Positions 1 through 64,000 of a stretch of DNA of 64,000 bases are shown here, one piece after another. The notes below the pieces were generated by a model. The model saw only the letters and a program-made list of their open reading frames with translations. It did no database searches and was not told where the DNA came from. A program made the translations under genes and the position numbers. Each line of letters opens with the position of its first letter. The stretch's first letter is position 1. The DNA is from Antedon mediterranea (taxonomy: Eukaryota > Echinodermata > Crinoidea > Comatulida > Antedonidae): NCBI RefSeq assembly GCF_964355755.1, contig NC_092671.1, positions 19,308,001 to 19,372,000 of the forward strand. The letters are read 5' to 3'.

Positions 1-698
1 ACAAATATATTTCAACAAAACATCAACAGAGCGCCGCGCTGTGCAGGGGAGTAGGCCTTCCTATATTCCTATGTTATTATTTTAATTTAACACATACAGT
101 AGATTTTGACACATCAAATTGTAAATTAAATGTTTATTGAATCGGATCCGGTTAAATTATACATTGACGGTAGAAAAGGTTTTATTAATATTACATCTAG
201 CTAGGCCTCTAGGCCTAGTTAGTTAGGCCTAGCTAGCTAGGCCTAACCAAACTTGCATTTATTTAGGCCCATCACCACTAGGCTTACTACTACTAGGCCT
301 TAGGCCTAGTAGTACCAACAAAATACAGCAGCAGAGAAGAGCCAGACAAAGCCCAGCATCTGCCAGCAAAAGTCTAATACTAATAGCTCTCCCTTCCTTA
401 GTTTGATCGATTCGTTTGATCATGATGGAGGTATAATACCTCCATGGTTTGATTTAATGCTGGGTATATGAGAGTGCAGCAGTGGTAGTGGTAAATCCAG
501 GCGGTGAATATTTTACAGTACTTACTTACTGAATTGTAATAAATATTTAAACAACATCCAGCAGTACATGCGATCCCACTACACCTACAGCGTGAGATGG
601 ACAATTCCAATAATAAATAAGAAGTTACAAACAAGGTCGGAATAATTAGTAGATAGGCCTAGACTGCTACTATAGTATAATTCACAATAACAATAACA
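1..698. other. Upstream region of F-box gene, palindromic simple sequence
   Basis: No coding exon is visible here. Positions 197-312 are dense in aggcctag and ctagctag words that can fold on themselves. A perfect 21-base palindrome (atggaggtat, one a, atacctccat) lies at about 425-445. The short minus-strand open frame across 398-634 has no recognisable protein character. The 5' UTR and promoter of the F-box gene probably lie in the last 100-200 bases, but I see no clear TATA box. Confidence 0.5.
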
Positions 699-3382
699 AT
701 GTCAACCAAAATGAAGGAAAAAGACAGACCTTTGATTTCATATAATTCGGAGAATTCTGGTGGTAATGATATTAAAAAATTGTGTAAGAATGCAGAAAAT
801 GATGAAGGAAACATAGCTCTAGATCCCAAAATGATTGAAACTTCAAAAAATGTATTTTTAACCTTACCGGATGAGATAATGATTTTTAATATTCTACCCT
901 TACTGGACTTGATGGAAGTTTGTATCTGTAAAGCGGTGTGTAAGAGATGGAAATGTTTAATACACGCATATTTTTCGCAGTTGAAAGAATTAGATCTTAC
1001 ACCTTGGAGTTACTTAATAGAAGAGGATCATCTGATATCAATAATACGACATACACGATGTCTCAGATATTTAAGGTTAATTATAATCAACAAACCACTA
1101 AGCAACAGTATAAAATTACGTTAAAGTCTGGGGTGTAGCCAAAGAATTTTTATTGATATATTCCAATAATTATCGATCTACAATTTTTCCATATTATTTG
1201 GATTGTGTGTACAATTTTAAATTGTGCAAATCGTTCAATTTGTGCATAACAGTCATTAATACACCTTTTAAAAATATTGCACTTTCTTATCAGTCAGGAT
1301 ATAGTAAGTTCAAAATGCTCGGTAAAATCCCTATTCTTCTCTAACAAATATTATAAATATTTAACCATACATACTCAGGAGGTGATTTCATACTTTTTAG
1401 AATTGGAGCCACTTGAAAATCATTACTAAATGATAATAAGATCATGATTTACTGTAATAAGTCTCTAATATTACTTATAGAACATTAGTTCACATAATTT
1501 CCCTACCTGCCTTTGAAATGTGAAGAGGAAAATAAATGTTTTCTTGGGGGAAATTGCTCTGTATGTATGTATTTTCCCAACTCCATTTCAACCCTGAGCT
1601 TTATAAGTTCAACTCTTGTCAACAAAATTGAATATTGCATGTATAGTAAAGGATTATAAAGGAAAGAAATTTGGATTGGTCCCTCTATAGACCCACATTC
1701 ACTTGCACTATAAATTCCTTAATTGTTTAGATGTTTGCCCTACTCTGATGTAGTTGTACTTTATACTAAAGTTTGGTTCTCCTGCAATGCAATGATGTAA
1801 GTGCATGCAAGTGAGCTTAACAATGACAAATCGATTGATTGTGATTAGTCAAATGCTTGCCTTGCTTTGTATTATCAAATGTACATAGAAAACATTACAT
1901 CAGAGTACGGCAAACATCTGACCAATTAACTTGGCTCTCTGGCGCAAAGCTACTTTGAAGTAATTATTAAATTAGCTTCCTTATTTGCTTTTCTACCAGA
2001 CTAAGTGTATGTTGGAAAGCAGTAACAGAATGTAGTTTGTCTTCAATTGCATCTTCATGTCGAAACCTTGAGGTGTTTGCAGCTAGTAAATGTGGTAAAC
2101 TGACGGACTCAGCAATCACTAAACTGGTGACAAGATGCCATAATATACAAGAATTAGACTTGAGTAGTTGTTATAATGTAAGGTTACTAGAATTACTTAC
2201 TTTAGTTAGTCTTGTATTGTTATTATGTGTTTCATTATCGTTAAACTGAGCATACTGTACATACATTTTGAAAAAAAATTCTTTTAAAAGTGCAGAAATT
2301 CACCTGTTATATACATACAATACATTATATTTATTATTTTCTATGAAATTTAAGAGGAAATATGATCCGTCTAAGCCAAATATAGTCAAATCCTAAGCCA
2401 GACACCCTTAGAATTGTGGTTCAAAATGATTCATTTCTAATACAGTAGTAAAAAAGAATTTGGGATCTTTTGTATCTTATAGATTCCATAAGATATAGTC
2501 TTATTTGACATGATAAGAGTCAACTGTAGTACAGTATAATTCTGAAACATTGCTTTGTCAATAATCTTCTTGTACGTAAAGTATTTTATATCGTGTAATT
2601 TAATTTAATTTTTCAGATTACCGATAATGCTCTTATTGAAATAGCAAGGCACTGCAAGAACATAAAGGAGCTATATTTAAGTAGTATATACAGTGTTACA
2701 GACATTGGTGTGAATGAGTTAGCTAAGCATTCAAAGACACTAGAGGAATTGGATGTTAGCTATTGTTTTACATTAACTAATGATAGTATGTTACAACTGG
2801 CACAGTTGAAACAATTTGGATCTTTGAAATCACTTCGTATAAAAGGATGCTCAAAGGTATGCATGCAATATATTGTCCCCCTCAAAAAGAAATGTGCTAA
2901 ATGTTTTTGTTGAATATGCCATTTTAATGTCGCATAATAGAAATTATTTTGAAAATTTGTTATGGAAGTGATTAACTTGATTAAAAATGCCAAATCTTCA
3001 TCTTCATTTTTCATGTTTTTTGGGAACAATTATTAAGAATGATATATCTACGAACTGAAAATATCTTGTCCAAAAGTCGCCCAATCTTTTTATTTAACAA
3101 AATAATTTATTCAATATATATGAGGACAAGCTTTTCTCTAAGAAAAGGCTTAACAGCAATGAAAATGTCAAACCGACATAAAAGAGAAATGATTTTGGTG
3201 AAATTTCATTCTAAGAAATGAAAATTCTCAAACATATTCACTAAGTTGCTTTGCTGAAATTCATGTTGTGATTATTGTTTACTTAGTATTTGATCATGTG
3301 TATGTTTTCTTTATATTAGGTGTCTGAGGAAACAGCACTAAAGTTAATGCAGACTGGTATTGAAGTGAACAATATGTTCTGA
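699..3382 (+). CDS. F-box and leucine-rich-repeat protein (4 exons, 285 aa)
   Basis: Exons are 699-1075, 2000-2177, 2617-2856 and 3320-3382. Each junction is GT-AG and the phases join cleanly (125 codons plus 2 bases, then 1 base, then phase 0). The stop is TGA at 3380-3382. An F-box lies at about residues 50-90 (LPDEIMIFNILPLLDL, then VCKRWKCLI). It would bind Skp1 and place the protein in an SCF ubiquitin ligase. The rest is a run of LRRs of the cysteine-containing F-box type, with repeated L..L.L..C and LTD..I..L patterns (for example IQELDLSSCYN and LEELDVSYCFTLTNDSM), which would bind the substrate. At 285 aa it is short for an FBXL protein. I do not assign an orthologue. ATG 699 is chosen because an upstream in-frame alternative is not evident and the F-box is complete. 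Family assignment is strong; substrate unknown. Confidence 0.82.
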
Positions 3383-3399
3383 GAGTCATTTTACTTGAA

Positions 3400-3720
3400 T
3401 TGATGATCAATTGCACCAGCGGAAATCAGTCAACTTGACCCGAATTGCCCTCCATACTAGGCTTATTAGGACCAAGCTGACCGCTTAGTTTCTGCCCGCA
3501 AGGCTGTGAGGAACCAACTATGTAGTGGTGCTCTATTTAATCAGTGTTTTATTTGGGCTAGTCGAGTTCAATGCATGCTTGTCACGTTGCATGTTTCCTT
3601 AGGCAAGACACTTGCGCTTGCCTCTCTCTACCCAGGTGTACAAATGGGTACCTGGTTGGGTCAAAGCATCAACTGCGCTGATACTGACTGCATCATCAAA
3701 ATAACTGAGGTAAAAATGTG
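3400..3720 (+). repeat. SINE-like dispersed repeat
   Basis: Immediately 3' of the F-box stop codon, the sequence changes to a more GC-rich stretch. It contains ctaccaggtgt-type core words (acccaggtgtacaaatgggt at about 3631-3650) and a caagacacttgcgcttgcc block. From memory this core is typical of short interspersed repeats in marine animals. No tRNA-like head is convincing. Open frames here are not genes. The family name is not determined. Confidence 0.4.
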
Positions 3721-4112
3721 AGAGCATCATTTGAAAATGTATATATGGAATTTGCTCTATAATGAATAGTTAACTGTAGATTTTAGTTGCCCAAAGAAGT
3801 TCTAGTATGATCAGGCATTAAGAAGAGACATTGAATAATGGTGGTATTATATAGCATGACTTGAAACATAAATGTTATGGTTAATGTCTGTAAGTGTACA
3901 ATTTGTTTAACACAAATTGTTTCCGAAATGAACGCAACACAATAACGTAGGCACAAGACAAGTGATTTTACCAATCACAAGTGACAGTTCGGATGATCCA
4001 TCACATCGTGTTTGGACTAATTGCATCGCTTTAGCTTGTAATTAATTTTTTTTATAATATTCTACTGTCCTTTTGGCAAGTATTCTTAGTAATATTGTAT
4101 ATATATATTCGC

Positions 4113-4740
4113 TTAAAGACACCTTCCCTACGTTTTTTAGATCTATTTTAAGATCACAAACTATATTTAATGTAAAAATAATACTATATGGTCCTATTGC
4201 GATAACTTTTCTCGTCTTTAAATGGTTAAAAATGTGAAAAATAAGTCGATTCTAATAATTATAGCGGCCCGCTATAAATCCCAAAATGCCTTGCACGCGG
4301 ATTGATATTTCTGCTTTTCTTCTGTAATTAACCCACTTTTCGATCAATCGCGAGGCCAAAACAAATGGAAGACTCCTAACTTTTCAGCGAAAATACCAGG
4401 TTTTCCCCAATTTGTGTCAACGGAGTCTGGCAAAAATAGAAAGACAATTAATGCAGCAACTATACAACGTCAGACTAGGTATATAGCTAGCGTACGATGT
4501 TCGTACGTTACCGATGTTTACCAGCTAGGCAAAACAAACAAGTCAAAACTAGGCCTAAAGACACCGTCCACGAGAGGTCAGTCGCCGCGACCTACTTAGT
4601 TAGTGCATTGTTTCTCATTTTTTATCATAATTTACCATAAAACGTACATTTAAGACAAGGAATGACCTGGTTTAATGTTTTTAAAGTAATATTGTATTAT
4701 TTTTACAAAACGTCACAAATTGTAGGGAAGGTGTCTTTAA
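4113..4740. mobile_element. TTAA-flanked MITE with terminal inverted repeats
   Basis: The left end reads TTAA then AGACACCTTCCCTAC (4113-4131). The right end is GTAGGGAAGGTGTCT then TTAA (4722-4740). The 15-base inverted ends are exact, and the TTAA target duplication is the type made by Kolobok and piggyBac superfamilies. The element is 620 bp (4117-4736) and has no transposase, so it is a non-autonomous derivative. A diverged copy of its right third lies at about 25205-25336 in a DHX30 intron. Superfamily cannot be settled from the ends alone. Confidence 0.75.
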
Positions 4741-5223
4741 TTTAAAGACAATACTGTTTTACAAGGTTTTTTGTTAAGTAAAAATACTGTATTTTTAATA
4801 TTTAGGCCCATCTTTTTACTTAAACATTACAAAACATGGAATGTGTTTATTTTTTAAGGAACAGTTAAGTTACAAAAAATAAAAATAAATACAATACATT
4901 GTTGTTGCCAATATCTTAGTATACATTATTATTTCACTACTCAACTTATTAAAAAGTGAATTTTGTAACATAATTAAACTAATATTAAAGAGATTTCATG
5001 TTTGTTTTACAACAAATAAAGCCATTGCTGAACAAAGCATCAAATGAACTCTTTGTATTTGTTGAAGCCAGAAATTATATAGTCACTAATATACAGTATA
5101 ACATCAATGATTAGTCAATACTAATTGTGACTAAGGGATTGCTGTAAATTCTTCATTGTTTTAACAAGAGGGTGTCCCAAAGCGGCAATTCTATTGAAAC
5201 ATTATCTTTCAACCCAAACTAAA

Positions 5224-5376
5224 GCACTGTCTACAATATCAAACAAGTTTGACAAAAAAGTATGATGTGCTCAAATATATTAGTAATATGCCCAAATATG
5301 GTAGTGATATGACATCATTATGCCCATTACATCATATCATTTTTGTCACATAAAGATTGATATTGTAGACAGAACT
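5224..5376. mobile_element. Short MITE, family A copy 1
   Basis: About 150 bp with inverted ends: left ctgtctacaatatcaa near 5227, right ttgatattgtagacag near 5357-5373, each followed inward by gttTGACAAAAA / tttttGTCA. The same organisation recurs at 35233-35385 and 63115-63230, so it is a dispersed family. It lies downstream of the RPE stop codon. Confidence 0.65.
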
Positions 5377-5537
5377 TAATACTTAGTACTGCTCATGTGA
5401 AATGTAGAGCTTTTGTAAGGCGTGCAGTGTTTTGTTGACCTACAGTAGTACATCAAAGTTAAACACTATGGCTTTACCTGTTGTATTAATGGTTTTCATT
5501 ATCAACCTACTGTTGCTTATCAACAGCTTTAAATATT

Positions 5538-8500
5538 TCATCTTTCAAGCTGCGATCGTTGGATCACATCCTGAACACAGTTTCTCATTTGGTTTATGAC
5601 ACGCCTTGGATCATCACTGCCAACGACGGCACTTCCGGAAACTATCATATTTGCACCCGCCTACAAGAAATATAAATATTAATTATGAGGTGTTCTGTTT
5701 AAATGGACAACTGAAGAATTTTCATGAAAGAAGAAAACAGTAAACTAAGGAAAGAGTCATTCAAATCGATTTGAAAACTCGTCTTTTTAACTTTTTTTTT
5801 TCTTAGTTTTCCACTTTTGCTTTCTTTGTTTAGTGCATTGGGACTTTGCATAGTGCGATTTATTCATTTATTATTATTACATGCAATTATTAATGCAGAT
5901 GGGAAAATATCCGCTTTAAATTTGTTTTACCGGGTGACAGGTGGTCACTATTTATTTATGTCCTGCTTGACCTACACATTCAAAATAAGTTCTCAGTTAG
6001 GCCTACATAAAACCTGGTTGAATGTGAATGCAAACTTATATTACCTCAGCAGCTTTGCCTATAGTGGCAGGGCCAATTCCACCATCCACTTCTATATCTA
6101 GCGATCTAAATCTTTCCCGTAATGCTCGCACCTATAAAATATCAAGACAGTACTATATATATATAGGTATTTATTCATAAAAAAACACATAAATAGTACA
6201 AACAGAAGGCAGCCCAACGGCTGAAAAATTCTGCAAACAACGTACAAAGTAAAAATTTAAAAGACTTAACAACAATATAAAATATACAAGTACACAGTAA
6301 ATCAGATCATTAAAAAGCCGTTAAAATTCAATGATGAGAAATTGAATGTTACTATGGCTTAGGTATAGTATTATCAGCTAACTAGAATGAAAATTGTACA
6401 GCATCTTTTCGCCCATAACAGTGAGTGCTTGGATATTGTGTCATCTAAATAGATAAATGTAAGACTAGTACTTTTCATACACAATTAAGAACGGTACTGG
6501 GATATTTCTTAATTCAGGTATAAGCCCACCCCAAACCTTAAATTAATTTTTCATACAGAATTGAAAATTTACTTGTGTGTCTGCCGACAATTTTTTTTGT
6601 AACACCCTCTATGGCTAATTGTATCTCATTTACATACTTATGCATAATACTGTAGTTATTGTTTACTTTTGGAATTATTGTTCATTCCTGATGATGATCA
6701 AATAAAGATCAATATTTGGAGTCATTTTTATACTATGGAATTAGAACAGTGTTTGTATATTTGTTGATCCAGGTATTAGTCCACCACCCACATTGACCCA
6801 TTCCATTTAAAAGGACAGGACTATTTATATGCAAAAGAACAAAAGAGAACATACTAGTGTTGTGTAATATCTCGTATGAAAGGAAGTTAGCTAATCTAAA
6901 ATTCATTCATAAATACTTTATTTCTAACAGTAAACAAGGGATGTAGCACAGGATATCCTCCTAGTTGCAAGCAACGGATAAACTCATTAAACACAAAAAC
7001 AAGTAATCTAATACTAATACTGTAGTAACTTGTGTCATGGTCAAATGATCGAACCAAAGAATCTTCAATAATATGGAATGTTATGTTTATTATTAAGGGA
7101 TCCTACTAAACACATACACTCCACACAATGATATGCAACCGTCCCCTAAATAATCACCTTACTCCTAAATATCTTAACCCTCTTGATTACTCCCTTTGAG
7201 AGTACTAGTGAATTGCGTCATACAGTACTCTAGGTACGTGTGCTACTACAGTATTATGTATACATATAGTAGCATGTAGTTGTGTATTGAGTTTAGTAGG
7301 ACCCAAAGATCTTATATACTAAAGATGTGACACTACCCGCGTTTACGCGTCAAATTATAGTGCGCCCCCTCGCTTAAACAAGTAACAAACTTTTGCGTGA
7401 CGATCGCAGTATTCTTTAGGGATTGAGTATTCGCGCCAAAGTTTGTATGGTTAACAAACAATGAATGAAAAGAGAAAAAGTGGAGGGATGTACTGTGCTG
7501 CAATTAATTGTAAAAGCAATTCAAAGTCCAACCCAGAACTTAAGTTTTACAATTTACCCAAAGACAAGAACAGGTAAATTTATGTAATTAAATAAGTAGC
7601 CTACATCTTAACATATGCTATGTGGGACTAATCTTACTTTACTGTATTCAATTTATACATAATTAATAAACTAGGCTAGGTAGGCCTATTATTAATAATT
7701 ATTATTTAAACGTATGAAATGATTATTATTATCATTATTAGGCTACTACTAGTACATTAGTTATATAACAGTGAAATTACACTAATTTCACTGTTCCCTG
7801 ATTATATTACTTATCCTTTAAAATTTAGTACCCTTAACAAACAATTTTTAAAACTTTCAATTCAAGAAACATTTATTGACCAAATATATATCATTACAAT
7901 TGTTGGCATATAAGTAAAAATTTGGTCGAAAGACTACAAGAAGCCCAATTGGCATGTCGCTGTAGTCTCTCTTTTTACATTATACAAATAATAATAATAA
8001 TAATAATACTTAATATAAACAAATTGTGATCTTGATTATTTCATGCTTTCCGTCTCATGGTTAATATTTGCTTTCTGTCTCATGGTTATTTTATTTCGTT
8101 TAATTTAACTAGCCGTTACATACATTACAGTATATTAACGCATGAAATGATTATTATTATCATTATTAGGCTAGGACATTAGTTATAATAACAGTGAAAT
8201 TACACTATTTGTATTGTTCCCTGGTTATATTACTTATCCGTTGAGTAGCCCTAACAAACAATTTTTAATTGAATCTTATACTTAATATTTATGAAATTCA
8301 ACCGTTAGTTAGTTAGTTAGTGGTTTTAGGTTAGGCTTAAGTATTTGACTTTAGGCCCTAACCAATTTGAAAATCAATTAGCATGCACGTAGACTTCCTA
8401 TAATTACGTAAACGTTAATTATATGATAAAGCAAAAACTCACTAGACAATTATTAATTTACAGGTGTGCAAAATGGGCCCAGAACACACGACGCGCGGAT

Positions 8501-8780
8501 TTGAGAATTTACACCGTAATTGCCAATTGTGCAATATTCATTTCGAAGAATCTCAAATAATGATGGTCACAGGCAGACTAAATCAAGATTGCATTGAGAA
8601 CTTATTTTCTATTGTCAGAAGGAGAGGGGGTCATCGCTATAACCCGATGGCAAATGAATTTAGAGCCTCCCTGAAGGAAGTTATGTTCAACAGGATGTTG
8701 TTCCGTTAGGGAATTCGAATTGCCTAGAAAACACTGATCGACAGTACAGCTAAATGGAATTGATGCAATAATGATGGCCC

Positions 8781-8812
<32 letters not shown>

Positions 8813-11800
8813 ACGCCACAATCGCATCATGTTGTCGATCAAGAAGACAACGATGCCACCACTGACGACGACTGCTGCTTAGAGAAGACTTTGAGATGAC
8901 TCAGCTAAATACTTTAGTATATGTAGCCGGTTACGTCGTCAAGAAAGTAAGTGTAAAGCACAACTGCGATATCTGTAACAGTGCGATGCGAGAAACCAAT
9001 CAAAAACTGGAAGACCCAAAGCAGTTCCTAACACATTTTAAGTCTTATATGCTCATCAACCAGTAAAACGACTTCGGAGGATTAATTATGCCTACTGACA
9101 ATGTAGTCAATGTCCTATCTATCTGTGAAAAGATTTTTGTTTCTAACTTTAACAAATACTTACATACATCAAACATCAGCAGAAAAATAAAGTTAAAAAT
9201 CGCTACCATGTTACATAGGTTTGGTATGAAGTTGAATCTTTGTTCAACAGCAATTGAAACATTGCTAATTGAAATGTACGTAAACCTACGCATATTATAT
9301 GCTGTTAAATTCTTCAGAGACATAATCAGTGATAAGAAGAAGAGTAAAAAATTAATTATAAAGTATCACATTTATGAGGTATGGTAAAGTTGTAGGAGGT
9401 CTGTACGCGCCCCGGTCTGTGCATTATCGGCTAGAAATGATGATCATTACGACGGTCTGGTATGATGATTGAATAATTGTAAATATGATGATTTTATTTC
9501 AATGTTTCTGCATTTTTTATATTTCCTCTGGGTGGCCCGTGCATCATTTCGCAATAGTTATTGAGTTAATTTTAAACTGAGACTACTATAACATAATTAA
9601 TTGTTATCTGAGGTTTTAAATAAATTATAATAATAAATGAATGTCATGGCGAATGATGGGTACATGTATGCCTAGTATGAATTGTCTCAGAATTGACTAT
9701 CATAATCTGTTTCATCATGCCTGTAGGCTTAAGCCTATGATTGTTTATAAATATATTCCGAAAAATTACTGCAATAAAATAGTCGAAGTAGTGATTTTAA
9801 AAAGTGACTTCTTGTTCTTTTTTAATTGTTTATAACACACTATTTGACTAATATATTTTCCTAATCTGCACTGTTTTGCTGCTGGATGAAAAAGAAGAAC
9901 ACATCAAGAACAAAAACGGAATACGATGCGCTTAGTGTTAATACCAGAGGGACCGACTCGGATAAATAAGTAGTTGTGATGTGAGTGATGATTACTCCTA
10001 GATGATGATTTTGAGGATGATGATAAACATTCAATAATAACAACAATATTCAGTAATTAAAACAAATAGAGATATACAAAGTACAGGAAATAAGTCTATC
10101 ATTATAATTTAATCGCACATTACCGCAATTATTGTGATGAAAAAAATTACAAGTTACAATACACAGTAGACATATCTGATCCATAAATCTACTTGTTTGA
10201 GCGAGAGGGCACCCTATAAAATGAGCTCCATGTGTGTTACATAAATTGCACGTAAAATTCCGAGAGTGTCCCATCTTTAGTATATAAGATCTTTGGTAGG
10301 ACCATTATTAAGTATATTACATGAAAGAATTATTTGTTTGCTTAAGGTACTAAGGAATTACATACAAACTTTTTCCTAAGCCAGCCATTACACTTTAACA
10401 TAATGCTGGTACTATATATTATTGTTCATATGACCTTCACAATGTCATGGAATTGCTTATTGGACTGAAACACATGCACTCACCATGAAGGTTTCCTCCA
10501 TGCATAGAGATATTATAATATAATTCCATGTAAATACTATGTGGCTGTTTTTTTTAAACATTATTACAGCATTATTTACCCTTTATTCAGAAAGTTTGTA
10601 ATATTCACTAAAGGCATTGTTTATTACATAATAATATTAACCATGGTTAAAGCCAAAGTTTTTATCATGTATTCGGACACCCAGGAGAATTTTTCCAGGA
10701 GCCTGGTTTTGTTTAGGGGTAGTTTGTGGGGTTTGTAGAGGGGTAGATGTCTCTAGAACCTTCCAAGGGCGTCCAACTTATTGACCCAGACCATCCATTC
10801 TACCACTACAGATCTTTTATATTATATTTTTAACCAGTTTTAGTTGTGGATCATTTCTATTGGCAATCTGGACAATAAAATGGCACATGACGACTCAACA
10901 ATGGAGCAGATTGAAACAGCTGTAATGGTGTTACCTTTGACATCATATCTTCCATAAATTTCTGTCCTCCAAAACCAGGTTCGACTGTCATCACCAGTAT
11001 CATGTCTACGTCCTCAACATACGGCATCACTACATCAACTGATGTACCTGGCTTGATACCAATTCCAACCTGATTAATGATGACAAATAACATTATAAAC
11101 ATATTATAAAAACAGAACTGATTTGGATTTTACGACTAACATACCATAATGCACATTTACATTAACATGTGTACAAAAGGCTTTTTGAAACTACATGATG
11201 GATTCAAATAATAATTTAAAAAAATGTCAATTACAAAAAAATCAGTTTTTTTATTCTATCAATTCTATTCAACAAAAAGTTACATTTTCAATTGAAATTG
11301 ATCAAAAACATAAAATCCTTTATTTTTCAGATTGATACAGCATTTTGAAACTTTACTTTTATAATAGTGGCGCACAATAATGGTGCTTTCACAAAAAGGC
11401 AAACACATCATTACGTACATTTTACTACAAACTATAAGTAACATATAGCTATACAAACAAATGACATAAAAAGCAATGTGTAAAATATTTCATTTAATAA
11501 ATTGAATTGAAAAGATGTACATTAGTAAAGATAAAATATTGTAAACTTTACATGTAATAAAATGTTTTAAATGATTCAATTAATTCATTCAATTGGATAT
11601 TTTAAAAATTTTATTAAAATAAATCCACTACAATAATTAAGAGAATCAGTCATTAAGCTTGCAATGAGTTAAAGCTGAACTGTGTACTAGTATAATACAT
11701 ACTCCAGGTATAAATACACACAATCATGATAGGATTCAATATTTTGACGTTAACTATATCATCATCAGCAACAACACTTGACTCCTAATGACACAGTTTA

Positions 11801-14800
11801 TGATAAAATAATACCGTTACCGCTTGTATGTGTAAATTGGCCTTTACACAAAAAGATGAAAATGACTCGACAAAAAGCCTGTCATGATCTGATGCCAATT
11901 GTGAGCAAACAAACATGGATTAACAAACAGAAAAAAATGTAAATCTTCTTTTGTAATTGACAATAAGAGCATAACCACCCTGGACTAACTAAGTTATTAT
12001 TGCTAAATTTAACTTCCATTTCATAGCTATATCCATGGGGATTTATAAACAAACAAACAAGCAAACATTTTTTTGGGTAATAAAATTTAAAATCAATAGT
12101 ACAGTCATATTATAATCATATCATAATCAGTTGTCAAAATATTTTCTATTGTGAATCAGAAAAAGAAATTCATAAACAGAAATATATAGTGGCACAGTTT
12201 CGCTGCAAAGAAGCAAACATCAACAAAAGGCCTCCTGCATAATTTGATAATTCGTCACATATGCAATAAATATTCCCAAAGCACAATTGATTTGTTTTTC
12301 ATATTTTAACTGGCCTCTAAACTTACTAAATCAGCTCCATCTACAATAAGTTGGCTACCATAGTAGGCTAGGCCTAGCTATGTAAACGCCGTGTCGCACG
12401 TGTGGATTCAATGTATTGAAGCTAAGATAAGGAAACAGACATGCGCAGTTTAGCCGGTCTATAGTTTGAGGGCATGGCAATAACTATAGACCAGCGATTA
12501 ACCAATCAGATGCCATGAATTGAAAATACAAAATATAGTCCAAGTTGATAGATACTTTTAATATTGTAAATCATTTCAGTCGCACATTCCAGCGTGCTAC
12601 TCACATTTTGAATTTTGGTATATTTGTTATTGCCAGAAATTTATTAATATGACGGTTAAATACAATGTCATTACATACTGTATCCAGCCTTTTATTAAAG
12701 TGCTATTATAACTGCACACATATAATTATCTGTCAATTTGACACATATTCGGTAATTTTTCTTTAGTCGGGTGCAACGTGACTCTACAGCTCACTATGTC
12801 AGTCAGTTGATCGGTCAGTAAACATTAACTTGAGCACGCGACTGCAGCCATGTATATGGCCTTGTTTAAATATACAGTACTACTAATTGACTACACTATA
12901 CAGGTACTAATATAAAAGAGGAGAAACTAATATTGAAATAAAGTCAGTCTGAGGATCAATCAAATCACTATGAAGTAAAATAAGGTTAGCAGTTATACAT
13001 TCCAAATAAAAGTTGGTCATACCTTCATATTAGCTTCACGGATTTTGCGTATGCATCCTGCTGGATCCTCTGTAGCCTCAATATGGAATGTATACTGATT
13101 AGCACCAGCATCTGCCATATTTTGGATCCACTATATCGTTAATTTGAGAAAAACGTTAATTCATAAAGATATTGGTTAATTTAACAGTTTTTTATAGCTT
13201 TTGACGTTTATTTAAATTCAAAATTGTAATAAGTAGAGGGTGAGCTCTAGGAAGTGTAGATGATGGTTCTCGGAATGCTAATGACTCGGGTTAAAAGGTT
13301 TTAGAAGGACGTTCTGGATTGGACATTTTCTGTCGGTTACCATTATTAAAATGCTTGATATTCGTAAACTAAACCTACTCCATTTCACAGTGTCTTAGAT
13401 GATTTTAAAGTATAGTGTTTATTGTTTGGTAGGGCCCTTGTAGGGTGGTGTAAAACTAAACCTACTGTGTTTCACAGTGCAGTCTTAGTTAATAAATAAC
13501 ATTTTAGAGTATAGTGTTTATTGTTTGGTAGGGCCCTTGTAGGGAGGTGTTTATTCGAGGGATACGTTTAATTTTGTTAGTTTTAATACTATGGTAACAT
13601 TAATAAACAAATAAAATCCTCTAATAGATATGAAAAGTGGTAAAAAAGAATAAAAAATGCTTGGTAAATTGTAGATAACAGTGTGATGAATTCTACTACA
13701 AATAGTATCATTGTGTTATAAATATAATACAAAATGCGATTATTATTCTAAGTGATGTTTTATTGAGAAGGTGTTTATTCAAATAAATACCATCCTAATT
13801 AGTATATTAATACATTATTTAGTTTGAACATCTTTTGAAATTAACTTCTGCGACAGAGTTGGCCGTTTAAGCCTAGGAGAGGCAGTATCTCAAGGTCCTA
13901 ACTGGACACAGATAGCCCACAGTTATACCTGCCAACTTACTCAATAACTCGGCTTTCGGGGTTTCACTCGATTTCAAACAAAAATCCTTACGTAATTTTA
14001 TAATACTATTCCTCACAATATACTCGGATGCTTTATGGCGTATATTTAATTTAATCTTTATTAATTTGCAGTATAATTTTTATTTTGCTACTGCACCTTC
14101 ACACGGGTGGTTCTGAAAATAAACAAAAAACTAAATGGCTATCACCACTAACGGCCAACTTAGTTGAAACCAGGAAGTTGCAAGGTGAACCTGTGGACTC
14201 GCCGTGAACCCGGAAATTACTTCTAGCGCGCACAGATGAAAATCTACTGATGAAATAAGAAATTTTGTTTTAAAACCCTTTATAATATCTTCCTAAGATA
14301 GAAATATGGAACAATATCGTAATAGTGGAAACTAATGTTATCAAATCTACGTTTCGCGGTACATCCGAGATAGATAAGGTAGGTATCCAGGGCAGAGATT
14401 TGTCCCGAAGTTTTTCCATTGTCCTCGCTTATGTCAGAATTAACCATAGTTTATTAGATAAAGTATGTCAGAGCTATAATCAATTCAATGTATCTATTTT
14501 ATACATGTTCAGTGATTTGGTGTCATAGAAATGAAAGGAAACATCAGCTGGTGGATTTATGTAGTGTTTTTTGGGGGAAATGTTTCTGCTGAACCCAGTT
14601 TATAAAAATATTTATCTCTTTAGAAATAGATTTGTAGGCTTGACAGACAAAATACTTAAGCTGGCGGTGGAGTTCTATGTTATATTAGAAGTGATATTGC
14701 CTTTAAAGAAATCCAAGAGCTGAGATCTGAAAATGTTGAAGCTCTTTTGATTTAAATAAATTTACCATATTCTAAACCTTTGCTTATAATTGACAGCATT

Positions 14801-16850
14801 TATTTAGAAAAAAGCCCTTTTTCAGTTTGCAAAAGCAATCTCGAAAAGTAGCACATCTCGAAAAGAGTCCTAAGAAAGAAGCCCATGGGCTTCTTTTCAA
14901 GGTTTTATGGTATAACTTTAGTCATCTTTGACAATTGATGACTGTTAAAATGGGACTTATTGTAAGTAAATTCAAATTAACTGTAATTTAGTTACCTGTT
15001 CTGGATTTGATACCATCATATGCATGTCTGTAAGAAAGATGTTCATAATGGTTTAGGCTTTAACAGTAACAGCAGCTAAACATCAATAAACAGGAGATGA
15101 ATAATGAGTTTGTAGTTTCAGTAGCGGATACAAGAATTTGAAATAGGGGTGGGGAGGGAGAAGGTACACAGGGCCTAAAAATAGTGTCATGAAGTGCTGA
15201 AGCATGTTAACCACCAAGCTACAGCTCCACTATCTTTTGCATTATAATTTTCGAGAGTCCGGGTTGACCTCTTACCTCCCGAATCAACTTAAAGAGTTTT
15301 GAGGCCCAGGATCTTGTTTGATTTACTATAGTTTATTTCTTTGACAAAATACAGACTCCCAAAATCTTGGCTTATGTATAACATTGTTTGGGTATATTAT
15401 GTATAGATTGTCACATATAAGGTTAACAAAATGATCAAGCTCTGAACGTGAGACACATGTTGTTGTTGAAAGATTTAAATCATCATTATTTTGAAAATGA
15501 TTTTTCCAACAGTAAGTAAACTGTACATACCAAAAAATGCAGTTGTAATTTTCTTACGTAGACACTTTACAACTGGGTGACCAAATGTAAGATTAGGAAC
15601 AAAGTGTCTGAAAAAAAAATCATAGTAATACAAGAGTTCAACCAAGCATCAAATTTGATTGACAATAGAAAATTTGTTTTGGGCACGTCAACAACAATAT
15701 CTAAACCTTCAATCAATTATCTATAAAATTATTACATGAATATCGTAAGATGTACTGTATGTTGTACAACTTCCTGGTGACTCATTTTTTCAATTTTGTT
15801 GGAATTTCCCATGCATGGTTTAGCCAAATAGCTAAGCTATAAGAAACATTTTGTAGTGATAAAACCATGAAGAAAATGAAGATTTCTTGCTGTTTTTTTT
15901 TCAATACACTCTGCCAGGCCAATTAAGAACTCGAACAGGACAGACAGACCAATTAATTTGGACATTAATGTATGTATAGTATTATGATTTACATATCATT
16001 GAAAGAGAGTTGCAGACCTCTTAACATGGCTAAAAATAATGGCTATTGTTAAGGTCCATTTACAATCAGTAACGGTAGCAGAAAACTGCGCAAAATATGT
16101 ATTTATCACTGGTTTTTGCTCAACCACCTATCAAAGTTTTGTGTGTAAAAAGTCATATTTTTTGTTTTCCGCTTACCGTTCCTCTTGTCTGTCTGTAAGT
16201 TAGCCATTAAGCTAGTTTCAAATTTGGGCAGAAATCACCAAAAAAAAATGGTAGTGACACAAACTACATCTTATTTTTCTAACAAAAAATAATTCTATCG
16301 AGTAAAAATAGTCAGTAAAATTCTGATTCATCTGAAGATTTTTTTTTTTTTTGGAGGGGGTTGATTTGATTTCAAACATTCATGCTCCCATATTCATCAA
16401 TCACAAGCATACCTAAAGAACAAGCTGTGATGAGGGATAGGCGCTTTATGCGGACTATAGGCCCTAAGAACAAGTTAGGTCATGTTAATTCATTGTGCAC
16501 ATGTGGGAAAGTCGGGATGTGATTCCTCCCTATATTCCACAGACACAGTTTTGTGGTTTCTAGGTCCAGATGACAACAGTGAGGTCGTCAGTCGTCGTAA
16601 ATACTATAAGTTTAGGCTGCATTATGATTTGTGTTTATAAACAAAAACATTGTTTGATAGTTTTTCAATAGAAATCATTATTATTATTATTTCAATAGAC
16701 AAATATAAATATTTACCCATCCATTACGTCCAAATGCAAGTAGTCTGCACCACTATCAAGCATCCTTTGACATTCATTTGCAAGAATTGACAGGTCAGAG
16801 TTCAATATAGATGGCCCAATCTTACATGTGTAATCTGAACTACATGCCAT
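5538..16850 (-). CDS. RPE: Ribulose-phosphate 3-epimerase (7 exons, 231 aa)
   Basis: This enzyme interconverts D-ribulose 5-phosphate and D-xylulose 5-phosphate in the cytosolic pentose phosphate pathway. Exons in coding order: 16850-16717, 15607-15531, 15027-14996 (only 32 nt), 13130-13023, 11069-10935, 6131-6045 and 5660-5538 (stop TGA). All introns are GT-AG and all phases agree. The (beta/alpha)8 barrel signatures are present: [11 protein letters not shown] with Ser14, HLDVMDG with His39 and Asp41, [11 protein letters not shown] with His73, [12 protein letters not shown], and VDGGIG with Asp178. Asp41 and Asp178 are the expected acid/base pair, and His39/His73 the metal ligands. The length matches animal RPE (about 228 aa). 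The start is the ATG before [15 protein letters not shown]. Intron 5 hosts a P-family transposon in the opposite orientation. The gene looks intact. Confidence 0.95.
6155..6460 (-). repeat. Probable LINE 3' tail in RPE intron 5
   Basis: On the minus strand this stretch ends in a gaataaata-type tail after an untranslated region containing cagccgttgggctgcc (near 6209-6224). That layout is common for the 3' ends of non-LTR elements. No protein remnant is visible. A further LINE-like terminal word, tgatgatcaaataaagatc, occurs at about 6692-6710. Confidence 0.35.
7713..8240. repeat. Direct repeats inside the P-element intron
   Basis: About 100 bases at 7713-7818 recur at 8140-8242. Both carry gaaatgattattattatcat and aacagtgaaattacact, with a few indels. 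The 430-bp offset suggests a local duplication within the transposon intron. Between them, 7861-8010 reads on the minus strand like a LINE or SINE tail (caataaatgtttcttgaatt after an ATT-repeat stretch). Confidence 0.6.
8782..8813. repeat. (ATC)n microsatellite
   Basis: About ten ATC units within the degenerate transposase region. Confidence 0.9.
10304..10934. other. RPE intron 5, remainder
   Basis: AT-rich intron sequence between the P element and RPE exon 5. No RNA gene, repeat or coding exon was recognised. Confidence 0.5.
11070..13022. other. RPE intron 4
   Basis: A 1.95-kb intron. There is a short inverted pair ggtctatagtt / aactatagacc at 12459-12492, near gcatgcgcag-like and CpG-containing sequence (about 12380-12500 and 12770-12860). 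That could mark an old DNA element, but I could not define its ends. The rest is AT-rich with nothing recognised. Confidence 0.45.
13364..13545. repeat. Tandem duplication of about 90 bp in RPE intron 3
   Basis: Two adjacent copies share aaactaaacctact, tttcacagtg, and gtatagtgtttattgtttgg followed by tagggcccttgtaggg. The second copy contains a small insertion. It has no coding meaning. Confidence 0.75.
14655..14815 (+). mobile_element. LINE endonuclease remnant
   Basis: The plus-strand frame from 14663 reads [14 protein letters not shown], then ENVEALLI, a stop, and [10 protein letters not shown]. This is the layout of the GGGV..Y and late segments of an apurinic-type endonuclease from CR1/Jockey-like LINEs. 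Only about 50 residues survive, with an in-frame stop, in RPE intron 3. It is a relic. Confidence 0.6.
15608..16716. other. RPE intron 1
   Basis: A 1.1-kb AT-rich intron with a T-rich run near 16338-16353. No gene or mobile element was recognised. Confidence 0.5.
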
Positions 16851-17049
16851 GATTATAGATTTACAGTAGAACTATTAAAAAAAGAATTTTCCCATAAATA
16901 TTAATATTAAAAATACGTAGACCAAAAAGAGCAGAGCTCAATCAATTTGTTCAACTATTTAAAATAAAGTTATTAGGCTACTACTAACAAAACAAAAATG
17001 TAACATTTTTTGACAAAATCAAAATTTAAATGATCTATATCAGTCACAT

Positions 17050-17542
17050 TTTAAGCTAGAACGTAATACCTCCACCTACTGTAAAATTCTCCTACATAAG
17101 ATTTCACCTAAAAAAGAAATTTAATTTTTTTATTTTCGTGTCTTAATGCTGTGTGCGATTAGGCTAATTTCAATACAACCATGTGTAATGCGAATTTAGT
17201 GTATGGGTTATGTAACCAGCCTTTCAACAACAAGTTTCAGTTGACTAACAATAGAACAGCAACGGCAAAAACGGGTGAATGTGAAAAGAAATAGGTTTTT
17301 TAAAACTACTCGTATCAAAAAACTTCATGTACATTAAATCAAATTATGTTAAAAAATTATAAATTCCAAATTATAACTCTTAATTGCCTCTTGTACAAAA
17401 ATTAATTTTTGGAAAAGTAGTCCTGGAGAAAATGCAATTTTAGTTTACTTGCTCACTGGCTTTTGAAAATTGTCTCCTATCTTTTAACACTAGCAGATCT
17501 GAAAATAATACATTACATAACTCCTTGGCGGAGGTAAATAAC
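17050..17542 (-). mobile_element. Dispersed repeat B, deleted copy
   Basis: This is the reverse-complement relative of 46990-47635. Shared blocks include taggagaattttacagtagg, attgttagtcaactgaa, ttttgtacaagaggcaa and actaaaattgcattttctc. The end near 17527-17535 carries ttggcggag, matching cgccaagga at the other copy's start. The segment that holds the gtttgtttg stretch in the other copy is missing here. It has no coding content. From memory a ccgccaaggaggt-type element is widespread in marine animals, but I could not check this. Confidence 0.65.
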
Positions 17543-17577
17543 AGATACAAGGCCTAGATAGCTAGGCAGGTATCAGC

Positions 17578-18054
17578 TACAAGGCAGGGGTGTCTCGAAA
17601 ACAGAGACCTGAGACCCAGGGTCTCTGTTTTCGAGAAAATCTCGAAAACAGAGACCCCCACTAAAACGTCTCAATATTACCTAATATAGGGGGTCTCCCC
17701 CCACTAAAACGTCTCAATATTACATTATATAGGGGGTCTCGAAAACAGAGACCCCCTATATAACGTAATATTGACTTAATATTGAGACGTTTTAGTGGGG
17801 GTCTCTGTTTTCGAGTTTTTCTCGAAAACAGAGACCCTCTATATAATGTAATATTGAGACGTTGTATTGGGGGTTTCTATTTTAGAGAAAAACTCGAAAA
17901 CAGAGACCCCCTATATAATGTTATATTAAAACGTTTTAGTGGGGTCTCTGTTTCGAGAAAATCACGAAAACAGAGACCCCCTATATTACGTAATATTGAG
18001 ACGTTAGAGACCCTGGGTCAAGGGTCTCTGTTTTCGAGACACCCTACAAGGCAG
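17578..18054. mobile_element. Mutator-like MITE built of nested inverted units
   Basis: The element is 17588-18044 (457 bp), flanked by an exact 10-bp duplication TACAAGGCAG (17578-17587 and 18045-18054). Its ends are inverted, starting GGGTGTCTCGAAAACAGAGA on the left and mirrored on the right, and they pair for about 40 bases with few mismatches. Inside, a 65-75 bp module recurs in both orientations. One end of the module is ctcgaaaacagagacccc and the other gtaatattgagacgttttag. Target duplications of 9-10 bp and a GGG start fit the Mutator superfamily. The 119-residue open frame here is an artefact of the repeats. Confidence 0.82.
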
Positions 18055-18734
18055 GTGCAACACACTACATTCAACTTCAAAGGCTCAGCTAGCTCTAATA
18101 TCTCAATGAACTCTGTTTCTAAGGCCCTGGCTAGGGCTTAGGCCATGTCTGTCTACCTACCTACATAGCCTAGACTAGGCCGGCCTAGCTAGGTAGTTAG
18201 TAGAGCTATCATATCGATCATAATGATAGGCTATAGATAGGCCTAGGCCCTATACCTAGTTAGGCCTAGTAAAGTATTGCTATTATTAGTAGTACACTAC
18301 GGTGCTAATGCAGTTTATGATTGCACTTATTTGATTGGTTAAAAACAATTATCATTATTAGTAAATCATATCTTACTAATACTAGCTGTAGTATACACAA
18401 GCTATTTCATGGGGAAAAGGATATTAAACACACGTTTATTAGTTTTTACAGTAGGATAAGATGTGTGTGTCCTCCGATCCAAAAGGTTTCCTGGTACACA
18501 ATACGTTCACCCCTTTACTGCAGGACGTCGTCAGCTCTTAGCAAATTAAAACAGTTTTAAATTACTTCAAATGACCATAATTTTTAAAGCAAAAGTATAC
18601 TGTTATTAATCCAATAATAATCTTTAAAAAATAAAAGGAATTATTTTACTGTTACATTTTGTTTAAAAATGTATTTAAATTTATTTAATTTGTTTAAATA
18701 TTGATCTTTTATTTCATCCAGATTAAAATCCAAG
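18055..18734. other. Upstream region of DHX30
   Basis: Contains aggcctag/ctaggccg simple palindromic sequence at 18138-18270, then AT-rich DNA up to the DHX30 start codon. The promoter and 5' UTR should be here, but no motif is clear. The RPE start codon is about 1.9 kb away on the opposite strand, with MITEs between. Confidence 0.4.
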
Positions 18735-21700
18735 ATGGCAGCACGCATGGGATGGAAATGTGGATCACATTATCTTCAAAACTTTACTGCTAGATCTTCT
18801 TACTGTTTGATGAATGTGACTGCCTATGATTTTTGCTTGTTATTTCAAATTCGTAGTAGCCATAGAAATGTATCTAGTACAATTAAACCTAAAACCCGTT
18901 CTAAATTTGGGTCGGGTATTGCAAGCCCCGTCACGGTTATTTCCGATTCCGAAAACACAAAAACAAATGAAGGAAGTAAGTACATAATTAGCGGTGAGTT
19001 ACATGTATGATGTGATAGACGTAATTGACTAGTTTTTAGAGTAAATTATCATTTAGTCATTTTTTAGTGTTATATACGTGTAATCGAACTCAATTCAGAC
19101 TTTTTTTTGACGCTGTGGCTAAAGATATGGTACCATTATATCCTAACTTCCTAAAGGTACGAATTCGAGACGATTCAGTCGGGACTTTTCGGTCCACTTT
19201 TGGTGGGACTTTTCAGCCGAAACATCTCACTTTAGACCAAATTCATATACATTTGTTTTGGTATTTATCAAGTTATTAAAGACTAAAAGGTAATCCGTAT
19301 TTTATTGATATTGGCAATGAGTTGATATAATTAATATATAAAATAAATTACTAAATAAATGTAATTTTGTATTCAATTTATTACTTCAAAATATTTGTTT
19401 ATTTTTAGTGCATTCGCCAACAGAGGGCGAAACTTGTTTTCATCAGTCAGTCGCATGACTAAAGAATGATCAATTTCGACAGTGTTTTAAAAATGTTTGT
19501 TATATTGCATCTTTATCCCTAGTAGTACTACCCATAGTCTCTGAAAATTAAGTTTGGGGAAAAAAGCTTATTTATGCTTATAAAATGCATACTGTACCAA
19601 AGCTGATAAATATGTGCCGAATCGGACGGTACGGTAAAATTAATAAAACTCGTCTTAAATAATAAAACTCGTCCTAAATAATAAAACTTGTCCTAAATAG
19701 TAAAACTCGTCCTAAATATTAAAACTCGTCCTAAATATTCAAAACCCAACCCTCTAAATAATCTCTCTTAAATTTTTTTTTTAAAATTGTCAAGCGGAGA
19801 ATCGATCCCTGCAAACCCTAGACCATATTCTCATCACAAACCCACCATGCCACACAGCTGGCTTGCAGAAAACCATTTCCATAACCTATGGTTACATAAT
19901 GTTTAGAAGTATGGATACGGTATCGTACCTTTAGTCATAGCGTTTTTTTATTTCAGCACAGAGTAGTACTTGATAAACAAAGCTTGATAACCTTACTTAT
20001 AACATCCTGAATTGATAAATAATGTAATTAAAAAAACATTAAACATTAAAAACAATGTGGCTGCATCCTACGCCTACCTATATACAATTATATTTTTTAA
20101 TATCAATAAATTATCTTCATCCAGTTATCCTCTTCAATAAAATACCTGACATCATTCATAATGTTCTCTATCTATTGTGCATTAACCCATAATAATATAT
20201 ACAGTAATTCACACGTTTCCCACTGAATATTACAATAAAAAAGCGACAATTGCTGATGCAACAGAATATGTTTCACTTCCGATTTTTCTATGCACTAACC
20301 TACACACTGTAAACTTGATTGTTTAAAAAAATGTTAAATCTCGCTCCAATGTGATGAGTATAAATATTTGTATAGGTTGTTTTTTAAATACTAATTTTAA
20401 CTATTCTATCTAAACTTGAAGTGCAATTATATAATTACACCTGCCTATAAAATGCATTTTATCAATTTTTTGTCTTTTCTCTTTTGTGATAGTACAAACT
20501 ATATGTGACACCTGACCCATAGAATGTGTGTATTTCATTATCCATCTACATAAAAAGTTTGCAATTATATTATTAAATTTTTGTTTTCAAATTTTATATT
20601 TAGCATTTTTGTTAAAAGATGCTCGGCAGGCACTAAAAGAATTTGAACGTCCTAAACAAATTCTGAACAATCTTGTACAACAAAACCAATTGAAAGGAAA
20701 ATATGTAGAATATAAAACCACAGGTGACCAGTTGAAACAGAGTGTGCTTACTGTTCATTGGCCTGTACAATTTGAAATTGTAACGACTGCTAGGAAAAAA
20801 GTTGAAGCAGAGAAAATGGCAGCAGCCCTTGCTTGTTCGAAACTAAAGGTTTGTTTATTTATTTACTAAAGGTTTTATTTTATTTATTTTGTACTAAAAA
20901 TGCCAATAAATTAATAGTGACATTACATGATGTTCCATGCAACTACATAGCTGTTGAGTCGAAAAGTCATTCTGTGTGTTCATATGTTTCTGTTAGACTC
21001 AATTAAATTGGAAGTGGAGTTATTTTATAATGAGGAAAACCCTTGATAGGATTGGAAGTTATAATAACTTGACTATCTATTAATCAGGCAGTTCATTGCA
21101 AATATGGAATTCCTGCCTCAGCATGCAAAATAGAATGTTATCAAACATAAACTAGCTAGTATTTTTATAATATTTTATATAGATCATCCTCAAGCTTTGA
21201 TTAAACTCTCTTCTCCAATAATCATATGCCAAAGTTGGTCAATTGTTATTCTGTAATGTTGTGAAGGTCTCAAAACAGCCCGGTTACACTGCCTTTATAT
21301 TTTCAACTCTTAAACTCTTCAACAATCATTACAAATTTTTTTTCAGAATTTAGGTTATTTAGACAAGCACAACCGTGCACGCATTCCTGGTAAATCAATA
21401 CTTCATGAAAAAAGTGATGTAAAAGAATTTTTGAAAATGGATCTTCAGCCTTCTTGGATATCTCTAAATTCAAAACTTAAAGGAGAAGTTCTTCAAGGGC
21501 TGGAAAATCTGAAGGTATTATTTTGCTTCATATTATGTGGGATTTTACTATATCTTGAACCAATTAAACATATTAATATTTACTTTATGTTTCATTAGTA
21601 CAACCTTCAAACCAATGTCTGGATTGGTATTTTAGGTTTTTTGTGATGCTGTACATTGCCACCATTCGTGGATGGACATGCCATTTGAACGTTTCTTCTG

Positions 21701-24700
21701 CAAAAACTCCAACACACCCCTCCCACTCAGTCAGTACTTAAAAACACACCTTTTTCAGAATTTGTATTGACCTTGCTTAATTCTTTATTGGCACTAAATA
21801 AATTTATCATTTCGTAGTTATTAAACAAAGGTGGCTATTTTCATGATGACTGATCTTTGGTCTACATTAATAAAAGGGAAAATTGATGTTGTTTTTAGGT
21901 AGAGTTCAATATAATTGATTGTAAGTTTTTTTATTCCTATGTTTAGCATTTCAGACGCTCGTTTGATCAAGAACACACCAGTGGATTTCTAGACTCATTT
22001 TTGGATAAATCTGAATCAGAATATATTGATGCAATTACTGGAAAACCTTTAGTTTCAATTTCAGATGATCTAAAGCATGCAAAAAATTTAAGGTTATTAA
22101 ATGGACAGAATGATTTAGAATATTCAGAATCCAATCAAAGGAAAGAGGCAGCTGCACTCCCTATTGCTAAAATGAGGTACTGTAACTGATTTATATTTTC
22201 CTATAACAATGCGAATGGAAGATTTGTACACAATTTTGAATTGCAATTTCATTTCATTTCATCACCTGATATTTTATTACATTTTTATTTACTAATAGGG
22301 AGGAGATTCTGTCAATTATTAAGAGCAATCAGGTGGTTGTTTTATCAGGAGAAACTGGCTGTGGAAAAACAACGCAAGTTCCACAATATCTTTTTGAAGA
22401 CTTTATCCTAAATGAGAAAGGGTCAGAGTGCAATATAATTGTAACACAGGTAATGGGATATTCATATTGTTAAACACTTGGCCTAGTATATGAAATAATT
22501 GAATAGTTCATAATAATTTAATTTGTCAAGAAAATAACAAATGTTATTTGTTGGGTTGAACATTCCTTCACCCTACCCATATTGCTACAAAATCTAACTA
22601 TGTTGTACAATAACAAAATCAGCCAATTATTTATTCAAATTTCTCCCAACTATAGTAATAGTAGACAACTTAATAGACATCATATATAAAAGGTAATCAT
22701 GGGGCCATTATACAAATAATGAAATTTTATGAGTAAAGTCGATGAATATTAAATTGAAAGATGAACTGGTGGTCTCTTTAACTAGGTCCATCACAAATAT
22801 GGCATTAGGAATCTGGTCGCAAAGTATGCCAAACAGTCACCAAAATGTTCACAAAAAACCTAAACATGTTATTTTTTATTTTAACTTTATTACTATACTT
22901 CATAGCCACGTAGGATCAGTGCTATTTCAGTGGCTCAACGAGTTGCAAGCGAACGAGGAGAACATGTGGGGAAAACAATTGGCTACCAAGTAAGACTGAA
23001 CAGTAAGCTGCCACAATCAAATGGATTAATTTTATTTTGTACAACTGGTATACTGCTTAAGAAACTACAAACAAACCCAACCCTTAAAGGTAGATACTAG
23101 CTGTTAATACATTTTTTAAAGAATTAATAGTAGGTGTGTAACTCCTAATAAAGAAACAGAACACATTTTAAGAATTTGACGTTTCGATCTATTTAATCAT
23201 TTTTAAAAATCTAATGAGCATGGCTCATTTATTATGCTTGGAAGTAGCACCTTCAGCATTCGGTCTACTGCCCAAATTTCTAAGAGATTGATGTGGGCTA
23301 ACGCCTCCTCGACAATCCAAACGCCGGAGTTGTGACTTTGGTTGGAGCAACCACCCCAACCTGCTTTGGACGCGTCCGTTTCTATTCGGGTGTCTGGAAT
23401 TGATCTCTGAATTGATTGGCCATCCATTAGCCACCATTGGAAGTGCGTTATAATGAACGCCGACATTGGGACCACTTTGTCTAATGAATCTGAACCTGCC
23501 CGGTGGAAGGCTAACAGATAAAGTTGCAGCGGCCGCATCCGTATGGAACTAGATCTACAAAGCTGGCTAGGAAACATAGCATTCTCAGCCAGTCATATCA
23601 GGCCTTGTATAGCAGCAAGGGCTGTGGTTACCCGTTTCTGTGAGGGGCACACTCTGCCTGACACGTCGTCTAGATACATAAATATGCAAATGCCGTGCTT
23701 GTAAAAGAACGAGCCAAGTGCTCGAACAATGCACGTGAACACGCGCGGGGCCGTTGATAGGCCAAACGGCATCGCAACAAACTGGTAGAGACAAGATTCG
23801 AAACCGCAACCAACGTTGGTTTTCTTTTGCGATTGGTACGTGAAAGTACACATCTTTTAAATCTATCGATGCAGCCCAGTCTCCTTGACTTAGCCCTAAT
23901 GGGATTGATGAGACTGTCTCCATCTGCAACCTGCGGGGCCAGAAAAAGCATTTGTTCAGATGTTTAAAATTTAGAATTAGTCACCAGTTCCCCAAGGACT
24001 TCTCGGTTAAGAATACGATTGATTCGTGGCCCGAGCCCGCATGATGTTCTTCAACCCTTACTACGGTTCCTTTGTGGAGCAGCACGGCAATCTCGTCCAT
24101 AAGCATTCGTTGCATTATTGGATCTTTGGGGATTGTGTCGGAGGAGGACCTCCACACACTGGAGGGCTCGTGAATTCTATGTGGTAGCCGTAGCTTAATG
24201 TGGAAAGAATACAGCTGTCTACCATCAGCTTCCCCCACTCTCGGACGAACCGTAGGAGGCAACCTTCCACTGCGAGCCCACTTATCTTCTTTTCCGGTAA
24301 ATTTCCCTAAAAGAGGTCCATGGCACAAAACGACCCGCTGGTTGGAGGCAATTGAACCTCCGCGCGGTGGCCGAGGTCAATGCTATCGTTGCTTGTTGGT
24401 CTGCGACCAGGCCAGTATTCCGGATCTGCGAGGAACAAAAGGAGGTTGCCCGACATTAAGACCGTTCTTAATGTCTCACAGGTGCCACGGTCGACTGTGT
24501 GCTTTAGTGGAGCACGCACTCCAAAGGTGGAATATCTTTTCGATGCCGGCGCGGGCGTGTCGGAGCATCGTACGCGTACTAGACTTCAATGTACGATAGT
24601 ACGGCTGGAACTTCTGATTTAAAAGCGAGTTCTAAATTCTTATAGCCGCTTTCACATTTTTCCCATTTTCACACATGCTCATACTGCATTTAACCTCATC

Positions 24701-27700
24701 CTTTGCACAGCCACCAATATGACTAATCAGGGTATCATATCAATCATCATCGCCCAACGAATTATGATCACAATAAATTCGAAAATCATCAAGCCATTCT
24801 TTTAAGGTAAGGTCCCCAGGAGATCTTGGAACACCCTTAAATTTTAATAACTTAATCGGAGGAGCTTTCTGAACCAAAACGCCATTTAAGACATTAGTTA
24901 ATGCTGCAATCATCATTAACGCCATCGCCGCTTGCAGCTGCTGCTTCTTCAGATTTAGATTTGCCTAGCGACATTGCAGAAAGTGAATTTGTGACAAAAT
25001 GGAAATTTGGGTGTTACTTCTTTTAATCTTCCTTATTGCTAAGGAAGATCCCGATTCAAAACGGATCAAACAATATAACAAATGCAGGTCCTGCAACCGG
25101 CATAAGAATATAATAAATATCCTGTCACAAGTCGTCTGGTAATCAGCACGTGAGTTAGGAATTTTGTATAGTACAATGTACAACAACATATCACATTTGT
25201 ATTATACGTCATCGGTACTTTTATCATAATTAATTAATTAAAGATATGGAATGACCTGGTTTAATGTTTTATTAGTAAGTATTCTATGCATTATTTTTAC
25301 AAAATGTCAACACTGCAGGGAAAGTTTCTTTAAACTAATTATTAAATTAAATTATACGGGATTACACGAAATTTCTAGATTTTTCAAATGTTGTTATATT
25401 AATTATTTTAAATGACATTTTGTATCTTTTTTCTAATATTTTCATAGGAATAAGTCATGTAATCATTGATGAAGTTCATGAAAGAGATGTAGATACAGAT
25501 TTTCTATTGATATTGATCAAGAAATTTATCCAAGATAATCCAAATATACATGTAGTATTAATGAGTGCTTCAATAAATGCATCAATGTTCAGTGAATATT
25601 TTGACAAGTAAGTTACACTAATAATTGTCGTATTTGAGTGGGACCGTTGAGTAGTTTTTCCGTTGAGTACTTATGTTACGGAGTATTTTGAGCGTTGAGA
25701 TTGTTTTTAACGAAAAAGCTTTCGTTGTCAAAGTTTTCTATTCGAATAACTTTCTGTTGAGCACAAAAATTTACAATTCGAATACAAAAAGTACTCAACG
25801 AATCTTTACGTTGACAACGAAAGTTCCCAATCGGATATGACAAGTAATACATTTCAATTTGTCAAAAACCAAATAAACTAGGCCACAATTATTAACCACA
25901 CTCTTTGATAGTAACTTTGATTTGCAGAAATATAGCAAATGTTTAAGCTATTATTATGAAGTCTTAGACCCAAAGTATATACTGTATCTTCTTTTTTCTC
26001 TATAAATTAGGTAAATTACTGAAATAATGGACAATGGGTATCTGTAGTGTTTTTGTATGTGCACAGCTGGCCCCTGGGAAGACCAACCATATGTTGATCT
26101 GGGCATTTGGGTGAATTGATCTCAATGGAGATACTGTACAGATCAAATAAGCAAATAGCTAGATCGAAACCATAAAAGTAAAAGAGCCAGAAATAAATTG
26201 CAGAGCCTTATGCAACACCAAATTTTTTTAAATAATATAATTTGCCTAAATCAATCTTTTATTTTTGAATCTCTGGTCCATTGAAAATAAACAAATCTCG
26301 TATAATTAACAAATTTAAATAAAGTATATACAGTAAGTGACTAAGTACAACATGACTCACTCTCATCTCAGAATAATATTCTATCTGGAGAGCTTCTTAG
26401 ACGCATAATACATTATGTACTAACATTGAGAACCTACTATATATTCAGGCCATGTATCGATTTTCTTAAAAATTTATAAAAATATAGAATCTACATTCTG
26501 TAAAGCTCATAATACAATGTCAAATTATTTAATTTCCCTGGTTTGTAATTATTCTCTTTATATTTAGCTGTCCAATTATCACAGTGCCTGGCTTTACATA
26601 CCCGGTTAAAGAGTTCTTTCTACCTGAAATACATAAGTTGATTGGTTACAGGAGTCGGAGGTCACAAAATAATAGCAATAATGAGACCATGCTGCAACAC
26701 CCTTTTACTGATGTTGATTGTGTTGTTGAACTTATAAATCACCTTGATCAAACCAAACCAGAGGTAAGTCCATTATACATGAGTACATGTACACCAGTTT
26801 AAAAAGAAGGTTTTTTATCAAACAGCTGCAATTATGGCTTTCTCATAAATTTGAACCATCGGTAAACAAAGGGAAATAACCACAATTATATAACAATGAT
26901 AAATTTAATGCTAACATTTAGCAAAACAATGTATACAAATCGAATACTCAAATAAATGAAAGTCTTACAGATAACAGTTTTTTCAATAGCGAAAGTATCC
27001 CAACTTTAACTGAAGAAAGTAATATAATCTGTGAAGGAGACCTGACAATCAGAGAATGTTACAATGCCCTTAAAGGCATGCCACAAAATAAAAGCCTTGG
27101 TAATGACGGTTTATCAAACGAATGGTATTTAAAATTCTGGGATATTATAGGTCCAATAATGGTAAAAACACTTAATATTGGTTTAAATAGCGGAAAAATG
27201 AGTACCTCACAGAGACAGATGGTAATAACTCTTATTGAAAAAGAAGGCAAAGACCGATGCAAATTAAAGAATTGGAGACCATTTCATTACTAAATGTGGA
27301 CTACAAAATAGCATCGAAAGCACTATCCACTAGATTAAGCCAGTTTATTCCTTCCCTTATCCACATTGATCAAACCGGTTTTGTAAAGGGCCAATACATT
27401 TGCCAGTCAGTACGAACTATTGAAGATATTATGGAGTTTACTAAAATAAACAATATTCCAGGAATTATGCTTTTTTTGGACTATGAAAAAGCATTCGATT
27501 CGCTTGAATGGGGTTTTTTGTTTCAGGTTTTAAAAAAAGTAAACCTCGGAGAAAAATTTATTCAATTCATAAAAGCATTATATACTGATATAAGTAGTTG
27601 CGTCATAAATAATGGGCAGTCATCAAGTTATTTTCCAGTTGGAAGGGGTGTACGACAGGGTGACCCCCTCAGCCCTTACTTATTTATCCTATCAATAGAA

Positions 27701-30700
27701 TTACTAGCATGTGCCATAAGAGACGATAAAACTATTAAGGGGATTACAGTAAATAATAGAGAAATTAAAATAACTCAATATGCAGACGACTCCACATGCT
27801 TTTTGAAAGATGAAGTGTCAGCAAAAAATATAATTAACTTAATAGAGAAATTTTCAAAAATATCGGGCTTGAAATTAAATATAAGCAAATCGCAGGCTAT
27901 ATGGCTTGGTTCAAATAGGCGATGTAAAAACAAACCAATACATATGCAATGGCCCAACAACCAGTAAAAGCATTAGGAGTTTACTTTTCTTATCATGAAA
28001 GACAACGGGAAAAATGTAATTTCGAAACGAAAATTAAACAACTAAAAACAATATTAAACATATGGAGAACCAGACAACTAACCTTAGCAGGAAAAATAAT
28101 TTTAATTAAAACATTCGCAATACCCCAATTTATATATCTAGCATCTGTCATACATATACCGCCCCATGTAGTTAAATCAATTGAAACAATGGAACGGTGG
28201 TAAAGGTATGATAAAAAGAACAACATTAATTGGGAATATTGAAGAAGGCGGCTTAAAAATGGTAGATATCAAACGTATGTTTAAGGCATTAAAGATAAAA
28301 TGGATACAACGATATAACATAAATGTCAAAGCAGCATGGAGATCTCTACTACATAGGTTCCTAAATAAGCAAGGAGGCGACACTATTTTTTATTGTAATG
28401 TAAGCGCGGACTGTGTCCATCGTTGGAAAAATATTTCTTTGTTTTATAAGGATATGTTAAACGCTTATTTCGAATTAATACATCCTGATACAGTAAACGA
28501 AGGGTCCCAATATATATGGTTTAATAGGCACATGCATATACATGACAAGCCATTTTATTACAAGAGCCTCAGAGATGTTGGGATATGTTTAGTAAGCAAC
28601 CTTTTTTATGAAAACGGTAATATCATTCCCTTTAATATGTGGATAAAGAGAGGCTTATTGACAAGTAATTTCATGCACTGGAGAATGACGATATCTGCAA
28701 TACCCCCACAGTGGAAAGCAAACATGAAGCTAGGGTTTTTACGAAAAAATTATAAAAAGAGAGGGTTTATAGTGGAAGTGAAGAATGAAGAAAAAGAATT
28801 GGAAAGTATGAGTACAAAAAATATATACAGAGCCTTAATTAAAAAAATCTTTAAAATACCAACATCTCAAAGTAAATTGCAGGATGAATTAGGTGTAGAT
28901 AGCGATAAATGGGAAAATATCTATGTATTACCATTTAAATGTTCTCAGGAGGTAAGAACCAGAATATTTCAGTATAAAATTAATGTGAATTGCTTGTCAA
29001 CTAATAGTAGACTACATAAAATGAATATTGTACCGAGTACAATACAATACAATACAAATCTTTCTTTATTCTGGAATAGCTCTTTCAATACACAAGTACT
29101 GGTCTCCCAAGAGGTCCAGATTTGGAAAAAAATACAAGAAAAATAAAAGTAAAAGCTATATTAAAACTATGTACAATAGAAGTTATACAAGATGTTTAAA
29201 TTCAACTTGACTAAATGTCTCATAATTTTTACGGATATGTACAGGAAGATTATTCCATAAGGTTGATGCTCTATAATTAAACATTCTCTTTCCATAAATA
29301 TTGTTCCATGCTGGAACATTTAGAGTTTTAGTTGATTGACTTCTTGTATTTTTTGTGTGAAAAGTGTCCATAAATTTGAATAGATTTGCTAAATAAGATG
29401 GTGCTAAACCCTGTATGCATTTAAATAACGTAATTAATAAATCATTTTCCCATCTGTCATGGACACTCTTCCATTTTAGTGAGGACATCAATTCTGTTAT
29501 AGGGGTGTACATATCAGCATAAAGAATGATTCTAGCTACTCTATTTTGAAGTACTTGAAGACGATTAACAAGTTCTAAGTTACAATTTGACCAAACATTA
29601 CTACAGTAATCAAAACAGGGTAATACTATTGCATTAGCAAGTAGTCTTAAAGCAAAATTTGGAATATAATATCTTAATCTACGAATAATACCGATACGTT
29701 GTGATACTCTAGAAGCTACTTGTTCAACATGCTGTTTCCATGACATAAATGAATCAAATGTAAGTCCAAGATATTTAAAATTGTCAACTCTTTCGACATC
29801 ATTGCCATTAATAGAAACAGAAATATTATTGAATTTACTAAGTGATATTCTAGTTCCAAATAACATAAATTTTGTTTTCTTTATATTGAGGGTTAGTAAA
29901 TTGTTATCAAACCAGGTAGTGAACTTACTAACATTTTGATTAATCATGTTCTGTAGAAGAACTGGATCAGATGAGGAACATAATATTGTTGTATCATCTG
30001 CATACATGATACATTTATTATTTATCACATCTGGTAAAGAATTAACATAAATTATAAAAAGCAATGGCCCAAGAATTGACCCTTGTGGTATACCAACAGT
30101 AATAGGTTTAGAAAATGACAAAGATGATTTGATATTTACAACTTGTGATCTTCCTGATAAGTATGATATAAACCAATTTAAGGCATTACCATGCACACCG
30201 TATTGTTTTAATTTACTAAAAAGCAGATTATGATTTATGGTGTCAAAAGCCTTTTGCAAATCTAAAAAAATAGCAGCTGTAACATTACCTTCATTTATAT
30301 TTTTTAGAATGTAGTCAGAAAAATCAATGAGTGTTGTATTAGTTGAATGGTTACGTCTAAAACCAGATTGACAAGGGTTTAAAATATTATTTTCCGACAA
30401 GTAGTAATAAAGTTTATTGTGTACTATTCTTTCAATTATCTTTGAAACTATAGGCAATACTGAAATTGGTCTGTAATTTCCAACATCAGATGTATCTCCT
30501 CCTTTGAACACTGGGGTAACTTTAGCAGTTTTCCATTTACAAGGAAATGTTGCTGTAATAAACGACAAGTTTATTATGTAATTAAGTGAGTGACATACAA
30601 TGGGACCAGCTAATTTTAAGAGCTTAACATCAAAACCATCCAAGCCTGAAGCTTTGTTATTTGAAAAGCTATTGATTATATCAAATACACAATCAGGAGT

Positions 30701-33700
30701 TACAATGTGAAAATCAAAATTGTTTAAAATAATGTTAGTAGGGTTAGTGTTAGTATTACAAGGTAGATTATGTTTCTTAGCAAGATTATTACCAATAGAA
30801 GAAAAATAATCATTAAATTTATTAGCTATTTCTTTATCATTATTTGAGAGTCCACTACCAACCCGAACAGAGGAGATAGCTTGTTTTTTATCAGGAATAA
30901 TTTTTTTAATGGTTTCCCACAATTTTTTAGAATTTGTGGTATTTGCTGTTATAGCATCTGTACAAATTTTCTTTTTAAGTGATCTATTTAGTTTATTTGC
31001 TTGAAATATTTGCTTGAGTAATATGTGTTCCTATTGTGAATCAAATATTGAAACTATGACCCATCTTTTGGTTGAATGTAACATTGCAACCAAACTATGG
31101 GATGAATTCACGACTTGGTGGGAAAACATTTCAAAAACAAAGATTAACCTTGATAAAACCTCCATATTATTTGGTTACAATACAGAAAATCCTGATATGC
31201 TATGTATTTTGTTGATAAAGAAAATTATATTTAGTTACAAATTAACTCACAAAAAGCCAGTCTTCCAGGTTTTTTTAATCGGTTAAAATTTAATTATAAC
31301 GTAGAAAAAAACATTTGCTTCTAAAAGAAGTACATTGTATAATTTCAGACAAAAGTGGAGATTAATAGAAGATTATATTTAATAACTTAATGATACTGTT
31401 TCTCGAGGAAATGACTTACTTTTGTGTATTATTATTATTACGCTTGCTCTTTATTATTGTATTAAATTAAAATGTAAACCAGAAATTATTATTTGCACTT
31501 GTTAGATATTTTTAATTATTTATTATAGGCATACTATTAGTTCCTTAGTTACAATACAGATAATTAAATATATATATATATATGTATTATTTTAAAGAAA
31601 CAAAAATGGTTATGTTGTTAAATGTATGTTTCTGATTTTAATTAGCACAATTATATTATAGTTCCTTGGTTATAGTACAGATTAAGATATATTTGTGTGT
31701 ATGGGTGTGTATGTATATGAGTATTATTTATTATTACTATGTAAAGACAAAAAAAATTAATATGTTATTGTTAGTAAATGTATATCTCTGGCTAATTTGA
31801 TTAATACAATTATATTTAGTTAGATTAGTTACATATTTGTGGAAAACACAGCATTTACCAAATTAATTAATTATTTACTTAAAAAAATATGGAATTAATA
31901 ATTTATAGTTTTTAATATTATTTGATCACTGTAAGTTACTTTATTTAAAAGTTCATATCATTTTGATACCTATTACTTTAAATTTAAGTGATGAAAAAAA
32001 AACCAATTTTCTTTCTGAATCCCAAAAAAAAATTGCCCCCAAAAAAAACTCAATTACCAAGCAATAATCACCCCCAACAGTATCCTTATTACATGTCTAT
32101 AAATCTTCCCCAACCCTTAGAATTATAACTATCAGACTAAATTAAAACAATTTGATTTCCAACACCACCCAGATACACCCCTACATCAGAATGAATAAAT
32201 AAAAGAATTAATTAAAGTTCTCGATATAGTGTTTCTTTTTGTCCCCCAACGCTGAATAATTAAGAAAGATAAAAGTTTAACATTTTCTTGACAATGTTCT
32301 GCACTACAAAGAAATTTGTTTTAAAAACAACTTGCGTCTCTGCTCCCGTTCTGCTTTGCTAATAAATATATCTCCATAAACTGCAACTAATTTATTGCAA
32401 CTAATGTTCTGCTTACAACAAGTTATTTCTTTACCACATTAAATGTCATAATTCAATAAATCGAATAGTTATTATTTTTCCTCAAATTGACTGTGTACTC
32501 GACAATGTATGAGTGTTAGATATACATTATAGTAACAACTAGTAATCAAATTCAATAAGATAAACAGTAGGCATAAAATGTTCACCTTTCAGCATACAAT
32601 TACAGTTTTCTCCAATAATCTCAACATACAGTATTATTATAACTTCTCTGTCTGTAGATGGAGTAATGAAGTTTTGTAATAATTTAGTGTTTTTTTCTGC
32701 TCTATAGGGTGCCATTTTATGTTTTCTCCCTGGTTGGCAAGATATTAAAACTGTATATGATCAGCTGACAGACAATCAGGTGAACTTACTTTATATTTCC
32801 TTTTTTTATTCCAATTTTTACGAGATTCTCATCCAGCCCAAGGGTGTCTGGACAGTCGACATACCATATTTTCTTGCTCTGCTCTGAATATATTAATGAT
32901 ACAGAGGGATTCAGGAAAAGATATTCTAATAAAAATTAAAAATATTTGTATTCACTAACTGTGTATTTGGTAATCACAGTAAAGCACATAAAGGTATAAC
33001 ATTATTGATATAAAAATGAAAACTTTTATTTTTATTTTTAACAGAACACACACAATAATCGTAAAGTTCTGCCAGTACATTCTAACTTCTCTATCAACGA
33101 ACAGCAAGAAATTTTTAAAAGGTTAGTAGTATGTTTTAGTAATTTCCAAATATTATTGAAAGTTGTTATAGTAATGGTTTGAAAATTTTTATATTATATG
33201 TGATATTGTCAAATCATGTCCACATAAATTAAGTTGTCTTTGAGACTGAATAATTCTTGTGGAATCTTGAGACTGGTATATCAGAGATGTTTATTTTGAC
33301 AAAAGGATATAGTTAGTTATTACTAGTAACAATTAATTTAAAATAATGTAATTTAAATTATAAATACATAATAATGAATTGTGTGTGGTAGCATTTGTTT
33401 TATTGGCAATTGAAATGAAATGTACACAATAACTTAAAATGAATGTGGCCGGTTGCATGTTTTACAATCCCAGAGTTCAAAGTTTAAATTCTGCCTAAAT
33501 GTTAACATGGCCAACTTAGCAATGTACTAAAAAGACTTCTTCTTTCCTTCTACTTTCAAAATCACACTTTTTTTTCTCGTTTTTTAATAGCCAATTAATT
33601 AATTTTTTTATTTTATTATTTATTATTTATAAAGCGCCTTTACAAAGAAAGATCAAAGTGCTATACAGAGTAATAACACAGAAAAAGACTATACAAAATA

Positions 33701-36700
33701 ATATAATATTGAAACAAATAAATTTTACGGTGTTTCTTAAAAAGACAAGAATTAGGAGGCTGGTGAATTACCAATGAGATATTATTCCAAAGTTTAGTGA
33801 CCACAGGGAAAAAAATGCACTATCACCAAAAACCTTTTAAGTGACAGGAACAGAAAGGCATAGATTGTCCATGGAAGATCTAATGCTAGGCGGACGAGGC
33901 CCATGTAAATTAATATCTTGGATATATTTCCAAGCAATTTCTAAAGTTTTGAGGCTCTAATAACAATTCATTTTTTTCATTCAGCCCACCTGAGGGGATA
34001 CGAAAGATTGTTTTAGCTACAAATATAGCAGAGACGTCTATCACCATCAATGATGTTGTATATGTAATTAACGTAGGAAACCACAAAGAGCAACGCTATA
34101 ACTCAGATGTTGGGGTAAGGTGTTTAATAGAACTTCTTTTGTAAAATATTTGTTATTTAGTATTCATTTATAATAAATGCATTTGTGAGTTTTAAGACAT
34201 GTTTAGAATGAAGCGGGGGTTTGGTCGTTCATCATGACATTTTAAAAGTGTGAATATGCTTTCATCATCATCATCATCAAAACGAACAAATATGTTACCG
34301 CAACTGGTTAGCAGAGGTATGCTGTAAACCATAGAATCAATGTGTGTTTATGTCCCAAACAATCTCTAATGTTAATTAACTGATTCATATCTTTCTCATA
34401 GGTATCTTGTTTAGATCTTCAATGGATTTCACAGGCAAGTGTTATACAGCGTAAAGGACGAGCTGGACGCTGTCAACCTGGTGAATGTTATCATTTGTTC
34501 ACTCAAGAAGACTACAAACAATTAGGTACAGTAATTTAAACCCTGTGTGCGACTTTCTTCCAAAAGCCTGTTTGTTATTCTACCTATTATTTAGTACATC
34601 TTGGCTGTAAGTGGATGCACAACTTGAACTCTTTATTATCACTTGAGTCTGGAAAATTAACTACTTATAATAACAATAGTAATTACAACGATAGTAAAAC
34701 AATAGTAACAAATAAAATAGAATATTTAAAAAAAACTAGCAAGTTTTTTATTCTTATTTTGACCTTAATATTGTTTCCAATATCATTTTCTGACTGCAGA
34801 TGAATACCAAGTTCCAGAGCTTCTACGAGTTCCTTTAGAGCAGGTCATAGTTCATGCTAAAGTTCATAACCCTAATGTGAATGCTGAAGAGTTTTTAGCG
34901 CAGGCTCTTCAAGCTCCTACTTTTGAAGCAGGTATGTAATTGGACTAAAATGAATACAGATGAGTATGGTAACTTATAGTTAATTAGCCTAGAAATTAGA
35001 TATCTAATTAGCTACTCTTAGTATGTATATTTAAACCACATTTGTAGAAATGACCCAAAATAAAATACTTTTCTACGTTGCATCGTATTTACTTTGTACA
35101 AAGCAAAAAAATGTTAGCTGGCTATGTATCCATAGTATACTAAAATGAATATTTACGAGTTTAATTGGGAGAATATGCTGGATAATAAAAATGTGACTCA
35201 CAGCCTTCTGGGCTAAGATGCGCACATGTGTAGCTCTGTCTACACTATCAAACTAGTTTGACAAAAAAAGTTTGATGTTCCCATATGATATGGTTAAATA
35301 TGTAGTGATATGACATAATCATGTCCATTATATCGGCAAATCACACTTTTTTGTCACATAAAGTGTTGACAGTGTTATACAGCTGCCACCAACATTACTC
35401 ATTTTTATGTCCACAAGTATGATCAAATATAAATATGATTTGAACAAAATATAATACAAAGCATTCTTTATTTGTTATAACATCCATGAGTGTACTCTTT
35501 TTGTATTATATTATAATCTGTCTTTTAACAAATTGATAATAGGCAGTGAATGTAATAATTTATTAGGAAATGACACCTTTGCATCGGTGGCACACACAGA
35601 AGTGGTGCATCCAATTTAACATAATACATCAAAACAATACATTATATGACGGATACAGGTTCTTAAACTATTTGCAAAAATATAAAAGAAAAATCATTAT
35701 GAACATGGTAATACAGGTACTGTATTAAATTGTCCTACAGTATCATAGGTTTGAGTTGATAATTTAAAAAGGTATATAAAAATAAACATAAAATATAGTA
35801 AAGAGTTTATTAATATTATTATTGATTGCAAACCATTGTGTTTCAACATCAGGTACTGAAGACCTATAGTTGTTATCACAGGTGTATAATATTTACAAAT
35901 CATATATAAAAGCAACAATACAAAAGAAAAACAATCTATATATTGGGAGATTTAAGTTCTGACCGTTTCTCCCATGCAGCTCTTGTGTATTGTATACAAA
36001 ACAAATCAAAAAAGGTCTCAGATTGTTTACAAATCGCGGTAGAATCTCCACCTAAAATATACTGTAATTTATCATCAGCACTTGCTGTTGTGTAACGATT
36101 CCATGTGTCATAATCATTACAGAGCACAAGGTTATTTTGTAGAATGGATAATTCTTTCATTCTAATATTATCAAATGCTTTACAGTTTAATAAAAAATGT
36201 TTAATGTCTTCAATTTCACAATTCCCACATAAAGTACAATGACCGGACACATCATTGGACCATTTATAAGTTTTACAATCTAAAGGTAGAGTGTTAGATC
36301 TTAATTTAAATTTCAGACTTGTCTCATAAAAATGTGTTTTATCAAGTAAATATTTTTCTAAATTAGGGAAAGGTTTCAATTTTGAGTATAAATTTAATGA
36401 GGTTTTTTGCATTATATTATTTGACCACTCTGATTTATATGATTCTGACACACATTGCTTGACATTGCTGACTGAGAAAGGAACAAGAGTTAAACTATCA
36501 TTATCAAAAACATTGTTGTAAAAGCCTATATCTGTACATTTTTCAAATATGTCAACACAACTGTACTAAGAAATTTATATTTTAAACGATCAAAGTCACA
36601 TTTCAATTGTAGCATAGAATTAAGTACAATATTAGGCCACCTGTGGTCATCCATAGTTATAAAACGATTAAATAATTTAACTCTGGACAGTTTGTGTAAC

Positions 36701-39700
36701 TTGGATAATGGAACCCACCCAAGGAGTTTACCGTGGAGCTTTGAGAAGAAAGCGGGCCATTTGCAATTGCACTTTCTCTAGGTCTTCGTTATCCTTCTTG
36801 GATTTATTATACCAAATGCTACAAGCATAATTTATTGAAGGAATTGCAATGGTTTTCCACAGTATGTTTCCATAGTACACCCGGTTAAAGTCATCAAGGT
36901 TAGCTATGATACCTTTGATATAAGCTATAAGCCGGTTGCCCTTTTGGATAACATGTTCATAATGTGAATGTTCACTCATGTTTGAGGAAATATAGACCCC
37001 TAAATATTTATAACTATTTACTTCTTTTATCAAATGTGTGAACATAAAATAGTACATTCTCATTAACATATGAATATATTTTTATTATTTAGTTGACAAG
37101 GCAATTGAAGTATTGGCAGAGATGAATATTCTAGATCAAAATGAATGTCTAACACCCTTAGGAAATAAAGTGTCCCAGATAAGCACAGATCCTAAGCTTG
37201 CTAAAGCACTTGTTTATGGCTCAATATTCAGGTCAGTATACCTTCCATTTCTCCTTCTCAGATTCTTGTTATCACCTTCACATACATAACTAGCCTGTCA
37301 ATGGCCTCTTGTCGAGTAATCAACTGATTACACATTATATTTATATAATCTTCCCATAGCACACTGTTAGTGCTAATTAGGTTATATGCATGATATGCAT
37401 ATAACCTCTTGATTCTGTCAAAATCTTTATTTATTTATTTATTTATTTATTCTTTCCTTAGCACTATTTTGTCCGTGCATTATCTTGGCATCAGTTTCAT
37501 CTAGCTAAGTCAAGTTTTTAGAGTATATTCCTTATGGCCAGGAATCGATGTGGTTATATTTTCACGATGCGTAATCAAAAATTACGTGGTCTACGCGCGA
37601 TTTTACGAAATCACGTTTGTAATCATATCTTCACAAGCATGAATCACAATTAAACAAAATTTGGTACTCATAAATTTCAGGTCATATTTCATCATATGGC
37701 AATAAAATTACGTGTCTAGCGCATATAACGCTTGCGTACGCGCGCTTAAAATGTTCAAAATTGTCAAAATTTATTTTCGATGAAATTAGAGTACGTTTCA
37801 GGCAATTTTAAGCGTTTAAAAAATTGCCATGAGTGCACAAATTTTTGCACGCGCACTGCGCGTTAAAAGTTGGTGCGCACTCTTTTTGCCCGATTTCTGT
37901 TTTACAATCTTTCTTTAATAATATCATCATATTTGATTCAGGTTTCAACTCGAAATTGCGTTATACGAGCACGTCAAAAGTGATTGGCTACGCACGTATA
38001 AGTTAACAAAATGGTGAAAATATGCTAAATTTTAAAATGAATATATATCGTCAGAATGCAGGGGAACACCTATTTTTTATTTCATTTTCTTGAAGTGTAT
38101 GTATCATATGTATGATTTATTATCAAATTAAGAGAACCAAAGTTGATTAAGTCATCATTAATTGCATATTAAATTAAAAAATAATAATTTCGACAATCAA
38201 ACAAATTATGACATTTTCTTAGGCCAAAATAACAAACTTAACATTAACTTTCTTCCTTCAAAAGTTCATATATTAAAGTTAAAAGTATGTAGTTTGACAG
38301 TGCATCATTTGTTTACATTTTAAAGATGTCATCATAGTAAAAAATTATAATTCATTTCGGTATGTAATAATCTATCTGCACCAAACTGGTTACTGCATAG
38401 TAAATACACGGAGGAATTTTTCTACAACTTTTAGTCAGTTGTGTACAGCTCGATTGTCTGTGCTCGTGTCTATGGCATTCAAGGTACCGAGATCGAGTCT
38501 CACCTTGGGAAACGAAATAAGATTTTTTTTTTTATTATCCGTATTGTTTGTTCAAATTTATTTCTTAGTGTATAGATTATACACATGATTTATAATGAAA
38601 TCTAGATAAAAATTAACTTATGTCTTTATTATTATGTAACAACAAATGTGGTTTATGACATTATACGCATATGGATCTTTGATCGGATTGTGATACCGGC
38701 TATGGTGTTCGCGTTAGCAAGGTCCTGTCATATATTATAAATAATTAAAGATTCTGAGAAAATCAATCAATCAATATATCTTTTAAAAATCAATTATCTT
38801 TATTTAAATCAATGCATATAGCCTATAATAATAATTCATTTCGGTATGTAATAATCTATCTGCACCAAAGTGGTTACTGCATAGTAAATACACGGAGGAA
38901 TTTTTCTACAACTTTTAGTCAGTTGTGTACAGCTCGATTGTCTGTGCTCGTGTCTATGGCATTCAAGGTACCGAGATCGAGTCTCACCTTGGGAAACGAA
39001 ATAAGATTTTTTTTTTTATTATCCGTATTGTTTGTTCAAATTTATTTCTTAGTGTATAGATTATACACATGATTTATAATGAAATCTAGATAAAAATTAA
39101 CTTATGTCTTTATTATTATGTAACAACAAATGTGGTTTATGACATTATACGCATATGGATCTTTGATCGGATTGTGATACCGGCTATGGTGTTCGCGTTA
39201 GCAAGGTCCTGTCATATATTATAAATAATTAAAGATTCTGAGAAAATCAATCAATCAATATATCTTTTAAAAATCAATTATCTTTATTTAAATCAATGCA
39301 TATAGCCTATAATTCGTCATAGTGACGAATTAAATCTAGTTAAATTCTTGTTTTTCTAAACCATTAATGTAAGCCAATGAATATTCTCATTAAGAACATT
39401 AATGAAATCATTAAACTAGGGTCTCATAGTATTTTCAATAATAATGAGCCATTTTACTTATATAATAGATAATATTTTTTATAATCCAGTAATCTTCTTT
39501 AATATATAGAATTTTTTTTATGATTGTTTTTTGAAGATGTATTGTCCCCAAAAAACATGACAATGAAGATTACTAATAGACTTTGAATAGGCAGTTTAAA
39601 TAAATGTTTTCACTTCTGTAAATAATTTTAGTGAATAACTATTATGTAACATTAAAATGACACATTCAACAAAAAAAATTTAATTTTCAGGTGGACGAAA

Positions 39701-42700
39701 TATCATTACATTTCTCAAATCGCAAATCCTAAAATTGATGATTGAATAAGAATAAAAAACAATATTTACATGCTTAAATAATAGGAAAAATGGCAATAAT
39801 AAATACACATGCTTAAAATGAAAAATAGAAATTTTTATTTTTAATTATATTATTTGGTTCTTAAGTTTTTTATTCACTGGGTAGCTTATTTTAAATTGAA
39901 TATGGTATAAATAATGAGAGGTATGGCATGCCCTTGCGTCATATATATTTTCTTGTTTGTAGGTGTCTTAATCCAGTAATAAGTATTGTTGCTGGTCTGA
40001 GTGCAAGAGAACCAATGAAAGAAACCCTTACCAATCGAAACAAGATTATGTCGGTTCGTATGATTTTATGATGTATATTTTACCCTCCAATTAATTACCT
40101 CCCAGCTCAGACTGCCACAAAATACAGCTAGCTATTGGTTGCCTAAAGTAAATTTAGTTAGAGACTGAAATCATTGCATTTCAGTCTGTAACTTTGATTT
40201 GAGGGATTTTTATAACAAAATATTCATATTCAGAACAGCATACTTTCATAGCTTGAATAGAGTGTTTAGAGTGCCCTCTTAATTTTTTTTTTAGTTCAAT
40301 AATTAAGGGGTAATTAAACTACAGTAAAAATGAATTTTTCTCTGGGGAAAAATTGTCCTGGTTAGAAATTAATGAATGAACATTTGGAAAGAACCTTCAA
40401 ATATAAATATGAATTATAATGTACTGAAAGCACAAAAGATAACAGCTGTAAAACCAAGTTACATTGTAAAAATAAAATTAGAAATATACACTTTCACCGC
40501 CAAAGACGGAAATCTCCGTCTTTCGATGCCCAGCGCCAGACCGCCAAAGACGGAAATTTCCGTCTTTGGCTTTTTATTGCACAATTTGTTAGATCAGGTA
40601 TATATGGACCGCATGTAGAAATTTCAACATCCAAATCGATCTGGACCGCAAATATTTTGATACTTTATTAACCCCTAGTGCCATTGACCCCAGATGGCCT
40701 ACATCGCGTCCTATCTGTAAACAACATAATATGCTTACTGCGGACTAAGCAATTGCAGAAATAATTGCCGACTCTGACTCTGAAAATGATTATTTATTAT
40801 CCCCAGATGATGAAGGTATATTTGTACCTAAATCTGGTTTTTAAAATGTAATAAATAATTGGAGATAATTTAGCTAGCCTGGCCTAGGCTAGTTTGTAGA
40901 ATAGGTTGAGAATCGTGACACTGACAGACGGTGCAGCCAGACTAAAATTCTTATTATCTCTGCTTTGTTCTCCGATTGAGCCTAAAGTGCTAAAAGTAAG
41001 CCGAGTTCTTTGTACAATTATGTGGTATTACAGTTTTATTTCAATAAAGTGTTTGGTACCATTGGAAAGTTTATTTCTATCTCATTATTTGAGTGTGTAT
41101 TGCATGTTATTCTGATTACAAACACCTTTGCTATGAGCCTTGAAAAACAGGTAAATTTATCTAAAATGGCTGGCGGTGAGGGGTACTTCTTTTATTGAAT
41201 GCTTGGCGGTGAAAATGTTAATGCAATTGTATCAGATGACAATGAAATTACAATTATTCTATTCAAATTTTACTATATAAATATTATGCTTTCTGAAGCC
41301 CATAGCCAGAGGGGTTCAAGGGTTCCTATAGTGTCCTTATGACGGAGATGGTAAATAGGCCTAAGACTTGCTCATGACGAGCTTTGCACCTTTTGTGGAC
41401 AAAATATAGCATCCTGTTAAATTTCTGGCTAAGCAATTGCTTTCTTTACTGTATTATTTTTTTTAAATTTTCTTAGGTAAAACAATTATATAGTGGTTCA
41501 TCCAGGAGTGATCATATTAGCAGATTAAACATTTACAATGCCTGGGAAGAGAGTCTAGCTGAAGGCTCAATGAATTGGTTTGTACAAGATAACTGTCTAG
41601 ATAAAGGAACACTGTTTTTCATTAGAGGTGAGTCTATACATAAAACCCCTATTCAGACGACATCCCTATTACAAAGACACTTTCCCATGAAACTATCAAG
41701 GGACAATGTTTTAACACTTTAAGACAAACCCCTATAAGAGGACAGTTTATTGTACCCTACTATGTTCTGCTATGACACAAGTTAAAAACATGCCAGTACA
41801 ATCAGTAATGTCTTTGCCTCCTAGCAGGTTGTCAGTAGTTCAAATTTAAATTCAAATATTCTTTATTCATCATCATGAAAATATACAACAATATATGAGA
41901 ACATAAAAAAAAAGATGAAAAGGAAATACATAAAAACTCAAAAGAGCTTGATTAGTTGTGTCCCCCTACGTCCCTAACTAGCCTAAAAACTAATGCATAA
42001 ATAATAAAAAAAAACTCTAAATCCTGCAACAAGTATTATTTTTTTAATTATTTGTAAAATGATAATAAATGTTCTTTAAACAATGATTTAAATATATTTA
42101 ATGATTTGGTACTTTGTAGTTCGTAATTCAAGTCATTCTACAATTTAGGTCCCACACATGACACAGTAAAGTTAGTAGAAGTACGATTACGTTTTCTGAG
42201 TCTCATTTTGTCTTTAGATCTTGTATTATAATTATTAGTTATTAAAGGAATACTTTAGATTATTTATAAATTTCTTATTATTGTTGATAATATAAAAACT
42301 GAAACTGGAGGCTAAGGCTTTGTATTGCAATGCACCTCTAATACTGCATTACAAACAACTTTAGCCATATTTTATTATTCAATATATAGAATAAGAAATA
42401 CTATATTCTTTACTTACCAATATAAAAAAAAATCTGAAAAAAGTGAAGCAAGCCATTATGATTCAGGTTTGTTATGTCAGTTGCTTATTTTTCTACTCAT
42501 TTTTAATTGGTTGATTAATTTTTCATCTCAAGACTCTTGGTACCTATAAATATGTCATTATGTCTGAGTATGTTTTATTCCATAAGATGAAAAAATAAAT
42601 TGAATTTATTATCATATATCCAACATTTCAGTGGACTCTCTGTTTACTTATGAAGTTCGTTATTTTTAAAAATTAAAGGTTTGCGTCGACAATTTTCTGA

Positions 42701-45700
42701 GAATTTAAGGGATGCAGGAATGAGATCAAGGTATTCTAATTACAAAGAGAATCATGAAGAATTAATAAAGGCAAGTTTAGTTTTGTTTTTGTGAGTAATT
42801 GTCTTCCAGTTTGCTGTTTGAATTTAATGCTCGGACTGATATATTATAACAAATATACAGTAGTTTATTTAAAAAATGAAACAAATAAAATATTATAATG
42901 AAGGAGAAAAGGAGGTAATTACAACAACAACGACATAAAAACAAAATTACAATATTATGCATAATTACAATGTTTTTTAGGCTGTGCTTTGTGGTGCATT
43001 TGTTCCAAACATTCTGCAAGTTCGAAGGGGATCACACATTAAAGGAAAGTTAAAACCCAATAAACTTTCATTTAAAGACATGTGAGTTACTATAAAATAT
43101 CTACAACTGTAAATATACAGATGATGATGATGATCAAATAAAGATCGAAATGTTTTATATAAATGTACATGGAGGTTTTTGGGGCTTTACTGTAATGATA
43201 TATTTTGAGTTTGTACAAACATTGCTCTCTAGGGATCGATACTATGTAGATAAGTTTAGGATAATGGACATTTGAAAATTCACTAAAAGCTATATGTAAA
43301 AAGATTGATTTGTTCTCTATGGGTGGTTCCAATCCTACCACCTGGCTATCGGCTTGGTTTAAGATTGATTTGTTCTCTATGGGTTGTTCCAATCCTAACA
43401 CCTGGCTATCGGCTTGGTTTAAGATTGATTTGTTCTCTATGGGTTGTTCCAATCCTACCACCTGGCTATCGGCTTGGTTTAAGATTGATTTGTTCTCTAT
43501 GGGTTGTTCCAATCCTACCACCTGGCTATCGGCTTGGTTTAAGATTGATTTGTTCTCTATGGGTTGTTCCAATCCTAACACCTGGCTATCGGCTTGGTTT
43601 AAGATTGATTTGTTCTCTATGCGTTGTTCCAATCCTACCACCTGGCTATCGGCTTGGTTTAAGATTGATTTGTTCTCTATGGGTTGTTCCAATCCTACCA
43701 CCTGGCTATCGGCTTGGTTTAAGATTGATTTGTTCTCTATGGGTTGTTCCAATCCTACCACCTGGCTATCGGCTTGGTTTAAGATTGATTTGTTCACTAT
43801 GGGTTGTTCCAATGCTACCACCTGGCTATCGGCTTGGTTTAAGATTGATTTGTTCTCTATGCGTTGTTCCAATCCTACCACCTGGCTATCGGCTTGGTTT
43901 AAGATTGATTTGTTCACTATGGGTTGTTCCAATCCTACCACCTGGCTATCGGCTTGGTTTAAGATTGATTTGTTCTCTATGGGTTGTTCCAATCCTAACA
44001 CCTGGCTATCGGCTTGGTTTAAGATTGATTTGTTCTCTATGCGTTGTTCCAATCCTACCACCTGGCTATCGGCTTGGTTTAAGATTGATTTGTTCTCTAT
44101 GGGTTGTTCCAATCCTACCACCTGGCTATCGGCTTGGTTTAAGATTGATTTGTTCTCTATGGGTTGTTCCAATCCTACCACCTGGCTATCGGCTTGGTTT
44201 AAGACTGATTTGTTCACTATGGGTTGTTCCAATCCTACCACCTGGCTATCGGCTTGGTTTAAGACTGATTTGTTCTCTATGCGTTGTTCCAATCCTACCA
44301 CCTGGCTATCGGCTTGGTTTAAGATTGATTTGTTCACTATGGGTTGTTCCAATCCTACCACCTGGCTATCGGCTTGGTTTAAGATTGATTTGTTCTCTAT
44401 GGGTTGTTCCAATCCTAACACCTGGCTATCGGCTTGGTTTAAGATTGATTTGTTCTCTATGCGTTGTTCCAATCCTACCACCTGGCTATCGGCTTGGTTT
44501 AAGATTGATTTGTTCTCTATGGGTTGTTCCAATCCTACCACCTGGCTATCGGCTTGGTTTAAGATTGATTTGTTCTCTATGGGTTGTTCCAATCCTACCA
44601 CCTGGCTATCGGCTTGGTTTAAGACTGATTTGTTCACTATGGGTTGTTCCAATCCTACCACCTGGCTATCGGCTTGGTTTAAGACTGATTTGTTCTCTAT
44701 GCGTTGTTCCAATCCTACCACCTGGCTATCGGCTTGGTTTAAGATTGATTTGTTCACTATGGGTTGTTCCAATCCTACCACCTGGCTATCGGCTTGGTTT
44801 AAGATTGATTTGTTCTCTATGGGTTGTTCCAATCCTACCACCTGGCTATCGGCTTGGTTTAAGATTGATTTGTTCTCTATGGGTTGTTCCAATCCTACCA
44901 CCTGGCTATCGGCTTGATTTAAGATTGATTTGTTCTCTATGGGTTGTTCCAATCCTACCACCTGGCTATCGGCTTGGTTTAAGATTGATTTGTTCTCTAT
45001 GGGTTGTTCCAATCCTACCACCTGGCTATCGGCTTGGTTTAAGATTGATTTGTTCTCTATGGGTTGTTCCAATCCTACCACCTGGCTATCGGCTTGGTTT
45101 AAGACTGATTTGTTCACTATGGGTTGTTCCAATCCTACCACCTGGCTATCGGCTTGGTTTAAGACTGATTTGTTCTCTATGCGTTGTTCCAATCCTACCA
45201 CCTGGCTATCGGCTTGGTTTAAGATTGATTTGTTCACTATGGGTTGTTCCAATCCTACCACCTGGCTATCGGCTTGGTTTAAGATTGATTTGTTCTCTAT
45301 GGGTTGTTCCAATCCTACCACCTGGCTATCGGCTTGGTTTAAGATTGATTTGTTCTCTATGGGTTGTTCCAATCCTACCACCTGGCTATCGGCTTGATTT
45401 AAGATTACCCTGTACATGCTGAAATTTAACTATTACAGATTCACACATACAAATCAAATCAATTGATCACAAAGTCTTTTTTATATTTGTTGTGTATAAA
45501 TACATTCATTATTGTTTCAGGCATGTTGGTAAAGTTTTACTTAGAGGAAGATCTGTTAACTCAAAAGAAAAATCCTACAAATCACGATGGCTGACATATT
45601 TTGCAAAAGTAAGCGAATGTGAAGGAAAAAATTCTGTAGTTAATCTACTTTTAAACCTTTTATGATTGTGTTTGTTAGATATTGTAGTGCGAATGCACTT

Positions 45701-48046
45701 TTTGTTAATAATAATTTCAAGAATTTATGAAAATCGGTAAATTACAGTTTCCCATGTTGAATCGAAGCTTCTTAACAAACTTTTTTTTAAATTTGAATCA
45801 AGATAAACTCATGTTATGTATAGTTGGCGGATTAACATTTAATATGTACAGTTACTGTTATGAAGTTAAAAATTAAGAGAAAGGAATTAATTTATTTGTT
45901 ATAATTGCTATTTTTCAATATATTTTCTTTCAGACTCAATCAAGTGCAACATTTATCCATGAAACTTCAATGGTACATCCATTAGGTTTAATATGCCTTG
46001 CTGCCAAGTCAGCCTGGACAGAGAGGGTCTCACCTGACCTAGGTAAGTACCTATGCAATTTATATTCAATCAAACAAGGTATTTGGCTATGTACATTATT
46101 TACAACATTTTTTGTTAGAATTTGAATGGAAACTGGACAGATCTGACTAGAGTTAAATTGTATTATTGAAATGTTGATTTTTGTTAACTGTTATGGCAAT
46201 GAAACTGTATTATAAGTGTGATAATTGGTTTGACAGAGTTTTGTCAAAAGAAACTATTTCAGATACTCTCTTGCCAACCTTTTGATATTGCAATTTTACA
46301 CTGCACATATATCAATCTTGAATAGTGAAACACTTGTTGCATTTTAAGGGTTGCATTGCTTATAAAGAAACAATAATTTTATTGGCCAAAAGTGGTTAAG
46401 GCAGGGGTAGGAGTGAATGCATTGACCATAAAATAGGTTTAAGGCTTTCCTTAATTGACCATATTTCTGGTGGAATCTATTAAACCGGTTTCATAAAATC
46501 ATTAATTATTATTTTAATAGATGAACGACTTCGAGGAAACTTGGATGAATACAATTTAGATCAAATTGTAAAATTTAAAATAGCACTGTCAAATGATGAA
46601 CAAAAGTCAATCAGTTTTTTTATGTACAGAGACGTAGCTGAGATCTTATTAGATGTTATGGAGCATGTGCATAGGATGGTACAAGAGTCTCTTGACAATT
46701 ATATGGTATGTCAATGCTTGAAAACCCCCTCACAAATATTGATGAATCCTGGGGTAAGGAATTAGGCCTGGTGATTGACTGTGATGTATATATGATGTAA
46801 CCACTAGCCAGACACCAGAAAAATCTATTTTTTTATAAAAAAAAAAAAGCCAGATAACAAAAACATTATTTAACAGTCTATAGATTAACATAACTTTCAG
46901 TTTTGTGGAACTATATAACTATTTTCAATTACAAAAATTAGATACAGTATTTTCAAATACTTACTGACTGACAATATGATAAAATGGAAACTCATTTAAA
47001 TCCGCCAAGGAGGTATATGTAATCGGTAGCGTGTGTTTGTTTGTTTGTTTGTTAGCAGGATTACTCAAAAAGTAATTACAAGATCTTTACCAAAATGAAT
47101 ATACAGATAGATATCAAGGACCATTCCATTAAGTTTTGGGACCATTTGGGACCATGGTCCCAATTCTGGACCACTTTTTGAGTATACTTTTCAGACCTTC
47201 TATTGTTAAAAGATAGGACAGAATTTTTCAAAAGGCGGCGAGCAGTCTTAAAGTAACAAGTAAACTAAAATTGCATTTTCTCGAGAACTACTTGTCCAAA
47301 AAACTTCATTTTTGTACAAGAGGCAAGAGTTATAATTTTTGATTTGTAATTTTAAAACATAATTTGATTTAATGTGCACGATTTTTGATGCGAATAGTTT
47401 TAAAAACCTATTTCTTTTCAAATTCACTCGTTTGATTTTCGCGTTGCTGTTCTATTGTTAGTCAACTGAAGCTATTGTTAATTGAAAGGCTTGTTACATA
47501 ACCATTACACCAAACTCGCATACACATGTTTGTAGTGGAATTAGCCTAAATCACAAACACCGGAGAAATCTTATGTAGGAGAATTTTACAGTAGGCAGAG
47601 GTGTGCACTCTCGGAGTGGCTTTCTAGTTGTTTATTAAACTATTTTCTTTGTCAATTAATCCTTCACACATACGTGTCAATAGAGCAATCTTGACTACGC
47701 ATACGATGGGTTAGTTTCGTTAACGTTATTTACAATATTAACAGTTAATTTGCAACTTAACCAAAATACCACATTAAATAATAAATTTAATAAAATTCCA
47801 AATGCTTAATATTTTTTAAAGAAGGAAACATACTTTTAATAGTTACTTAATTGTTCTTCATCTTCTTTATTCATTTAGACTGAAGAAAATGTGGAAAAAC
47901 ATAAGTGCATTGTGGGTATAGTTTGCAGCCTGCTATCAAGTGTACAACAGCCATATATTGAGGAAAAAGGAGGAAAGAAAGAGAAAAATATACTGATGTT
48001 AGATTCAGATGACGAACTAACAGATTCAGAGAAGATACGATGGTGA
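18735..48046 (+). CDS. DHX30: DHX30-type DEAH-box RNA helicase (22 exons, 1077 aa)
   Basis: Exons: 18735-18975, 20604-20848, 21347-21514, 21947-22176, 22299-22449, 22906-23089, 25448-25607, 26568-26763, 32708-32779, 33045-33121, 33985-34114, 34402-34525, 34800-34931, 37093-37231, 39963-40053, 41477-41627, 42679-42770, 42981-43081, 45521-45608, 45934-46042, 46521-46705, 47879-48046. All phases agree. One donor is GC (42771). The N-terminus is basic with no acidic residue before Asp32, so a mitochondrial presequence is possible. A dsRBD-like segment follows (about 90-160). Helicase motifs: GETGCGKTT (Lys318), DEVH (414-417), SAS (446-448), [18 protein letters not shown] (634-641), then winged-helix, helicase-associated and OB-fold regions. 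DHX30 in mammals acts on mitochondrial and cytosolic RNA. The domain order and [18 protein letters not shown] and CFLPGWQ support DHX30 over other DEAH helicases. The tail is acidic ([11 protein letters not shown]). Confidence 0.93.
18976..20603. other. DHX30 intron 1 with a 20-bp minisatellite
   Basis: Most of this 1.6-kb intron is AT-rich with nothing recognised. At 19640-19742 a unit like ataaaactcgtcctaaata repeats five to six times with minor changes. Confidence 0.7.
21640..21800 (+). mobile_element. Possible LINE 3' fragment in DHX30 intron 3
   Basis: The frame ending at about 21770 reads [16 protein letters not shown] then stop. This resembles the short conserved C-terminus of CR1/L2-type LINE proteins (LKTHLF). 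It is a small relic and could be chance. Confidence 0.4.
23150..24930 (-). mobile_element. Degenerate DIRS-like retrotransposon (RT and RNase H)
   Basis: In coding order on the minus strand: a gag-like piece (24925-24740), an RT N-terminal part (24328-23981, [16 protein letters not shown]), RT core frames (23929-23585, [37 protein letters not shown]), then an RNase H segment (23577-23203, [10 protein letters not shown] and [13 protein letters not shown]). Frames overlap and shift several times. [12 protein letters not shown] and INLLE are typical of DIRS-type elements. No tyrosine recombinase or terminal repeat was found next to it. The region is GC-richer than the surrounding intron. It sits in DHX30 intron 6 and is inactive. 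Confidence 0.75.
25205..25336. mobile_element. Fragment of the TTAA MITE (right end)
   Basis: It shares ggaatgacctggtttaatgt, tattatttttacaaaa and a gcagggaaag-tttctttaa end with the right third of the element at 4117-4736. The left end is absent. It lies in DHX30 intron 6. Confidence 0.65.
29035..31020 (-). mobile_element. CR1/Jockey-like LINE nested in the Tx1 element
   Basis: The insertion is 29040-31015, flanked by the 5-base duplication GAGTA (29035-29039 and 31016-31020). Its 3' end, at the low coordinate, carries a short TTGTA-type repeat (caatacaatacaatac on the plus strand at 29040-29055), as in CR1-like tails. The 5' end is truncated, with the endonuclease missing. Confidence 0.88.
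29183..30922 (-). CDS. Reverse transcriptase ORF of the nested LINE (579 aa, intact)
   Basis: The protein starts in the linker before RT ([14 protein letters not shown]) and holds a full, unbroken RT domain: [65 protein letters not shown], the catalytic YADDT, and KTKFMLFGT. The usual CR1/Jockey C-terminus follows ([22 protein letters not shown]). It copies its own RNA by target-primed reverse transcription. No frameshift or stop interrupts it, which is unlike all other LINE remnants in the window and suggests a recent insertion. The endonuclease is absent, so the copy is not autonomous. The exact clade is uncertain (CR1, L2 or a related group). Confidence 0.85.
   Translation of the reverse strand: MWETIKKIIPDKKQAISSVRVGSGLSNNDKEIANKFNDYFSSIGNNLAKKHNLPCNTNTNPTNIILNNFDFHIVTPDCVFDIINSFSNNKASGLDGFDVKLLKLAGPIVCHSLNYIINLSFITATFPCKWKTAKVTPVFKGGDTSDVGNYRPISVLPIVSKIIERIVHNKLYYYLSENNILNPCQSGFRRNHSTNTTLIDFSDYILKNINEGNVTAAIFLDLQKAFDTINHNLLFSKLKQYGVHGNALNWFISYLSGRSQVVNIKSSLSFSKPITVGIPQGSILGPLLFIIYVNSLPDVINNKCIMYADDTTILCSSSDPVLLQNMINQNVSKFTTWFDNNLLTLNIKKTKFMLFGTRISLSKFNNISVSINGNDVERVDNFKYLGLTFDSFMSWKQHVEQVASRVSQRIGIIRRLRYYIPNFALRLLANAIVLPCFDYCSNVWSNCNLELVNRLQVLQNRVARIILYADMYTPITELMSSLKWKSVHDRWENDLLITLFKCIQGLAPSYLANLFKFMDTFHTKNTRSQSTKTLNVPAWNNIYGKRMFNYRASTLWNNLPVHIRKNYETFSQVEFKHLV
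31391..32707. repeat. AT-rich 3' region of the Tx1 LINE and rest of DHX30 intron 8
   Basis: Diverged repeats with tagttccttrgttayartacag occur at 31548 and 31661, with a weaker third copy near 31815. They are spaced 110-150 bases and include a (TA)n run at 31569-31583. Beyond about 31950 the sequence is AT-rich with no recognised feature. Confidence 0.5.
33600..33900 (-). mobile_element. CR1-like LINE 3' fragment in DHX30 intron 10
   Basis: The minus-strand frame through about 33830-33720 reads [20 protein letters not shown], then FKKHRKI. This matches the lWN.lP..i....FK..LK ending of CR1/L2-type proteins. A tail with aaagcgccttt on the plus strand (about 33631) follows. It is a short relic. 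Confidence 0.6.
35233..35385. mobile_element. Short MITE, family A copy 2
   Basis: The left end is gctctgtctacactatcaaa, then agtttgacaaaaaaag. The right end, tttttgtcacataaagtgtt, then gacagtg, is more diverged. Size and layout match 5224-5376. It lies in DHX30 intron 13. Confidence 0.65.
35900..37072 (-). mobile_element. LINE C-terminal fragment abutting DHX30 exon 14
   Basis: Two minus-strand frames represent the end of an RT protein. 37069-36728 holds the post-RT part ([29 protein letters not shown]). 36451-35936 holds a CxxC..H.C knuckle ([19 protein letters not shown]) and the C-terminus. A frame break lies between them (about 36450-36730). The RT core is missing, so the copy is 5'-truncated. 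Its truncated end is at about 37070, only some 20 bases before the exon 14 acceptor at 37091-37092. The clade was not determined. Confidence 0.8.
37377..37403. other. Perfect short hairpin in DHX30 intron 14
   Basis: ggttatatgcat, gat, atgcatataacc: 12-base perfect arms. It is followed by an (ATTT)n run (about 37426-37450) and a CpG-containing stretch (37560-37990) unlike the rest of the intron. It may mark an end of a larger non-autonomous element. Confidence 0.6.
38346..39313. repeat. 484-bp tandem duplication
   Basis: Two adjacent copies (38346-38829 and 38830-39313) are nearly identical. For example, ccaaactggt in copy 1 is ccaaagtggt in copy 2. The unit includes the tRNA-like sequence annotated separately. 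It lies in DHX30 intron 14. The near identity indicates a recent duplication. Confidence 0.92.
38442..38512 (+). repeat. tRNA-like SINE head (copy 1; copy 2 at 38926-38996)
   Basis: tgtacagctcgattgtctgt resembles a tRNA D-arm/A box. About 30 bases on, gagatcgagtctcaccttgg resembles the T-arm/B box (GRTTCRANTCC). Together they look like a degenerate tRNA-derived SINE promoter, followed by a T-rich run. It does not fold as a full tRNA, so it is not called a tRNA gene. Confidence 0.5.
39312..39340 (+). mobile_element. Possible Helitron 3' terminus
   Basis: Hairpin attcgtca-tag-tgacgaat (39312-39330), then taaat, then CTAG (39336-39339) followed by T. Helitrons end in a hairpin a few bases before CTRR and insert between A and T. 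It directly follows the 484-bp duplication. A 5' TC end was not identified. Confidence 0.35.
40489..41221 (+). mobile_element. piggyBac-like deletion derivative
   Basis: The ends are inverted: CACTTTCACCGCCAA on the left (40489) and TTGGCGGTGAAAATG on the right (ending 41217), followed by TTAA. The left flank is TATA, possibly a mutated TTAA. Inside are two palindromes built on gccaaagacggaaat (40499-40526 and about 40541-40569). There is also a short acidic frame at 40754-40843 ([20 protein letters not shown]) like the N-terminus of piggyBac transposases. The catalytic part is missing. It lies in DHX30 intron 15. Confidence 0.65.
41860..42280 (-). mobile_element. LINE 3' fragment in DHX30 intron 16
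   Basis: The minus-strand frame from about 42210 to 42055 reads [19 protein letters not shown], stop, [20 protein letters not shown], then KEHLLSFY. This is the standard ending of CR1/Jockey-type LINE proteins. A tail of aataaagaatatttg type follows at about 41868. It is a relic. Confidence 0.65.
42771..42772 (+). promoter_or_regulatory. GC splice donor of DHX30 intron 17
   Basis: The exon ends ATAAAG and the intron begins gcaagt. The next acceptor (tttttag, 42980) restores the frame into [10 protein letters not shown]. No GT nearby preserves the frame and the protein match, so a GC-AG intron is the best reading. Confidence 0.8.
43300..45406. repeat. 60-bp minisatellite, about 35 units, with higher-order structure
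   Basis: The unit is gattgatttgttctctatgg then a 40-base remainder containing ccacctggctatcggcttgg. It repeats head to tail about 35 times with few point variants. Because 60 is divisible by 3, long frames stay open: 775 residues on the minus strand and up to 705 on the plus strand. These are by-products, not genes; their 20-residue periods match the DNA period. Variant patterns repeat every 7 units. The array lies wholly in DHX30 intron 18 (43082-45520). Confidence 0.97.
46990..47640 (+). mobile_element. Dispersed repeat B, longer copy
   Basis: Begins near aaatccgccaaggaggtata (46997) and continues with gtttgtttgtttgtttgtta and gcaggattactcaaaaagta. It ends near ggtgtgcactctcggagtgg, then ctttctag. 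The part after about 47220 matches the reverse complement of 17050-17470. It lies in DHX30 intron 21 and has no coding sequence. Confidence 0.65.
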
Positions 48047-49130
48047 TGCCTCGCTGTTTCCATGACAGCTGTGTGATGCTAGGTAAACTTTCTCAATTTC
48101 TACAAATTTGAGTTGCTTTATTGGTGTAAAGCCTGCGATTTAAACCCCAACTGGTCTACAGTATGAATGTTTGCTGCAGGAATTCTGTGGCATCATGGCA
48201 TTCATGAAAAACACCCTTGGGTGAATCAAACGTTTAAAGTATTATTACAACAATACTGCAAACATTATCATGCAGTTATTATGGTTGAATTGAGATGCTT
48301 TTGCTTCAGTGGTACAAAGCTCCAATCCAATTCATCAGGGGTTAAATAGAAGTGGCAAAATAATGTTTTTATTCACTAGTATTATACAATTAATGTAATC
48401 TAATAATGAATATTTTATGATTTAAGTTCATGGTAACAGTAAAAAGTGAAAATCATTCTCCATTCAATGGATACAAAACGTTTATCATTTGTTTTTATAT
48501 CACATCTGCTGTTAAATTTTAATATAATTAATATCCATCGCTTCCATCTTAAATGCGATGTCATAATTTAGTCCATGGCAAAAAGAAGGTGGTCAGATTT
48601 TGGCAGCAAAGCACAACTATTATAGATGGCACACTTTACATATTAGTTTTTGCCGTTGCATTATTATCAGCATATCTCGTGGCACAAACTCAACATTTTT
48701 TAAAGCTGGCTGTTGAATAGAACCGTTACATTTTAAGAAAATTGTTATGAAATCAACCAATCAAAGTGTTATGCGAATAATAATTAGGAATGAACAAGTG
48801 TGCAAAGCAAGCGTTCATGTGATTTTAAACAAATACATTTTACCACACAAGTTTGAATTATAAAAATTTGTTTACACTATGTTTATTTACAGTAATACTG
48901 TATGTAATTTAAAAGTTTGAATGAAAAGAAAAACTTGATTGAAATATTATTATATTTTCTACAGTACCATATGGTACACAAGGTTTATTTTTTACCAAAA
49001 GAGGCTTTACCAAGAATAATATACAAATAATGAATGTTTATGAGTGGAATGGTCTAAATAATGGCATGAGGTGAATGTAGATTATAAGGTTAAATTTAAT
49101 ATTAACCTTTCATCATTCACTGAATAACAT
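48047..49130. other. 3' flank of DHX30
   Basis: The DHX30 3' UTR must start here. AATAAT-type and other AT-rich words are common, but no unique polyadenylation signal stands out. No gene or repeat was recognised. Confidence 0.45.
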
Positions 49131-50105
49131 TATTTTATTTTTTTTAAATTTTATTTTATTCAATTTCCAGGTAACATACAAAAATCATAAACAAGGTACG
49201 GCATCATTCAACAAAACAGAACAAAAGTACTATCAGCACCTGCGGGTAACCAAAAGTGGATCAGTTCAAAAGAACTGCACTGTCGAGTGGCTTTCCCAAC
49301 TAATAGTACGAAAAACGCAATAGACATAAAAACACAGTGATAGTCTAGATGAATTCGATATCAGTAATACATTTTTTCAAATCCCTTCTAAACCCCCCAA
49401 AGTTAAACAGGACTTTGTTACGAACTTCATGCGGGATACATTCCCATATTCGAGGGAAATTAACAAACAGGGAGTATTTAAATGCATTAGTTCTAGCATA
49501 CATGTGTTTAAAGGTGAGGGACTCTGGATACCGAGAATTAATTGTAAGGTATTCAAATATATCAAAATCAATTAAATTATGCAAACACTTAACTACAAAA
49601 ATTATACTATGAAATTTCATTCTTTGAACCATATCTGGTAAATTTAGAATCTTAAGCCTGTCAGTGAAATCGCCTTCAACACACAATTTAGTAACTCGTC
49701 TTAATGACTTGTTAATAGCTATATTATGTTGTTTTTGATGTGGATCCCACACAGGAGCACCATATTCAATAACAGGTCGACATAGTGCATTAAAAAGTCG
49801 TAGTAAAATTTCGGTGTCATTGAAACCTACAAACCGTTTGATAAACCCAAGCATTCTCATAGATTTCATCGATACATCATTAACGTGAGCAGACCATGTT
49901 AAATCACGTGAGAAGTTAATACCAAGATATTTATGTGAATTAACAGCTTCAAGGGGATTGGATTCGATTGTATAAATAAAATGAGGGATATAATTACGTT
50001 TCCTAGTTATGTGCATGACTTTACACTTCTTTGCATTTAATTTCATTTTATTATCCTCACACCATTTGGAAATTTTACAAAGATCTGTAACTACATTACA
50101 TTTGT
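49130..50105 (-). mobile_element. 5'-truncated CR1/Jockey-like LINE
   Basis: The frame 50046-49345 (233 aa) is the part after the RT catalytic block: MKLNAKKCKVMHIT, NSHKYLGINFSRDLTWSAHV, LFNALCRPVIEYGAPVWDPH and a long C-terminus. It extends upstream without stop to about 50103 (KISKWCEDNK). A 3' UTR follows with cactcgacagtgcagttctt (minus strand, about 49275-49294) and an AATAAAATAAAAT tail at about 49129-49160. The catalytic RT is missing because of 5' truncation. The surviving frame is open. Confidence 0.82.
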
Positions 50106-50968
50106 ACTATTCTACAAATATAAAACATTCATTATTTGTTTTATACAACATCTAAATAGATTCCTGTCAATTTAATCAGATTGAATAAAAGCTAGGCCTA
50201 CATTTGATTCACATTGACAATTTTTGTTTTTTGTAACATATTTGTTTTTTTATAATATATCAAATTTTCAGCATTTATTTGGTTTTAACACAAACAACTG
50301 TAGTGTTAATTATGTCAACGGATGGCCAACGTACGCGAAAAGATTTGTTTTCCATACGTGAACAAAAGTACTATTTAACGATCGTGAAATAGTGTGTAAT
50401 ATTGCACGCCATGTGACCCAAAATCATCCAATCAAATGACAGGAATTTATTTAGGTGTTATATGAACACAAGACATCTGAACAGAAAATAGAGGTATGAC
50501 ATTCTATCTATATACAGTGTTCTCCCAATATAGACATCAATTCGGGCAAATTAAGCAAAGTACTGAATGACTGTTATGCTACTAAAAGATGTAACTACAT
50601 CAAATAATATTGTACTTTGTTCAATTGCTCTCAGTCTATATTAGCTAGACCTAACCTACCACTATGAGATAAGTGTTTATTTTATGTATAATTGTTTACA
50701 TAACACCAAAGAACTTATAACACAAGAATCTTCTGTTCATCCGAGGCGCATTAAAAAACAAACTATCGGAAGTACAGGGGTAAAAGGTCAAATTGAGCGA
50801 TACCATTTCACAGCATGGTGCAGCACCCTCTCTCCAAACTAGAAATGTAATTTGTATGAGTTAGGACTGCTATATTATACAGTAAATGCAAAATATTCTG
50901 TATTCGACTGTTTTATTGGAAAGATAAATAATTATTGGTAATAATAGTTCATGATATTATTAGTTACA

Positions 50969-51055
50969 CCCTGCTTGTTCACGGAATCTGGGAATATCTA
51001 CGTTCTGGTTCCATATTACGTAGATATTTCCCATATTTCGTAAGAACAAGCAGGG
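50969..51055. mobile_element. 87-bp hairpin element
   Basis: Ends ccctgcttgttc and gaacaagcaggg are perfect inverted repeats. Imperfect pairing continues inward (gggaatatctacgt against acgtagatatttccc), leaving a loop of about 15 bases. It looks like a foldback MITE. No target duplication was clear. Confidence 0.7.
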
Positions 51056-51129
51056 ATGTATCTCTTACACATATAACCAATTGGACAAGAGACAAAGAAA
51101 AAAACAAATATATACAGTATCTTGTGTCA

Positions 51130-51335
51130 AATTTAATTTAACTTGGTCTAAGCTTCTATATACAAACAACATCAATGTCAATACAGTTCAAAACTAACAA
51201 TAACATAACAGCCAGGTTGTGGATTGTGCATCCATTTAATGAAGGCATTGGTCTAGATGGCGATTTCATATTTACATGATGCTGTTGAATAAATAAATGT
51301 TTTTTGAACTTTGAACTTTGAACTTTGATGCTTGT
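51130..51335 (+). repeat. LINE or SINE 3' tail with (TTGAAC)n
   Basis: gaataaataaatgttttttg then three copies of aactttg form the end of a plus-strand element (51290-51330). A similar but single tail is seen on the minus strand at 7861-7885. The body is short and unrecognised. Confidence 0.5.
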
Positions 51336-51400
51336 TAATGACCTGATTGAAATGCCGCTGTGTTGCATTACTTATTTTAGTTTGTTCAACCTCAACATTT

Positions 51401-52545
51401 TCACAATCCTCCAAATCGTGCAAAATTGTGCCAAAGCCCAGGCAAAGCTAAATTTTCTTGAATCGTATCAGGTGGAACTGAAGTTTGAGTCATAAGGTTT
51501 AGACTGAGCGACCTCCCCATATCTAATTTTTCTTCATCTGAAACACGTTGGTAGATGGAAAGTGAACTTACTGACTTGTGACCCGTAACGTATTGAATTT
51601 GTGATGCTGCAAAATGTTCTCGTGAAAGTATTGTAGCACCAGTAACACGTATTGAATGATTGGTGTACACTTTTGTAAGTTTGTATTTTCTACTGAGATT
51701 CTTCATGAAACCTCAAAGTGTAACAATCTCTACACACTTAATACACTATCATATTATTGTTCTTGATTGGAGCAATTAGGGTTCAAATGTTGAAGATAGC
51801 TTTCAAATGTTGAAGATAGCTTTCAGATGATGCAACTGTGTTTCTTTTTATTTCTGGCATTAGTGCTGTGTAGCTCTGCCTTCAAACTCATTGTGGTTTT
51901 TGTTAAATTCATCGATAGCTTTGCATATGTATGTCTCTATTTACATCAGTCCTAATGACAAATGTGCGTTTTGTCATTTCATGCCTATTTTCAGCTCCTC
52001 GCCGAAAAAAATAAAATCTAATGTCAAACTGATCCTTTTCTTGCAGCACGAAAGGATCTTGCATCGATTCGAAATTGCTGTATAGCTTTTGTAAATCCAA
52101 TTTGACTATTTCAGGATGATGCGAAATTTCAAGTTTGACTTGACGTAATGCTGCCTTAAAATATTGGTTGGATGTTTTAAACTCCCTCTCCTTGATTATA
52201 TCTAATCCTCTTTCATATGGTGGATGGTTTAAATGTCTATTTAAGCTATGGCGAAAACTTTATACAGTGATTTCTCACCGTAACCGTCGCTGCTCCCTGA
52301 AGTTTCACAGTCACGGTTTTGCTTCCGAGCACCTAGCGGTTTCATTCAGTTTTTCCGGCGGAAATATCTCAAAGCATATTACATCATCCCCACTTTCCTC
52401 CAAATATGCCCGAAATGCCCTGGCTGCTTTCAAATTCGCTTTGATTGTGTTTTTCGGTGTGCTAGATGTCTTTTATTACCGATATTTCTTCCCTTGAATG
52501 GTGTTGAAATCGACAACCTTTATTTTCATCCATTTTGACCTCTAG
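51401..52545 (-). pseudogene. Crypton-type tyrosine recombinase, degenerate
   Basis: In coding order: about 52545-52330 gives TPKNTIKANLKAARAFRAYL and FEIFPPEKLNE. 52250-51909 gives SFRHSLNRHLNHPPYERGLD, DLQKLYSNFESM, then FDIRFYFFRRGAENRHEMTK. 51706-51401 gives YTNHSIRVTGATIL, YVTGHKSVSSLSIYQRV. The last frame holds the tyrosine recombinase motif HxxR (His-Ser-Ile-Arg), the GHKS histidine and the nucleophile Tyr in IYQRV. Stops and frame changes separate the pieces. The layout matches Crypton / KIAA1958-like (DUF3504) proteins, which cut and join DNA through a 3'-phosphotyrosine. The early catalytic arginine is not clearly preserved. Confidence 0.75.
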
Positions 52546-52559
52546 CTATCAACAACAAT

Positions 52560-53640
52560 AGGGAGCTTTCAACGATTACGCTCCGAAGCTTTTTTTATGG
52601 ACCATCGAATTTGGGTTCATATTCGATGGTAGAAATCACAACTACCCATGCGCTCAATGATAAAAATACGCGCATAGAAACATCAACCAGGTAGTATGGG
52701 ATATATTACCCTTCTGATCCGCTTGACTGAGTAAATGGGCGTAATACAGAATTATATCTCATACATATTGACCAATCGTATTACAGAATTCATGTACACT
52801 AAGAGATAATAATAAATATATTATAATAATATAAATAAATCATTTTCCTGCTGTTATATTTAACGACCTAAACAATTGAGCAAGTACTGCAAAGTATAAA
52901 AAACTTTTACCAATTTCCTGCATTTTTATTGTGTCTTTTGACACTTTAATTCTCTATTAAAATATTTATCGGCATAAAAAAGCCTCGTTCGAACAAAAAA
53001 ATTAATATTTCAATTTCCAGTCCACACACGTGAAGTTGTTTACCTACTCTACGAAAAGTCACATTTATGTGTAATTTAATCTTTTCACCAATATTGCTGG
53101 TAGGTAAATATTTGTTAAAACACTTTTAAAACTATTCCACACACTAATGTCAAACTAACCATGATAGGATGGAACAAACAGTGAACAGAAATATCACTCG
53201 TCAACAGAAAATGCCTTGAAATGTGCCTTGTGTGTCATTTATTAACACATTTTTACAAGCATTAAAATCATGTTTTGTCAAAACCTTTTGATTAGATAGC
53301 CAGCAATATAAACATTCATTTGGGGGTGGTCTGGCCTCATTGTTTATTCTATCACTAACATTTCACCGAGTTTTTCCACTTCAAATCCTCTCTATTGCTA
53401 ATAATCATCATCATTTACACTGTTTTTTGTTACCAAGAGGAACCATCATTTTTTTAACCGTAATTTGCTTTAATGAAGCACAAACTTTCACCTCTTTCTC
53501 TTATAGCAGAAAACAAATCCAGGCAATCTTGATAGTCTGTTTGTTAGTATGAAATTGAAATTAAAGTGGTTATTTAGGTCATTAAATAACTTGGTCATCC
53601 CTTGTATTGTTAACCATCCTTTTAGGCAATCAATATTTGT
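52560..53640. other. Intergenic DNA between Crypton and P-type fragments
   Basis: AT-rich. No coding exon, RNA gene or clear repeat was recognised. Confidence 0.5.
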
Positions 53641-53649
53641 TGTAGATTC

Positions 53650-54690
53650 ATCTTTTACGGAAAGATTTTTTATCCATTCGATGGACTTCTATAAATTACC
53701 TTGTCATTAAGATTCCTTGAATCACAGGAATCAAAAAGCTTATCAAATTTATTTATAAATTCTGCAGTATGAACTGCCTCAGAATTTAATTTTCCTAAAG
53801 ACGCATAGGTTAATATACCCGATGCTACACTATGGCTTAATACCTGTGCAGCTAGACATACCCTCATTGGAGTAAACGGTGGTAGTTCTATGTGTTTATC
53901 GGTTAACTTGGGTGCCATTCTCAATGCCAACTTTGAGTCATGCCTATAGAAGTCAGCAATGTGTTGCCACTTTATCTCGTGCCCATTATCAATGAATATG
54001 TGCCTTTTCAAATTGTTTTGAACAATCTTTAGCAAATGAGGTCAATCAAACATGAAATAAATCTTATGTGTACTAGTATTAATTGTACAATATATGGTTT
54101 CTCTTCATTGACACCAAATAACGTAAACATCTTACTTTTATAATAAGACTTCACAATGCAATCGTTCACTAGAAGCTTGATGCCAGAAACTATCCTAGTT
54201 GTTGCTTCCATTTTGATGCCATTCCTTGAACCATACCAATGGTACCATAATCTTCCATTGCTTCCATTACATCCTTATGTGAATTGTATACTAATCCATC
54301 CTTCAGTCTCATTTCATCTAGGATTAGAACACATACTTTTTTCTTTTGATCAAACGCAATTGAACGTTCTTTAAGTGATTCAAATGTCATCTCAATCTCA
54401 TTCAATCCAGGCTGAACTTCTACTCGACCTAAACACTTTCTCAACGTGTTCTCATGAGCGAGTGCGAATGTTCTTCTAAACAAACACCGTATGCTTTCGC
54501 ACTTTGATAGTGTAAATCTAATGCTAACAATTTATCTTCTTTCCTTTTTTATCCCTTTTTCCGATTCATATTGCAAAGAAATAATTCTAATGCCTTTCTC
54601 CTCATAGAATTCTTACATTTACGTAGAATACCGTTAATTGGATCACTTGAATCATCTGAAATTTTAGACTTTATTTTTTACATCTTGGCT
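53650..54690 (-). pseudogene. Second P-element (THAP9-like) transposase fragment
   Basis: The frames in order are about 54660-54480 (RKCKNSMRRKALELFL, LHYQSAKAYGVCL), 54483-54190 (FALAHENTLRKCL, VLILDEMRLKDGLVYNSHKD), then 54035-53670 (LKRHIFIDNGHEIKWQHIAD, LRMAPKLTDKHIELPPFTPM, RVCLAAQVLSHSVASGILTY and TAEFINKFDKLFD). These are middle segments of P/THAP9-type transposases. DEM likely contains a catalytic acidic residue. A gap and frame change occur near 54190-54030. The THAP domain and late C-terminus were not found here. It complements the missing centre of the element at 7304-10295 but is a separate, minus-strand relic. Confidence 0.75.
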
Positions 54691-55035
54691 TTAAAAGCAT
54701 AAAATAGTCAATGTTATTAAACATGTTAACGTTTTTAAGCCGTAATACCTTGCAATTCTGTTTCAGTTTTTATATATCGCTCGTTTTCTATTGATGTTTT
54801 CTATAAATGTCAACTTCGTCACGTGTAAATCTTTGTATGCCTTGAATGAATAGCCAGGAAATATTTCAAGTACAAAATATATCCTACATTTCCATAAATG
54901 TAGACAATAAGAATGTCTATTAGGCCTGTGTAGACATTATACAACAATAAGCATGTTTTACAATTTTTACTCGATGGTATATAAAGTTGGTTCGTACTTT
55001 CGGTACTGATTTTAACCACCTGATGTAACCCTGTG

Positions 55036-55830
55036 TACTAATTAAATTAAGTTAGATAATTAGTTATTGACGATTAAAACGAATTTAGGTTCAACGATTT
55101 GCCCCAAATAGGGGTGTTTTCCGATCGTGGTATACACTGTCTAATGGATGTCCATCTTGAAAAATACCCGCCACAAAAATGCGAGGAGGCTTCGCATTTT
55201 CCTATCTCCTCCTACGATAATTGTTTTTAATAGCTGAAAACCGGTTGAACAGCTCGAGTACAGTATCATAATGTTGAAGACAGGCCGATTTTCTTAAAAA
55301 AATACTATTTTGATAGATTTAATATACGTTTATGCAAATGTATTGATTTGAAATGAATGGAACATTCCAATCTCTGTTCCACAAGTGTCTATTCCCTCAG
55401 GCGTCGTAAAGGCAAGTACTGTATACTCATAACAGAAATTCGATCCATTTTTTTTTTCAATCTGTGCTGCAGAGGTTGGATATAGATTTTTTTTAACGGA
55501 TAATGAGCTAGCGTTTTCAGTCGCCGTATAATTATGTACAAATCTTTATTATTGCAGTTAAACCACCCACGTGACATCATCACCCTTCCCTCACTGGCAT
55601 GAGTAGCGTTGTAAAGCCAGTAGAGGATAGGCCTACGGTGCATCACATGCCCTAAACGCAGAACAACTTTGGTGGGTAGGGTTAGGAACCAACTTAAGTA
55701 TGAATTGGCTCTAAGAAACAATTGAAAACCATTAGGCCTACTAATTAAGTTGAGTTAGATAATTTAATATTTATTGACGATTAAATTGAATTTATGATTT
55801 GCCACGAATAAGGGTGGTTTTCACAAATTG
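55036..55830. repeat. Pair of diverged direct repeats
   Basis: tactaattaa, agttagataattta/gtt, tattgacgattaaa and a gatttgcc..aa..ggg block occur at 55036-55125 and again at 55737-55825, 700 bases apart. They could be ends of an old element or a segmental duplication. The DNA between has no recognised gene. Confidence 0.5.
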
Positions 55831-56328
55831 TTTTACATTATATAAACATATTATACACGTCGTAGTGATGTATCGTTACATGTACTGTACTATTTCAATC
55901 GACTAGGACGGTGATAGTTTCAACAAAGTATTACATCGCAATGTTTTACTGTGTTTAGTGGTATATTATTTGTAAAACATGAAAACAATTAATATTTCGT
56001 TACTACATGGATAAAGAATATATTTAAAAATTGTTCCTCTTTGCACCCATCCTCTTTCCCATCCCTCAACCCTAATGTTACATACAAAACACAAATTAAG
56101 TTTGTTTAAATTTGACTTAAACAATTGGTCTCATTTTGTGACAAGTTTCTCTTTCGGAAGTAATTCCCAGGGTGCTAATTTTAGTTCAGTACATAAATCA
56201 CAGTGTCTATTTATTCGTTCCCGTAAACGACATGTATTATTGTCCTGCAAGTATTATTGTCCTGTATACATTTGAAATCGCCAGTTTTTTAACGCTGAAA
56301 TTATTATGTATTCGAGAACCATCTGTGG

Positions 56329-56373
56329 GCACGACCTAGATGGGACGCGAGCGAAGCGAGCGTACCATCTAGT
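56329..56373 (+). mobile_element. Possible Helitron-like terminus
   Basis: ctagatgggacgc ... gcgtaccatctag forms a hairpin (13-base arms, one mismatch) around gagcgaagcga, and ends in CTAG followed by T. The GC-rich block contrasts with its surroundings. The 5' end was not found. Confidence 0.35.
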
Positions 56374-58293
56374 TTATAACTATTGTCTTATCAACCATTC
56401 TATCTGAGGTTTCAGGTCTGTCCAATGTATTGTAGGAAGCTTTCGCTTCAATGAAATGCCTTGGTGGATTTGGCACATCAAAAATAGTTGAAATTGCATA
56501 GTATCTGGGAATCTTTGAAATGAGTCTAGCAAAGTTTACAATTATTGTACAGTTGAGAAGCTGATTTATTCAACAAATCCTTTCTTCTTATGTATTGGAC
56601 CCACTTTGCTGAATTCATAATTTATTCTATAGTTGAATATTTTCTGATATTATAATAAAAGCCACTCTGAGTTACAATTGCCACTGGTGCATCCAATAGG
56701 GGGATCCACAGGGTCCAGATCGTCCTCCGTTTGTGTATTTTCCAGGGACCTATTAATTAACAGCTCTATTTTCAAAAATCTCTTCGCTCAGCCCCAACCA
56801 TGGTAGGGCTGGTCCTGGAGACTTTGAATTTTGTTTCATAATTTGAAGTATAATCCAATTTCCGGAGATCAGCAACTCTATTTTTCAAAATTCCAAACTT
56901 GGTGGACTGGTTCTGTAGACTTTTTTTTATTTTGTTTCATGTATAACGATTTTAAAATAGTGAAAGATACGATTTCAGCATGGAAGGCAAACAATTTTTT
57001 GGGCCTTATTATAGCATTAATGATGACCATATCGGAAGTATCTTCATCTGGGACTTCCCCTGGTGTTTGCATAATTGAATGCAAAAAAAATCGGCTTTGT
57101 TTTGCGCGCTCAATTTAGTGTCATTTCCGGAAAACTAGGGGTGTTTTTTAACAAAATTTGCTTCGCCACAGGCCACAGGTGGGGGAAGTGTCCTTTTTGT
57201 GTGGGATCGAAAATGTCTAAATCCGCCCCAGATTACCTAAACTTTTTTTATATTTGAAAAATGTTTTATTCGAAGTAAGCATGTGAATGACAAGACATGG
57301 GTGAGGCTGGGGTGGCAGAGCCTAAAGATGGTGAAATTAAGGGCTGCTTTGCATTACAATTTGCAAAATGTAGGGGGTGGGGGGGGGGGGGGGTCTGGCT
57401 GATCTAACTACTGTTTTCTTAAATTTAATTATTTCTTAAAGTATATACATATTGAGGCACACTACTCCATTGCTCACAATGGCGCACCGATCTCTCATTC
57501 TATCCCAGAATGCCTTGTTAAGCGCTTTGGATAAACAGGATATTCTGGTGTTATAAGTTCTTTGATAAAACCATTTTAATGCCAGTTGGAACCAATTTAA
57601 TCAAGCAAATCTTGCTGCCAAAACTTGCTTTGGGAAACACTGATATTTTTTCTGATATACTGTAGCGAGAAAAAGAAAATTATGTTGTATTTATTTCTCA
57701 ATAATATGGATTTTAATATCTTAATTAATAATAATGTATAATATTGAAATAAGATATATATACAAAGTAATAAATATTTAATTTTAATTTTATTATAATT
57801 GATATTTTATTACTAAGAATAGTTTACTGTACTTTAACAATGATTGCTATTGTGATATGAAATCATTTTAGCTCTAAGATCAGACCAACAGTTTGTATTT
57901 CAAATAAAAACTTTACAATATATATTTGTTGTGAATTTATTACAGTAATATACAATAGCCTATGTGTTGATTGAAGATTGAGTGTATGAGAATCTGTAAA
58001 TACAAGTATATATACAAGAAAATCAATAAAGCAGGCATATTTGTTACATTAAAATGATTATGCTACCAATAGCATACATTAGTAAAATAGAACAATCAGA
58101 CTGTCAGCTAATGAAAATGCAAAACATTGTTTTATTTATATTTATATCTATACAGTATATATTATTTATTGTTTAACCTGCCTAAAATCCAAAAGATTGT
58201 CCCAAGTCACTGAATGCTATGTTGTCAATCCTCATTTTAGTTTCTCATGTTTAAAGATAAATTTAAAGTTTATTTTCATACTACTGTATGATT
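56374..58293. other. Intergenic DNA with poly-G run
   Basis: A G-rich homopolymer-like run lies at 57373-57393. Open frames at 56831-57257 lack protein character. The minus-strand 3' UTR of the TRIM gene probably occupies part of 57900-58293. Confidence 0.45.
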
Positions 58294-59058
58294 TCAGTTT
58301 ATCTCATTTGATTTCGTAGCAATTGCTGGCTCACTCTCGAATAAATGATTTATCATACTAACATTTGTATTTAATTCAGAATTGATATTTTTTAACTTTT
58401 TCATTTGTTCATCATTAACTTTCTTTTCATTTTCATAAATTTCTTCAACTTTTTTCTTCATTTCATCAGCTTTTTTCTTGATGACTTGTACCATTTGTTG
58501 AACTTGGTTATCAATATCTGCGAGACTTTCCTCTCTACATTCTTCTAGTTCGTTAGCATTCTTCTTAGCGACATTAAGATGATTTTCTAATCTTATTATT
58601 GAATCATTGGCAGATTTCTTTATTTCTTTTGAATCTTCCTTAAACTTGTTGAATGCTGTTAAAATATCAATTATTTCATGTTTCCCATCCCCTTCTGCAT
58701 GTTCAATTTCAGTACATTCTATGCATATTGGTACTTTACATTTTGTGCAATACATCTCTAATGGTTGAGTATGAGAAGAACACAGTGGTGCAGTACCGTC
58801 ATCTTTCTTATCATGTTGGTTAATTGGAGGAATTGTATTTGGTGAAAGATGTTGAAGCCCTTCAACTTGAATGGAATATGACTCTTGACAAGTATGGCAT
58901 TTTAGCTTCCCATTGTTGATTTCAATCCATTTCTCCAAACACTTTAGACAGAACCTATGATGGCAGCTAAGCGATTTTTGGTTTTCTAGCCTTCTATTAC
59001 AGATAGAACATTCTAGTACTTCCTCATCTATACCTCCAAATAAATAATTGCTAGCCAT
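58294..59058 (-). CDS. RING / B-box / coiled-coil (TRIM) protein, 254 aa
   Basis: Probable RING E3 ubiquitin ligase. RING-HC ligands: Cys17, Cys20, Cys32, His34, Cys37, Cys40, Cys54 and Cys57 (ECSIC, SCHHRFCLKC, KCHTC). A B-box2 follows at about 92-133 (LCSSH, YCTKC, PICIEC, then TEIEH and GKHEI). The remainder is a charged coiled coil (about 140-240), rich in KKKADEMKKKVEEIYENEKK-type heptads. There is no C-terminal NHL, filamin or B30.2 domain; the frame stops at TGA 58294-58296. A splice acceptor (ctatttcag) sits one base before the ATG, so a 5' UTR intron is likely. TRIM proteins dimerise through the coiled coil and transfer ubiquitin. The substrate is unknown. It could be a truncated paralogue of a longer TRIM. 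Confidence 0.87.
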   Translation of the reverse strand: MASNYLFGGIDEEVLECSICNRRLENQKSLSCHHRFCLKCLEKWIEINNGKLKCHTCQESYSIQVEGLQHLSPNTIPPINQHDKKDDGTAPLCSSHTQPLEMYCTKCKVPICIECTEIEHAEGDGKHEIIDILTAFNKFKEDSKEIKKSANDSIIRLENHLNVAKKNANELEECREESLADIDNQVQQMVQVIKKKADEMKKKVEEIYENEKKVNDEQMKKLKNINSELNTNVSMINHLFESEPAIATKSNEIN

Positions 59059-59059
59059 C

Positions 59060-60630
59060 CTGAAATAGTAATTTGCAACAAGTTATTTTTTTTATTAGCT
59101 GTGCAATGTGATGGACTAGGTATACATTACCAATAATAATAGTTTTACCACCAAATATAAACTTCAGAATCATGCTAAGTAATATTATTACTCCATGTTG
59201 AGATTAGCTAGTCTATTTGATATTGTTAAATTTAATTTAATTTTGTTACCTGTTTTAATAAATGTTCCTTGGCCAGAATCTTTTACCTATATGCTGTGAC
59301 TTAGAATTGGATTTAAACCCATTTTACACTCAAAATTTAAACGCTTTTATTGTACAATAGGTTACTGCTAAATTTACAGAATCTCAATTCCTAAAACATT
59401 TATACAAATGTAATACTATGGGTAAAACCATGGAGTAAAGAAATATTTCTTAGTGACTAGTACTTGTTGTTAATGTGCTGTTTGCTGTAATTTGTTTTAA
59501 CTTGTAAGGAAAACTGCAAAATATCTATTGTATAAATATTCAAACTTACCTTATTGATTATTTTTGCTAAGAAGCTTTCCTTATACAGTAAAATACATGC
59601 TGCTGTGGTTGCAAATAGTGAAAGGAATGGAGTTTAATAATCACGAGACCTGATATCTAGGGTGTGAAATCAATCAAAGGTAAAATTTAACAATCTTTAC
59701 AGATAAGAAGCATTGAAAATGTGGGTTGTAAACAATGTAATTGTTATCTTCTGTTTGACATACAACAGACCAGAGACACAAAGGCAGCAACAAACAGCTG
59801 CTTTTAGTTTTATATGGTAGTATGAAGGCAATCAAACACAGGATGCAAGCTTCACTTGCCAGGATAGGCTATCGTCACAGACTTTGATCTGTGGTGGTTG
59901 GTTAGGCTTCAACGAATTCATACAAAGCCGTCAAAATCTAGGCTATGTACACCATACGTTGAATTGGTTTTATTGCCATTTAATTGTATTTTGGTAATTA
60001 GATCGTGTTCGTACGGTGGTTAAAATAAGCGCTTAATTTCACCCATGCCTCGGGTTATAAATTGGTTTTTAACAAACATGACGTTTTAATAGGCATCTAA
60101 TTCATTTAATTGATTTGATCGAAATAGACACAATATTTCAAATTTAAGAGTTATAAGTTTTTCATTTTTTTGTGTGAATTGAAATAATTATTGTGTACCG
60201 TTCATTTTGACAATGTTGACATTAAAATGCATAGAACCATGATGATGTGTATACTCACTGTATTGTTATGTTTCATACATTCTCCTTAATTCTGGCATTT
60301 ATCAATTTATGTTGAAAGTGGGTAGGGCTTTTAATTAAATCAAGGCTAAAACGTACAGGTTCGGTACCGTTTTGGTACTAGCAGTCATGTAGATTCTACT
60401 GACATTTTGTGAAAGCCAACTGACCAATGGCAAATCAATCAAACGTGTAGGGGCGGGGCATAATTGTATAGCATCCAAACATTTCCATTTGATCTAGGAA
60501 AGCACTGTGTTTGGTTGTTTGATTGGCTTGGTATTATATACCTGATATTAAATGATAATCGATTATATTGACAGTAAAGGTGAAACATAACCTGAAGCAC
60601 TTGATTTAATTAACTTTCATATTTATATTT
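59060..60630. other. Upstream region of the TRIM gene
   Basis: Should contain the 5' UTR exon and promoter of the minus-strand TRIM gene. A GT-type donor for the putative 5' UTR intron cannot be chosen without transcripts. No other gene was seen. Confidence 0.4.
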
Positions 60631-60725
60631 TATTTTGTAAACATTTTGTATGGGTCGAACCTCTTGTTACGAGAGTGTTCCTCCGTTTTAAAGGAGAGTA
60701 ACCAATAAATATTATTATTATTATA
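60630..60725 (+). repeat. Non-LTR-type tail with (ATT)n
   Basis: gtcgaacctcttgttacgag, then ccgttttaaaggagagtaac, then caataaatattattattatt ends in an ATT microsatellite, as many LINE and SINE 3' ends do. No protein remnant is visible. Confidence 0.45.
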
Positions 60726-60814
60726 TACTCTGTGATTTGCAAGGCGCTCCTCCCACAAGCAAGAATAAACACCCGGAATCTCTCCATCATTAATGTAATA
60801 AAGTATATAAAGTA

Positions 60815-61075
60815 ATACTGCCATACTGCGTTGAAACACAGATCCTCAACAGATCACCGAAGTTAAGCAATGGAGAGTGATGGTGTAGTAATATATATCG
60901 GACTAGGTATTAGGCTGGGTTACCCCCGTTTTTTTGCGCAAATGTCCCGGGGGACAACAAGCCGGCTCCCATCGGGGTAGAAGAGTAAGGGATTATCTCC
61001 TTGTGTGCTGATCTAGCAGCCACTGGCTGCCGTGGGTCGATGGAGGGCTTAATCGGGATTTCATCAGTTTCCATA
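60815..61075 (+). repeat. 5S-rRNA-like sequence, candidate SINE3-type element
   Basis: gccatactgcgttgaaa (60820) and gatcaccgaagttaagcaa (60852-60870) match conserved 5S rRNA segments, including the A box of its internal promoter. Spacing between them is close to that of 5S rRNA. The later part (agtaa...ggctgggttacccc) is only loosely 5S-like. It continues into a GC-rich body (60930-61065) unlike 5S rDNA spacers. A 5S-derived SINE (SINE3 type) or a 5S pseudogene are both possible. It is not a functional 5S gene. Confidence 0.65.
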
Positions 61076-61661
61076 TAAGCTTGAGGATCAGAAACATTTA
61101 ATACAAAGCAAGTGCAGCTAGCACTACGCCTCTAGAATACTCTGGCTCTGGAACAGTTGGCCTCAACTTTGCTAATTTGTCGTCGTTTTTATCAATACAT
61201 GTGGTAGGTAGTAGATGTGTTTAGCTTAATCAAAAGGAATTTGACCACAGATAGGAACCATTTCATTACTATATGACAGTGATCTAATAACAAATAATTC
61301 ACATACACTTAAAAACAATCATTTTGTTCATATTTTATTGTTTTCCTTTGAGCTTCAAGTTTCTTTACAAAGTATACTGACTTTCAAATAAAACAGAATA
61401 TAAAATATCTATTAAAACAGTTTTGTTTTTGTTAAGCTCTCTCAATTACTTATTGCAAACATTATAAATAATGAGCAAAAATAATTCTATACATATATTC
61501 TATATTGAAAAGGATTCCTACAATTTCTAAATGTCTACATACAGTATATACAATATACATTAAATACATAATATTTACAGTATTCAAATCTTTTATTTTT
61601 TATATATTTAATTTTTAGAACACGGTTACCTGTCAAATAAAATTGGTAATTTATTGTCCAA

Positions 61662-62546
61662 CCATGGAGGTATAAAATAGAAGGAGAGAGCTCGGAAGAC
61701 AAGCCTTTGTACTACGTAGTTCGCCGCCTCAGCATGTTACACAATGTTACGCGCAGTGTGACTCTCCGCGTTGTCGCTTCCTGGTCGCGTTCCGAGTCAC
61801 TGCGCATGCCTCCTGATATCGGCGACGTGACGTCACATGCTTGTTTACTCTGCATGCAGAGGAAATAAAATGGCTGCTACAGCAATGATTATATTTTTAG
61901 TCTAGATTATAATAATTATGCAAGGACTACTCCGGCCCTAGCCTAAAACTATAGACCTAGTCACGGTTTCATAATTGAATACCTCCCCCATCCATTGTCA
62001 ACAAACCCGCAAAATATACCTAATGTATTTCATCAATATCTTTGGCCGGCAATCATCGGCAGCCCAACGACTAATGTAAGAATGTAAAGTAATAACCATG
62101 TGTTCTTCACACAAAACTACAGCTGTCTGACGACGTCTATTAATATTTTATCGAAATACATATAATTGCATAAACAGCAAGTAAATTACAATAACAACTA
62201 TAATGGGAGCGTGATCAAATTTGCTTAAAATGTCATATGTAAACGTGTTTGGTATCAATATTTAGAGATTTTTTAAGCGGGAAGCAAACATTTGATTGCG
62301 CAACAATTATAACACAAACAATAGCACTGTGCATGCCAAAAGTATATGCATTTGTTTGTGTATTTTTTAGGATCTCACCTCCTCTGTGATAGAGGGCTGA
62401 CTAGAGGCGGCGGCTGACGTTGTAACAAAGTCCGCGCAGCGCGCTGTCGGCACAAGGCTTTGGCTTTGAAAATACCATGGCGACATCCTGTTAACGCGCT
62501 ACAATACATTCGAGCTCTCTCCTTCTATTTTATACCTCCATGGTCC
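61662..62546. mobile_element. CpG-rich element with perfect 33-bp inverted ends
   Basis: The left end ccatggaggtataaaataga and following bases to gagctcg (61664-61696) are exactly mirrored at 62511-62543. The target duplication is unclear (tccaa against tcccaa). The interior is rich in CpG near both ends and contains gtgacgtcac (61828-61837, CRE-like), gcgcatgc (NRF1-like, about 61803) and aaaatggctgc. No transposase was found. It may be a MITE carrying promoter-like sequence. Confidence 0.75.
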
Positions 62547-63114
62547 CAACTATATAAAAAAAAAATTGCAATGATGTATAATGTACATGTACTTTATCAC
62601 CAGAAACCTTCTGATTGTTGTAACAAAGCTTCTTTACAATTCAGTCGCTAGTAATTACCATATAATTGTGTGCAATAAATGATACATACATAATACTGTA
62701 TCTAGTATATTAATTTTAAATTCTGAGATAAATGGACAAAATGTAAATTGAAATTATCCATTTCTCAATACAATTTTTGAGAGCCATAAAGGGTTGAAAC
62801 CGCTAGTGTTTTCAATTTATAATATCAAACATATAATGTCTTCAAAATGTTATTATTATAGTCGCAGTAGTAGAAGTCATATAAAATGGAAAATGTTTTT
62901 TACAATATAATTATGTGCAACAAACCTCGTGTGTTTCCTCAATGGATCTTCCAAATTGCATTATCACAAAATGAAAATGGCAAATAATAATCAAATACTA
63001 CAAGATATGTATCTTGAATTATATAGTGCATTTTTCGATTTCTATTTTAAAAAGGTTTTTTGCTTTGTATCCATCACCCAGGACTGCATTTACCATGTTA
63101 TTTGAATCAATAAA
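62547..63114. other. Intergenic AT-rich DNA
   Basis: Nothing recognised on either strand. Confidence 0.5.
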
Positions 63115-63230
63115 GCTCTTTCTTCACTATCAAACTTTATGTGACAAAAAAATGTGGTGTGTCCATATATTACTACCATATTTGGGCACATCATACTTTT
63201 TGTCATAACTAGCTTGATAGTCCCTATGCA
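63115..63230. mobile_element. Short MITE, family A copy 3
   Basis: actatcaaactttatgtgac, then aaaaaaatgtgg on the left, and atcatactttttgtcataac then agcttgatag on the right, repeat the inverted layout of 5224-5376. It is shorter and more diverged. Confidence 0.55.
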
Positions 63231-63236
63231 CTAAAC

Positions 63237-63274
63237 CATGGACCTATAAATTAGACCTAATTTGTAGGTCCATG
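63237..63274. other. 38-base hairpin
   Basis: catggacctataaatta, gacc, taatttgtaggtccatg: 17-base arms with a single mismatch. It lies just after the family A MITE and may be an independent foldback sequence. Confidence 0.8.
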
Positions 63275-64000
63275 CTTAAACCAATATTGATTATGTAATC
63301 TATAGTATATTACTGTACATGACAGCTGTAAGTTTAGTTTCACCAGTTTACAACTAATTAATAATATGTATCATGTATGCTTGCTATAGTACTTAGTTTA
63401 TGTAGAGATGGAAGTATTTTAACATGTAATGATAAATGAACAAATTACTGGAAGCCCAAACTGTAAGTATCTATGGTGATAGAAACATGGCAACAATTGA
63501 TAAAATTTATTGTAATAAAGTAGTGTATTCATATTTATATTATTTAGTTTAAAATGAATTTGCATCTTTTAATATAATTTATGATCAATATCATACAATT
63601 CAGCTAGAATTTTAAAATAAATTAAATATCACATCAAATTTAGACAAACACAGGCAAAATAATACTGATCCAATGTAGATGTTTTTTCCCCTCCATTTTA
63701 CATTCCCTTTCTTAAAAATAGTCTTGAGTTGAATCAAAGTGAAAACTATATATTTATACAGTATATATTAATAACAAATTTAGCACCCTACAAATATGTA
63801 TAGAGTGATCGTTTAATGTGCTATGTGTACATATAGTAATGATATCCATACATCATGAATACAGATACTATATGAACATAGAATTGTGTGCATATAGATA
63901 ATATATATGTGCACAGATACCCTTGTACATTAAAAATTAACATTAAAAATGAGCATTAAATCTTATAATGTGATAACAAGCAAATCTGCCAATGTAAAAT
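63275..64000. other. Intergenic AT-rich DNA
   Basis: Nothing recognised on either strand. Confidence 0.5.

Follow-up and report, generated by a model that had tools for sequence, protein, structure and literature searches.

A non-autonomous P-superfamily transposon in an RPE intron of Antedon mediterranea, from a family with 7- and 8-bp target-site duplications

The Drosophila P element has 31-bp terminal inverted repeats (TIRs), subterminal inverted repeats, an 8-bp target-site duplication (TSD), a transposase with THAP, HTH and RNase H domains, and KP-like deleted copies, with mobilisation in trans (PMC7776569). Members of the P superfamily, whose terminal motif is quoted as YARNG (PMC2820524), are also described in other hosts. 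Zebrafish Pdre2 has a 13-bp TIR, subterminal repeats, an 8-bp TSD, a THAP9-type full-length gene and about 50 copies, many of them deleted (PMC10983969, PMC7776569). Medaka Izanagi is a 1.3-kb non-autonomous P element with a degenerate multi-exon THAP and 8-bp TSDs, and its promoter insertion has a demonstrated regulatory role (PMC2820524). Published P transposons of Ciona are among those cited in PMC7776569. Anopheles P subfamilies have TIRs of 27 to 31 bp, autonomous elements of 4.2 to 7.5 kb and deleted or MITE-like relatives, all reported with 8-bp TSDs (PMC1562414). Drosophila Galileo, also of the P superfamily, targets GTANTAC, with T as the second and A as the penultimate base, and in Drosophila willistoni 7 bp is its usual TSD length, three copies having 8 bp (PMC4168063). 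The rarity of clean-ended P elements outside insects, on which an earlier note on the present locus had remarked, is thus overstated, as Pdre2, Izanagi and the Ciona elements were already published.

The analysed window is a stretch of 64,000 nucleotides from the crinoid Antedon mediterranea (contig NC_092671.1, positions 19,308,001 to 19,372,000). Its P-superfamily element occupies positions 7304-10295 (2992 bp, + strand) and is flanked by exact 8-bp copies of GTAGGACC at 7296-7303 and 10296-10303. The left 31-bp TIR (CAAAGATCTTATATACTAAAGATGTGACACT, 7304-7334, + strand) and the right TIR (10265-10295, - strand) agree at 30 of 31 positions, with one mismatch, and both ends carry the inverted motif CAAAG, which fits YARNG. 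Subterminal inverted repeats of 35 nt lie at 7350-7384 (+ strand, core GCGCCCCCTCGCTTAAACAAGTA) and 10190-10224 (- strand); they are 83% identical and the core is kept in other copies. A 16-bp deletion between the left TIR and the left subterminal repeat is private to the window copy. C7303 and G10296 also pair, so that the boundary is readable one base further out; it was set at 7304/10295 because other genomic copies begin with CAAAG. A scan of the whole window for inverted ends matching at 28 or more of 31 positions with an exact 8-bp flanking duplication found no pair other than this one, and the same scan found none in 20 shuffled windows. The earlier note had reported these ends, duplication, subterminal repeats and length, and its coordinates hold on re-reading, as does the placement in RPE intron 5.

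RPE is encoded on the - strand, with exons at 16826-16716, about 15588-15511, 15028-14987, 13130-13020, 11072-10932, 6131-6045 and 5660-5541. These were mapped with a human RPE sequence as query, and Pfam independently found the epimerase domain at the locus. Since the exons at 11072-10932 and 6131-6045 lie before and after it, the element is in the fifth intron, antisense to RPE. When its two flanks were joined and searched against the genome for a paralogous empty site, they matched only the two halves of their own locus; the flanks are single copy, and this assembly contains no empty site for the window copy.

The coding content of the window copy consists of remnants on the + strand. THAP exon 1 (7461-7573, ending in KDKN) is followed by a canonical GT donor, and the remnant of THAP exon 2 (8464-8577) is preceded by an AG acceptor and has a 16-bp deletion after position 8506 that shifts the frame. 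Directly abutting this exon, at the junction of an internal deletion, is a C-terminal piece of RNase H (8578-8670; PF21789, RNaseH_C match 1.2e-6), and a C-terminal transposase remnant with internal stop codons and a weak THAP9_C match lies at 8908-9246. The internal deletion took the HTH, the N-terminal part of RNase H and the GTP-binding domain. No long reading frame was found in the window copy and there is no complete transposase gene between its ends: with 16 bp lost from THAP exon 2, the frame broken and whole domains deleted, it encodes nothing complete. The broken and mostly missing coding region was overlooked in the earlier note.

A complete, autonomous element like the 2.9-kb P element of Drosophila would account for the 2992-bp length, the 31-bp ends, the 8-bp duplication and the pieces of THAP and transposase, but it is practically excluded by the absent domains, the frameshift in THAP exon 2 and the presence of the missing DNA in longer copies, among them one of 4231 bp. 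The window copy derives from an element of more than 4.2 kb by internal deletion and frameshift, and its similarity in length to Drosophila P, which had been taken as shared architecture, is a coincidence.

The genome assembly comprises 354 Mb in 18 contigs, nearly all of it in 11 large ones, and a search of it for COX1 found none. The 31-bp ends recur through this genome. About 40 places share the left end and at least 40 the right end, many also share the interior, and related copies number roughly 40 to 50, all of these repeat-search counts being lower bounds. Further copies with these ends, proposed in the earlier note as the check on its reading, are therefore present. The copies fall into overlapping deletion types. 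The segment between THAP and RNaseH_C that the window type lacks is present in longer copies, which encode a Tnp_P_element HTH (1.3e-7) and RNaseH_N (2e-22), both above the Pfam cut-offs. In the longest clean copy (C9:21458909-21463139, 4231 bp), THAP exon 1, which scores below the Pfam cut-off, the P-element HTH and RNaseH_N are followed by a deletion. Within the family itself, THAP scores 17.2 bits against a cut-off of 23.9, in part because an intron splits the domain; intact copies read KNR|CAKW across this GT-AG intron and end in CRLCNIHF, which is the C2CH pattern of THAP. A related locus has THAP, HTH and RNaseH_N all above the cut-offs, and the best PDB match of a 253-amino-acid frame in a sister copy (L086) is the Drosophila P transposase (6p5a, 8e-9). 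By its ends, duplication and transposase, the last comprising THAP, HTH and RNase H in longer copies and the related locus and RNaseH_C in the window copy, the family can be assigned to the P superfamily, as had been claimed.

No intact autonomous copy of the family was found in the assembly by repeat searches, the counts of which are lower bounds, and assembly gaps may hide one. In the search for such a source, the segment beyond RNaseH_N was found at C9:21460240 and partly at C6:15674741. A segment resembling the GTP-binding domain, which the window copy lacks, was found once in the family (C6:15678739), and is 50 to 62% identical over 26 amino acids to related domains. In the copy containing it (C6:15669637), most of RNaseH_N is absent and two related 3.9-kb inserts interrupt the sequence. 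At locus L100, two 3.9-kb insertions (347-4233 and 5244-9144) inside one P copy are 97.6% identical and have inverted ends AGAGCCATTGTCTGTAA with TTAA at their borders; they are a TTAA-type DNA transposon. The copy pairs C6:26811320/C6:26839246 and C3:22146056/C3:22968599 have near-identical flanks, which suggests segmental duplications that carried the element.

Target-site duplications were read from the flanks of fetched and stitched loci. Several copies with truncated ends or unclear flanks (e.g., C5:15579996 and C2:20975271) were left out of the count, and 19 independent sites with both flanks readable had clean duplications, within the 7 to 8 bp characteristic of the P superfamily. The 8-bp duplications that the earlier note expected at further copies occur at 11 of the 19: the window copy (GTAGGACC), C8:7653570 (GTTGAAAC), C8:8821523 (TTTTTTGG), C7:11965326 (CTGTACGT), C7:11966980 (GTTCGTTA), C1:20231506 (ATTGAAAT), C1:33134567 (GTATGTAT), C4:9308320 (GTTGGAGT), C2:40825164 (CTCTGATC), C4:9494583 (ATCTACGC) and C4:8350698 (ATGCGTAC). 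The other eight are 7 bp long: C2:32769075 (ATATAAC), C5:16795109 (ACGATAT), C5:18470288 (GTTTCAG, of which C11:9398856 is the same site duplicated), C3:11936494 (CTTGCCG), C9:21458909 (ATAACGT), C4:14335837 (TTATAGC), C1:21686437 (GTATGAT) and C2:10050226 (TTAAAAA). At C7:17384949 the flanks match at 6 of 7 positions.

T is favoured as the second base and A as the penultimate one in the 8-bp class (15 of 22 versus a shuffle mean of 6.5, p 0.0002) as well as in the 7-bp class (12 of 16 versus 5.6, p 0.001); these p values are exploratory, as the motif was first noticed in the same data. Length is not tied to subfamily, as 7- and 8-bp sites both occur among copies sharing one internal deletion: window-type deletions have 7 bp at C5:16795109 and 8 bp at C8:8821523, and copies with RNaseH_N have 7 bp at C9:21458909 and 8 bp at C1:20231506. 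The 7-bp sites are also unlikely to be mutated 8-bp sites, as all seven bases match exactly and each end still begins with CAAAG. A single enzyme with variable stagger would make both lengths through a common stagger chemistry.

Duplications of 8 bp are also made by hAT elements. An element of hAT or of another superfamily with 8-bp TSDs, merely containing a THAP or P-like fragment, is nevertheless very improbable and largely refuted by the 7-bp sites, the YARNG-type CAAAG ends and the P-specific transposase domains found within the same termini in many copies.

One copy (C7:11966980-11968108) is nested in another of the same family (C7:11965326-11968211). Removal of the nested copy with one GTTCGTTA leaves the family's own sequence (...AAACAAGTAACGAACTTTTGCG...), as in other copies, and this exact empty site proves target duplication for the family. 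The pair lies within a satellite array whose repeat unit is about 25 bp long (C7:11963826-11969608).

Over about 1,700 aligned sites, 13 substitutions (0.8%) are strictly private to the window copy, which also has two 16-bp deletions and a FastTree branch of 1.5%. The youngest copies are those with RNaseH_N, some on branches of 0.15 to 0.4%, values that carry no calibrated clock. These values point to recent activity of the family and to a somewhat greater age of the window copy. It appears to be a moderately recent insertion; the earlier description of it as fairly recent was right in kind, although the sister copies on the shortest branches are younger.

The best explanation, with a probability of about 95%, is a non-autonomous, internally deleted cut-and-paste copy of the P superfamily in RPE intron 5, moved by the transposase of another copy and inserted at an 8-bp staggered cut. 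Internally deleted and frameshifted, the window copy would be mobile only in trans. A full-length transposase from another copy, none having been found intact in the assembly, would recognise the 31-bp ends and subterminal repeats and excise it, the excised copy would be joined to its target through the 8-bp staggered cut, and gap repair would produce the GTAGGACC duplication. Counted against this explanation are the THAP match below the cut-off, the lack of an intact autonomous copy in the searches and the eight of 19 sites with 7 bp versus the 8 bp of Drosophila P.

That the element has been retained because it serves the host, in RPE splicing or regulation or as a THAP-type repressor, is very doubtful. 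Two deleted sister copies (C4:8352048 and C1:25880521) keep open frames of 169 to 170 amino acids over RNaseH_C, possible products reminiscent of KP-type repressors, but the window copy is antisense and intronic, its THAP frame is broken and its decay is private. The RPE locus shows no sign of consequence from the insertion.

Other mobile sequences occur in the window and elsewhere in the genome. In a second, older P-superfamily transposase relic, related to the first element and 44 kb from it (53000-54900, - strand), the GTP-binding domain is well preserved (3e-21), RNaseH_N (2e-9) and a C-terminal region are also present, and stops and frameshifts break the sequence. A tyrosine-recombinase match at 51533-51721 (- strand; PF00589, 1.4e-7), close to a sub-threshold RelA/SpoT-like match, may be what is left of a Crypton or DIRS-like element. 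Three chromosomes (L065 at C1:2823415, L066 at C3:37950354, and C8:6208861) carry a different P-type transposase whose 794-amino-acid frame is intact. Over 3.38 kb, L065 and L066 share 99.94% identity; a further P-like C-terminal frame lies on their opposite strand, and this transposase looks very recently active. A TSD-based search of the fetched DNA of P loci L061/L064 and L065 found no clean ends. This one genome contains, side by side, P-type transposase genes that are related to each other and decayed to different degrees.

The family is new, but its kind, a P-superfamily element with clean ends, is already known, deuterostomes included. It shares with Drosophila P the 31-bp TIRs, subterminal repeats, 8-bp TSDs, THAP/HTH/RNase H transposase, many internally deleted copies and, presumably, mobilisation in trans, whereas its parental element exceeds 4.2 kb, an intron interrupts the THAP region and eight of 19 TSDs are 7 bp. 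The TIR sequence also differs from that of Drosophila P, except for the terminal CA. Like Pdre2, it is a P-superfamily element of a non-insect with subterminal repeats, 8-bp TSDs and many deleted copies, but with 31-bp rather than 13-bp TIRs and no intact gene found in place of a full-length THAP9-type one. The window copy resembles Izanagi in being non-autonomous, with a degenerate multi-exon THAP and an 8-bp TSD at a host gene, and differs in its 2992-bp length and intronic position. TIR length, a long parental element and deleted relatives are shared with Anopheles P, an insect element with 8-bp TSDs throughout, unlike the present family. Galileo is a P-superfamily relative with both TSD lengths and the same T/A target preference, but its TSDs are mostly 7 bp and those of the present family are nearly equally divided; the long, internally repetitive TIRs of Galileo are absent, the TIR here being 31 bp.

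The family is a recently active addition to the P superfamily, with Drosophila-like ends of 31 bp; its mixed duplications are a mild surprise and its one point of specialist interest. There is a reasonable case that, until recently, one P-superfamily transposase cut with a stagger of 7 or 8 bp at nearly equal rates and at the same kind of palindromic T/A target, which would place it between Drosophila P with its 8 bp and Galileo with its 7 bp, though searches of the assembly found no intact source copy. Because both classes share one target preference, the determinants of the stagger are testable against Drosophila P transposase structures.
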